Origin: Cannabis sativa
Lineage: Eukaryota > Streptophyta > Magnoliopsida > Rosales > Cannabaceae
Assembly: GCF_029168945.1 (NCBI RefSeq)
Contig: NC_083610.1
Coordinates: forward strand, 73,089,580-73,153,579
Length of the DNA stretch: 64,000 nt
Reading direction: 5' to 3'
Below, one piece after another: positions 1 through 64,000 of this stretch; positions within the stretch are counted from its first letter, which is position 1; each line of letters begins with the position of its first letter. The notes under the pieces were generated by a model. That model saw nothing but the letters and a program-made list of their open reading frames with translations, was not told where the DNA came from and searched no databases. The translations under genes and the position numbers were made by a program.

Positions 1-414
1 TTCTTTAAGAACCAGATGTTTACCATTAATGCACCAAGACCTCTCCTAAAAGAGCAATTTCTTGTCATTAAAGTTGTCAAACTCAAAAAGGAAAATGTTA
101 TGTTCACCAACCACAATAATACTGGTAATCTTAGCAGGAATTTTCCAAGTCTTCAAAGCAAATCTTCTAACAACCTTCTCATCCAAAGGCTGTAAGGAAA
201 GAATCTTGCCATAAAGGCAGTGGTTGGCAAGAAGTTCACTTTTGCTGGCACATGGGTTAAGAGCAAGTGTTGCCTCATTGATTGAGACACACCTACCTTT
301 CTCGCCCAACACATGTGTATTGACGAGATCCATATGAAAACAAGCACCACGTGAGAAGGAAAAGAGAAACAATGATGGCACTAAAGTCAACCAGGTAACA
401 AGATCCAAGGCCAT
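1..414 (-). pseudogene. DUF4283-type fragment of an L1-like retrotransposon
   Basis: On the minus strand a frame from 414 to 46 reads through segments such as RRFALKTWKIPAKITSI and NIFLFEFDN, the look of the DUF4283 domain that opens ORF1 of many plant L1 LINEs (and many host-annotated retro-derived proteins). The frame hits an in-frame TAG at about 46-48, and past it the same frame goes on as ERSWCINGKHLVL, which still resembles the domain. This is therefore a decayed copy with a premature stop that runs off the left edge. Family assignment rests on my reading of the domain pattern only. Confidence 0.6.
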
Positions 415-974
415 ACACTAGCACGTGAGGAAAAAAACAGGGGAAGGGGAATAAAGGAACAAAGGAAAGACATGATAAAAGGCATAAGACAAAAGGAAAG
501 ATGAATAAAAACAAAGACTGAAGAATAAAGAGATCAGAGAGTGTGACTCATTTAGGGCAAGAAAAGCTCAACCACAAAAGGGATTTGAGATTCTCAGATG
601 GTTGAAGACTCATCGGAGAAAAAGTTTTATAAAAGAAAAGAGAAGAGTGAAAGACTCATCCCTTGAAAACTCATCAACACCCTTGTTGGACCCCTCTCTC
701 CGTCTCTAAATTCTTTAAAGGCTCTTCACCTAACATTTCTCCATTTTTGACCATATATATATAAATATATATATAAATTCTAAAGTTTAATTTTAGAGGA
801 TCATTCTTTTAGATTTTATTCAGCTTAATTATTGTTTATTTGGTTTTTCTTAAAAACTATTAATATTATTATTCTTCTAATAAATTCTTTATATATTTAT
901 TTCTGCCAGATAACTACAATAAAATAGATAGTGGAACATACTTTCACAGTTAAAAAAAGACTTATTTATACCAG
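415..974. other. Intergenic, no gene seen
   Basis: Purine-rich stretch (about 420-680) that would be the 5' side of the LINE fragment on the minus strand, followed by AT-rich sequence. No supported coding region or RNA gene. Confidence 0.5.
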
Positions 975-1948
975 AGGTTTCTAAACTATATAAGTTTTAG
1001 AAAGTTAGTCCCCAAATTTTATTTTTTGGCAAATTAGTCCCTAAACTATACAAGTTTTAGTAAGTTGGTCCCCAAATTTTATTTTTAATAAATTTGTCCC
1101 CAAATTTTTATTTTTTAGCAACATTAAGTCCCTACTCTTAGATATTGACATTTTTATTGATTTTTATTTATTTTACACACTTTAATTTATTTTTATATTA
1201 AATTCAAATAATTTCATTTTTTTAGTTTTAATATTTGAATAAAAATAATTATATTAATATTTTTTATTTTATTTTTTAAGTATTCATGTAATATATATAA
1301 TTATCATATTTAATTTTTTTAAAGAAAATATTAAAATATATTTTATTAATAATAAAAAAAAAGTATAAACACTAGCAAACTTATATAATGGCTAGAGAGA
1401 ATTCTAGCCCCTTCATATATTTATATTTTAGCATTTATATTATATTTTATTATTTATTTATGAAAATGTAATATTATAATTTTAATAATTTTTAATTATA
1501 TATATTTATTGATTATTTAAAATTTACATCAATGTTAGTAAAATTTTATGAGTTCGCCGCAGAGCATAAATTATATAAAATTTAAAATATAATTTACTTC
1601 GTTAGTTTATATAAAAAAATTAATAATATTATTATTAAGCTTTTTTAATTGTTTTTTTTATTTTGGCATATTTGAAAAAAAAAATACATATAAATAAAAG
1701 ATATATTTATTTATTTAATTTGATAATATATAAATATAAAATTATTTATAATAAATACAAAAATAAATAAAATACCATTATTTAAGAGTGAGGACTTTAT
1801 GTTTTTAAAAAAATAAAAGTTTGGGAACTAATTTGTCAAAAATAAAGTTTGAGGACTAACTTGCTAAAACTTATATAGTTTGGGGACCGATTTGTTAAAA
1901 AATAAAGTTTAGAGACTAACTTGCAAAAATATATATAATTTAGAGACG
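975..1948. repeat. AT-rich foldback element with long inverted arms
   Basis: The left arm (about 975-1135) carries repeated phrases such as AAACTATATAAGTTTTAG followed by TTAGTCCCCAAATTTTATTT. The right arm (about 1795-1948) is their reverse complement (AAACTTATATAGTTTGGGGAC and related). Each arm itself holds two to three imperfect copies of a roughly 50-bp unit. The middle is very AT-rich with no ORF. The structure fits a non-autonomous foldback or Mutator-like MITE. I could not find a convincing target duplication, so the ends are approximate. Confidence 0.6.
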
Positions 1949-2249
1949 TGCAAATGCAATACAAATAAGCTTTAAAAACAACATTGCTATTGAGTAGTAT
2001 TGGTGTACATCACATTTTATAGGTGACACGTTATAATTAGTTAGCTATATCTTTTTTCTTAAATTACATCAAACTTACTATTTAATTACATTATACCAAT
2101 TAAAAGTGATAGGCATACTTTTTAGCAATTATCTTACAAAAAAAATACATTGCATTATCTTTCTAGAATAACTTTTCAAAAAAAAAAAAAAACAATTATT
2201 GCTTGAATGAGCAAATAGTGGGGGCTCGTAGAAAAGGAAGGGGTATATT

Positions 2250-2262
<13 letters not shown>
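1949..2262. other. Intergenic, upstream of the exonuclease/KH gene
   Basis: AT-rich flank that probably contains the promoter of the gene starting at 2362. No distinct element recognised beyond poly-A/T runs. Confidence 0.4.

Positions 2263-2313
<51 letters not shown>
2263..2313 (+). repeat. (AG)n microsatellite in the 5' UTR region
   Basis: An uninterrupted AG dinucleotide run of about 51 bp, preceded by an AT dinucleotide run. It lies 49 bp upstream of the start codon at 2362, so it is probably transcribed as 5' leader. Confidence 0.9.
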
Positions 2314-2317
<4 letters not shown>

Positions 2318-2361
2318 GAAGGAGAAGGAAGTTTTTGATTTTGTTTGGATGGTCCGATCGC

Positions 2362-5300
2362 ATGGCTTCTGTCCCTTCTCCTTATCAGACTCACGTTCCT
2401 CTACCTTCTCACCCTGGTATTTGTTTAATTTCTCCTTTCCTATTTTTCTGTTTGGATGCCGAGAAAATTTTCATTTATTTACTTTTAATCTGAGGCCACG
2501 ATCGCTTACCGGATCGTGTAATTGTTGTTAATACTAGCTGAACTAAACTAAAGCGAAACTAGCAATTCGAGTTCGCATTATTTTTTTTAATTAATTTGTT
2601 TTTCTTTAGTTTCTTGAAATTTTATCAGATTTCAAACCGGTGATCCGCGACCCACTCAGTTCTTCTTCTTTAGTTTCAGTATATATTCTTGAAGACTTGT
2701 GTCTATAGCTGGCCCTTGCTCAATTCCGGCGCTTTTGATTTTGATCCATTATTGCTTTTTAACCTCTGCAAAAGTTTCATCCATCGTTTCCTTTTCGATG
2801 CAATTCATTAGTGATTGTGCAGTATTCATTGTTTCGATTCTAACTCACTTACTCAGTTCTTGGTGTTATTCAGTTCATTTTGCTACTCACACACTCGTTT
2901 ACCTGGTCAGCTCCCAAGTCCCAATCATTTACGATAGTCTTAAGTGGCTAGCGTTTATTTATTAGTTTTTATTTTTAATATCTATACTGGTTCAACCAGA
3001 AGCTATTGCTCTTGTGGCTGGACTAAGCTCGATTCAAGTACTAGGTCTTTTTCAAGCTGTATTTCAAGTTTCCCTCTCCCTTGTTGTATTAACAATGACT
3101 CAGTGTTTCATATCGAGTTGGGTGTTCTTTTCTGATGTAAAAGCTCTATTGGCTGATTTTCCAGAGCATATCTAACTTAAGTTGGTCAAAATATTTTCGT
3201 AGCGGCTAATGTTTTAGTACAAGCATATCCTTAGGCTACACAATGAGCTTCTCTAGATGGTGTAAAAAAATTGTTAGATAGCTGCCGGAAAGCATTTAGT
3301 CCAATACTTCATTGAGAGAATGACTAGGCCTGATCACACTAACTGGCTTCTATTACTATCCCCCCATTAAGACTAGAGACTGTATTGGCAAGTGCAATAG
3401 AATTGTTATATTCTTATTTGAAGCAAGTATAGCATGCTGGAATTGGTTAGATCGAACAATTTTTTTTTTTTTTTCTGATGAGGCGTATCTCAGTGATGTT
3501 GCATTATGTTCATGATATATTCACCTTTCCCTATTTTGAGTTTGAATTTTTTGGTGTATTACAGATGAGAAGTCTCCAATAGCTGAGCCTCAGATATTTG
3601 TGGTTCCCATTCACATTGTCACTCATGCTTCTCAACTTCCCGCTGAGTTTCTGGAACCATCATCTGAAAGGCAGATAGTCATTGGTTTTGATTGTGAGGG
3701 AGCGGATCTATGTCGCCATGGAGCTCTATGTATCATGCAGGTTAAAACAAGATAATAATTTCCATGCTCTTATTTTAAGGCTTGTATAAGCATGCACTCA
3801 GTTTTTTTTATTTATTTGGCAGCTTGCATTTCCAGATGCTATATATTTGGTTGATGCCATTCAGGGTGGAGAAATGCTTATTAAAGCCTGTAAGCCTGCA
3901 CTTGAGTCTAGTTACATCACAAAAGTCATTCACGATTGCAAACGAGATAGCGAGGTGTCTAATTCATTTTACCAGAACATATTAGCATGAGTGACACAGA
4001 CAAATTATCACACTGTTCTTGAATTTATTCTTTTTGTAGGCACTCTATTTTCAGTTTGGCATCAAGTTGAACAACGTGGTGGATACCCAGGTGTGTGTAT
4101 CTATTGTTACTTTATTGACTTTAAGTAGGATTTTGTAAGAATTTTCTGCTTGAAATGATCTAATTTATTAGTTTCAGTTGTGAAGATTAGTTGTTGTGTG
4201 TTTTACATAGTGTTTGCTTCAGATTGACAAGGAAATAGTGTAGAACCTCTTGTACTTTCATTTGAGCTCATCTGTCCACAAACATGCGGCTTGCTATGGT
4301 GATTTTGGATCCTACTCTGTAACTACTATAAGATTGATTTGATAAACTTGTATTATTGTTTCCATATTCCTCTGCTTTTAAACTTTTTTTACGAACTAAC
4401 TCATTTAGCTCAATGAGTTTCTTGCTTGTGCCATTGTTTTAGTTCTCTACATATTGATCCATGCTATGCTTGAAAATATGGGATTCTGTTTTAGCATCAA
4501 GATAAACAGTACTTGTATTTGAAGCTTTCTCCATCTCTTTGATATTTTTTTTCCTGGCCAAGGTGATTTAGTAATTCTTTTTGTGCGTGTGTGTGTAAGG
4601 AAGGTGATTTAATAATTGGTTTTATTTCGGAGGAGCTATTTCAGTCATTTAATTATTTTATTTCCATTATACTCTTTCAGATTGCTTATTCATTGATAGA
4701 GGAGCAGGAAGGGCGAGCGCGGTCATCAGATGACTACATATCCTTTGTTGGCCTCCTTGCAGATCCACGTTATTGTGGTATTATATTCTAGTAGAATTCC
4801 TTTTGATTTATTAGATGTATTCACACAGAACCCTCTATTGGTCTAGTTGGTATTCCAAAAGTAACTGGATATTGTAAATTTTGGTGCATTTTTTTGACAG
4901 TGATCTCCTTTTTATCTTCCATTTAACTCATTCCATATTATTGTATCTTGTAGCCTTTTGATTATAAGTTATTTTTTCAGCCTAGTGTTGGGTTATTGAA
5001 TTTGGTTGTTTGCTTTTAATTTCACTATATCAACAGAACTGTTTATCGCTCATTTTGAATGTAGGGATATCTTATCTCGAGAAAGAAGAAGTTCGTGTTC
5101 TTTTAAGGCAGGTTAGTTTTAACACCTAACCATCACAGTTCTTGATTACTCTCGGTAGCCAAATTATGTGTTTGATGAAAGAGAACATGCTAACTCATGT
5201 AAATGTCAAAGTCTCACTGAGCGCATGAAAGAATACAGCATTATATTGGGAGTTTGGTGATACAGTTCAATCATGACAATTGACAGACTATATATCAATG

Positions 5301-6100
5301 GAATATTTTTTATGATAGGATATGTTGGATTAGTAAGCATAATTTCATATTATTTCTAGTTGTTGAGTCGTATACAAAATCTGATGTACATAGGTAATCT
5401 CTCTCTCAGCAGTAGCTGTATTATTGTCATTTAATTATCTTGATGTCTATAACATTACCTGTATAGGACCCCAAGTTTTGGACATACAGACCATTATCTG
5501 AGCTGATGGTCCGTGCTGCAGCAGATGATGTCCGTTTCCTTCTCTATATCTATCACAAGATGATGGCGAAACTGAATGAACGAACTTTGTGGTATCTTCA
5601 ATTCCGTGGTGCTCTTTACTGTCGATGCTATTGCGTCAACGATAATAACTATGCTGATTGGCCATCTCTTCCTCCTGTTCCAGGTTATTATAATTTAAAC
5701 TGCTGTTACACGAATACTTCTATTATTTTCTTTTAAAAATAGTCATTGAAGATTTTCATTTTTATTGCTACCACACAATGCTCTTGAATTCTGAAGAAAT
5801 TTTTTATTATTGCTACCACACAGAATTTGTGATTAGTAAGAAATATTCTGAAGAAAAGAAAAATTACTTGGACTCAACCATTTAAATGGTTATTTTGGTT
5901 TTGAATTTAAAATTTTGTTTACTTCACTGCTACTGTGATTACTGATTGTGATGTGATTTACTCGTGTAGATAACTTGATTGTGGAAGGTAAGGCCCCCGA
6001 GGAAGAAATTCTATCAGTTCTCGATGTTCCTCCTGGAAAGATGGGATGTATTATTGGGCGTCGAGGAGCCACCATTTTGTTAATCAAGGAATCCTGCAAG

Positions 6101-6160
<60 letters not shown>

Positions 6161-6441
6161 GAAGGCACCACTCCTGCAGTATATTCAGCTCGTTATGTTT
6201 AATTGTGTATTTTTTGCAGTGCTGAAATTCTTATAGGAGGTTCAAGGGGTCCACCTGACAAGGTCTGTTCGCTTTTATAAAGAACAAGTTCATAGTTTTT
6301 TTTCATTTTTGAATGGAATGTTTTCTATTTCAATGGTCAAAACCATAATTTATCTGGTTCATTTAGGTATTCATCATAGGAGCCGTAAAGGAAGTGAGGA
6401 AAGCAGAAGCCATGTTAAGAGGAAGGATGCTGGACCTGTAG
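2362..6441 (+). CDS. 3'-5' exonuclease domain / KH domain protein
   Basis: Ten coding exons: 2362-2416, 3565-3740, 3823-3954, 4040-4090, 4681-4777, 5065-5111, 5467-5683, 5970-6099, 6220-6262, 6367-6441. All introns are GT/AG, phases join without a break, and the product is 340 aa. Residues 55-220 form a DEDD-type 3'-5' exonuclease fold: FDCEG gives Asp61/Glu63, HDCKRD gives Asp115, and the AAADDV segment gives the third acidic motif near Asp206-207. A KH domain follows, with its GXXG loop (GRRG, residues 288-291) in GKMGCIIGRRGATI. This order matches the plant family represented by Arabidopsis At2g25910, which is expected to process or degrade RNA; its substrate is not established. Two TC/AG microsatellites lie in this gene (5' leader and intron 8). 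Confidence 0.9.
6105..6159 (+). repeat. (TC)n microsatellite next to a splice donor
   Basis: A pure TC run of 55 bp that begins five bases inside intron 8 of the exonuclease/KH gene, right after the donor GTATG at 6100. It makes up about half of this 120-bp intron. Confidence 0.9.
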
Positions 6442-6770
6442 TGTAACACATAAAACAAACTATTGTGTTTTCTTTATACACATTAACCCTTTATAAGGTG
6501 GAATTATCAACTCTGACAATTTGATTTGCTTTTCGGAACTTTTGGAAAATAATGAAGGATATTATTTGCTTTCTTAAATTATGGGTTGTCATGGCGTGTC
6601 ATAGCTAATAATTGAAGCATATAGATAATAATAGTATGTCTTGGAGCTTTGAATTGGAGGTTTAGATTATAAAACACAAGGGGAAATTTTTTATACTTAT
6701 TCCTAGGGTGTTTGCAGTGCAGACGTGGACAATATAGTTTGAAACTATTTAACTAAATTGCACTGCAGCG

Positions 6771-7285
6771 TAACGGTATTCATCCAACCGCTCAAATTGC
6801 CCGCACCGCAAAAAAAATACAGTTTGAAATTCTTTTCGGTGCAGTTCGGTTTGAATTTTTCCTAAACTGTGCAGTGCGGTTTGTGGTTTTGAATTGTTTA
6901 TATGCGGTTTAAACCGTACTACACTGTATTGCATATTATAAAAATATCAATTTTTATATTTATTTAGGTTTAATATGTGAATGTTTAGTCCAAAGCCTAC
7001 TAAGTATTGTATTGTTGAATTTTTTTTTTCATATTTATTTTTAAGACTTATGGTATTTTTGACAAGTATTTTTCAAGCTTTGTTGTATTTGTGATAGTTT
7101 AATTATTTAGTGATAGTCCAAATTGCAAAAACTGCATTGCACCGTATTATTTTTTGCAGTATGGTTTCTATAGTTTTTTAGTTTTGCGGTGCGAGTACGA
7201 TTTGGGAAATTAGAAAAACTATATGTGCGGGTTGGTTTGAGAAAATGGTCAAAAACCGCACTACTTGCACTGCGAACACCCCCTA
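6771..7285. mobile_element. hAT-type MITE, 515 bp
   Basis: The left end TAACGGTATTCATCCAACCG and the inverted right end TAGGGGTGTTCGCAGTGC are imperfect terminal repeats of the common plant hAT MITE type. The insertion point is shown by unit 2 of the duplication, where flanking sequence is continuous. The 8-bp target duplication is CTGCAGCG (6763-6770) and CTACAACG (7286-7293), differing by two transitions. The interior is rich in GTGCGGTTT-like motifs. No coding capacity. Confidence 0.75.
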
Positions 7286-7637
7286 CTACAACGTGGTACG
7301 ATGTTTTCGTTTATAAATAGAAATTAGATATATTGGAGGAAAACTTGATGATTGTGCTTGCTACTTTCTTTGAAAGCATGTTTTTGAATCACGTCGTATT
7401 CAGTGACGAAGCCAGAAATTTAGTTGAGTGAGGGCTTGAATAAATATTAAGTCAAAACTAATAAAAATAATGATAAATGTATCTTTCAAATTTTCATCTT
7501 CAACAAAATAAAATAATACTGTTGACAAAAATAAAATAAAATATTGTCAATGGTATTATTTTATTTTTTAATAAAGTATTATTTTTTTTATTATTTGTAT
7601 TGGACTACTTTTAAAATGGGCTTAATTAGAATAAGAG

Positions 7638-9526
7638 TGTTGGAAATTATTTTACCAGGATCTTAGATCTACTCACAAGTATGTTTATTAACATCCTAAA
7701 TATGAACTTTCTAAAACGATGAAATAAACACATATAAAGTTTAAGAAACCTTACATTGGGTGCAGCGGAATATAATGACTCCTTGGATTCGGATATCTAG
7801 CCACTTGATTCCTTTACGTAGCGAGCATTATCAATATACGAACTGGATCTCTTTCTACCGAATCTTTGATGCTGAATCTCCTTTGCAGATGATCTTTCTT
7901 CACGATCTTCCTCACTATGATTGAGGTATCACTTGATGTGTGTGGGCACTACTCTAATCACTAAGAGAGGTTCGAAATATTGAGGAAGAAAAGAGAGAGA
8001 GAGTGGCGGCTAGAGAAGAGAGTGGAGGCTCAGGTTTTTCTGATTCAAAAAGTGTGTTTTTCCTGAAGCCTTCACTATCTATTTATAGCATTCCTCTAGG
8101 GTTTGATTTGAATTATATGGCATTAAAATAATGAAAAAAAACATTTAAAAAAGCTACAAAGGTGGCCGACCATACACTTAATGGATTGGGCCTTGGGCTT
8201 TGCAATTTTGCAATTTTAACACCTTTTGTATCTGATTTTCTCAAAAATGCCAATTTCCTAATTCAATCATTTAAATGCCAATTCTAACTATTTAATAACT
8301 ATAAATAATTATTAAATAATATTGTCATTTATCATATTTATTAATTGAACCATACAAAGTATCATAATTAACAAATATACTTTATAAACTCTTTCTTTAC
8401 AATTTCGCCACTTACTTAGTGAAAATTTCACAAATAGACATAGTCTAACTTGTGAATTATAATTGATTAATCAAAACCAATTACATGAGTCTTACAAGCA
8501 ATATTATCTCGGCTAGTGGGGGGACCATGGGTCTACATATAGCAGAGCTTCCAATAAGTAGATCGAAGAATTTAGCACTAAAATTCACTAACTTATTAAT
8601 TCTTCGTTGAATCCACGCATAGAACTTAGAATTGCACTCTCGATTATATAGAATGCTTTCTATATGTTCCACCATATAGACACATCATTAGTTATCCATT
8701 GTTATAATCCTAATGTGATCAATGATCCTACATATGAATGATCTACCTTTGTAAAGGGATTAAATTACGATTTTACACCCTACAATGTATTTATTCCTTA
8801 AAACACTTGACCCGTATAAATGATATTTCGGCTAATGTGAAATGAGTACTCCACCATTTATGTTCGTTTGGTCAAGCTCGAAGGAGATCATCCTTTGCTT
8901 ACTATTCGCCGGATAGAAGTATAGATTCCATGTTTATGATAGCGCTCCCACTCAATTGCACTACGAGTGTTCCCAAAATGTACGTATCACACGACTACAA
9001 AAGTAGGCTTAACTAACAAATCAAAGAACACGAATAGCCTTTCAAGATTGAGCCTAATCATATCAGGATTAAGATCATTTGATCTAGGATCAACTAGGCG
9101 ATATTGACTTGAATAGATATTACGGTAAGTTTTAATAAATCTAAGTCAAAGTTCAATATCGGTCACTTAGATGCATACTCCATGCATCCAACACGACTTT
9201 ACTTTAACCAATGCTGCGGAAAGAACATAGTATTTCTCCAAATACAAGTAAACTCTTATTGTAGATTATCATATCGGTAAAACCCTATGTGCGATAAATC
9301 TAGGAAACTTTATTCACATAGTCATGTTTACTTTCCAATGTGTTGACGACACAATAAACGGGATCAAGTATGTGAAAAGGGTTTCGGATGAATTTATACA
9401 TTATGTACATATAATCATGAAATAAATCATGTGAACCATGCAACATTAAATGTTATTTACGATCTATATTAATAAGTAAAATCGATTATATTGAAATGAG
9501 TTTTATTTAGGGCATAAAACCCGACA
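7638..9526 (-). repeat. Copia 3' LTR
   Basis: 1,889-bp LTR at the plus-strand left side, which is the 3' LTR of the minus-oriented element. It starts TGTTGGAAATT and ends CCGACA. The adjoining polypurine tract lies just inside at about 9527-9540. It differs from the other LTR at scattered clusters, often in CAG/CTG/CCG context. Confidence 0.88.
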
Positions 9527-12500
9527 AACTCCCACTTGCACTAATATAAAACAAAAAAGTGCGTTTCAAATAATCTCGACACCTTGATATACAAATCAAG
9601 TGTAGTAGTAGTAAACTCCTCGTAATAGGATCTGAAAGGTTGAATTAACCACAACCTTTTCTCCACCATTACTCTTCCTTTAATCACAAAATCATTGATA
9701 ATGTGAAATTCCTCTCTATATGTCTACTCTCTTGGGATACTTTGGATTCTATACCTTTGGCAACTACTTTTGGTTAATCGGAAATTAACACTAGTAGTTT
9801 AAGGCAATTTGGAATGGTGCCAAAGATGTATAGAACATTCCTTAAGTGAATAAGTACCTTTCCTGCAACCTTAACATTCGGTCCCTCTGCGGTAGACCTA
9901 GAGACTTCGAGATAGGTTTTTACACTTCTCCAAAATCACTATTCCACCCCAGGAGTAATCACCATCTTATCGAAATATTCTTAGCACATAGGCAAATTTC
10001 AAAATCGATATGGTGTAGTCTAAGAGTTTTAAACACACTACTTATAGACTAACATATAGTTCCTCTTCTTTATCTTAGGATTTACTTGATTGTCTTCCAA
10101 TGTTCTTCTCACGGATTAATCGATACCTACTCATTACTCCCCACTCGCAACGGTAGGTGTACGGTCTAAGGCATACGAAAGCATATCTAAGACCTCTCAC
10201 TTGTTGATTTAAGAAATTCTTTCATGGCTTTATCTTTTACGGAATAGTTGAGACTTTTCCTTAGATAAATAAAATCCATACCTAAGAAGTTGTGAAGCTT
10301 CTATAGATTGCCATTAGAAAGAAAATGCTTCGGACATCTTACTAAAGTAAGTTGCTTGCATTAGAGTAAGTAATTACCAGGTATACCACAAGCCATAGGT
10401 TTAGATAAACTCAAACCTATAATACTAGGAACAGGAAGTTTGTTAAGTCCATTGAATGGACTTATAAACGAAAATTTCCTTTTTATGTCCTTGTAATAGA
10501 AAACTTTAAGTTACTCCATGTGAATGGATTAAACCATAGTTCTATTGGCTTTCTTCTTAGTTTCTCATCTTGACAATCCATTACTTGTTAAAACTCACAA
10601 TGGATTTTAATCACTAGTATCTCCCAAGTCATAAGAAGGTGAGTTCTAGAAACTCTCCCACTACGACAAGGTACTTAGTGAATTATGTCGAAGAAAACTA
10701 AATGGTATTAACCTCTTTGGTTGTGACAAGACAACGAGAGGCGATTGGGATCATCATATGTCATATAAGATGATAGAACACTTTTGGAATCAAGAATTAA
10801 ATATCTCCTTTATTTGCTACTTGTTTTCAGACTTAGTCATTTTCTTAGAAAAGTAGTATTTGTTTGAACAAACACTTTCTTATCTATTGACAATGGGATG
10901 GTCCACCCCTAATCACTTAGAAAAGCTAACAAACCATGGTTAACAGTTCTAGCCTTTCTTAAGATTTTGATTAGGTCATCCATGAATCTAGTAATGATTT
11001 ACATTAAGTATACAACCATTACATCATTCTGAAATTGTATTACCATAGAAGGACTTAGGCAACGACTAGTAACTAATCATCAATATGCAAATCAAAATTT
11101 CTGGGGAGGTAAGTTTGGATATAATTCAAAAATCAATGTAATGATCTTTGAACTGCATATCTACTAACTATTTCTCCACCCCTATCAGTTCGCAAGATCT
11201 TTAACCACATACCTTAATGGTGTTTAACCATTCTTAGAAATTGATGAAATTTTTCAAACATTTCAAATTTCTTTGCATAAGGTATAATCTAGAGTTATCG
11301 TTTTAAGAATACAACGAAAAACTCATATCCACCCACGAATGTACATCCATGCGAATGAGATGAACTACTTTCGGTGGATATAGGCATATTAACTCTTTGC
11401 AGAGATTGATCTTGTCAAAAACACTATGAACAAGATACAAATGCCATAGATTAAGAAAATGTGGTAGTGTCTATGATGACATAGGTTTAGTTACATCGAA
11501 GAGTTCGTAGAAGACTTCAAGTGGATCCTGGTCACAGAATACCTAACGCACATTCCATACGGTTTAATCCATTAATAAAAGATGGATATTAAACACTTGA
11601 GAAAGTGTAAGCGTATTGTGTATTACCGGAATTAGAAATTTAAGAAAATTTCTATTTGGAATCTAAAATTAAAGTCAAAGACTTAAATTTATACCAAATA
11701 TAATGAGTAATTCTATCTTGGACCGGCACTAACTAATACAAACTCTAAGTAGATTTGCCCGTACAAGTAGGAAATTTCTAAGATTGAGGATTTATATCAA
11801 TTGGGAATAGAATTTCGGGATTATAATCATATGCGTCATATAAAATGACATGAAATGATTTATAGACCATTCGTCCAATGATATGTTTTTAAAGCTAATT
11901 CGAAATGAATAAGCTAAGAGGAATTAGGATAATTTCGTTTAAAATAAGAATCCAACGATGCTTCGATTAGCGAAAGTCAAAGTAATCTTATTTATACAAT
12001 CTTCTTGTTTCATATCGTAAAAATACTAGTCTAAGGTGTCATCAATTGATGAACAGCTAGATGTCGCATATACAATATTTATCTTTCGAGATCTAACACT
12101 ATTATGTATGTCTAATGGTGAAAATCCACTAGGGATTTACTCATTAGATAAACAAGCCAAGTTAGACCAACAATGAAGATTCGAAATTAAACTACAACTT
12201 AATAACAGAAAATAACATGGTTCAATATAAATTCATACACAATTCAGAAATTATAAGCATATAGCGAAGTAGGAATGACAAGTGAAAATACTAAAACTTA
12301 CAATCTTTAAATAATTTCAAGGTTTTTCAACAAAGGCGATACGAGTGTCTAGTTTAGGCGAGAGTCAAAGCATCATCCATTGAATAGAGTTGTCGGCTCG
12401 TCTAAAATGTTAAACATTCTAGCAACCTTTTATTCGATCGGGTGGAATTCGGCGTTGTCCGTTTAGGCGAGAGTCAAGGCAATTCTATCTTATGAGCTTC

Positions 12501-15500
12501 CACCATCGTTTCATAATTTGCAAGTCAAGTATGGTCGCCACCATTAGGGTGATCCATACCATACAAAACACTTACAAACTACTTATCATGCGAGGTTAAA
12601 CGGTGCGAAATTGCTAATGAACGTTCCTCCATTAGGGAGGATTACTCACTAAAACAAACGCGGTGTAAAACCCACAATGGAGATCGAATGTCTATATAAT
12701 AAAGCTCATTATTTGAAAAGAGTTGTATTTTCTATTGATTCTCCTTATTTATTCTATTTATTTTAAATATATATTTATTTAATTAAAATTTCCAATTTAG
12801 AATGAAAAATTCTAAATATAAATTTTAATTTAATATTTATAAATTTTACTTAGATGGATATGAAAATAACATGAATTATTTCCATCTTAGTAATAATTTC
12901 CAATAAATATTTAGAAAAATATTCAATTTAAGTTGTTACAAAATTAATTTAAATTAATTTACAACTCAAATTTAATTTTCTATAAATATATATTGCATTT
13001 CGAAAAATTAAAAGTATATAAGAATACAATTTTCGAAAAATGCATATTAAAATAAAAAATAAATCTGGAAAAATTATTCTAATTTAATGTTGGCCTAAGT
13101 TAATTAATAAAATTAATTTACAACAAAAAATATAATTTTCCTATTTAATTAAATATATAAGAAAAATTTAAATATTTAAGTATGATGATGAAAATCAACT
13201 TAAATATTAATTTTCTATTTAATTAAATACACTAGAAAAATACTTCAAGCAAAAATATCATCTATCTAGATTTTCCTTTGACTAATTAATTCAATTTCTA
13301 ATAATATACTTTAATTCAATTTATTTTAAATTAATCAATAAATGAAAAAATCATTGATTTAAGTTGGTCCAAAATTAATTAAAATAAATAATTAATTTAC
13401 AACTTAATCTATTTTCAAGATAAAATTCGAAATTCTAGCATTTAAGAAATGCAATTTCGAAAAAAATTGATTAATAAAATAAAGAAAAAAATATATTTTG
13501 AAAATTATTTAAATTTAGTTGAAAAATTAAATTTCAACTAAAAATAATTTTCTATTTAATTAAATGTCATGAAAAAGAAATATTTAAGTATGATGATAAA
13601 AATCAACTTAGATATTTAATTTTCAAATTAATTAAATGTATTAAATTCAAGAAATAAATAATTAAGTGTAGAAGACTTAATTATTAATCTCTAGTTTAAT
13701 ACTAGGAAAAATATACTTAAAGTAAATTGTACCAAAATTAATTAATAAATAATTAATTTCACAATGTATAATATTTCCTATTTAATATTAGAAATAATAA
13801 GTAGTGTCTAGAAATATTATACGAAAATATCTTATTTGACTAAGTATCTTTTACAAAATTTGAAAAAATATCTAATTTAAGTTGACTAGAAAAAATCTAG
13901 AACTTAAATATTTTTCAAATTTAAATTTAATTAAATATCAAAAATTAAGTTGTAACCACTTAATTTGAAAATATTCCATTTTAAGTTAATATTCGAAAAG
14001 ATATTAACTTAAAAAATATCTAAAGAATCTTAATAACCAATGCCTAAAATTCCTCAACTTAATTTTGAAATTTTGAATTCAAAAGATATTGATTTAAGTT
14101 GGTTAGTTGAAGATAACTAAATATCAACTTAAATAGGAATATTTAATGAAAAATTTAAATTAAGTTCCAGAAAGAATCTAGATGGTTATAATTCTATATT
14201 TAATTAAATACAAGAAAATACATATAGTTTAGCTTAGAATAAAAAATAATTCTTTAAACTATATTTTTCTTAAATTAATTTCAAAATAAATGAAATTAAT
14301 TATGTTGCTAATCAATTTTAATTAGGTTAAACTAGTGTAATTAACCTAGTACAGTCATTCAAATCAGGCAAATGGGCCTTCACAATTGGGGTGGTTTGTG
14401 TGAGGGGAGTCTTTGAGTTCGGTATGTCGTACCCACTTATGGCTCCAACTCTGAGGCCCAAAAGAGAGGAATTTAACCTTAATAAGAACAAGCATTATTA
14501 ATTGAATAAGCCGAAAACTAAATGGGCCTAAATAAAATCTATCGGTAATGACTATGACATTTTATTTAGCAACATTAACCATATATGCATCTATAATAAA
14601 ATTAAACACATAGGCTCACACGGGCGCACTTTGGATGGGTCTATCATGTTGCTAGGTCATACACGAGATGAAAGAAGATTGTAAAATTTACTGTTACAAA
14701 TTATTAACTTGACCGAGGGAGCCATCGGATCATTAGATCTGGCAAAAAGTAACCATGGCTATTTGCGATCAAGTAATAATAGGTTTTAAAAACTTACATA
14801 AGCTAAAACACATACTCTACAACGAGTTAGTTGGATAGTTGGATGTAGGATTTATTTAATTTTAAATTAAATATTTAATTTCGAAAATAATTAATTAAAT
14901 AAAAAAAAAATAATTTTTCGAAAAAATTTAAAAAAAATTTGAAAAAATTCGAAATTTTTTTTTTTAAAAAAATTAAAATTTAAAATTAAACCTACAATTT
15001 TTGAAAAATTAGGTTTCAACCAACCTAAATATCATTTCAAAAAAAATTTGCTAACTACTTTTAAATTTTAAATGTTATTTTATAAATAAAAATTAAATAA
15101 AAAATTAGAAAAGATAAATAAATATCTTTTTCAAATTTTAAATTTAATTTAAATAAATAAAATAACAAAATTTAAAAAAAAATTAGCAAAATATCTTATA
15201 TCATTTAAAAATTACATAATTATAAATATCTTATTTTTAAATTTAAAATAAGATAAGATATAATCAAATTTTAAAATAAGATAGATTTTTAAGCAAAAAG
15301 ATAAATACTAATTACATTGAATTCAAATTACATAATATCTTGAATTAATTTAAAAAAAAATTAAATTAATTCAAAATGATAATTAGAATTGAATTAGGAA
15401 TAGTAATAGTATATATACAAAAATACACGAAAAATTGGAAGTTAATTCCATGAAAAAGTATGAAAAATTGAAGAAAAAGGAAAAAATCCGAAACTGTACG

Positions 15501-15811
15501 GACAGTTAAGCGATCATGAGGAAAGCCTCCAATAGGCCGATTTATCGAATCTTCAAAAAATCATAACTAATTCAAATAAAATCCAAATTGAGTTCTGTAA
15601 AAGGCTAACTTGCTTAATTTTTTCCATACTATCCAATAAAAATAATTCCAGAACCGAAATAACAATTATTTTTCACGAAAATTTCACAATCATCAATCAA
15701 TCATCAAATAACACTCAATACAACATGATACCATCCAAAGAACATACAAACAATCGTTTTAAAGTCCAAATTACATGTAAGTAAATCAATTACCATGGCT
15801 CTGAGGCCAGT
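9527..15811 (-). pseudogene. Degraded Copia internal region
   Basis: 9527 to about 12,700 is of medium GC and should hold gag-pol reading leftward. The integrase block is seen at about 11,350-11,170 (GGYEFFVVF, then LRTDRGGE). I could not follow reverse transcriptase or RNase H in any continuous frame. From 12,700 to 14,330 the sequence is extremely AT-rich. From 14,340 to 15,790 it is a non-coding leader ending at the primer-binding site. Many frame breaks may be real decay or sequence error (see findings). Confidence 0.7.
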
Positions 15812-17692
15812 TGTTGGAAATTATTTTACCAGGATCTTAGATCTACTCACAAGTATGTTTATTAACATCTAAATATGAACTTTCTAAAACGATGAAATAA
15901 ACACATATAAAGTTTAAGAAACCTTACATTGGGTGCAGCGGAATATAATGACTCCTTCCGTTCAGATATCTAGCCCTTGATTCCTTTACGTAGCGAGCAT
16001 TATCAATATACGAACACGGATCTCTTTCTACGAATCTTTGATCTTTGAATCTCCTTTACGAGATGATCTTTCTTCACGATCTTCCTCACTATGATTGAGG
16101 TATCACTTGATGTGTGTGGGCACTACTCTAATCACTAAGAGAGGTTCGAAATATTGAGGAAGAAAAGAGAGAGAGAGTGGCGGCTAGAGAAGAGAGTGGA
16201 GGCTCAGGTTTTTCTGATTCAAAAAGTGTGTTTTTCCTGAAGCCTTCACTATCTATTTATAGCATTCCTCTAGGGTTTGATTTGAATTATATGGCATTAA
16301 AATAATGAAAAAAAACATTTAAAAAAGCTACAAAGGTGGCCGACCATACACTTAATGGATTGGGCCTTGGGCTTTGCAATTTTGCAATTTTAACACCTTT
16401 TGTATCGATTTTCTCAAAAATGCCAATTTCCTAATTCAATCATTTAAATGCCAATTCTAACTATTTAATAACTATAAATAATTATTAAATAATATTGTCA
16501 TTTATCATATTTATTAATTGAACCATACAAAGTATCATAATTAACAAATATGCCCTATAACCTCTTTCTTTACAATTTCGCCCTTACTTAGTGAAAATTT
16601 CACAAATAGACATAGTCTAACTTGTGAATTATAATTGATTAATCAAAACCAATTACATGAGTCTTACAAGCAATATTATCTCAACTAGTGGGGGGACCAT
16701 GGGTACATATAGCAGAGCTTCCAATAAGTAGATCAAGAATTTAGCACTAAAATTCACTAACTTATTAATTCTTCGTTGAATCCACGCATAGAACTTAGAA
16801 TTGCACTCTCAGTATATAGAATGCTCTATATGTTCCACCATATAGACACATCATTAGTTATCCATTGTTATAATCCTAATGTGATCAATGATCTCTACAT
16901 ATGAATGATACGCAACGTAAAGGGATTAAATTACGGGTACACCTACAATGTATTTATTCCTTAAAACACTTGACCCCGTATAAATGATATTTCAGCTAAT
17001 GTGAAATGAGTACTCCACCATTTATGTTCGTTTGGTCAAGCTCGAAGGAGATCATCCTTTGCTTACTATTCGCCAGATAGAAGCTATAGATTCCATGTTT
17101 ATGATAGCGCTCCCACTCAATTGCACTACCGTGTTCCCAAAATGTACGTATCACCCTGACCTAAAAGTAGGCTTAACTAACAAATCAAAGAACACGAATA
17201 GCCTTTCAAGATTGAGCCTAATCATATCAGGATTAAGATCATTTGATCTAGGATCAACTAGGCGATATTGACTTGAATAGATATTACGGTAAGTTTTAAT
17301 AAATCTAAGTCAAAGTTCAATATCGGTCCCTTCCGATGCATACTCCATGCATCCAACCTGAGCTTTACTTTAACCAATGCTCTGGAAAGAACATAGTATT
17401 TCTCCAAATACAAGTAAACTCTTATTGTAGATTATCATATCAGTAAAACCCTATGTCTGATAAATCTAGGAAACTTTATTCACATAGTCATGTTTACTTT
17501 CCAATGTGTTGACGACACAATAAACAGGATCAAGTATGTGAAAAGGGTTTCAGATGAATTTATACATTATGTACATATAATCATGAAATAAATCATGTGA
17601 ACCATGCAACATTAAATGTTATTTCTGATCTATATTAATAAGTAAATCTGATTATATTGAAATGAGTTTTATTTAGGGCATAAAACCCAACA
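15812..17692 (-). repeat. Copia 5' LTR
   Basis: 1,881-bp LTR, the 5' LTR on the minus strand. It begins TGTTGGAAATT and ends CCCAACA on the plus strand. The tRNA primer site adjoins it at 15809-15791. It is collinear with 7638-9526 throughout. Confidence 0.88.
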
Positions 17693-18275
17693 AAGAGTAG
17701 GCTCATGAATCATGATTAAGATATTGAGTGAGGGCTTTTGTGAATTGGACTTTAATAAATTGAGCAAAGTGAATTAATATATGTATATATCTACATATAA
17801 AAAATTTGATGTATATATTTGAGTGAGGGCTTTAGCCCACACATGGGCTAAAGTCCCTCCGTCCCTGGTCGTATTGGAGTGTGGTGCTAAAGAACTAAAA
17901 TGGAGAAGGATTATTTGCTTTATTAAATTATGGGTTGTCATAGTCTGTAATAGCCAATAATTGAAGCATATAGTTAATAATAGTATGTCTTGGCCTTTGA
18001 ATTGGAAGTTTAGATTATAATACAAGGGGAAATTTTTTATACTAACTCCTAGGGTGTTTGTGGTGCAGACATGGATGATATAGTTCGAAACTATTTAACT
18101 AAATCGCACTCCAGCGTAGTACGATATTTGCATTTGTAAATAGAAATCAGATAAAATAACTAAATTGGAGAAAACCTTTGATGATTGTGCTTGCTACTTT
18201 CTTTGAAAGCGTGTTTTTGAATCATGTCATATTGCAGTGTGGTGTGTTTTTTGTGTTTGCGAACTAAAATGGAGA

Positions 18276-19530
18276 CCCTCCAATGAATAAATTGTATAAG
18301 AAAAACAATCGTTTAATCGAGATTGTAGCTGCGACAAAAATTAGACGAATATATTGAAAAAACAACGCAAAATATTGTATGCATGATAAAATTAGGGATT
18401 TTTATACAATACCCAAAATCGTATTTTTTACATTACTACGATTTTTTTTTAATATACGTTCATGGATATTTTTTTATATTTTTCTTTTCACTTTGCAACA
18501 ACATAGTATAATATAGTAGTAACGTTAAAATAACGTCAAAATAAATGTTCATAGTTTGTAAAACAAAGTTTACGTTCATAAAAATATTAATTCAACTATA
18601 AATCTGTATTTTTTGGGAGGTATTTTTTTGTCATTCTTTATATTTATTTGAGAAAAGGAAAAAAAACATGAGCAAATAAAATTTTAAAATATACACATAA
18701 AGATGCTGTGTGGTGCGTTTGAACTACACTTGTAAACTTTTAAATCAACATCACACTTCACCACACAATTAGGAAGAGAATAAGCATGGTTGGGTGATTT
18801 ATAGGGTTGTCGATTCGTGTTATCATATCGTATTCATGTTCATATGTTTATGACACGATATTTTTATGGTAAACACAAACACGATGTAATTATAAATCAA
18901 ATCGTGTCTAGATCCTAAACACGAGTGTGACAATTTTTTGAAAAGTCACGATACGTTGATAACATATTTAATAAATCTCGTTGTGTGACACAACCTGACA
19001 CTGATACGTTTAACACATGTTAAAATAAAATACGAAATTGATACAATTAACATACAAAAATATTTACACTTAAGATTCATAGTATTAATCTTTTTATAAA
19101 GAGAATGAGAAGAAAAAAAAACTTTTTAAGAGATTTTTGTTATAATCGTGTATAATCATGTTATTTTCGGATAAGCGTCTTAACACGATTGTAACATCTT
19201 AAAAGTTAACACTTCTATTTTAACTTCAAAAACCATTTTCTAATTGCCTTAGGCCTCTAAAGCTTTGATAGTTGATGCAGAATTGTTATACAAAATAAAA
19301 CTAAAAAACTTTGGGAAACATGTCTCAAAATTAAAAATGATAATCATCGCAATGTACTGGAAAACAAGTCTCAAAATTAACATCACTCAAATACAAATCG
19401 ACGAATCGACGTAAAAATACATGTGAACAAGAGAAACCAAGCACAACACAAGGCTGGGGTTTTCTATATATATAAGTGGCCAAATAGGCAAAAAGAATAT
19501 GACAACACAAGACGAGAGATAAAAAATTAT
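18276..19530. other. Intergenic with a probable MITE at about 18802-19220
   Basis: No gene. From 18802 the sequence opens TAGGGTTGTCGATTCGTG and is full of ACACGATA/GTGTTAT motifs, resembling the repeat at 47743-48057 and 51629-51668, so both are probably one MITE family. The rest is AT-rich, ending in the likely 3' UTR of the epsin gene on the minus strand. Confidence 0.45.
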
Positions 19531-22500
19531 TTACTTTTGGAAACCGCCGTACTGATACTGTTGACCACTGAGGCTCGAAAAAAAGTCATCAGCTCCTATT
19601 GCCTGCGAAGATGAAATCCCAGATCGTCCAGACCCTGAACCCATAGCTTTGCCCATGTTATATGAAGTTGAGGGTCCTTTGTTAATTTCATCGAATCCAT
19701 CACCTAATCCACCCACGACACCGACGTCCACGAGAGATACTTTTTTGGCTGCAAATGCATTCATAGAACAGAAGAATTACACTCTCCCATGTAAAAGCAA
19801 GCATCTATGTAATAAAATGAATGCAGAAACTTGAACTTTTTGTTTCATTTGTCTAATAAGGGAGGCCTCCAAATTTCCATCATCATTCCGATTAATGCCA
19901 TTTTAAGACAAAAACCCAGTACACATGTTGATTTAGTTTGGAGGGACAGAAGGGATAAGGAAAGGAAAAGTGACACAATAAGTAGGAAAAGGTAAAACTT
20001 ACGAGCAGATATATTAAGATCAATTAAACCGCGGCTTAGTGAGTCTGCCCAAATTCCAGATTTCACTTGGAAATTATTCTTCTTGGCTGATGACTGTGAG
20101 TCCAATGAAAGATTTCCACTCAACTGACTTTGACTGCTGTTATTGACAAAATTTTGGGAAGGTTCCGACGGTGCTGAATCAGAATGAGAGGTGAATGCAC
20201 CAAAAGGATCAGAATCATCAAAATTGTTAAGAGGAACTGCAGCAAAAGGATCCACAATGTTTGATTTTGTTGGGGCAGCATTAGTGGACTTAGTTTCTGG
20301 CTGAGGAACTGTGTCAAAGGCTGCAAAATTCTCCACTGTGGAAGAAGCTGAAGAAGACATGGTTGGTTGTGCCCCAAAAAGATCAACATCGATCTGTACC
20401 ATAATGAAACTAGTTCATTAGAGCAGAAATGGAAATTTAAACATCAAATAATATTAAAAAAATAAACAGAAAAATAATAATAGCACAAGCTTCTTAAAAA
20501 GATTAGCTACACTGCATTTTGATCAAATCATGGCTAAACTAAAACAATTCGCAGTGAATAGTCTATAGAGGACTCATTTCCATTGTGCACCATCCCTGAA
20601 ATAAAGCTAAATACAAACAATAATTTTGGACAGGAGGATCCTAAATAATGCCACGTGAAATATCAAGTAAATTCTTAAAAGCAATATGCAATGGTAAAAG
20701 CCAGAAATATACATTTCAAAACCTTGGACTCACCTTAGTTTGAGAAGTTGTTCCAGTTTCAGCCTGAATTGGGGCTGATACAAAGGTTGCATCAGCAAAC
20801 AGATCAACCTAACCAAAATGATACAATATTAAAGACCCAGCTAATTGCCAACAATCAATTTCAAATGAAAAATCATAAGGAGCCAGCAACTGCATTTCTG
20901 AAAGGAGAAAACCAAATATTCTCACCTCAGTTTGAGAACTTGCTTTAGTTGGTGCTGAGACAAAAGTTGCATCAGCAAACATATCAACCTCCGATGAACT
21001 GCTATGCATAGCAGAATTTTCTGATGGAGCAGCTGTAGGAGCATCTATGAGGTCTCCCATCAAACTGTCCCCAAACAGATCCGCCTGGTTAGAGCTTCCA
21101 GCAGACTCTGTAAAATTATATATATAATGAATTACCATCAACAGGAAGAAAAAAAAACTTAATAGGAATAAAACATTAGTGTCAACTTTAATATGAATAA
21201 CATAATCACTCAGATATTTAAAACATTCTACACAATCGGAAACAGTCACTACATCAGTGTAAACATATCAATAGTTATTTAAACATCTTGGCGTAAACAA
21301 AATTTATTGACTTAATATGACAAGATATAAAACGTAATTACCGCAGGGCATAAATAAATATTTAACTGCCAATTAATTAAAATTAAGTTTAATACCATAT
21401 AGGAATATAAACAAAATTTTGCAAAGTGCTCTACAACACTATTGGATACAACACCATGTAGGTAAGAAATTCTTAGTAGTCTAATCTAATAATAGAAAAG
21501 GAAATATGTATCAACTGAGAAGGGTGTTAGTATAACCAAATGAATGTTCTCAATACAATGGTTCCATGAACAAAAACCATAAAGCAACCAAGACCACTAT
21601 CAGTGAATCATAATATCCACAAAAGAGGCCATGCCACATAACATAACCTTCACAAATGTGTGCAACAATCCTATTTATTACGCGTCCATTATCAATGAGG
21701 GACAGTCTACAACAAGTGTTATTTCCTGTACTAATTTGAATTAAAATTGTATCTCTTGGACTAGACTACTTACTTGTAGTGGAAGTCCCACGTGGATCAA
21801 AGTCATCAAAATCATCCTCAGCATTGCTTGAAGGCTGGCTTGAGCTTTTTTTTGCAGGAATTGAACTGTGCTTATCAAAATAATTGATTTAGTGTCTGAC
21901 ATTATTTTAATCTTTACTGCTAGAAAAACATTTTAAAAATGGTGAAATGTAAAAGTAAACAGACAGTATGTTGTGTGAGCAACATGTGTGGCTGTAGTGA
22001 TAGAAGGAAATCAGAAAAGGGAAAAGAAATACAAATATCTGCTATGAAAACCAAACAATAATATCATGAGACTCAAGAGGTAAGCCTGAATAAAGATGTT
22101 ACTTTGGTAGCATTTTGATGTTCATCAATGTAATTAGCATGCAAACCCAAACAACCGCTGGAGTCATAAACTAATGAAGCAAAAAGACCATGACACCAAG
22201 ATACATTGACTAAAAAACATTTTAATAATCATGCCAAAAGAAATATTATTCATCAAAAGATTGCCTATTCTTCGGTGCCAGTATTACAAATGAGACATGT
22301 AAAACTAGAATATGGAGCTTGCAGCCACTAATTTCCTGTCAAAATACATTTTGAGTTGAAATTCTTACTTCAAGTCCCACTTATTAGTAAGGAAAACTCA
22401 GAAATTAAAACATCTATTACCATCAGTAACGAAAGCTATACCTGCCATATTCTTTTGAACCCTTCTTCAAGGTGCTTCCTTGTTTCTCAGTAGTAGACCC

Positions 22501-23868
22501 ACGGCGTGTCCTACTATAAGTATCCTTATCATACTTTTCTTCTTCATACTGATCTTTGTCTCTATAGCTATCCTTGAACTTATCTCCGCTAAGACCTCCA
22601 TAGCGGTCACTACTTTGGTAGCTGCCACTACCGTAAGAAGTTGAACTTGACTTGTAAGATATTCCAGTAGATGAAAGGCCAATGAACCTAATAACAGCAG
22701 TTAGTCAACAACTGAAATAAATACAAATAGATTTTATACAAATTGAAGCAAAGCCATATAATTCTCCTTTCTTACTTGTCACGGTTTGCAGCAGCTTTGT
22801 TTCTAACTTCTTGTATTTTATCTTTATTATTCAAAAGGCCAACGATGGTTTCTGCCTTCTTTCTGACATTTATTCCTGAATCCTTCCCATTTGGCTCAAC
22901 ATATTCGAAACTTGATAATGACTTCACCAATTAAAGTGCAAAATAAGAGAATGAAGTAAATAAAACAACAAACATACTTTTCAAATATCTTAGAAAATAT
23001 CACTCACCGAAATTTGAAAAGTGTGCTCAATAATGTCATCAACAGCGCGTTCAGAACCATGTGCTACCAAATACTCGATCACAGTTAACGCCTAATACAA
23101 AACAATGATTTTTAAGACATTGAAAGCATGAAAAGGCTCAGTGCTTAACTAGATTTTCCACACACAACTAAAACTCTAACTTTCTGTTTCATGTTCTATT
23201 AATAATGTAATAACAAATACAGTCACCTTATAGACATAGCGCCAATCTTTGCCAGTTTCAGCTAATCTTGTCCACAACACATTCATAACCATCTGACACT
23301 CCGCACTGGAACATCAAAGCTCATTCAAATTTAGACCATGATAAGAGTGTGAGCTTCCCTTTCTCAAAAACACAGTAATAGTACAGAGATTTCATATTAA
23401 AAAATTCAATAAAAAATAATGGAAACACATACAACTTCTTAGTTGCTTGCGCAATCTCAGCTAGTGCAGAGCCATGAGGACCCCAAGGTTCATTGTCCGT
23501 TGCATCCAATACCTGTATCAATAATTAGAATATTACCTAAACCAAACAAAAAAGATCATAAACCAATCCAAAAGAAAAATAAAAGCAGTAAATACCACTG
23601 TTAAACTATAATCTATGAATATTCGATTGTATTTTACTGAATTACCTTCTGTTCAATCTCCGGAACCTTCAAGACCTTCAAATTAACTTCCCTCTTTCTG
23701 CAAATTTCAAAATTAATCAAATTTAATTCAACTCAGATTCTAACATTGGGAGAAATTAAAAAGAACATCGGGAATAATAAAAATAAAATAATTGCAAAAA
23801 TCGGAAAGGTGAGAAGAGAAAGCTGACATTTCGCGAACTGTCTGGTCAAAAACCTTCATGAAATCCAT
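19531..23868 (-). CDS. EPSIN1: Clathrin interactor EPSIN1-like (ENTH domain)
   Basis: Twelve coding exons on minus: 23868-23828, 23697-23646, 23512-23436, 23305-23227, 23091-23008, 22921-22776, 22687-22442, 21865-21774, 21107-20926, 20808-20734, 20393-20003, 19748-19531. Phases close to give 560 aa, the length of Arabidopsis EPSIN1. Residues 1-150 form the ENTH domain ([41 protein letters not shown]), which binds phosphoinositides. A charged Tyr/Arg/Ser linker follows. The C-terminal half is disordered, with repeated VD(L/M)[10 protein letters not shown] units and DPF motifs (DPFAAV, DPFGAF) for clathrin adaptors. The family acts in vacuolar cargo sorting and endocytosis. A 5' UTR exon ends at 24003 and is joined over a short intron to 23876. 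Confidence 0.93.
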
Positions 23869-24156
23869 TGTTGGATCTGCAAAATTGAGAAAATGTGTGT
23901 TCAAATCGAAACAATTGTGCCGGATCTGAGCACAGATTTCTTTTGAAGTAAAAAAAAAAAATCTTAAGAGGTAGATTTAGAGGGAGAGGACTCAGATCTT
24001 ACGGTGTGGATTGCGAAAGGAAGATGTGACAGATGTAGCCCGGTGATATGCTCCTCAGTCAGTAGATGCACATTTCTCATCTCTAAGACATCGTTGTTTA
24101 ATGGTTTTTTAAAAATTAACAACCTTAAATTAATTTTAAATATTTAAATTTAGATT

Positions 24157-24260
24157 GGGAAATTTCATTATTTGCCCTTAATAATATAACCTATATCAAA
24201 ATTTATACCCTTTTATAATTTGTACAAATTTATTCCTCTAATTTTAAAAGATTCCTAAAA
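24157..24260 (+). repeat. MULE left terminal inverted repeat
   Basis: About 100 bp, pairing with 33000-33108 inverted. Shared blocks include ATATCAAAATTTATACCCTT and AATTTGTACAAATTTA. Confidence 0.88.
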
Positions 24261-24365
24261 TACCCCCTAAATTAAACTTTCCCTCTCTCAGACGTTCCCT
24301 CTCTCTTTCTGACGCTCCCTCTCTCTCTCTCTTCACGATCACGAACCCACAACCCACAAACCAGA

Positions 24366-24502
<137 letters not shown>

Positions 24503-24903
24503 CTCCTCACGAGCACGAACCCACAACCCACAACCCCTCACGAACCCACAACCCGCTCCCAGACTCACGAACCCACGAAACCCACGAACCCACGAACCTA
24601 CCAACCCAAGAACCCACGAACCCCACGAAAGTCAAGGCGACCGACGACGACGAAGAGGACGAACACCCACGGCGGCCCACGGCGATCCACGACCACGACG
24701 ACGAAGCACTGAACCACTGAACCACTGAACCACGAAAAGGTAAGTTTTTTTCTGTTTAAATTTTAGAAATTTCAATGCGAATTTGTGTATGTGCTTCAGA
24801 TTTTGTGTGTTTTAGATTGTATATGCGAATCTAGATGTCAATACTTGCATGTTGTATATGTTGGATATGTTTCAATGGTATTTTGTGTGTTTTTACATAG
24901 TTA

Positions 24904-25463
24904 TCGATGAAATGTCGATAGGATATCGATGGTTTACCTTTGTTTGATGTTATGTAGTTTTGCCCTAGAATGTCGACAATTTGTCGACTGTATGTCGATA
25001 GTTTGTCGATAATAAGTTGCAGTTCATTCTTTTGGTAGTTCACTGTTAGAATGTCGACAATTTGTCGACTGTATGTCGATAGTTTGTCGATTATAAATTC
25101 CAGTTGATTCTTTTGGTAGTTTACTGTTAGAATGTCGACAATTTGTCGACTGTATGTCGATAGTTTGTCGATTATAAATTCCAGTTGATTCTTTTGGTAG
25201 TTTATTGTTAGAATGTCGACAATTTGTCGACTGTATGTCGATAGTTTGTCGATTATATGTTGCAGTTGAATCTTTTGGTAGTTTACTGTTAGAATGTCGA
25301 CAATTTGTCGACTGTATGTCGACAAGTTGTCGATGTTGATCGTTTGTCACTGCTTTTATGATAATGTCGATAGCATGTCGATTGTATGTCGACGATTTGT
25401 CGACCAGTATTGAATGTTTGACAATGTCGACAGAATGTCGACATGATGTCGATGTTATGTCGA
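24904..25463 (+). repeat. Left TGTCGAY arrays, 11-bp phased
   Basis: TCGA cores lie at 24904/24915/24926; 24973/24984/24995/25006; then the same set shifted by 81 bp four times (25054, 25135, 25216, 25297 as first sites); then 25367/25378/25389/25400 and 25427/25438/25449/25460. Every step inside an array is 11 bp. Five arrays are embedded in an 81-bp tandem repeat; the last two are free of it yet keep the pitch. The whole tract lies in the predicted first intron (24740-25514) of the ULP1 gene. Confidence 0.95.
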
Positions 25464-25514
25464 CATTTCTTAACTTTTTTGACATTTAAATTTTTTTGGT
25501 CTTTGATTTTTCAG

Positions 25515-28379
25515 ATGGCTCCCAGACTCATTATTCCAGCACCTGAGCATTTTACTGGCCGCGTCACATATAGGGGCATTGGAATTTTTGCAAAAATCAA
25601 AGCTCGGTTTGAGGAGTTCAACCTTAATAACACGGCGAAGGAAAGCCGTTTCGGGAGCTTCTGGAATGTCGTACCCTTGACATTCTCCTCGGTGTTATTT
25701 CACCAGTTGATGCTCCACAAAATGAAAGTGGATGCTCAGGAGGAGTTGAGGATGCGGTTTTATGTTGGTCGGAAGGAGGTCCGATTCGGTTGCACTCATT
25801 ACAGGCCTGGACTTCTCCTCGGGGCCAACAGAAGAGGAGAAGGCTGCGCAGGTCGCGCGCTCGGGGTCAGACCGATTGATCAACAGATATTTCAACCGGT
25901 CTGATAGTGTGAAGACAGAAGTACTCCAACTTCAGTTCACAAACTGCCAGAACCCGGAAGACTTGTACAAGCTCGGCTTGTGCTTGTTTGTGGAGTCAGT
26001 GCTTCTGGGCCGCGAGGCAAACGCGCTGATTACGCCTCACATACTTAGATATGTGGAAGACCTCGAGTTCTTCTTCCGGATTCCTTGGGGGAAGCACTCA
26101 TTCGCCAGACTCATGCACTCGCTTCAGAAATACATGTTGAAACAGAAGGCCAACTACGAGAAGAAGCTGAGTTCGGATGTTCAGCATGAGTGCAAATACA
26201 CAGCATATGGCTTCGCACCTGCAGTACAATATTGGGCGTACGAGGCCATTTTGGAGGTTGGGAAGAGGTATGGCACGAACCACGGGATTCGGTTCCCCAG
26301 GATGCTTAGCTGGACGAGCAAAGGCGATATTGGGAAGAAAGACGTCAGCGCATTATTTTCTAGACGGGTATGATTTTCACTTATGTTCAGAATAATTATT
26401 TAACATAAATGCTTGTAATAAATGCTAAATGGTTTTATTTTGATATTTTTTGAACCATAAATAGAATCTTGAAGTGGTGAAGGGGCTACTTCCACGGACA
26501 GAGGAGGAGGCATTTGTGAGGACCATATCTTACGATGGTGTGGAGAACCTGGTTGATGATGTTGTGGATGACACAGAGGCTGAGGCAGGTAGTCAGGTAG
26601 TCAGGTACCAGAGACTCAGGTCCCAGACACTCAGGAAACAGACACTCAGGTACCAATTTTTGGAACTTTTTTTTTATGTCTTTATTTTTTATTGTTTTTG
26701 TTTTGTGATATTTGTTACATTGTGGAATTATCGCATGCTTACCGTATTTTTTTGATATATATTTTTTCAGGCCACTGGTTCAGAACCTCAGCCAGTGCAC
26801 CATCTTCATCAGGCGTTCGGGGTGCCGAGTACACTGATTTAGTGGCTCGGTTGGATAGGATCGAGGCTGACACTCAGGGTCTGTATGCTACTCATGTCGA
26901 GCTGAAGAAGGCATACGAGACCAGCCATGTAGAGCTGAAGGGTGGTCAGAACGTAATTATGAAGCAGCTCAGAGACATATTGGCCACGTTGAATCGTCCG
27001 CCAACGACAGCTTCAGCACCGGAGGCCCCAGCAGATCCATCTACCCCACCACCAGCTGCTTCACCCCCAGTAGAAGAGGATGAGGTCTTCCCCGACGATT
27101 ACGATCCTTATGAGGGAGCTCCAGCGACTCCGATCGAGGCACAACCTCTTATCCATGTACATGACACCGAGTCGCAGGGTGAGATTCTGTCGATAGAGGC
27201 ACAACCTGCAGTGGTTAAGAGTCAGAAGAGGAAGAGAAAGCCTCCTGTATGGTTCGGTGACTATACGGAGATGAAGAGGAGACATAGGCCATCTTCGACT
27301 TTTGATCCCCTGGAGCCACCGGATGAGAAATTATTAACCACTTTCCGAAAGTGGTGTGTTGGACTCATTCCAAACCACCGACTTCGGGATTTGAGAAGTG
27401 GTGATTACGGTCCAGGATTCTTTTGGATAATGCTCACACCAAAGGAATGGCTTACAGATGACGTAAGTAAAGTATTTTATAATATTACTTCACTTTACAA
27501 CTTTATGTGCAATTAATATATTTTTTTGTCTAACTGACATTTCCCTTCATATGCAGCATATAAATGCAGCAATGCATATGCTGAGGAGGCGACGCACCGA
27601 CTATCCACTGACATTTCCTCAGAAGGGTATCATTCTCTCCACATTCGTGACCGCCATGATCAGCAGTGCATGGACGAGCCACAAGGGTCCGAGGAAAAAC
27701 TTTGTGTGGGAGGATTATATCCTGGACTACTGCACCGGGGCTCATAAGGTATTGTTTTAGTAAGATTTTAAATGTTAATTGTTTGGGAAGATTATTATGG
27801 TTTGTTAATTGTTTCGTTGTTCTCTGTAATTACAGTCCCAAGTCTTTGAGAGATGGAGGGGTAACGAGTTTATTTACTTCGTTCTGAACCTTCCCGAGGC
27901 AAGGCACTGGGTCACAGTTGAAGTCGACATAGAGCTGTGGAAAATTAATGTCTACGACTGTGATTCCAGCGTCTGTCATTGGACCGCCTTGGAACCCATC
28001 CTGAAGGTTTGGGCAGAACTGCTGCCCTCGCTAATCCTTGCAACCGGGGAATTTCCACATAACAACCAGATCATGGCGTTAGCTAACTGTGACATCACGG
28101 TGCTTCCAAAAATGCACTCGACTCGAGCCACTCACGACTTAGTTCCGAAGTCAGCAACCAGGTACATAGCGATAAAAAAGTACTATAGTATTAAAATATG
28201 TTTTACGTTAGACTAACTTTACATTTTATTTTGCATTTAGTGGTGATTGTGGCGTCTATTGCATTGAGTATGTGGAGCATCTCATGATGCAGCGTGGATT
28301 GACCGATGTGACGCCAGACCGGATAGCTATGTTTCGTCAACGGTGGTGTGTTGATTTATTTTACCAAAATGTCGGCTGA
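25515..28379 (+). pseudogene. MULE-borne ULP1-like protein: DUF1985 plus C48 peptidase
   Basis: Predicted non-coding exon ending 24739 (AAAAG/gtaag), then coding exons 25515-26367, 26465-26588, 26771-27462, 27557-27748, 27836-28161, 28241-28379. Exon 1 encodes a DUF1985-like region but shifts frame by one base near 25783-25790: MRFYVGRKEVRF is in one frame, ALITGLDFSSG in the next. The middle is a Pro-rich coiled-coil linker with a KRKRKPP basic patch. The last two exons carry the C48 (SUMO protease) core: His in ARHWVTVE, Asp in VYDCDSS, Cys in GDCGVYC, all present. Without the shift the product would be about 774 aa. The ULP domain probably cleaves SUMO-type linkages; its role for the transposon is unknown. 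Marked as a pseudogene only for the single frameshift, which could be a sequence error. Confidence 0.82.
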
Positions 28380-28641
28380 TTATATGTGTAATTATTGGGA
28401 CATTGTATATTTTGTGTAATTAACATTACAGTTATGTATATATAGATTTTCTTTTCGTTCAAATTTTGATAATTATTCGTGGTTTCAAATATAAAATATC
28501 AATATTATTCAACAAAAATAACTATTAAACCTAAAAATAATTAAAATATTTGAAAAATATTCAACCTCAACAAAAATAACTATGACAAAATATGCATCAT
28601 TACAATATATCAAATTTCCCAACGAATACGTACAAGACGCC

Positions 28642-31600
28642 TCAGATGCGGGCTTTGCATGTTGCTCTGTTGTGGCCTGAACTGCCACAGCGGCTGTAGT
28701 TTCGTGGTACAGAACCTTTTTTATCACCAGACGGGAAACGGTTCTCCCGTCTTCTTCCAGCGTTGCTTTTTCTTGGACAACCTACAGGCTTCTTTTCCAC
28801 AGGTACCCCAACTTTCATATTCTTGATGTGTTCTGGGAGAACCCAATCATCCTCGTCACCAGCAAGATTGATGGTATCATCGTAAATCTTCCTCCACGTT
28901 TCTTTTGAATAATAAGGTGAGCAAAGCGTGTACACACTTGTGTTCGTTTTCAATGCCGCGGCACATGCATGAAGGCAAGGGAGTTTCAATAACGTGAACA
29001 CGCCGCAGGTGCATGTTCTTTCAACTAGATTCACATCACCACCTCTTTCACCGTTAGGTCCCCTACCAACGTTATACAAATTGGCTCCATTTCGTTGGAC
29101 GCGCCTGTACTTTGCATTTTCATGAATTTTTGCCAAGTTTTTTTCAAAGAGCGTGGCCAAAGGGGTGGCACATTTGTTAGCATTTTCGAGGCGATCAGCG
29201 AACCACGATTGGAGTGTGAACCTGATAAATTCAACCAAAGTAGTTATTGGATATTTCCTGAACTCTTCTGTGACACTATTGAAGCTTTCAGCAGCGTTGC
29301 TCGTCATGATGTTGTATCTATCGCCCAAACAATAAGGGTGAGCCCACTTCTCAAACCCTATACTCTCCACATATGCAGCAATGGCCGGATTCATCTTTCT
29401 AAGCTTCTCGAACTCTCTATCGCATTCAGTCTTTGACCATGCGTAAGCAACATTATATATTTGGTTGTGAAAAGCATCAGTCTTGAATTTGGCGTTCACG
29501 TTCATAACAATGTGGTGATAGCATGCACAGTGGACTGCTTCGGAAAAAACGAGTTCAACAGCATGATCAATGCTTTGATGCCTATCTGACACAAACACTA
29601 AGTTCTCAACCACGCCAATTGCTACCCTCAACTTCTGTAAGAAATACGTCCAGGAGTCGTTATTCTCACTGTCAACGATACCATAAGCAACCGGCAACAA
29701 TTGGTTGTTCGCATCGTATGCCACAGCAACTAACATTATACCGTCGTACTTCGTCTTCAAGAAGGTGCCATCGATACTCAAAACAGGACGACAAAAAGAA
29801 AAGCCCCTTCTACATGCACCGAGTGATATAAAACAGTACTTGAACCGCTCATCCTCTAAGTACAAGTCAGTAATGGTACCTGGATTCTTCTGTTCCAGCA
29901 TGTACAAGTACCCAGGAAGCTTCATGTATGAAAACTCAGGCGTACCCCTAGCATACGTAAGTCCCATCTCCCTGCACCTCCACGCCTTCACATAACTCAT
30001 ACTGATACCGTAGTTGTCAAACATGTCCCTCTGTATGTCTTTAGCCTTGTACTTAGTTCCGTCTTGGGTGTACTTCCCCTTAATAAGGTGGCCAACTACC
30101 CATGGTGCTGCTTGACGGTGATCTGAACGTCTCGCATTCAAGTTACATGTGTGTTCATTGTGAAATACAGTGACCTCAAAGTTGTCAGAATGCATCTTCT
30201 TCCTCCCCCTCAATCTCCATTTACAATGCGGAGCCTTGCATGTAACGTACAACACATCAGGGGATGACTTCTTCACCATCCACTCGAAATTGTTATTAAG
30301 TGCAAACCTACCCACTACTTGTCTCAGTTCTTCCTTGTTTTCATAAAAATTACCAAGCTCTATCACCCCTACTTCCTTACTTTGTAAACAAGTAGTTAGC
30401 TCATGATTTTCCATTATATCTTCCTTTGTCCACATGGGAGCTTTGAACTTGGTACAAACTTCAAAAGAGGAGAACGTTGAGAACGTTGCATGACGAGCAT
30501 GTTCTTCAGTTCTGCCTGGTCGACTACTGCTAGTTCCAGGTGTAGTGCGATTTTCACTACGAGGTTGTCGTTCTCGCTGTGTACCTTGGTTACTCGGTAC
30601 ACACTCTAACCTCAACAATGGTCCCGCTACGGGTTCATCGACTGCTAAATCATGTTCATCGTCCATATTCAAATCTACAATAGGATCGTTATTGTAGAAG
30701 GGTGTATCGAACTCTTCAAACTGATGAAATCCTGTCGCTTCTTGTTCTTGCCCTACATTGGTCGGAACCTCTAAATTGGTCGGAACCTCTAAATTGGCCG
30801 GAACCTCCTCATTCACACCAATCCCAACATCTGTTTCGGGAACGCAAGACCCTACCACACTCCGAGGGAGAGGATTAGTAGGCGGCGTAGGCTCCGAATT
30901 CCCAACTTTTCTCACCTTGGTCACGAATAATGGCATAAACTCTGTATTTGACATTGTTTCCCTCATCTCTAAAAACGTTCTCAGTTGGCGTTCTCTCTTA
31001 ATAACCTCTGGCGCAACCATTTTTCCCTTCATGTACAAGGAACAAATCTCCAACTTTAAATCATACGCTACCGGATCAACTTCCAACTCTTCATATAAAA
31101 TTTGTCGCAGTTCTTGTAGGGTTGTCTCGGTTGTAACTGTCAACGTCAAGCTGCTATTTGCTTTGTAAATCCAATTATAATTCTCACATAACCAAACACC
31201 ATCGTACGATACAACAAGGAACACTTTGTCTCCTGCAATTGCAAACCAAAAAAACAAGGTGAGTAAAGGAAAAAACACCCAAAAAAAAATAAAAATCGAC
31301 ATCCCATCGATATCAATAGACATAATGTCGATAATCACAACAGCAGAAATAAGGGCATTGATTGTCGACATTGTGTCGACATACTATCGACATACCGTCG
31401 ACAACCACACCAAGCATGCTCGCCATCGACATAATATCGACATACCGTCGACATTCAATCGACAATTAACAACGGTTACACATTTAATGTTAATAAATTT
31501 TACCTACGTTCCCAACAACCCTTCCCAACTGACACGTTGCATGTCAGACACGTGTCCTATCGACAACCTGTCGACATGACGTCGACATGGCATCGACAAA

Positions 31601-32742
31601 TGTGTTAGCAGTGACACTAAATTGGCATGTTGTCGACATGATGTCGACATAGTATCGACATTCAGTCGATAAATACACTATTTCATGCGTTTTACCTGTA
31701 CAGTTACGCATTTAATGACCATTAAATTTTCATACATTCCCAACATGTTTACTGCTCTATAAAAGCAAATCCCTTTCTTATTCATAAGTGCTCTTGTCTA
31801 CTACTTCTCTCTTACTCTTAAAAATTTCTCTTATTCTTAAGTTCTAAATATGGCCCCAAGAAAGAACAAAGGCAAATTCCCCATCTTAACTCCTGAAGAG
31901 CTGAAGCAGGAGCCTGATGTTGGCATAGTTACTCCTGAAATGCAGAAAGTTTTTGACGCCCAAAGAGCTTTCGAAAGAGAACGATGTGGGAACGAGTTCG
32001 AGTTCGAGCAACTTGAAGCACATTTTTGCAAAACTGGTGTATGGCCGGCTCCACCACCAGGGTTCCCCGAAGGATGCCGTCGTTGCAAACTAGGCATCTT
32101 TAACGGTAAACTGGTGAAGCCTGGAACATTATGCAAGTATTGCAAGGCTCACCCACAAGCCAAAGAATTTTAAAAAAAATAATTTCTTATGTTATGGCTT
32201 GTGGTGAGTTTTATTTAATGTTTGTTTTTTTTTTATGAACTTTATTTTCTGTTTTTTTTTATGTTTTTTATGTTATGTTATGTTTTTAATGAACTTTATT
32301 TAATGTTAATGTTATGTTATGTTTATGTTTTATTCACGGTTTTTTTTCATTTGCATCGATATTTTGTCGACATGATGTCGACAAAATATCGACAACTTCT
32401 AAAAAAAAGAAAAATGCTTGTTATCGACATTCTGTCGACAAAATGTCGACAAATAGTAAATACCATGTTGGTTGCATGATGTCGACAACATGTCGACATT
32501 ATGTCGACATAACGTCGATAATGGTCGTCACTGACCTTTCCTTTTGTAATCATCGACAAACCATCGACATAGTATCGATATATCATCGATAACACTGGAA
32601 AACCCAGAATTCGACTGAAAACCAGATCTGCCAGATCTCAACAATTTCAGACCAAAAAACGACGATTCCAACAAAAAACACACATATAACAATTTTAAAC
32701 TACATAAAGTCAAACAAAATGCTTAAAATACAACTTACCCAT
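28642..32742 (-). CDS. MULE transposase (mudrA-type), intact
   Basis: Predicted exon 1 contributes only ATGG (32742-32739, donor gtaag), spliced to 31232-28642. The join reads MGDKVFLVVSYDGVW and gives 864 aa with no internal stop. Parts in order: N-terminal ubiquitin/PB1-like segment; acidic linker; MuDR-type DNA-binding region with zinc ligands (CKAPHCKWR...HNEHTC) near residues 320-390; MULE DDE domain (SIDGTF; FVSDRHQSI); SWIM zinc finger (CTCGVFTLLKLPCLHAC); basic tail with a CCHC knuckle (CSRCGSSGHNRATC). Starting at 31371 instead would need a hydrophobic, intron-like N-terminus, so I prefer the spliced start. It would bind the TIRs and cut and paste the element. Transcription starts near the right TIR, convergent with the ULP1 gene. 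Confidence 0.88.
31296..31669 (-). repeat. Right TGTCGAY arrays, inner group
   Basis: Five arrays in inverted orientation relative to the left group. TCGA cores: 31296/31307/(decayed)/31328; 31365/31376/31387/31398; 31426/31437/31448/31459; 31560/31571/31582/31593; 31633/31644/31655/31666. Pitch is 11 bp throughout, apart from one lost base in the first array. They lie between the transposase acceptor at 31233 and the small ORF's promoter. Confidence 0.95.
31757..31765 (+). promoter_or_regulatory. TATA box of the small zinc-ribbon ORF
   Basis: CTATAAAAG at 31757-31765 stands 92 bp upstream of the ATG at 31850, with a pyrimidine-rich stretch (31766-31835) between, the layout of a plant promoter and short leader. 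It lies inside the transposase intron on the opposite strand. Confidence 0.6.
31850..32173 (+). CDS. Small zinc-ribbon-like protein inside the MULE
   Basis: A 107-aa ORF (MAPRKNKGKFPILTPEEL...) lying antisense within the first intron of the transposase, with its own TATA box. The N-terminus is basic; the middle is acidic and aromatic (NEFEFEQLEAHF). The C-terminal third holds two CxxC knuckles, CRRC and CKYC, 15 residues apart, likely to bind one zinc ion. I do not recognise the family. TGTCGAY arrays flank it on both sides (31296-31669 and 32356-32589). Intact frame, promoter and Cys pairs argue it is a real element gene; a DNA- or RNA-binding accessory role is a guess. It could instead be a captured host fragment. 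Confidence 0.65.
   Translation: MAPRKNKGKFPILTPEELKQEPDVGIVTPEMQKVFDAQRAFERERCGNEFEFEQLEAHFCKTGVWPAPPPGFPEGCRRCKLGIFNGKLVKPGTLCKYCKAHPQAKEF
32356..32589 (-). repeat. Right TGTCGAY arrays, outer group
   Basis: TCGA cores at 32356/32367/32378/32389; 32424/32435/32446 (three sites); 32482/32493/32504/32515; 32553/32564/32575/32586, all at 11-bp pitch. The group lies between the small ORF and the transposase start exon. Confidence 0.95.
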
Positions 32743-32999
32743 TATAATGGTGTAAGATTCTTGAGTGATATTGAGTTGTGCTTCGGTTTTCCACCAACAC
32801 CCACCGAGAAAACAACCATTCAACAGGGAATAAAGAGAGTGACGAGAGAGTGGGATGGATAGAGGGAAATTTTTTGATAAATTTTTCAGTTTTTTTCTAG
32901 AGAGAGAGAGTGGTGCACGAGAGAGAGGGAAGAGGGAAGAGAGAGAGAAAGATCAATTTCAGATTTTAGCTATTTCATTTTTTTTTTTAAAAAAAAAGA

Positions 33000-33108
33000 G
33001 GGTAAAATGGGAAGTTCATGTAATTAATGGACTAAATTTGTACAAATTAAGGAAGGGTATAAATTTTGATATGGCTTGTATTATTAAGGCCAAAAATTGA
33101 AATTTCCC
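33000..33108 (-). repeat. MULE right terminal inverted repeat
   Basis: Mirror of 24157-24260, ending GAAATTTCCC at 33108. Preceded by a GA-rich stretch (32898-32950), the counterpart of the CT-rich stretch on the left side. Confidence 0.85.
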
Positions 33109-33419
33109 TTTAGATTTCACGTTAATTCAATTAATTAATTATATTTTATAATAAATTTATTAATTATATTATTTAAAATATTTAAATTTATTTATTTTAT
33201 TGTTAATAAAATTAGTTATATATTTTTTTAATATAAATTTAAAATTAGATTAAATTTTATATATTTAAAAATTTTAATTAAATTATATTAGATTTAACTT
33301 TATTATTATATAAATTAATAATTAGATAATAACAACTCTAAGCAAATTGTTGACTTAGAATATGGTTAACTGACAGCAGAGCCTTATTTATTGTTGAATA
33401 TCACTATGTGTAAATAATA

Positions 33420-33710
33420 GGGAAATTTGCGGCAAAAGTTCCCAAAAAGTTCACGTTGATGCAGATTAGTCCCCAAGTTTCAAAAATAGCGGCAATAGTA
33501 CCTAAGCTGGACTTTCGTGTTTGTCTGTTCATACCACATCCGTTAGTATGACTAACGGTACACGTGTACGCATAAGATTTAATCGCTTTATTTTTATTTA
33601 TTTCTTTTCAAAATTGAAAAAATGAAATATTTTTCCAAATTAAAAATTTAAACAATTTAATTTTTTAACTAAATTACAAAATAAAATTAAAAACTGAAAC
33701 TAAAAAACTA
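33420..33710 (+). repeat. Second MULE, left TIR
   Basis: About 290 bp, paired with 38310-38588 inverted. Contains the shared block CATCCGTTAGTATGACTAA. Confidence 0.88.
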
Positions 33711-33842
33711 AAATAAGAAAACCCCATCACCCTGAATCCAAAATCCCTAATCACGATTCTTTCTGGCGAGGTACCCAGAAATCGAAAGGAGGTCTCTGTA
33801 AATCGAGAGAGAGCTTCAAAGATTCATTCGTGGAAGGTGAAA

Positions 33843-34388
33843 ATGGACGGGGAAGGTTCTTACAGTAGTTCCACTCGTCGAAGGTCGAAAGGAGTGGTTA
33901 GTTCTGCTTATCGAAGGGATCCTCAAAATTGTTACTGTGGCATTCCGTGGATCGTTAGAACATCATGGACGGAAGCAAACCAAGGACGTTGTTTTAGGAA
34001 ATGCAGGCTAGCATATGTAAGCCATTGTTTTTTCCCTTTTATTTTGTTTTTGAATATTATTGTTTATGTTAAGTTATTCAAGATGAAAAGTTTGAAATTT
34101 ATCCACGGGAGGATGGTAGAGGGTGTAAGTTTTTTTGAATGGGTGGATGTTGATTCTTGTATAAAGTGCAGAGAGTTAATACCAGGACTTCTGAGGAAGA
34201 TAAGTAAGCTTGAAGATCAGTTGATGTTGTATGAGTCAAATGAAGATTTGAAAGAATTCAAGGACATTCCAAAAGGATGTAGCAATGTTCAGGAATGTGA
34301 TTGTGGTCATATATGGTTGTTGAAGAACTTGAAAACCATTCTCATTACTGTTTGTGTTATTGGTTTTGTATTTTTTATGCTTAACTAG
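33843..34388 (+). CDS. MULE-encoded GRF zinc-finger protein with C-terminal membrane segment
   Basis: Start ATG at 33843; exons 33843-34016 and 34083-34388 around a short 66-bp intron (gtaagc...ttcaag), giving 159 aa. The first exon shows the GRF zinc-finger start (CYCGIPWIVRTSWTEANQGRCFRKC). The second continues FFEWVDVDSC and IPGLLRKISKLEDQL (coiled coil), and ends with a hydrophobic helix (KTILITVCVIGFVFFMLN), a tail anchor. This order is that of plant proteins annotated At4g04775-like. The last GRF cysteine (GRGCKFF) is present in the DNA but in another frame, because of a seven-T run at 34130-34136 and a phase change at the intron. It faces the transposase, in the place mudrB holds in MuDR. 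Confidence 0.72.
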   Translation: MDGEGSYSSSTRRRSKGVVSSAYRRDPQNCYCGIPWIVRTSWTEANQGRCFRKCRLAYVSHCFFPFILFLNIIVYVKLFKMKSLKFIHGRMVEGVSFFEWVDVDSCIKCRELIPGLLRKISKLEDQLMLYESNEDLKEFKDIPKGCSNVQECDCGHIWLLKNLKTILITVCVIGFVFFMLN

Positions 34389-34402
34389 AAGTGTTAATCA
34401 CT

Positions 34403-34580
34403 AAGTTTGTAATGGCATTGTCTTTATTTTGTATCAAACAGTTTGTAATGACATTGCCTTCTTTGAATCAAATTGTTTGCAATGGCATTGTCTTTTTTGG
34501 TATGAAACAGTTTGTAATGACATTGCCTTCTATGAATCAAACAGTTTGTAATGATATTGCCTTATATGAATCAAAGTTAT
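34403..34580 (+). repeat. Tandem repeat of about 35 bp, five copies
   Basis: Imperfect copies of CAGTTTGTAATGACATTGCC followed by TTCTATGAATCAAA, just after the GRF gene stop. Probably part of its 3' UTR. Confidence 0.8.
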
Positions 34581-34799
34581 TGCCTTCTCAGATTTGTCCT
34601 TATTTTATCAGCAAAATGTCTGCATCATATCAGCAGTAATAGGCCATTGCATATCAGCATTAATAGGCATTCTATGAATCAAAGTTATTACCTTCTAAGG
34701 CAATTGATCATATAATTATGCATTAATAACAAGTATGACAAGTAAATGTATTGCATAGCATAAGATAAATCAGGACACCAACATAGTTAAATGAAATTA

Positions 34800-35070
34800 C
34801 AATAGATTAATGTTTAGGTCCAAGAAGTGGCCTTGACATTTCAACAAAAAACAACCACTACTAACAGCTGCATAAATACTAGAACCCTAGACATTTCAAC
34901 AAAAAACAACCAATACTAACAGCTACATAAGTACAAGAACCCTTGCACAATTCAACAAAAAACATGCTGCAGCATACAAAAAATCCTTCACAATTCAACA
35001 GATTACAAAGAACATATACAGCAGTACCTAAATTGGGTACAACAACCCTTGACAATTCAACAAAAAACAA
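34800..35070. repeat. Imperfect repeats around TTCAACAAAAAACAACC
   Basis: Four spaced copies of CAATTCAACAAAAAACAA-like sequence, some with an added ACTAACAGCT(G/A)CATAA phrase, in the intergenic middle of the second MULE, downstream of both convergent genes. Confidence 0.7.
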
Positions 35071-35094
35071 TACAATATAGATTGAGAACAATAA

Positions 35095-38000
35095 CTAATT
35101 TGGTCCAGAGGTTGGTTGGCTTAAACTTGTTTCTCTTGCCTTTTGCTTCATTCTCCTAATGTTTCTCTTTACAGTTTCTGGGTCTAAATTCTTTTTGGGT
35201 GGACGACCCATCTTTTTCTTCTGTGGAGGTTCCTGATTCATAAACAAGTGCTACTGTCAGATTACAAACTTAAACATGGAAAATGTATTCAAATTATTAG
35301 TACTTAAGAAATGAATATACCTGTTCTTGTACTGGTTTGGGGCAAGTTTTCTTTGTATGTCCAGGATGTTTGCAATTAGAGCAGTTGTTGGACTGCCCAA
35401 ATCTCCTCATTTTAGTTGCACTAGGTGGAGGTTCATCCACTTCTCTTTTTCTAGATTTCTTGGGCCTACCAGGTAAAACAGTTTCTGGTGGTGGAAGATT
35501 GGATTTTTGCCTTTATCAGGCCAGTGTTCAGGGCTAGGCATAGGTGCAATTGCCCCTGCATAAGTGCCTAGAAGGATTCTTTCTTGTAACATGCAGCAAC
35601 AAAATCATAAACTTGAAGCCTTGAATACCATATGCATGCTATTGCATGACCACATGGGATACCTGTGAGGTCAAATGATCTGCAAGAGCATGTCTTCTTC
35701 TCCAAATTAGTTGCTACCACCTCACCAGAAGGGGCTGTGACCTGGAATAATCCACCAACAGACTTGGTGCATTGGCATTTCAGTGCCGATTTCTTGTTCT
35801 TCTCTAGGATGTCAAAGATCTTTTTCCCCACTGGATTGTTCCACTTACTCCAACTGTCAATGTTTTCTTTTTCAGTTACAGCAAAAGCAATAGGAAACAT
35901 GTTGTTGTTTGCATCTATTCCAATTGCTACAAGCAGCATACCTCTGCAATAGCCTTTCAAGAAGCACCCATCCAGCCCAATAATTGGTCTGCAAAACTTG
36001 AAGCCAGCTTTACAAGCTACAAGGCAGATGTAAATTGGTGGGTATTTTGGTGGGTGATTGGGAAGTAAATTGGTGACTGGGTTGGGGTGTGGTTTTTTTA
36101 GTTTGGGTGGGTGTTTTGGCAGGTGTTTTGGTGGGTGATTGGGAAGCAAGATGGTCACTACTACTGGTGGTTTGGTGAGGTGTTTAGGATGCAGTTTTGG
36201 ACCTGGTTTGGGGTGTGGTTGATCTGGTTTGGGGTGTGGTTTTGGCAGGTGTTTTGGTGGGTGATCTGGAAGTGAATTGGGATCTGGTTTAGGGTGGGGT
36301 TTTTCTGGTTTGGGGTGGGGTTTTTCTGGTTTGGGTGGGGGTTTTGGTGGGTGATTGGGAAGCAAGATGGTGATTGCTTTTGGGTGTGCTGGTGGTGGTT
36401 TGGATGGGTGTTTTGGTGGCTGGTTGGGTTGCAAATTGGGACCTGGTTTGGGGTGTTTTATTTCTGGTTTGGATGGGTGTTTGGGAGGGTTTTTTAGTTG
36501 GTGTTTTGGTGCCTGATTGGGTTGCAAAGTGGTCATTGGTTGGGGTGTTCTATTTCTGGTTTGGATGGGTGTTTGGTAGGGTTTTTTGGTTGGTGTTTTG
36601 GTGCCTGATTGGGTTGCAAAGTGGTCACTGGTTTGGGGTGTTCTATTTCTGGTTTGGATGGGTGTTTGGGATGGTGTTCCACTTGGGGATTCGGTTGGTA
36701 GTTTTCTGGTTTGGGTGGCTGATTGGGGTAGGGTTTCAGAAACTGTTGGCGCTTGTTTCTTTCTGGTTTGTGGTGAACTTTTGATTGGGGTCTGCCTTAC
36801 CCTTTTCCTGGTTTGGGGTGGACTGTTGGTTAGGGTTTGCCTTGGCCTTTTTTGGGATTGTGGGGGACTGAGGGTTGGGGTTTGCCTTGGCCTTTTCCTG
36901 GTTTGAGTTGGACTTTTGGTTGGTGATTGGGCCTTTTCTATGTGGGCCTCTGTTGGGTTATCCTCAGCAGTGAATCCAACTTCTCCAAATATACCTTCAA
37001 TTTCTTCTACATTTTCTAATATCTGTACACTAGAGTCACTGTCTCCACTTGAGTCATTGTCTAAATTCTCCACACTATTGTCTTCACTGTCTTCTTCAAT
37101 ATCTGGCATGTACATAAATAACTCATCAACATGTTGCTCAGAATCACCACTACTAGCTTCTAAATAATCTGCTAGTTCCTCCTCAAGATTCTTAAGTGCT
37201 GCCTTGCTCATAACATAGTCTTCAGGTTGGGCACTTACTCGAACATCAACAACAACATCTGCATCATCAGGGAGTTCTTCTATTATGCATCTTTTCAACT
37301 TAGGCCCAGCTATTGTAGAGTGTTTTATTGTTGTCTTCTGACTAGGGCCACCAACAACTGCCAATTCAAGACAATCCCCTCCAAAAGTCCCAAATAGATC
37401 CACATAAACCTCAACTTTCCTATACCTCTTCCTTCTCACGTCATCAAACATACTCAGCAAATCCTTATCACCCTTAAGCACAAATCCATCATTCAACAGT
37501 TTATCTTTAGGCCTAAACCAGAAATGCAGAGGACCATGGCACCACTGTATTTGCATCATCATCCCTTCTAGTTCCATCATATTAAACATATTACTGTGAC
37601 ACTTGTCAAACTCAGTGACAGTGCCACCCTCATACTTTCTCAAACCATTGTCAATGAACCATTTACCCCCATGGTGCATATTTACACTAAAGTACATACC
37701 TAGCAACAAGAAAAGAACAAAACAACAAAATTTAACAGTAAAATAATAGAACTTTCCAATAAAAGTGTCTGTCATATGCTTTAACACCATGTGCAAATAT
37801 TCCCACATGCCAGTGAAAACACTTTACCCCACATAAAATAGCCCCACACTAAAACCAAGTGAAACTTGACTTATTCAACCCACAAAAAATCTATCAAAAT
37901 GCCTTAAATACTACCACTACCATTCTCTAAGAATCTGAACACATCAAATAAATGTGTACACCTAACACAATATCATTCACACCAACACAATCTAACAATA

Positions 38001-38119
38001 ATACCATTTTCATTCCTGAACAATGAGGATAGCAAAAAAGCACTATGCCAACAAAAAATAATTAAAACATCAAATAAAGGTGAAAATGAGATTGTACCTC
38101 CTCCATCGTCGTCGTCCAT
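35095..38119 (-). pseudogene. MULE transposase, internally deleted and frameshifted
   Basis: Exon 1 is 38119-38098 (MDDDDGG), joined to 37699 (MYFSVNMHHGGKW), which opens the PB1-like domain. An acidic linker and a long Lys/Pro/Thr repeat region (about 36030-36900) follow. Next comes the start of the DDE domain (GLDGCFLKGYCRGMLLVAIG; DANNNMFPIAFAV; IDSWSKW), which jumps straight to KKIFDILEKNKKSALKC and the SWIM finger (CSCRSFDLTGIPCGHAIAC). The second catalytic Asp and the rest of the DDE core are missing. Two frameshifts lie downstream, near 35590 and 35500. The CCHC knuckle (CSNCKHPGHTKKTC) survives, and a last exon ends at 35095. It cannot encode a working transposase. Confidence 0.85.
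36030..36720 (-). repeat. Minisatellite coding for Lys/Pro-rich repeats
   Basis: On the minus strand the transposase frame reads many units of the type PPKHPSKP, PEKPHPKP, PNHPPKHLPKHPP. On the plus strand this appears as GGTTTGGGGTGTGG and GGGTGTTTTGGTGGG repeats. It has expanded between the linker and the DDE domain. Confidence 0.88.
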
Positions 38120-38309
38120 CGTCCTATCGATTTCTGGGTACCTCCCTTGCAGTCGACTTGAAGCAACTGGTTTTAGGTCACGATTCAACAACGTGATAAA
38201 CAGTTGAATCAATTTCTGGGGTTGGATCTTTGGGTTTCGATTAGGCTGGAGATTAGGGGTTAACGATTTGGGGGGATTAACGATTTCTGGTGTTGAATCG
38301 ATTTCTGGG

Positions 38310-38588
38310 GTTGGAGTTTTTAATTTTATTTTGTAATTTAGTTAAAAAAATTAAATTGTTTAAATTTTAATTTGGAAAAACATTTTATTTTTTCAATTTT
38401 GAAAAGAAATAATAAAAATAAAGCGATTAAATCTTATGCGTACACGTGTACCATTAGTCATACTAACGGATGTGGTATGAACGGACAAACACGAAAGTCT
38501 AGCTTAGGTACTATTGCCGCTATTTTGGAGCTTGGGGACTAATCTGCATCAACGTGAACTTTTTGGGGACTTTTGCCGCAAATTTTCC
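38310..38588 (-). repeat. Second MULE, right TIR
   Basis: Inverted copy of 33420-33710, ending GCCGCAAATTTTCC at 38588. Confidence 0.88.
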
Positions 38589-38597
38589 TAATTAATA

Positions 38598-41500
38598 ATA
38601 ACAAATAATAAAAGTGACATGGGGATTTATAGATGTTCGATCCCCTTGATTAGCGGGTAATGACATACTCCCTTTTTAGTTGTATTAATTTTTGAGATAA
38701 TATCACGCAGATTACAGGCTTGAATCTTGTATATTCTAGCTATGACTCTTTTCAATGTTACAATAGTAAGAATTGAGTGTTACAGATTCAGAACAAGTGA
38801 GACTTTGTGAAGAAAATAGAATAAGTATAGTGAGTGAATGAGGGGGGTGTGACAGAGAGAAGCTATGGGCGTGAGAGACTTAGAGCCCAGGGGCCCTTTC
38901 TATCTTGCCTAATGCACTTTATACAGTTCAGGGCTCACAAAAGATCATCACTCAAACAAGTAAATATCCCTCTAAAATAGGGAAAATAATATCTTTCTAT
39001 CTTATATTTAAATTACAAAAAAGATAAGTAATATTCCTAAAGAATAGGTTGATACTAGTTTGAGGAATAATTCCTATTTGCATGGGAAGTTAAGGTTGTT
39101 TCGTAACTAAAATTTAGCTTGTGGAACCCACCATTAATCTAGCCTCTTTTCGAGGCTATCTGCACATGCTGGCCGACCAGGCCTGTTTTTAGGGCCTGGC
39201 CAACACATAGGACTTCATTGGCTAGCCAGGTGTGGTCTGGACAGGGTTCCCTGGCTGGCCATTTTCTCCTTGCTTGATCTTGCTTGATTGCCTTAGAACC
39301 CTTGACAATTGACATGTCGTGCAAGGTGACTTTTTCCGGTTGTTGACGGACCATATTCCACGTGGTTTTGATTTTTGTCTATGTAGACATGCCACGTCAG
39401 GTGGGTAAAAATTAAAATAATATTTACCCCCTAAGTCCCTATGAGGACGTCTGTTCGATTAGGGATTTTTTAACTATAATCTTAACTGTAAAAGCCTTAA
39501 CCGGACAACTTTGCCTAGTTAGATACTGGACTCTTCAGATGACTTATCTTTATAACAAAAAATGATTTTATTGCCAATCATTATGGAGATTTGTGTAACG
39601 GTTGTACACTTTCTTATTTTTGAAATTTTAGTCTTCTTCTCATCTACATGGCTATTTTTGTGGAAAAATAACCACCCATTAAGTTTTTTGGGGGAAAAGA
39701 CTTTAGAACCTATATAAGGTTCATTTTGCTTCATTTTGATTCACTCCACTTTATCCCCTCTCTCTCTCCTTCGTACTCTCTTTGTAAAAAAAAGAAAAGG
39801 AACACTTTTCATCTTCCTCTTCAAGCCCGATACCTCTGGCACCTCCATTCCTTGATGTTTTTCAATTTTTTTTCAATGATTCGATCATTCCCTGAGTATC
39901 TACATCGGTCTTCATCGGTGGGTAAGTCTTAAAATCTCACTTCCTCATTATTTTCTTGAATCTGTTATTGATGACTTAAAGCTTTTTTAAGCTTTTTGAA
40001 ATTTTTGATTCTCACATTGTAGTGTAGTCTTTTTTACATTATAATCCGCTTGATAGCTTTGGGGACGTATAATACATGGCTTTCTGATAGAAAAGATCAG
40101 ATTTTGAACTCTATTTAGATTCTTGACTCTTTGAGTCACGAAGAACATTGTTTGAATTTTAGAAAAATAGAACTTTGATTCTTTTGAGCTTCTGGCCGAC
40201 ACACATGGTCTGTTCATGACCCTGGCCAATTTGTGTTTTCAATTTGGGACCATGGCCGGTTCGTGACTCTAGCCCAAAAACTTAGTCAGTTCATGAATTT
40301 AAACCTAAAACCTGGTCAGTTCATGGTTTTGTACCCAAAACCTAGTCGGTTCATGGTTTTGTACCTAAAACTTGGCCGGTTCATGGCACGCAGTTTAACG
40401 TCATGAGTTTGGCCGATTCTGGCCAATACTTAGTCTTTATAAAGACTCTGTATGGCTTTTCGAGCCCATTTCACCCTTATCCATTAACTTTGTATGGTAT
40501 GCCTTAGGTAGAATCTATCTCGGCCAATTAGTGGCCTAAAACTCAATGTCTATTTAATTTTTTGCACCTGAATCTTGTATTTTGTCGATTAACGGCTTTG
40601 TACATTAGGGTTGTCTGGCTAATACCCTTAGGTTTAGGCCAGTTGACTCGTGCTTTGTCTAAGTCTTTTTATTCGTTCGGTTGTTCACCTCCCTCTGCTT
40701 TTTTTACATAAATGAACTTGTGCGACTTTTAGGGAGGTGACAACCAAATTGGTGAAGACTTATTCAGCCTTCTCTACAAAGACCATCGTCCAGTCTAGAC
40801 AGTTAGTTCTTCTTATGAGGGTTTTTCGGATAGTTCCTTGAGCAATTTTAAGGTCAACAAGGTTCTCCGGAACTTGAGATTTAGCACCACCGCTATTCTG
40901 AGCGAATAGGCAGTGAGTTCTATGGTCAGTTCATCTAAGAACTGAACTAGGAAGATTTTTACGTGGTTCAAGTGTCAATTAACCTTAGTCCACGAATCAA
41001 CCATTAGCCTTTAAGGGTAGTATTGATGAATTTACAGTATTTTGCAAGAAACCCTAACTCTTTACCTTTAGTTTTTCAAAGAAGAAGAAGATTAAGGGCA
41101 ATTTCAGCAGAGTTTAGCTATGTATTTTTGGCTTGACCCAATTGCATGAAAATAAAGGAGTATTTATAGGTTAAGTGGCGAGTATGAGTAGACCCATGAT
41201 CCGCGTAAGGTTTCTACTTAAATCCAACTATTGAAGTAAATTACATGCAATGTAGAGCTGACTGGTTGATCCCGTGGGTCGCCTTATGCCTGTGCCTATA
41301 ACAACTGAATAATGGGAACCATTTTGTACTACTCGAACACGTATCACACAAAGGTTTAACCTTTAAAAGTGAGGGACACATGTCACTCAAAGCTGGCTCC
41401 TTTATGGGTAGAAGTCTACATTGTCTGCCTGGTAAATAGATGGTAGCGATGCGTACACTACCATGCTCGATTGTAGGGGATAAGATCTGATTCTGTCAGT

Positions 41501-42410
41501 AAAAGCATAACCGTCACTTTTGTGACTTGTCGTATGAGAAAAGTCGACATCTGCGATTCCTCATGAGGGTCGATATTCGCGTTAGGCCTTTTTAGTGCGT
41601 ATTTGGAAACCAATTGAACAATCCTTCTAGCCAAGCCCTTCCGGGTCTGAGAGAGACACTTTTCATCTCGCTCTTTGGGAAGCAAGAGCTGCTGCAAGTA
41701 GGCTTCCACGTATCCCTTTGCCTTTGATGCCTCTTAGTTCGGGGAGACCCCTCAGCAACGGAGCGCCTTTTGGATGATGTTTATTAAAGTAGAAAATTTT
41801 AACACCTTTACACAATAAGAAATTATATTGTATACTTATTTTATTTTACTTATTTTAATTTTAATTTTAATTTTTATTTTTATATTCTTGAAGATGTACC
41901 CACTTTTATAGATAATGTTTTTATTAGACTCTTAAAATAATATAAATTATGTAGTAGATTTAAATAGAGAGTGAATATATAATAGACAACACATTAAAAA
42001 AAAAATTAAATATATTTTAATAAAATAAAATATAAAAGTATCTTTGAATAATAATGAATATAGTTTAGTTTTTAACTTATCCCTTTCTACAAAATGGTAG
42101 CATTAGACAAGTGTTAACATCAAAATCCCAAGAGTCAGTGATTATAAATGAGGACAAGAGAAGGACCAATCACATTTGGTTCTTAAAGTCAACAAAAAAA
42201 AAAATGAAGGGTCGGTAAAACTCGGGATTAGTAAGGAGATAAATAAATAAAAGTCTTTGCAATTTTGCTAAATAAAACAAAAAGAAAGAAAGTAGTGAAA
42301 AGAAAACAGTGAGTGGAACTAGAAGAAGATGCTGGAGTGACATTGATGAGTGAGTGAATGAGAGCAAGAAGGAACTAAAGAAGAATAATCCATCTGAATT
42401 CGAAATCGGA
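38598..42410. other. Repeat-derived intergenic DNA, no intact gene
   Basis: No coding frame stands out. A promoter-like CCTATATAAGG lies at about 39709, with a CT-rich stretch after it. Phrases such as TTTACGTGGTTCAAGTG (40957) and TTAGTCCACGAA (40984) are of a kind often seen in plant LTR elements, so decayed LTR sequence is likely. I could not find matched ends or target duplications. 41,760-42,160 is AT-rich and probably holds the MLO promoter. Confidence 0.4.
40248..40397 (+). repeat. 30-bp minisatellite
   Basis: About five imperfect copies of AAAACCTGGTCAGTTCATGG followed by TTTTGTACCC, with GGCCGGTTC variants. Confidence 0.75.
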
Positions 42411-45400
42411 ATGAGTGGCGGTGGAGAAGGTGAGTCCTTGGAGTATACTCCCACATGGATCGTCGCCGTCGTCTGCTCTGTCATCGTCGCCATTTCTCTC
42501 GCCGCGGAGCGTCTTCTCCACTATCTCGGTCAGGTTTTGAATAATAAGAACCAGAAGCCTCTATACGAGGCCTTGCAGAAGATCAAGGAGGAGTTGATGC
42601 TTTTGGGTTTCATTTCGCTTCTCCTCACTGTTTCGCAGAACACAATTTCAAAGTTTTGCGTACCTGCTTCTTTGGTCGACAATCTCCTCCCTTGTAAGCG
42701 CCCTCATCAGGAAGCTAATGATTCGTCTTCTTCAACCTCTCATCACATCTCCGGCTCTTTCAGACGCCTTCTTGAAGAAACTTCCACTGCTCATTTGGGT
42801 TATTGCGCTCATAAGGTCTGATCTGATCTAACCCATATCTTTAGTTGTTGTTGTTTTTTTAGGGGTTAAACAAAATTTTGAATCTTTTTCTATAAATATA
42901 CTTTCCCAAAAGGGACTATTCGCTTTAATCTAATTGTAATAGTACAAATATGTTTGTTTCACTTTTTTTCTTTATTGTAGAAAAAAGTACCCCTTTTATC
43001 CGTTGAAGCATTGCACCATTTGCATATCTTTATCTTCGTCCTAGCCATTGTCCATGTCACTTTCTGTGTTCTCACTGTTGTGTTTGGAGGTGTAAAGGTA
43101 AGTATATCTTCCAAATTCATATGCTTCTCTCTCTTTTATACTCTACTACTTTGTTTTTGTTCGTTTATGAGAAATATTTCTACACAACTAGATACGTCAA
43201 TGGAAACGTTGGGAGGATTCTATTGCAAATGAGAGTTATGACACTGAACAAGGTAAGTATTCTCAGTACCACTTTTGACAATATTATAGAAAATTTGTCT
43301 GACTGTATTCCTTCTAACATATGAATCGCTTAACAGCTGTTCTTAAGTCTAAGAAAAAGGTAACAAGCGTCCATCAACACGCGTTCATTAAGGACCACTT
43401 TTTGGGTTTTGGTAAAGACTCAGCTCTACTAGGCTGGCTGGTAAGTAACTCTTTGATTTGTACGTTTAGTATCCAAAGTTCTGAATTAGGATTATTCTTA
43501 TGGTCTCCGTTTTCTTATTTTCTTGATATTATATTCTTCTTTTATTCCACTTTCTATTTTGAGAACGTTGTTGCTTAGTTAAGAAACGTGAGAAGAACTC
43601 CATTGATACTGAGCCTTTGGAGATTTTCTCCATCACATGAAAACTAGGACATTTTTGTGCACATGTTAAGGAGCTAGCTAACATTAACATTGGAAACAGG
43701 ACATCGCTAAACCATGATTTGATTCTTTTTCCCCTTGTGAACAGCATGCTTTTGTTAAGCAATTTTATGCATCTGTGACCAAATCAGATTATGCGACCAT
43801 GCGGTTAGGATTCATCATGGTAAGAATCAGAGCTTGAGTTTTTACTTATAAATTACTAGAATGGTTATGACAATTATTATCTTTCTTTTTTTCTTTTCAC
43901 TAAATGGTGTTTATGCTTCTTTATTTGTATTCTAGACTCACTGCAGGGGAAATCTTAAGTTTAATTTTCACAAATATATGATACGTGCTCTCGAAGATGA
44001 TTTCAAGAAAGTTGTTGGGATAAGGTAACTCTTGGTTGACAGTCTATTTTCTGATATTTGATATTTATGCTTCTTTTTCTGTGCATATATATGTGTAATT
44101 CTTTTAAGTCTACTGTATCGGTCTCCTAGATTGACCTTTTAGCTTTTTGGCTGCAGTTGGTACCTTTGGGTTTTTGTGGTCATCTTCTTGTTGCTGAATG
44201 TTAATGGTAAGATGCTTCTGTCTCTAGTTTATAATTGCATGACCATAACTCAAGATCTAAGTGATATTGGATTGTTTTCTGTAGCAGAATCCCGTAATCA
44301 GTCTAGGTTCTTTGTTTTGAACTTCAAGTGTGTCATCTCTTTGGTGCTTTTACTTAAAATTGACTTCCAAATTATAGTTTCAAATAAGCATCTTTAGTTA
44401 CAACGTTTTCTAGTGAAATTAGTAATATATTTTTCCAATTCCTTACTCTGCCTCCACTTTTCTATGGTGGAGAAAATTATACTCCAAGTTGGTGTAAGGA
44501 ATTGGAAAAATATATTACTAATTTCACTAGAATGCAATCAACAAGTGGTCATAATCTGATTGTATGACAGAAGAAACCAGAATTCTGATTAAAAAAAATT
44601 CTTTCTTTATTTTTCTTTTTCTTGCCAAGAAATTTAGTTTACTTTTATTTTATTTTGCTTGAAATTAATTTACATTAAACCTATGTAGAACATAATTTTA
44701 CATATAAGTAGACACCTTAAGATAATTCAATTGGATCTTACTCCTTGTTTACACTACAATGTGACAATGTCTATATTGATTATTAATGCCTCTCTATAAA
44801 AGACCAGTGTCATTTAAACTTCTTTGTTGTATGGAATATATTAGTCTTTTTTTGTTGTTGATGTTTTGTGATTGGACAACTAAGCTCTTCTGAATAATGT
44901 GTTATTTTTGCAGGCTGGCACACATATTTTTGGATAGCATTCATTCCTTTCTTTGTGAGTTGTATTGAGATTATGCTATCTACTTTGTGATTATTGTTGG
45001 CATGCATGTTTCATTGTTCTTGCAAGGTGTTAATAGTTCATGTCACATTTTAAGTATCATACTGATCGAGAAAGAGATAAAATACACAGGGAGAATCAGG
45101 TTGAAAAAAGGTTTAACACAATTTTGTAAATAGGCAAATGGACAGCTAAGAAGGAAACCAAATTTAGAATTAATTGAACAACGTGACCTAGGTAAATAAT
45201 GTGCAATTTGTTTTGTGATAAGTTACACATGCATCATGCACTTGTAAATGTAGAGTCATGAGTCATGGTAGAAATTTGCACCTAGACAGGTGGTTTTAAG
45301 GTGGTACTTCTCATCTCCAAGTCTTAGGTGATATGTATGATAGTATGAGTGCGTGCCTTTTGCTGTTGTGATATACATATCACAAATTGTAACCACTTGT

Positions 45401-46174
45401 TTTTTCTTTTAAATAGCTTCTACTTGCCGTGGGCACTAAACTGGAGCATGTCATTACTCAATTGGCTCATGAAGTTGCTGAGAAACATGTAGCAATAGAA
45501 GGAGATCTAATAGTTCAGCCATCAGATGATCACTTTTGGTTTCATCGTCCCCAGATTGTCCTCTTCCTGATTCATTTCATCCTTTTCCAAAATTCATTTG
45601 AGATTGCGTTTTTCTTCTGGATATTGGTAAGCTGGTTTCTAACTCACCACTCTGCTTCTACTTCTACCAAAAAAAGAACAAATTGTTATTATGAACACAA
45701 ACTTATCTTCTTTTCTGTGTATCTAGGTTCAATATTCATTTAACTCCTGTATAATGGGACACGTTCGTTACATTGTCCCAAGACTTGTCATTGGGTAAAA
45801 GCAATAGTCTTTATATTCTCATTACAAAAATTTTAATCATCGCTTCCAAGTACGAAACTTTTATTTTATTTTTACCATGTTGTGCTTTAGGGTGTTCATT
45901 CAGGTTCTCTGTAGTTACAGCACTCTCCCGCTCTATGCCATTGTCACACAGGTGCGTTGATATGATGCTGATCTATAATTTAATAAGTTCTAACAGGAAA
46001 GTAGGGACTTGAATAAAATGTTGACCATATAAAATCTTGTGGAATGATTTGAAGATGGGAACTTCTTACAAGAAAGCCATATTTGAGGAGCGCATGCAAG
46101 TAGGAATTGTTAATTGGGCTCAGAAGGTCAAGAAAAAGAAGGGATTTAAAGCAGCCCTCATTGGTTCCGGTGCT

Positions 46175-46206
<32 letters not shown>

Positions 46207-46324
46207 ATCAGGCTCTACTCCTGCTCAACCAATTTCTGATACTGGTTCTGCATCTGTGGGAATTCAGCTGGGAAGATTTGTGCCCAAAGCATCAAAGCCA
46301 GAGCGGAGTGATGACTCTAAGTGA
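42411..46324 (+). CDS. MLO-like seven-transmembrane protein
   Basis: Twelve exons: 42411-42815, 42981-43097, 43192-43252, 43337-43440, 43745-43819, 43936-44024, 44157-44206, 44914-44954, 45417-45626, 45727-45794, 45891-45951, 46055-46324. All GT/AG, phases close, 516 aa. It starts with YTPTWIVAVVCSVIVAISLA (first helix). Family signatures include RRLLEE, HAFIKDHF, THCRGNLKFNFHKYMIRALEDDF, SWYLWVFVVIFLLLNVNGW, GTKLEHVI, DDHFWFHRP and MGTSYKKAIFEE. The Trp/Lys-rich stretch after it (VNWAQKVKKKKG) is the calmodulin-binding site. The sequence looks closest to the MLO4/MLO11/MLO14 clade (root growth responses), not the mildew-susceptibility clade; that is my impression only. The tail is short, with a Gly-Ser repeat. 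MLO proteins act as calcium-linked plasma-membrane proteins. Confidence 0.93.
44408..44532. repeat. Perfect 39-bp inverted repeat in MLO intron 7
   Basis: Arm 44408-44446 (TTCTAGTGAAATTAGTAATA...) is the exact reverse complement of 44494-44532, with a 47-bp spacer that itself holds a small palindrome (CTCCACTTTTCTATGGTGGAG). The intron RNA would form a strong hairpin. Could be a short MITE. Confidence 0.92.
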
Positions 46325-46721
46325 TCTCTTTTCAACGTGTCAGTGTTCATGACACTGAAGACATAAGTCTACCCTTAGGTAATACTACTACTAGTTGCCA
46401 CTTTCCAGCTGTGCTGGGATTAGAAATTTTAATTCTTCTGTCATATATTATGGCTGTGGTGGGACTGTACCTAAGTCTTTTATGGGCAAGACACAAGCCT
46501 TTGATCAATATATTATATAATCTTATATATACATAAGAGAAATTAAGAAATCTGATCTTCTCATGCTTCTTTCTTCTTATTATCATGGTACATACTTTTG
46601 GTAACTGAATAGTGAATACGTGTAGTCTCATGGGAAAAGATATATTCTAAAAGAGTACCTATACGGACACCATATTCACTCAAATAAAGCTCAAACTTTT
46701 CAAATTATTATGTTGTAAGCT

Positions 46722-47430
46722 TAGGGGTGTTCATTCGATCCAATCCGCACTTTTTTGGTTAAACAACATCCAGTCTGCACTAAGTGCGGATTTTAGATTT
46801 TGAATCCAATCTGATCTGCATAACAGTTTAAATCCAATCCAATCTGCAATAGTGCGGATTTGATCGGTTATTTTGGATCGGTTGTTTTTTTTAATGATAA
46901 GTTATTTAATATTTCATAAAAAAAAAATTAAAAAAAGACTATTGTTTCTTACTCTCCAATAATAATCTATTTTCATCTCCAATATACATATATGTCAATA
47001 TATATGTACTCATCTTTAGATTTATACTAAAATATATATGTATTCATTACTAAAATAAATAAGAGTATATATATTTAAATTTATGTGTGTGTATGTGAAT
47101 AAGAATAATTTTTTTGGTATTTTTTATTATACAACAAATAAAATACACCAACTCAATATATTACTAAAAAAAATTAAAAAATTAGAAGTTTGTGTCTTTT
47201 TTTTAATATTACTAGAAAATTAATTTATAATATATATTATAATTTTTTAAAAATATATATAATTAAGTGCGGATTGGATTGGATCGGACAACATCCAATC
47301 CGCACAAGTACGGATTTTAAAATTTTCAATTCAATCCAATCTGCGCAAGTGCAGATATCCACATTTTGTGGATTGGATTGGATTGGATCGTGCGGATTGG
47401 ATTAGATCGGATACTTAGTGAACACCTCTA
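46722..47430. mobile_element. hAT-type MITE, about 710 bp
   Basis: Ends TAGGGGTGTTCATTCGATCC and, inverted, TAGAGGTGTTCACTAAGTATCC, with repeated GTGCGGATTGGATTGGAT sequence near both ends. Same terminal type as the MITE at 6771-7285. The interior is AT-rich and non-coding. The 8-bp target duplication is not clear. Confidence 0.7.
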
Positions 47431-49975
47431 AGCGTAGCAATGCGAATAGGGCGTAACAATTTGAATGTGTATCTAGTATTATTCATTTATTTTGAATAAT
47501 GATTCCGACACATTTGTAATTAACTTTAACTATACAATTAAAAGTAATGTAGTCCTTGGCTAATATTTAATACATATCATTGGGTAATTAGTGTGTACAA
47601 TCTTTAATTTTATATGCCAAAATGACAATATTGGGGGATTAAATTCTCCTCTAATAGTAAATTTTATTTCTTAAGATGGGTAATCAATTAACTTTTCCGA
47701 AAATAAACAAACAATAGACAATTAAAAATGCTGAGAATACATTAGGGTTGGTAATTCGTGATACAATGACATATTTTGGAAATAACACAAAAAATAAAAT
47801 TAGATGACACATAAATTGTGTTGACGTTTAATACGCTTATCAAACGTGTCATTTTTGAATTAAGAGGCTTAATCCAAAAATAACACAATTATAGCTTGCA
47901 TAAAATAATTTAAATAGTTTTTTATTTTTTATATTATGTGAAGTGAAAAACTATAGTATTGTTTGTGTTCTTATATATAATTATATTAACGATGTCAATT
48001 TCGTATTGTCTAACATGTTTATATAAAGCGTATTAAATTTAAATGTGTGACACGATATCCTACATATATTAAAAGAGCCAATAAGTACTACTATTCATAA
48101 AAAGGTCAACCAAAACCATTAGTTTGATGGAATTGGACCTTTTATGCCTTACATGCACCTATATATATCAATAAAATATTAATAAAATTATTCAACAATA
48201 AAAAATTTACTACACTTTCCATAATTATATACTCCTATCTCATCTATTCTACATTTTATCACTATTTTCTTCCCTTTTTTTTCTAACTTATTTATGAATC
48301 TACATTGTTGAAGGAATCATTATATTAGTTTTTTTTTTAAAATGTATTTTGCAATTTAATAATAAGAAACCACAATAAATTTCTTTAAATAAAAATAATT
48401 TTATTCTAAAGAGGAAAGTAAATTTAAAAATAATTACAAAAAAAAAATAATAATAATGTTTATATGACTACCAAAAATACAATTTTTAGTAACATTTTCA
48501 CTAATAGTCCAAACAAAATTACTTGTTACTAAAAAGTAATATTTAAATATAAATTGTTATTAATTTAATTTTACTCACAATATATTATTAATAATTTTAG
48601 TCACGGATTTTTTAGAAATAAGAGCATCAACAATAGGAGCAATTTTTAGTGTTGCTTAAGTAAACCCATTATTATTAGTTTTTACCCAATTAATTTTTTT
48701 TTAATTATTTCACAAATACACAAAAAACAACAAAAAAATTACAAAAATACGGTTTTATGGAATTTTAAATATTTTTACGATTTTTTTGATTTTATTTATA
48801 TAAAATACGATTTTTTTTATGTTGTACTCTTGTTAATTTGTTGTTTATTTTTTATTATCTGTATGTTATTTTTTGTTGTTGTTTTGATGTTATTTTTATG
48901 TAGTTTTCTTGTTGTTTCTATAAAAAACTGTAAAAATAAATATAAAAAAAATTAAACGAAAAAATGTAATTTTCTTTTTCATTTTTACCTTATGTAATTA
49001 TCCCAATTTTTTTCCTTTCATAAAAAGAAAAGAAAAAAGCAGAGCACCATAACTATACAACAACGACTCAATTACGTTAACTTTACAAATTTAATCACAA
49101 ATTTAATTGTTACCAATTTTTTTTTTTTGAAGTGTATATTAACTTAAATATACGCATATTTTTACCATGACATACATATTTTTAATTAATATTTATAGGT
49201 TACAATAAAAAAATTACTGTTAGACTTTCACGCCCTACCTCATCTCATCTCTTTCATATATTTATTCTTTTTTTTTTCTTCATTTTTTAAATTTACACTG
49301 TTAAAGATGAGCACATTAGTTATTTTTTTTAGAAAAAATGCATATGGTAATTTAATAATTAGAGACCATAAGTAAATTTTTTTTTAATAACATTATTTTA
49401 TTTTGAAGAACAAATTAAATTATAAATAATTACAATATATATTAGCATAGATATGCATATTTTATTACGAAAAAAAATACATATTTTTAATTAATATTTA
49501 TAGCTTTCTTCGATAATATATCATACTACTTATTGTTTATATCTCATGTGTATTTAATTTAATAATTATTTTAATTATAGTAATAAATTTCAAAATAACT
49601 AATAGAATTATATATATTAGCTTAATTTTAATTTACCTTTATCATTATGTTTTTCATATTAAATATCTTTGCTAAATATTAATATATGCTTATGTGAATT
49701 TAATATAATATTTATTAAAATGATATTAATATATTTTAAATTAATTCATACTTAAAAATTTCTTTAAAATATAAAAAAATTTCAAATAGAATTATACATA
49801 GTAATGATGGTTTAAAAAAAAATGGTAATGTTGGTAGCTATTACCCTTTTGATAGTTGCTATTTAGTAAATTTTTTGTGTTATATATTTTATTTAGAAAA
49901 ACTTTGTATTCTACCATATTTAATTTTAATTGAAGGAACTTTTTATTATTATATCAAATTTTTATGTATGTGTAA

Positions 49976-51207
49976 TTTCTAATGGGAAATTTGAAATTCT
50001 ATGCTTAAAATGCCATTTTATTTTTTTCCTAAATGTATAGTTATTAAAATTGTTCCTATATGACAACTTTTTTCATTTTCCTAAACTACCCCCCTCATTT
50101 GAATCAGCCTCTCTCTTCCTCTCTCTTCATCTCTCTCAGCCGAACCCCCTCCCCCACGATACCCATCTATCACAGCCAAAAATTGTTCAACCCATCCCTC
50201 TCACAACCACCCATCTCCGTCGACGCTCAACCCGACCTACCCACCGCCGTCGAAGCTCAACCCCGACCAACCACGGCGACCAATCTCAGGCGAACCCGAA
50301 GCAAAAATGTCGAAGGTGTGTTTGGTTTTCTTTTTTTCTTTTCTTTTTTTTTTTTTGTAAGTGTTAAAAGATTGATTTAGATGTGTTTTTTGTTTGTGAA
50401 ACTTTGTTGCAAAAATGTCCGACCAATATCTGGTGTGGGTTTCTTTTTTTTTTTTTCTTCGCATTTCGGAGAGAGGAAGAGAGAGGCCGATGGTCGGACC
50501 TTGGGGTCCGACCATGGGCTGTGGGGTTTTTTTTTTTTTTTTTTTTCTTCGGATTTCGAGAGAGAGGCCGATGGTCGGACCTTGGGGTTCGATGGGTCCG
50601 ACCATCGGACCCCAAGGTCCGACCATGGGCCGTGGGGTTTTTTTTTTTTTTTTTTTTTCTTCGCATTTCAAAGAGAGGCCGATGGTCGGACCTTGGGGTC
50701 CGATGGGTCCGATTGGTCGGACCCCATCGGACCCAAAGGTCCGACCATCGCTGTGTGGGTTTTTTTTTTTTTTTTTTTTTTTTTTTCTTCGGATTTCGGA
50801 GAGGAAGATAGAGGCTCGATGGTCGGACCTTGGGGTCCGATGGGTCGGTGGTCGGACCCCAAGGTCCGACCATCGCCGTGGTTTTTTTTTTTTTTTTCTT
50901 CAGATTTCAGAGGAGTCGGGGTTGAGCGTTCGGCCGGGGTTCAGTTCGACGAAGGAATGCTCGGGCTCGGGCTCGGGGTTGAGGGTTGGTTCGTTGAGTG
51001 ATAGTTCGGCTGGCTGTGTTTTTGAGAGAGGGGGTTCGGCTAAGAGAGATGAAGAGAGAGGAAGAGAGAGGATGATTGTTTGAAATGTGAGGGGTAGTTT
51101 AGGAAAATTAGAAAAGTTGGTATATAGGAATAATTTTAATAACTATACATTTAGGGAAAAAATAAAATGGCATTTTAAGCATAGAATTTCAAATTTCCCT
51201 TTCTAAT
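49976..51207. mobile_element. Non-autonomous MULE, 1.2 kb
   Basis: Terminal repeats GGGAAATTTGAAATTCTATGC at 49984 and its inverse ending 51199, flanked by TTTCTAAT at 49976-49983 and 51200-51207. The inverted arms extend about 190 bp on each side, including a shared CCTCTCTCTTCATCTCTCT and AGCCGAACCCCCTC stretch. It carries no transposase. The centre is an array of palindromes and poly-T runs. Confidence 0.88.
50437..50900 (+). repeat. Array of palindromes separated by poly-T
   Basis: Five units of roughly 75-125 bp. Each has a T-run (about 11 to 26) followed by CTTCG(C/G)ATTTC or a close variant. Between them are self-complementary stretches built from GATGGTCGGACCTTGGGG and CCCCAAGGTCCGACCATC. 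Long open frames through here on both strands are low-complexity artefacts. Confidence 0.9.
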
Positions 51208-51668
51208 TTCATTTTAAAGTTTAGTATCAAATGTATTATTTTTTAATTTTTTGAACAAATCAAATGTATTACTTTATTAAAATTCTTTATTATTATGTCA
51301 TTTTCTAAGTATATGTATTTTTTTTTCTTTTATTTCAATGTCTTCTAATACATATATATATATTGTATTAAAATTATATGTTCGATATATATATAACATA
51401 AAATATTATCATCTATTTAAAAATTTTATTATCAAACATATTTATGATACAAATTATTGATATTCATAATTTACTTTCAATTAACTTTTTGATTATACCT
51501 ACGATGTTTATATATTTTTTTAAATATTTTATCTTTATAATAATAACATATGATTTTTCTTTTCTTTTTTTTTTTAAATATAATCTTCCTCTATAGATTA
51601 CACGTGCAACGCACGTTCAAAAATTAGTATTTATTAAACGTATTATCGTGTCGTATCGCATGCCTCTA

Positions 51669-52849
51669 CTACTCCCTCCATTTGTCAATTACCATTTTCA
51701 ATATTGATTCTCCGGTCACGATGTGAATCTTTACAAGTTATCTCGACTACAAAACTAACACAACCAAATAACGACTTTAAAATTACATAATTGAGGCAAA
51801 CAATGGAACTCTAGCCAACTCTAGGAGCTACATATTACATAGTATATAAATCTATGGAAAAAAATATTTAAATAAATAAAAAAAAATATTTTCTAATTTT
51901 TCTTTTACTCGAAACACTTCTAAATTATTTTTTAATTATAAGCTGCTGCTATGTGTGTATTTTGTTTTGATTTGTGGAATTTATATACAAGTTTTAGTAT
52001 TTATTTAAAAGTAATTTGTAGTATAAATATTTAAGTTTAATTTCTGGTTGTAAATAAATAATTACGTTTAATTTTTTGCAGTTATAATTCTAAAACTTCT
52101 GTAGGTACCTATCCGTTAAATGTCAAATAAATTGCCACGTAAATGTTTCCAATTGGTCTAGATCATTAAATTTTTATTTTTTATTTAAAAATTATATAAA
52201 TATATCAATAAAAAATAACATGTGAATAATGACTTGACACTTAACGGTCATGTTCTAGAATATAACTTAAATATTATTACTATTAAAAATTAAACTTAAG
52301 TATTTATCCAACAGTAAGTTAAACTTAAGTATTTACGTCGCAAAATACTCATTATTTAAAGACCATTCAAATTCTTTTCTTACTTTTTCTTTTCTTTTTT
52401 ATGCAATTTTTTTTTCAAACCTCAAAATTTAGGGACTTTTACACCACACTGAAATTTTCCTTTTTTTTTCTTTTTTTTTGTTTTAAAAAAAAAATATTGT
52501 ATACTATGTTAAGTTTTAACTGTTATTTTTAATTATTCTATTTAGTATTTTACAGTTGTTTTATAAAAAAGATAGTATTTTTGTAAAAGTTTCTGCGTAG
52601 TAGTAAAATTATATACTTTTGTCTAAAATCCAGTATTTTTGTAAAAATCCAAATCCTATTAACATATAAGCCCAGATTGAAAGGATATTGGGCTTTGGTG
52701 AGGCCCAAAATCCACAAAATAGAGATAGAGAAGAGAGAAGAAGAAGAAGAGAAATAGGATAAGAAAAGGAAATCAGGAGAGTGAATGTTATGCTCTGGTG
52801 AGCTGAGTCTTTGTTTGGAGTCATAACAAAGAAGAAGAAGAAGAAAAAA
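51669..52849. other. Intergenic; RPL3 promoter side
   Basis: AT-rich sequence without a recognisable gene. 52,650-52,849 is purine-rich and likely contains the promoter and leader of the plastid L3 gene. Confidence 0.4.
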
Positions 52850-53665
52850 ATGTCAACAACTATGTCCTCCACCATTTCCTTCTCAGTCGGAACCCTGTTC
52901 AACAAACCCAAACCCAATTTCACCCTGCGCTCCTCCTTCCTCGGTCCTCCTCCCAAACTCCACCTCAAAACGACACCGTCCTCGTCAAAATTCACCATGA
53001 GCGTCGAGGCCGGCATCGGATTAATGGCCACCAAGCTAGGCATGATGAGTTTCTTCGAGTCCGACGGCAAGGTCGTTCCCGTAACCGTCGTCGGCTTCAA
53101 GGAAGGCAACATTGTCACCCAGGTCAAGACCCAGGCCACGGATGGATACGACGCCGTTCAGGTGGGATACCGCCGTGTGAGGGACCGGAAACTGACCAAG
53201 CCGGAGATGGGTCATCTAGAGAAGGCCGGAGCTATCCCTATGCGCCATCTACAGGAGTTTCGGCTGCAATCGGTGGAGGGGTTCGAGGCGAACCAGAAGC
53301 TGGTGTTGGAGGAGCTTTTCAAGGAAGGGGATTTGGTCGATGTTTCGGGGACGACGATTGGGAAAGGGTTTCAGGGTGGTATCAAACGTCATCACTTCAA
53401 GAGGGGTCTGATGACTCATGGGTCCAAAAGCCATAGAGCTCTGGGTTCCATTGGAGCTGGAACCACTCCTGGTAGAGTTTACAAGGGGAAGAAGATGCCT
53501 GGTCGAATGGGAGGGACTAAGCGTAAGATTCGAAAGCTCAAAATTGTAAAGATCGATAAAGAACTCAATGTTGTTATGATCAAAGGCGCTCTTCCTGGAA
53601 AGCCTGGTAATCTTCTCAGGATTACACCTGCTAAGATTGTTGGCGTAAACATTCCCAAGAACTAA
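52850..53665 (+). CDS. RPL3: Plastid ribosomal protein L3 (uL3c), nuclear gene
   Basis: Single-exon 271-aa gene. Residues 1 to about 50 are Ser/Thr/Pro-rich and basic, a chloroplast transit peptide. The mature part begins near VEAGIGLMATKLGMMSFF and follows bacterial-type L3: KVVPVTVV, YDAVQVGYR, KGFQGGIKRHHF, MTHGSKSHRALGSIGAGTTPGRV, KGKKMPGRMGG. The GxTPGRVxKGKxMPG stretch is the extended loop that reaches the peptidyl-transferase centre of the 50S subunit. The second ATG of the N-terminus (MSTTM-S) could also serve as start. The gene has noticeably higher GC than its surroundings. Confidence 0.95.
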   Translation: MSTTMSSTISFSVGTLFNKPKPNFTLRSSFLGPPPKLHLKTTPSSSKFTMSVEAGIGLMATKLGMMSFFESDGKVVPVTVVGFKEGNIVTQVKTQATDGYDAVQVGYRRVRDRKLTKPEMGHLEKAGAIPMRHLQEFRLQSVEGFEANQKLVLEELFKEGDLVDVSGTTIGKGFQGGIKRHHFKRGLMTHGSKSHRALGSIGAGTTPGRVYKGKKMPGRMGGTKRKIRKLKIVKIDKELNVVMIKGALPGKPGNLLRITPAKIVGVNIPKN

Positions 53666-53985
53666 TTTTTATTTTTAATTTCTTTCACTTTTCTTCCTTT
53701 GTTTGTATAACATTTTGAGAATTCATAGTTGATAGTTGTTGTTTATTAATCAAGTCTTTGCTTTCTTTTGTCTGCGTGTTACATTCATATGCCATATGTT
53801 ATACATCTATCTATTGTGAGAGATTCTAATGACTACGTATACAATGAATGTACAAACTTGTATTTTTAAGATTTCAACTTATCCGTAAGACAACACAAAC
53901 AAAAGTTCTTACCACTTATTAAAAAGTCTCTTATTTATATATCAACTATCAATTATAACAATCACCAAGGGAGGGAGCATTGGCT
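53666..53985. other. 3' regions of the L3 and small membrane protein genes
   Basis: The two genes end toward each other; the 320 bp between them should hold both 3' UTRs. Nothing else is seen. Confidence 0.5.
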
Positions 53986-54321
53986 TCAGAACAGCCTATA
54001 AAGAAGCAAAAATAGCAGTAGTAAAAGAAAGCTTCCCATCCCAAGCCCAAAGCCATCGTCGTCCGAAGGCGCGGAAGCAGAGACAGAGGAGAATGATGAC
54101 ATAGACATCCCAATTCCAGCTCCAAGTTTGGGGAACAATGTTGAATTCAAGTGTACAAGTAAAACTAAAAGAAGTATAAGTATGGCAAGGATTGATCCCA
54201 GTTCTAATAGAGGCATTATTACAGTCTCCCAAAGACAAAGTAAGAATGGTCCAAAAATAACCATTGCCAACACTCCCACCAATAGCAATGGTATCAATGG
54301 TGATGGCCCTCTTTCTCCCAT
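53986..54321 (-). CDS. Small membrane protein, unknown function
   Basis: 111 aa from the ATG at 54321 (MGERGPSPLIPLLLVGVLAM) to TGA at 53986. An upstream in-frame extension exists but is less likely as the start. There are two strong membrane segments near residues 9-30 and 38-60, a Ser-rich loop with SAPSDDDGFGLGMG, and a third hydrophobic run (SFLLLLLFLLLYRLF) at the very end. No intron. I do not recognise a named family. Clean three-segment topology and the neat convergent setting next to the L3 gene support a real gene. Confidence 0.6.
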   Translation of the reverse strand: MGERGPSPLIPLLLVGVLAMVIFGPFLLCLWETVIMPLLELGSILAILILLLVLLVHLNSTLFPKLGAGIGMSMSSFSSVSASAPSDDDGFGLGMGSFLLLLLFLLLYRLF

Positions 54322-55209
54322 TGGAATTTTGAGCTGATATGACTCTAATAACAAAAACAGTTATAGTTATAGAGATCTAATATGATTAGTTGAGCTACGC
54401 CAACGACTCTAGTCACTAATACATTTCATTTGTCAGTTATAAACTGGCCGCCAACCATAAAAAACAAGAGTTTCCTACTACGTACTAATTAATATTATAC
54501 TCTTTTGACAAGTGTAAGATTTCATTATAACACACCTGAGAAAAACGAGACCAGTTCAAATATATTTAATTGTGTAAGGTAAATAAATTGTTTAGTCGAG
54601 ACTTTTTAACATAAGTGACTAATATCATATTAAAAAGAAATGCTGACCAGATAAGTTTTTAAGACTTTGGATACCAAAGAAGATGAACAAGAAAGAAAAT
54701 TATAGAACCAAATCATTGGGGGTTGAATTGAAACCATATATGCATGAAAAGTCAAATTCTCGCAATAATATATATGAGGAGAAGCCAAAATGAAAGAAAA
54801 TCACAATAATATATGTTGACTCCACAAATGATGGAATTCCCACACGTCATACTATTAAGACAAAGAAGTTTGAAAGAGGAACCTTCACAACTTTACAAGA
54901 ACTATGGTAGAGAGTACAGTGAATTTCTGAAACAGTGAAGTATGATTTTTTAAATCATTTTCATTCTCATGTTAAGATCCAAAATACATAGCAATAATAT
55001 CTCTGGTCATATCATATGAGGAGAAACCAAAATGAGATAATGGGCAGATTGACACTGGTATGAACCCTAGTCTCATCATATATTACTTAGTTTTTACACT
55101 GATAACTACATTTGTTGAACTGCAGTACTCCTGCAACTACAATACTAGGAAGGAAAGAACTGTATAAAGCTAACAGCAAACAAGTTGAAGACCACAATAG
55201 CTGATGAAG
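54322..55209. other. Intergenic
   Basis: AT-rich DNA between the small membrane protein start and the LHP1 stop. No gene recognised. The part nearest 55209 should be the LHP1 3' UTR. Confidence 0.45.
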
Positions 55210-57711
55210 TCACAATGTGGCAGTGTATCGGAGATGCTGCTCGTAAAAGTTGATCAACTGGAGATGAATAAGAGAAAATGAGAATTGATAATAACAGTAA
55301 AAACAGCCAGGTAGTGATGATAACCATATTGACAACACAAAACAATAGATAACATTAATTACCAGATGTGGGTTATTGGCCTTGAGGAACTTGTTATCCA
55401 CCATCACCTCTCTTCCATCCGACCTGTAAAAAAGGTAACATTGTTAAGGAAAACATGTATACGCATATAAAGTATAATACAAGCAGCAAAATGTGCTAAT
55501 ACTGCATCACATACCATGGTGACCCAAAATGATCATTGGTCCCTTTCTTTTTTAAGTGACACTAGTGCAAAAAATTAGTTCATAATAATTTTTAGCACTC
55601 TATTAGACATAGCATAATAAATCCCAACCCAAGGAAAGTTAAATTCACTGTTTCGCATATTAACGAGAGGTACATTTCATTAAGGCTATGTTTGGAAGTT
55701 GGATTTCGGCAAGGAAAGAAAAAGGTAAGGAAAATGTAGGTAAAAAAAAAGTGGAAAATAAAAAATAAAAAATTATCATATTTGGGATAGAAAGAAAATT
55801 GTATAGAAAAACACTCAATTCAACGAAAATTTTCATATCAAACTTCCAAACATAGTCTTAGGATTTTAAACAAGAGGTATATTTCATTTAGATAACACGA
55901 CCCTTGTTAATAACTTCAAATTCTTCAAGACCAATCATTAAAGGGTTTAGAAAATTAGACAGAGTTCAGAGGGATGAGATAATGTGACAATAGTAAGTGT
56001 GTTAAGGTAGCAAGCAAGGGAGTTCCAACAAGGCTTCACTCATATTTTATGGGAGGCGCAATGATATCCAATAAAGAATGCATAATACGTAATGATGCAA
56101 GGTATACAAATTATTCTCAAACCCAATCATTTTACAGTTATATGTAAAAAGTTAATAGAAATAATTTAAAGTAATTCAATGACATACCTCATGGCCATAA
56201 AGGTCACTGACACATCCTGAATATTGTTTGTCACAGAAGCTGAATAGCCTATTGGTTTGATAATCTTGGTGATACACAATGAATTTTCGTATTCATCAGC
56301 CCTATTATTGTCACTTGGATTTTCCCCAGCAGCAGTGAGACTTCCTGTCCCTAGTAGTTCAATTCTGCTGCCGGGGAGAATGCTGGTTCCAATTGTTATA
56401 TTTTGGATAACAGGAGCATCACATAAAGGCAACTCTTGTTTAAACCTCTTCACAGAACCAGACTTCCTTCTCTTAGCTCCCATACTGCGATTGTTCTGAA
56501 CTGTTTCAGCACAGTGCACCTGGGGAATTCCTTCTGTGGGGCCATTGCCTTCAGAAGACTTTGGTTCTTGATGCTGTACGCCCAGTTTATCTGCATTGCT
56601 AGTAGAGGTTGTTTTAAGCTCACTAAGTTTTGGATCATACTCATTTTCATCTTTCCTCCCACATTTTTTAGGGTAAGCATTCGTGACACCATTTTCAACA
56701 TTGAACTTCTTGAATGTCTCACCATTGTTGACAATGACATCCCCAAGATATTCTTCTTGTGGGAGAGCAGAAATCTCAGCAAGGCTCAAATTATCAAGGG
56801 CTGCAGTCGATTTCTCCATCATATCAGTGGTTTCCAACGCTGTGCCGTTAAAGTGAGCACCTGTTGGACGTTGTTGTCTCTTCTTAGGTTGAGAATGAGG
56901 AGTCCCATGCTTACGCTTTCGCTTCCTATGCTTCCCGGATTGCAAGCTTAAAATGGAAGAAAAAACAATAATTTATATAAAAGGAATGTTGACCCTTTTA
57001 GTTTTAACAGCGCGCAGCTTATTCTGGAAAATAACAGATAATACCTCTCTTCAAATAACTCAATAACATCAGAACATGACTGGAGATTCTCCAAAGGCTC
57101 CCATGTGTTAGCTGTCTCTGGCCAACCACGCCTTACAAAGCAAAGAACGTTAAGATAACAGTTTAGAATTGATACATAAATGTAAAAGAACAAGAAATGC
57201 AAAGTTTAAGTAAAAGGGTCGACATACGCACCATTTGATGAGATACTGAAGCTGACCCTATAGTTTTGGTTTTGGTTTTGGTTTTGCAAAACAAAGGAAA
57301 CAACTTTTAGGGATAATCAAGAAAGTAAAGCAAACCCACGAAAGTACTGAAGAGAAAGGGTAAGAGAAAAAGAACCTTGCGGACCCTTTTACGGCGAATG
57401 GCTTCTATTTCATAGAAGCCGTCGTCAAGCTTGGGACGCTCAGTGTTTTCATTAGCATCATCATTATCAGCGTCATCTTCGTCTTCATCGTCGTCCTCTT
57501 CGTTGTTTTCAGCATCATGAACATCTGGGTGGGGCTGGGGCTGGGCATCGTGGAGCTTTAGATGGGTATCTTGTTGTTGAAGAGAAAGAGGGAAAAGAGA
57601 AGGGTCGAGCTGAGACGACAAGGAGCCATTGGGTGGCGGGTTAGTGTCGGAATCTCCGCCTAAATTTGTGTCACAGCTCCCCTTTTTCTTCCCTCCTCCC
57701 TTCACTTTCAT
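55210..57711 (-). CDS. LHP1: LHP1/TFL2 chromodomain protein
   Basis: Six exons on minus: 57711-57376, 57257-57232, 57131-57045, 56946-56188, 55423-55363, 55257-55210; phases close to 438 aa (Arabidopsis LHP1: 445). After an acidic N-terminus ([13 protein letters not shown]) comes the chromodomain: [40 protein letters not shown], with the aromatic cage Tyr/Trp/Trp, about residues 100-155. This reads H3K27me3. A basic nuclear-localisation stretch (KHRKRKRKH) and a long hinge follow. The C-terminal chromo shadow domain ends [15 protein letters not shown]. Exon 2 is only 26 bp; its donor is gtgcgtatg after AAATG, which is needed to keep KWRGWPE in frame. It works with Polycomb repression, for example at flowering genes. 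Intron 4 carries a MITE. Confidence 0.95.
55684..55857. mobile_element. Short MITE in LHP1 intron 4
   Basis: Terminal inverted repeats GGCTATGTTTGGAAGTT (55684-55700) and AACTTCCAAACATAGTC (55841-55857) match at 16 of 17 positions. The flanking TAA and TTA fit a 3-bp TWA target loosely. 174 bp, non-coding. Confidence 0.75.
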
Positions 57712-58512
57712 TCTTCTTCTTTTTTCTCTTCTCTCCTCAAAAATGTCTAAACCCCAAAACCCACAAACCAAACACCTGAAATCAAACGATGAAATGTTGT
57801 GAGGGCCTTCATTCTCTCTTCTCCTCTTTTATCTTTATCTCTTCTTCTCTCTCTACGCAAAAACTAAAAATTTAAACTTTATAAAGGTGCTCCCTTTTCA
57901 ACTTCTGTCCTTTTTTCTCTTTTCTCTTCTTTTCTCTTGTCTTCTCCTTTTCTGGATATATCAAGATAAATGAAAGGAATAAATCATATGCTTCTTATTA
58001 CATATTAATTTGCTTTGAGAGAGTTTTTTCTTCTTCTGATCTTTTTTTTAATGAAAGGAAGTTTGAGTGAGCTAGATTGTTGTTATTTCTATCTAATTAT
58101 GTCTTGTAGTTTAGTTATGCCATCATTATCCATAAGAAAAAGGATGAAACATTTACTTGTACAGAAGCCAGAACCCTCTTGGTCTTGGTTTATCAAGCAC
58201 ACATTCCTCATTTCTCATATCCATTCTTTTCAATAAAGTTTTCATTAGAAATATAAATTGCAATTTTAACTTTCATTCTCAGTGTCTGCTCTTTACTAGT
58301 ACATTAAAATACATTAAAAAATAATATGAGAAAATGCCTGATTTCAAAGGAGATGGGGGGAGGGAAATAAATAGTTTATGCACAAGTGCTCTCTGATACT
58401 GTAAAATCTAAATTTCTACACCAGAAAATGAAGGAGTAAAAAAATTGTGACGATGTCTTCATCAAAAGGGAAGAGACTCCAGTTATGTAAGCAAATTGTA
58501 GTCTTGTCTGTG
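57712..58512. other. LHP1 upstream region and SIGB 3' side
   Basis: 57712-57960 is strongly CT-rich on the plus strand (GA-rich leader of LHP1 on minus). The rest is AT-rich and would include the LHP1 promoter and the SIGB 3' UTR. No other gene. Confidence 0.5.
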
Positions 58513-61500
58513 CTATGGAAGCACATACTGCTGTAAATGTTTGGTCCTCTTCTTGTTCTTCAGTTTCCGAAATGCGCATGATTCAATTTGCCTTATTCTC
58601 TCCCTACTCACTCCCATCAGCTCACCAATTTCTTGCAATGTCTTCATCCTTCCATCCTCCATTCCAAATCTCCATCTTATAACCTGTTTTTCCCTAGGAT
58701 TGAGACTATCCAGTACCTTTTCCAAGTCCTGTTTCATGAACTGCCTATTCAGCACATCCTCTGAAGTTTCTGCATCAGGATCTGATATTATTTCCTGGAC
58801 AACAGAATACAGAACCCAATAGAGATTAATACTGAACCCCAAAAACTTCACTATAAATTAATTAGAATTAAGACGAGGCCCCACCGAAGGTTTAAGGTTC
58901 TGGTTGATCCCAATTTTTTGCTCCAAGGATCTAGGAGCTTTTGGAGTCAATAACACAGCAGCAAGCCGCTTCATTGACAGCCCAGTTGCCTCTGCAACCT
59001 CTTCATCATTAGGGTGTCTTCCATGTTCACTATACAGTTGCTTTCTTGCCTCCTTAACTCTATAAGTCGCCTCCACCATGTGGAACTGTTGCATCAAATA
59101 ACATGAAAGAATCAATAAAAGAACCAAACATTTGTGCTTTTATATATAAACAAAATAGCAATGGATTTAGCATTAAACTTTCTCCTTCATGCTAATACAA
59201 ATGAAAATCCCATAGTTTGGAATAGAAGAACTGCTATCAAGAACACCGGCCAAGATGACCATTGCAATAAATAACATCCCTACAAAATTAGACAGCATTG
59301 GAAAGAAAACTGACTGGTAAGCGGATAGTTCTGGACTGATCAGAAAGAGACTTGCGGACTGCCTGTTTAATCCACCAGTGTGCATAAGTGGAGAACTTAA
59401 AACCCTTCGACGCATCAAACTTTTCTGCACCCCTTACTAGGCCTCTACATCCTTCCTACAAATTAAAGAGTAAATTTTATATTTAAGAGAAAATGTAATA
59501 AAAAGTGACAAGCATTTAATTTAAAAATTCACTTGTCCCCTACTTTCACATTATTACATACCTGAACAAGATCTTGAAGATTCATCCCAGCTCCCTGATA
59601 ATTTTTCGCAATTGATATGACAAGACGTATGTTACTTTTAATCATTTTGTCTTTGCATAAAATGCCATAGTTTATGCGCCTTCTCAAGGTCTTTTGATCA
59701 ATTCCAGCTGCTGCAGCCCATTGTGCAAACGTTGGCTGACTGCCACATCGTTCAGCAAGCTCTTCCTGGAGCTTCTCCAGTTTCAGGAGCACCTAGATTA
59801 GTTTTTTAAAGAGACAATTAATACACGCATTAGAAACTAATTCTAAAGAGGTCAACAATTCTAAGGTTTCTAACTTGCAAAAATATTATAGAAGTATTCC
59901 CCATCACTAATAACAACAGGACTAAGTTCACAAAAACTAACAATATTTCCAGAATTTACTCACATATTCCAAGAATTCAGAAGAAGCCTAGTAGGATTTA
60001 ATGAATAACTTAAAGGCTTCCTAAAAAATGTACATTACTAACTACCAACCCAAAGCTTCGTTCTAGTGCTCAAAGGAAATCAAAGAATTGGTCTACAAAC
60101 TACCACAAATACCTTTCTCTCGTTAAACAATTCTAGAAGAAGGTCAAAATTATGTTTTTACTCGCATCGTGAACACATACCTGATGGCTACTATTTTAAT
60201 TGGCCAAAAATAATGAATCACAACATCCAAATACTATTATCCTTTGAAAAATATGGAACAAAAAACTTCCCTGTAGGATAACAGTGATGCTTGCTTCGCC
60301 AGCTAATAGCTGGAAAAACATTATTTGTGAGCTCACAAAGAATCACAAATTTACCATTAGCATTCTGGTGCTTTAGATTACCTCATATTTCATGTTTATC
60401 ACAAAAAACATACACAACTACAAGATCAAGCCCCTTGCACTACAATAATTGCTTTTTTAAAAACAAAAAAAGCTACACAAAATAATTTCATTAATAAGTA
60501 TATTTTTGGAGAACCAAAGGAAAACAAGAAAATGATTATGATTCCAATACCCTCAAATAGATAAAAACTGATAAATAGTCACACCTGTATTCCTTCTGAT
60601 AGCTCAATCTCCTCAGTTCCAGTCAGAAGCCTAGAAGAGCTGGTAGTTGATCTCAAGTAACGCAATGGATCAGAATGATCTACATCTTGTACAGAAGAAC
60701 GTTTTTTCCTGCTATTAGAGCCAGATTTCACAGACACAACATTTGCAGCAGCCTTCTCTGCAGCTCTGTCTCTTCTGGCCTTCCTTTCAGTTTGGCGATT
60801 TGATCTTACAGCGGTGCTACTAGAGAGTTGTTCCTGCAGTGCTTGAAGTTCTTCACATGTTGGTCCCTCAAAGTCGGACTCGCATTTCAGGGGCTGATCT
60901 TGCATCAGAGCAATCTCACTTCCCACAGAATCTCCTAATACAGCAGCTTGTGTAGTTTTCATATTATGAACACCCTTAAAATCCGAATAACTAGCTTCTA
61001 AAGTAACTACAGAAGTACTTTGATGTTTTTCAGAAGTTTTCACTAGCAGAGCAGCATCCTTTGCAACCCTCACAGCTGCTTTTGCAAGAGTAACAGCTTC
61101 AGCAGCAGCAGCAGCTATTACAGCCTCCTCGCTGGTAAGAAGAGTTTCTGTGGCTAAAGTTGCCTGAAAGTTTGTCTGCAGAAACAAAAGTTACTCAAAC
61201 ATTACAACATTAACCTATGCAATAAAAATGTGAAGACTAAAGAGAAATGGAAGAGCAATTTAGTGAACATAAATACATGGCAATACAGAAAACAAGAATT
61301 TTTACCTCAGTATAGGTCCAGGGTCTATTTGCAGTGGATTCAGAGTTAGCTTCCAAGGAAGGTAACCTGAGTTTGTCCATGCTAAGAACAGTAGAGGTTG
61401 AGGAAGAGGGAGTGGATAAAACACATTGTGGCCAGGAAGAGCCCGGATCTCTAGCTTTTGCTGCATAATGCAACCATGGCAAGATTAATTAGTTAACACG

Positions 61501-61885
61501 ATGAAAATTGCAAAAGGAGTAATCTTTACAGTCTTAAATGCCAGTAATGATGAGAATAAGTCGTATTGCATTTGCAGGTAAGAGGTAACTAAGATAAAAA
61601 GAGAAATACCCAGAAAGGAATGGATATTATTAGCCAAAATCAAAATCAAAATTAGATAAATATAAATATATTTATGTGGGTTGAATTAAAGCTTATCTCT
61701 TGAGGTATGAAAGTGAGTACTACAAAGATATCATACAATAATGAAGAAAAATAAACAAACAAAAAAAAACACTTACGAGGGAGATGAGAATTGGGAGTAG
61801 CGGGGAAAGAGTGGGTTCTGAAGGCATGCTTTTGGGCGGTAAATGTATCCGGTTTGCAATTGAACTGTGGCAATAAACAAGACAT
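58513..61885 (-). CDS. SIGB: Plastid RNA polymerase sigma factor SIGB (SIG2)
   Basis: Seven exons on minus: 61885-61777, 61460-61306, 61175-60585, 59792-59562, 59455-59315, 59085-58885, 58794-58513; 569 aa (Arabidopsis SIG2: 572). The N-terminus [13 protein letters not shown] is a chloroplast transit region. An Ala-rich helix ([20 protein letters not shown]) and a basic [10 protein letters not shown] stretch precede region 1.2/2. Region 2: [57 protein letters not shown]. Region 3 follows ([17 protein letters not shown]). Region 4 ends it: [16 protein letters not shown], and the -35-binding helix-turn-helix [20 protein letters not shown]. It directs the bacterial-type plastid RNA polymerase, notably to tRNA genes, and is normally light-regulated. 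Confidence 0.96.
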
Positions 61886-62280
61886 GCTTCGTCTTCTTCT
61901 TCTTCTTCTTCTTCTTAATGCTATTTAGCAAACCCACCACCAAAGTTCTAATGGTAATGTTTATGCATAGAAATGGAAAGAGGAAGAATAAGAAGATGAT
62001 GGTGATGAAGATAAATTATCAGTCTCCAGACTCTGGTCTCCACCGTTATCTTGTCTAACGGATAAGAAGAAGAGGAAGAAGAAGAAGAAGAAAAGGGAAG
62101 TAGTCAGTGTGGTCTCATCTCATTTCTCTCAATAGAACCCCTCAGGCCTCAACTCTCAATTTGGACCAGTCAGTCTCCCACACGCACATATATCCAATTG
62201 TACCCAACACACGACGTCGTTTTACATTCTATAATAAAAAATTAAATAACCTTAAGCTAGGCCTTTTATAATAGGGAACC
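61886..62280. other. SIGB upstream region
   Basis: Holds a (CTT)n run at about 61893-61916 and an (AAG)n run at about 62063-62095, probably in the leader/promoter of SIGB. No other gene seen. Confidence 0.5.
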
Positions 62281-64000
62281 TTTTTTTTTTTCTTTTTTGA
62301 AAAAGAATGGAAATTTTATTAACAAGAATCAACCATTACATTAAATAAAAATTCAGCAGGGATATCATCTATACTGAAACTGTAATTTAGGTATAAACAA
62401 GAATTACGAGCAACACAATAAACAACTTTATTCACAGAACACTTAACAAAAGATAAATTGACAAAGTTCAGAGAAACTAAAAGGAGCTTACAATGTTGGA
62501 CCACAACACCAAAAGGGGAAGGCAAATTCAAAGAACTAAAGAAAACTTGCACTGAAACTAAAGAATCAGTTTCAAGTTGTACAACTTCCCAACCTTTCAA
62601 ATCAATCCAACTCAGCGCTTCTTTGATCCCTAAGTCTCCACAAAGGCTGGCTTTGCCCACCCATCATGACACAACGAATGAGCTTCAATCAACATGCCAG
62701 AACTATCACGAGCCACCAACCCAATACCACACTTCCTAGCTGAAGTAAAAATTGCCCCATCGACATTCACCTTAATCGTATTAGAAACTGGTTTCGTTGA
62801 ATGCTCCAAATCTCTTTCTGATCCCAAAGGAATAAACAGAGATCCCCTTTTCTTTGATTATGCATATAATTATTGATTAAGGACTTGTAGAAGAAGACTT
62901 CTCCCGCCAAACCACCGAGTTCGAACATTCCACACCGCCCAAGCCACCATTGCTGCCTCTTTTTTCAGACCAGATGAAGCAGAGCGCTGTAGCATAATCT
63001 TCCCAAATCAGTCACAAAAATCTTGTCCAATTAAGTTACCATAATCCACGCTTGAACGGGACCAACATAATTTTGTCAAGTGACAATTTACCAACAGGTG
63101 GAAGATTGATTCAGCCTCTTAATGACACATAGGGCAAGTCATATCAATTAATACATGTTTAGACACTAATTAAACTTTAGTTGCAAAACAGCCACTAAGA
63201 GCATACCATAAAAATTGATTGACTTTAGGAGGAATTTTCAATCAAGTAATTTTCCACAAAACATGAGTTCTTGATCTCTCTCATAAAACAAATATGCAAT
63301 GATTTTTGAAACCCAAGTTCTTGAATCTACCACCATAAGATCTGAAACTAAACAATTATCAAGACCAATTAAAAATTAGATAATAAAGGAAAAAGAGGCA
63401 TCAGGAAGCCATAGATCCCTTAGGACATTCATGTTTGAACCAGAGCCAACCGACCAACATGCTCCAGCTTTAATCAAATCTCGAGTTTCAAAAATGCTTT
63501 TCCAAATAAAGCATGAATTACTTCCAAGAGTTGCATTAAGGAAGGAGCCCCGAGGGTAGTAACGAGCTTTGTAAAGACGAGCAACAAGAGAAGAGTCATT
63601 CGTTAAAAGACGCCAAGCCTGCTTACCTAACATAGACAAGTTGAAATCTCACAAATCATGAAAGTCGAGGCCTCCATGATATTTATGTGCTCTCAATCGG
63701 TGCCAACTAATCCAACTTACTCCACGGCTTTGAGAACTTGAACCCCACTAGAATTCACTCATCATCCCTTCCAACTTAATACATGTTTCAAATGGTAACA
63801 AGAAAACCGACATAGCAAACGTAGGAAGAGCTTAAGCCATTATTTTCAATAGAACTTCCTTACCTGCCTTCCCAACTTTGAATTCTTTTTTGCATCTTAT
63901 CTTTAAGAAAACCAAGAATAATATTTTTTGTTGTGTCCCATTGTACAAGACAAACCAAGATAAAGACTATTTAGGAGCTTCTATCATACCCAAAATTCCA
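62281..64000 (-). pseudogene. 3' part of an L1-type LINE, decayed
   Basis: The T-run at 62281-62292 is the poly(A) tail on the minus strand. Upstream on minus is an RNase H domain of the type that ends plant L1 ORF2: VNVDGAIFTSARKCGIG (first Asp), IKEALSWIDLKGW (Glu), LETDSLVSVQ (Asp). A frameshift near 62640 splits it. Further left the zinc-binding RT tail region is visible at 63639-63376 (KARYYPRGSFLNATLGS; WKSIFETRDLIKAG; WSVGSGSNMNV). Several stops and shifts lie between. It runs off the right edge. Confidence 0.8.

Follow-up and report, generated by a model that had tools for sequence, protein, structure and literature searches.

Arrays of four TRTCGAY sites in a Cannabis sativa Mutator-like element are probable targets of a VANC-like anti-silencing system

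Introduction

VANC proteins remove methylation and bind motifs that are densely clustered, in one orientation, in noncoding DNA; the motifs bound by VANC21 lie in introns and in intergenic and terminal noncoding parts (PMC5735166). The motifs published for VANC21 and VANC6 are YAGTATTAY and AGTTGTMC, neither of which contains a CpG (PMC5735166). VANDAL elements are described as having degenerate terminal inverted repeats (TIRs) (PMC10398659). For the KIU/Kaonashi type, it is reported that the VANC genes bear a Ulp1 domain, that the proteins recognize specific motifs within elements of their own type, and that these elements are non-TIR MULEs (PMC13317346).

Here we describe a MULE of Cannabis sativa located in a stretch of 64,000 nucleotides (the window). 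As in VANDAL21/VANC21 and VANC6 of Arabidopsis (PMC5735166, PMC10398659), a MULE transposase is accompanied by a protein of the same DUF1985 family, tandem repeats are present, and the word appears, from one sister family, to differ between related families. As in VANDAL21/VANC21, the short, dense, same-orientation motifs lie in noncoding DNA, in this case a probable intron and intergenic parts. Unlike the VANC21 and VANC6 targets, the Cannabis word TRTCGAY has a CpG. Unlike VANDAL21/VANC21, the Cannabis MULE has clear TIRs of 87 bp with an 8-bp flanking repeat, near-strict arrays of four sites spaced by 11 bp, and a Ulp1 domain in its DUF1985 gene. The DUF1985-type gene with a Ulp1 domain inside a MULE is shared with the KIU/Kaonashi type, whereas the TIRs separate the Cannabis element from that type. 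The Cannabis arrays would extend the system known from thale cress and would not be a new kind; the CpG core, the near-strict four sites and the TIRs are their unusual features. Our literature search returned no binding test for this MULE, and none of the papers that it gave for Cannabis MULEs, judged by title and the start of the abstract, was about these elements.

Results

Layout of the element

The span of 24904..32589 given in the original prediction proved too narrow (Table 1). The element is Mutator-like by its MULE transposase (PF10551, E=1.1e-24) and its 8-bp flanking repeat, which is exact in the window element and in copies c9 and L050 and matches at 7/8 positions in c1. The degenerate or absent TIRs used to define VANDALs were not found here (87 bp, 86.2% identity). 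However, this criterion is not sharp, given that some members of the VANDAL group are tabulated with TIRs measuring 46-174 bp (PMC6446971), and we do not class the Cannabis MULE as a VANDAL.

The DUF1985 domain lies within 25750-26370 (E=3.9e-13). A C48 peptidase (Ulp1) domain was obtained from the joined exons 27557-27748, 27836-28161 and 28241-28381 (E=3.6e-13); a single exon alone (E=0.011) stayed under the cut-off. We infer that the exons for DUF1985 and for Ulp1 belong to a single gene, whose window copy has one frame break near 25.78 kb. The open frame of MURA continues to 31383 and thus enters the first right array.

Table 1. Features of the Cannabis MULE (positions in the window; x2 and x3, arrays of two and three sites)
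Feature	Position	Strand	Remark
Whole MULE, 8952 bp	24157..33108		flanked by 8-bp repeat at 24149-24156 and 33109-33116
Left TIR, 87 bp	24157..24243	+	86.2% identity to right TIR
Right TIR	33022..33108	-	pairs with left TIR
Probable 5' leader intron of DUF1985 gene	24740..25514	+	splice-like signals only
Left block, 8 TRTCGAYNNNN arrays at 11 bp	24904..25465	+	1 three-site, 7 four-site
Left array starts	24904 (x3), 24973, 25054, 25135, 25216, 25297, 25367, 25427		
81-bp tandem repeat, 4.6 copies	24966..25334	+	
DUF1985-Ulp1 gene, VANC-like, KIU-type	25515..28381	+	exons probably one gene
MURA-type transposase	28645..31236	-	domains MULE, Transposase_mut, DBD_Tnp_Mut, SWIM
Right block R1, 5 arrays	31296..31671	-	1 two-site, 4 four-site; 5' of MURA
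107-aa protein gene, CxxC...CxxC	31850..32173	+	
Right block R2, 4 arrays	32356..32591	-	1 three-site, 3 four-site
Right array starts	31296 (x2), 31365, 31426, 31560, 31633, 32356, 32424 (x3), 32482, 32553		

Structure of the arrays

A scan for exactly spaced TCGA confirmed the 17 predicted arrays at a pitch of 11 bp in the window, eight left and nine right. Four sites in almost all arrays had been predicted, and four were counted in 14 of the 17, three in two and two in one. There were 23 TCGA pairs at 11 bp in the left region (24850-25500) and 24 in the right region (31280-32620), as compared with averages of 0.06 and 0.04 (maxima 2 and 1) in 500 dinucleotide shuffles per region; pairs at 10 or 12 bp were absent from both regions. 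The whole element has 85 TCGA: the left and right blocks account for 31 and 38, respectively, and 16 occur elsewhere.

The array unit is TRTCGAYNNNN (11 bp). Pitch and layout of the word originally read as TGTCGAYnnnn held, but the exact word did not, since its second base is R: G in 83% and A in 16% of unique left sites, and G in 80% and A in 19% of unique right sites. The 81-bp tandem is indeed common to only some left arrays, spanning five of eight. The mirror orientation was likewise borne out; it follows from the fact that every block lies on the 5' side of a gene and has the same reading direction as that gene. Each block carries a short motif, densely and in a single orientation, and lies in noncoding sequence. 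Across the whole genome, the three-site TGTCGAY pattern had 1786 and 1826 matches by strand (some arrays may match both strands), and the reversed three-site pattern had none on either strand. A coding origin of the arrays was set aside: 11 is no multiple of three, and no block overlaps the coding parts matched by Pfam. Helical periodicity of VANC target motifs is reportedly the subject of a 2022 EMBO J abstract; we take it to be a defining trait of the VANC-type family, and the 11-bp pitch conforms to it.

Persistence of the arrays among copies

The T.TCGA core was almost unchanging across 30 copies, and the 4-bp linkers were the most variable part. Mean pi was 0.0078 in the array core (149/165 columns invariant) and 0.0595 in the array spacer (430/667 invariant); none of 20000 resamples gave a core value equally low. 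The collected sample comprised 323 unique array runs in 50 records, and unique neighbour pairs were spaced by 11 bp in 426 cases, by 10 bp in seven and by 12 bp in three.

Related copies in this one genome behaved as the original prediction had proposed: their left spacers are largely unrelated, yet the motif, its pitch and the four slots are kept, so that a single recent tandem expansion is not enough to explain the arrays. Core conservation, fixed pitch and persistence amid mostly unrelated spacers support the idea of a selected protein-binding platform. Arrays were also retained in some non-autonomous derivatives. Two copies (c5 and c6) have right arrays, with no DUF1985 gene or left block detectable in the stretch read, which is compatible with action in trans.

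Relatives of the DUF1985-Ulp1 protein

A profile of the relatives of the DUF1985 protein matched VANC21 (9lnj/9lnk) with E=1.9e-8, and this was the only PDB sequence at E<=1. One relative alone (P0008) matched VANC21 with E=6e-8, and the window's own DUF1985 fragment alone with E=0.0013 (best of two). The structure predicted for another relative, P0006, was too poor for use (pLDDT 35.8).

One sister DUF1985 family with a different word (56% protein identity over the first 70 residues) has NNCGAY arrays at 10-12 bp in the same place as the left block, as read in one stretch. Of 11 strict genome matches to the sister word, seven stand 320 bp from one of the listed DUF1985 domains, and these seven are close relatives. 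In four further DUF1985 families (L064, L066, L067 and L068), no 11-bp arrays were present in the 0.7-1.1 kb read upstream, so such arrays do not precede every DUF1985 gene at that distance. We counted the CpG in the word, the clear TIRs, the array-less families and copies c5 and c6 against an anti-silencing reading, and likewise that the sister evidence is one stretch with closely related genome matches.

Discussion

We propose, with a probability of roughly 0.77, that the arrays are cis targets of a VANC-like (KIU-type) anti-silencing system that is sequence-specific and that the MULE itself encodes. The DUF1985-Ulp1 protein of the element would bind the TRTCGAY words, whose repetition every 11 bp, about one DNA turn, would line up four protein units, or a single oligomer, along the same face of the helix; four sites may correspond to one bound assembly. 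The blocks lie 5' of the DUF1985 gene (in its probable leader intron) and 5' of the transposase gene. Once bound, the protein would strip DNA methylation from the surrounding sequence or keep it away, which could permit expression of both genes and mobilization of related copies. The candidate binders first named (transposase, 107-aa protein or host factor) omitted what is now the best candidate, the element's own protein, whose family matches VANC21. Among the roles suggested (transposition, expression or silencing control), silencing control is favoured, in the form of anti-silencing.

A more specific model, a self-reinforcing methylation switch, is possible but doubtful: host methylation of the arrays would block the protein and bound protein would keep them unmethylated, with fixed four-unit modules that are kept in the sister family with changed flanking letters. 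Two stable methylation states would be possible because every target word has a central CpG.

We consider it unlikely that MURA binds the mirror-oriented arrays as subterminal sites and pairs the element ends, in the manner of En/Spm or Ac elements. Mirror orientation on both sides and retention in non-autonomous derivatives would fit such binding, but the arrays lie ~0.5-1.8 kb from the ends and adjoin genes, the accompanying protein family matches a known motif-binding VANC protein, and the altered word of the sister family stands in front of a DUF1985 gene. En/Spm and Ac have subterminal arrays of short words on both sides that read inward, as the Cannabis words do. Their repeats are bound by unrelated transposon proteins and are nearer the ends than the Cannabis arrays, and they are not known to show a strict four-slot, one-turn layout.

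Binding by the 107-aa CxxC protein, or by a host transcription or silencing factor recruited by the element, is improbable. The gene of the 107-aa protein is located between the two right blocks, with R1 separating it from MURA, and an alignment of six rows shows conservation of the protein, with a mean column identity of 81%; of its five relatives, four are named Cannabis sativa. However, it had no Pfam match and no relative among solved structures (best E=0.63). The structure predicted for it was too poor for use (pLDDT 58.2). A host protein that reads CpG might suit the TCGA core, but such a factor would leave unexplained why a sister family in this genome has a different word.

Highly improbable, too, is an action at the RNA level, in which sense-strand UGUCGAY in leader introns would affect splicing or nuclear retention. 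All eight left arrays do lie in sense direction in the leader intron, but introns here are themselves only probable (GGTAAGT at 24739 and CAG ahead of ATG 25515), and the fixed pitch near a helical turn and the strict CpG core point to double-stranded DNA. That the arrays are functionless leftovers of tandem duplication is hardly credible: the left block is partly an 81-bp tandem, and many of the arrays probably go back to older duplications of modules made up of array and spacer, but the core is much less variable than the spacers despite being CpG, and arrays are retained amid mostly unrelated spacers.

The proposed VANC-like targeting would extend a transposon-encoded, sequence-specific type of anti-silencing, elucidated in Arabidopsis, to a MULE family that has many copies in Cannabis. 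With its conserved T.TCGA core, freely varying linkers, fixed pitch and four slots, the target code is unusually easy to read and lends itself to direct tests of DNA recognition by VANC proteins. It also permits testing whether methylation of the target CpG decides between the silent and the active state. The many naturally occurring arrays whose linkers vary or whose slots have been lost, as in the sample collected here, provide a ready-made mutational series.

Extra helical phasing of whole arrays was set aside: a Rayleigh test on the gaps between arrays, with spacers grouped into 38 clusters and shared ancestry still present, was similar for periods 9.5 to 11.5. The gaps themselves cluster at 27-28, 34-38, 46-48 and 57 bp.

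TCGA arrays and the element that carries them

A complete list of the TCGA sites in the window was made and grouped by 11-bp spacing. Between 24904 and 32589, the sites fall into 17 runs spaced by exactly 11 bp, eight in the left block and nine in the right block. Pairs of TCGA at 11 bp numbered 23 on the left and 24 on the right, against maxima of 2 and 1, respectively, in dinucleotide shuffles (500 per region), and no pairs at 10 or 12 bp were found in either region. The site list and the shuffles bear out the original prediction of 17 TCGA arrays, eight left and nine right, at this pitch. Its statement that almost all of them hold four sites applies to 14 of the 17 but not to the remaining three, of which two have three sites and one has two. 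An 81-bp tandem repeat takes in five of the eight left arrays.

Features of the MULE in the window
Feature	Position	Strand	Remarks
Whole MULE			8952 bp; bounded by the TIRs and an 8-bp flanking repeat
TIRs	24157-24243 and 33022-33108		87 bp each, 86.2% identical
MURA-type transposase gene		minus	
DUF1985 domain		plus	3.9e-13
Ulp1 C48 domain		plus	exons after DUF1985; joined exons 3.6e-13
107-aa CxxC protein gene		plus	

The 8-bp flanking repeat is exact in the copies c9 and L050 and agrees in seven of eight letters in copy c1. On a single exon the Ulp1 C48 match was 0.011, below the cut-off; from strand, order and splice-like signals we infer that the DUF1985 and Ulp1 exons would form one gene. 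The DUF1985 part of the window copy is broken by one frame break near 25.78 kb, which is absent from the relative P0006. No Pfam match was found for the 107-aa protein. A perfect (TC)65 run occupies 24369-24499, inside the element, in the region where the DUF1985 gene would have its leader exon.

The left arrays are bounded by GGTAAGT (24739) and by a CAG immediately preceding the ATG at 25515, splice-like signals that would probably place them within a 5′ leader intron. The arrays of the right block are found 5′ of the transposase gene, and a minus-strand GGTAAGT is present at 32739-32733. In each block TRTCGAY runs in the sense direction of that block's gene, and the two blocks are mirror images because the DUF1985 and transposase genes converge.

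Constraint on the sites and their number

We aligned 30 right regions (the window and 29 copies) and calculated pi without the window row, in columns where the window has the majority base. Mean pi was 0.0078 in the T.TCGA columns (149 of 165 invariant) and 0.0595 in the spacers (430 of 667 invariant); none of 20000 resamples had a pi as low as the T.TCGA core. First-pass pi was 0.079 at the R position, 0.085 at the Y position and 0.144 in the linkers, compared with 0.075 in the spacers (0.084 at their 22 CpG positions), 0.015 in 335 bp of MURA coding sequence (CpG, 0.048) and 0.044 in the 107-aa gene (CpG, 0.041). These values indicate that the T, T, C, G and A of the site are held and that the linkers hold length, not sequence; at R and Y the base class is mostly kept. 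We conclude that the arrays are real and, by conservation, selected.

Runs were counted in 50 records, leaving out L001-L009, L039, L040, L045 and L046 (overlaps, duplicates and partial copies) and L052 (no sites). Four slots were present in 235 of 323 runs, unique by sequence, not descent: 213 were full and 22 lacked one interior site. The others comprised 38 three-site runs, 44 two-site runs, five of form 101 and a single run exceeding four, with six sites. Eleven of 34 unique three-site arrays adjoin a slot one change from TRTCGAY (chance, 0.5%), nine of the 11 changes being CpG transitions; no slot of this kind adjoins the remaining 23. Among lost interior slots, 22 of 27 are one step from a site, and CpG transitions account for 10 of these 22 steps (binomial 0.0015 against an expectation of 2 in 12, under a null without transition bias). 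The CpG-transition losses suggest germ-line methylation of the sites. The gaps between arrays (left and right blocks, 49 regions) cluster near 28, 37, 47 and 57 bp, at steps of roughly 10 bp, which is suggestive of phasing of whole arrays, inseparable in these regions from shared descent.

Copies of the element in the genome

Named homologues make it very probable that the searched genome is that of Cannabis sativa. A protein search of the genome, in which 50 of 3989 candidates were scored, gave at least 52 matches. Thirty loci were cut out, including the window's own, and all 30 carry arrays 5′ of MURA. Identity of these copies to the query is 93-100%, so their common placement on its own shows shared descent. 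Of 12 left stretches taken, 11 contain TRTCGAY arrays (two of them partly covered) and one, L052, contains none. Four copies were extended leftward: c1 and c9 carry the left block, and no left arrays were found in c5 and c6, whose alignment to the window begins only at 27821 and 28481.

Nine left regions were compared with that of the window after masking of the arrays. For L060 and L050L, the latter being one arm of L050, no match was found at E 0.01; c1 and L054 each matched over 15 bp near the gene; c9, L059, L055 and L050R matched in stretches of 22-34 bp; and L053, of the same type as the window, matched along its whole length. All nine retain TRTCGAY at 11 bp, mostly in four-slot arrays, despite mostly unrelated spacers. 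In c1 and c9 the element next to this region shows about 97% identity to the window's. The unrelated spacers would reflect either divergence in place or a block swap between lineages.

Arrays also occur in rearranged copies. A 2472-bp derivative (L050 157-2628; about 15965456-15967927 on contig C1 of the searched genome, G000) has two left-type ends with DUF1985-start fragments, 14 inward-reading array runs and an exact 8-bp flanking repeat. At about 614-1781 of L049, a short nested element with arrays is inserted beside another copy, both arms resembling the family's right end (79-81%). Locus L051 likewise carries arrays, and nothing in it matches the proteins of the window.

Relation to VANC proteins

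A profile of four relatives of the DUF1985-Ulp1 protein matched VANC21 (9lnj, 9lnk) over residues 88-240 (E=1.9e-8), the sole PDB sequence at E<=1. One relative alone, P0008, gave 6e-8; the window's own DUF1985 fragment gave 0.0013, the best of two. According to two papers, VANC21, the anti-silencing protein of VANDAL21, binds YAGTATTAY in introns and in intergenic and terminal noncoding parts; its motifs occur at high density in a single orientation, often within fast-changing tandem repeats, and differ from those of VANC6 targets (PMC5735166, PMC10398659). According to a 2026 review, VANC genes that bear Ulp1 (KIU) recognise motifs in KIU elements, and Ulp1 shows strong conservation in the eudicot clade (PMC13317346).

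The arrays and the element are best read as belonging to the VANC kind; three of their traits, the CpG core, the four-slot rule and the TIRs, are less usual. By homology, the DUF1985-Ulp1 protein would most likely dock on four sites on one helix face. The array blocks would load many protein copies close to the starts of both genes, where methylation may then be lost, as in the homologous system. More speculatively, silencing proteins linked to SUMO could be targets of the Ulp1 part. Helical periodicity is reportedly a determinant of VANC targeting, as stated in a 2022 EMBO J abstract.

A genome search for DUF1985 gave at least 150 matches (best 150 of 1690 candidates). The protein of one locus, L065, shares 56% identity with P0006 in its first 70 residues, and its gene has the ATG-adjacent intron layout of the window, with five NNCGAY clusters upstream. 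Three clusters have four sites each, spaced by 10, 11 or 12 bp; one has three sites with CGAG filling the remaining slot, and one has three with a fourth 18 bp off. Pairs at 10-12 bp numbered 12, whereas 1000 shuffles gave a mean of 0.15 and a maximum of 2. A strict three-site AGCGAYAT search at 11 bp found 11 occurrences in the genome (control, 0). For at least seven of these 11, one of the listed DUF1985 domains is exactly 320 bp away, and this fixed distance marks those seven as close relatives. A sister family with its own word agrees with the prediction of a co-evolving protein and target, in one sister stretch. In four other DUF1985 families (L064, L066, L067, L068), no 11-bp arrays were found in the 0.7-1.1 kb read; there, the domain comes after an intron.

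Elsewhere in the window, a second MULE-like frame of 751 aa (35571-37823, minus strand), ~2.5 kb beyond the element, contains no 11-bp TCGA runs; it matches SWIM (7.7e-8), and its MULE domain falls slightly below the cut-off. A frame at 52802-53662 matches ribosomal protein L3 (1.5e-16).
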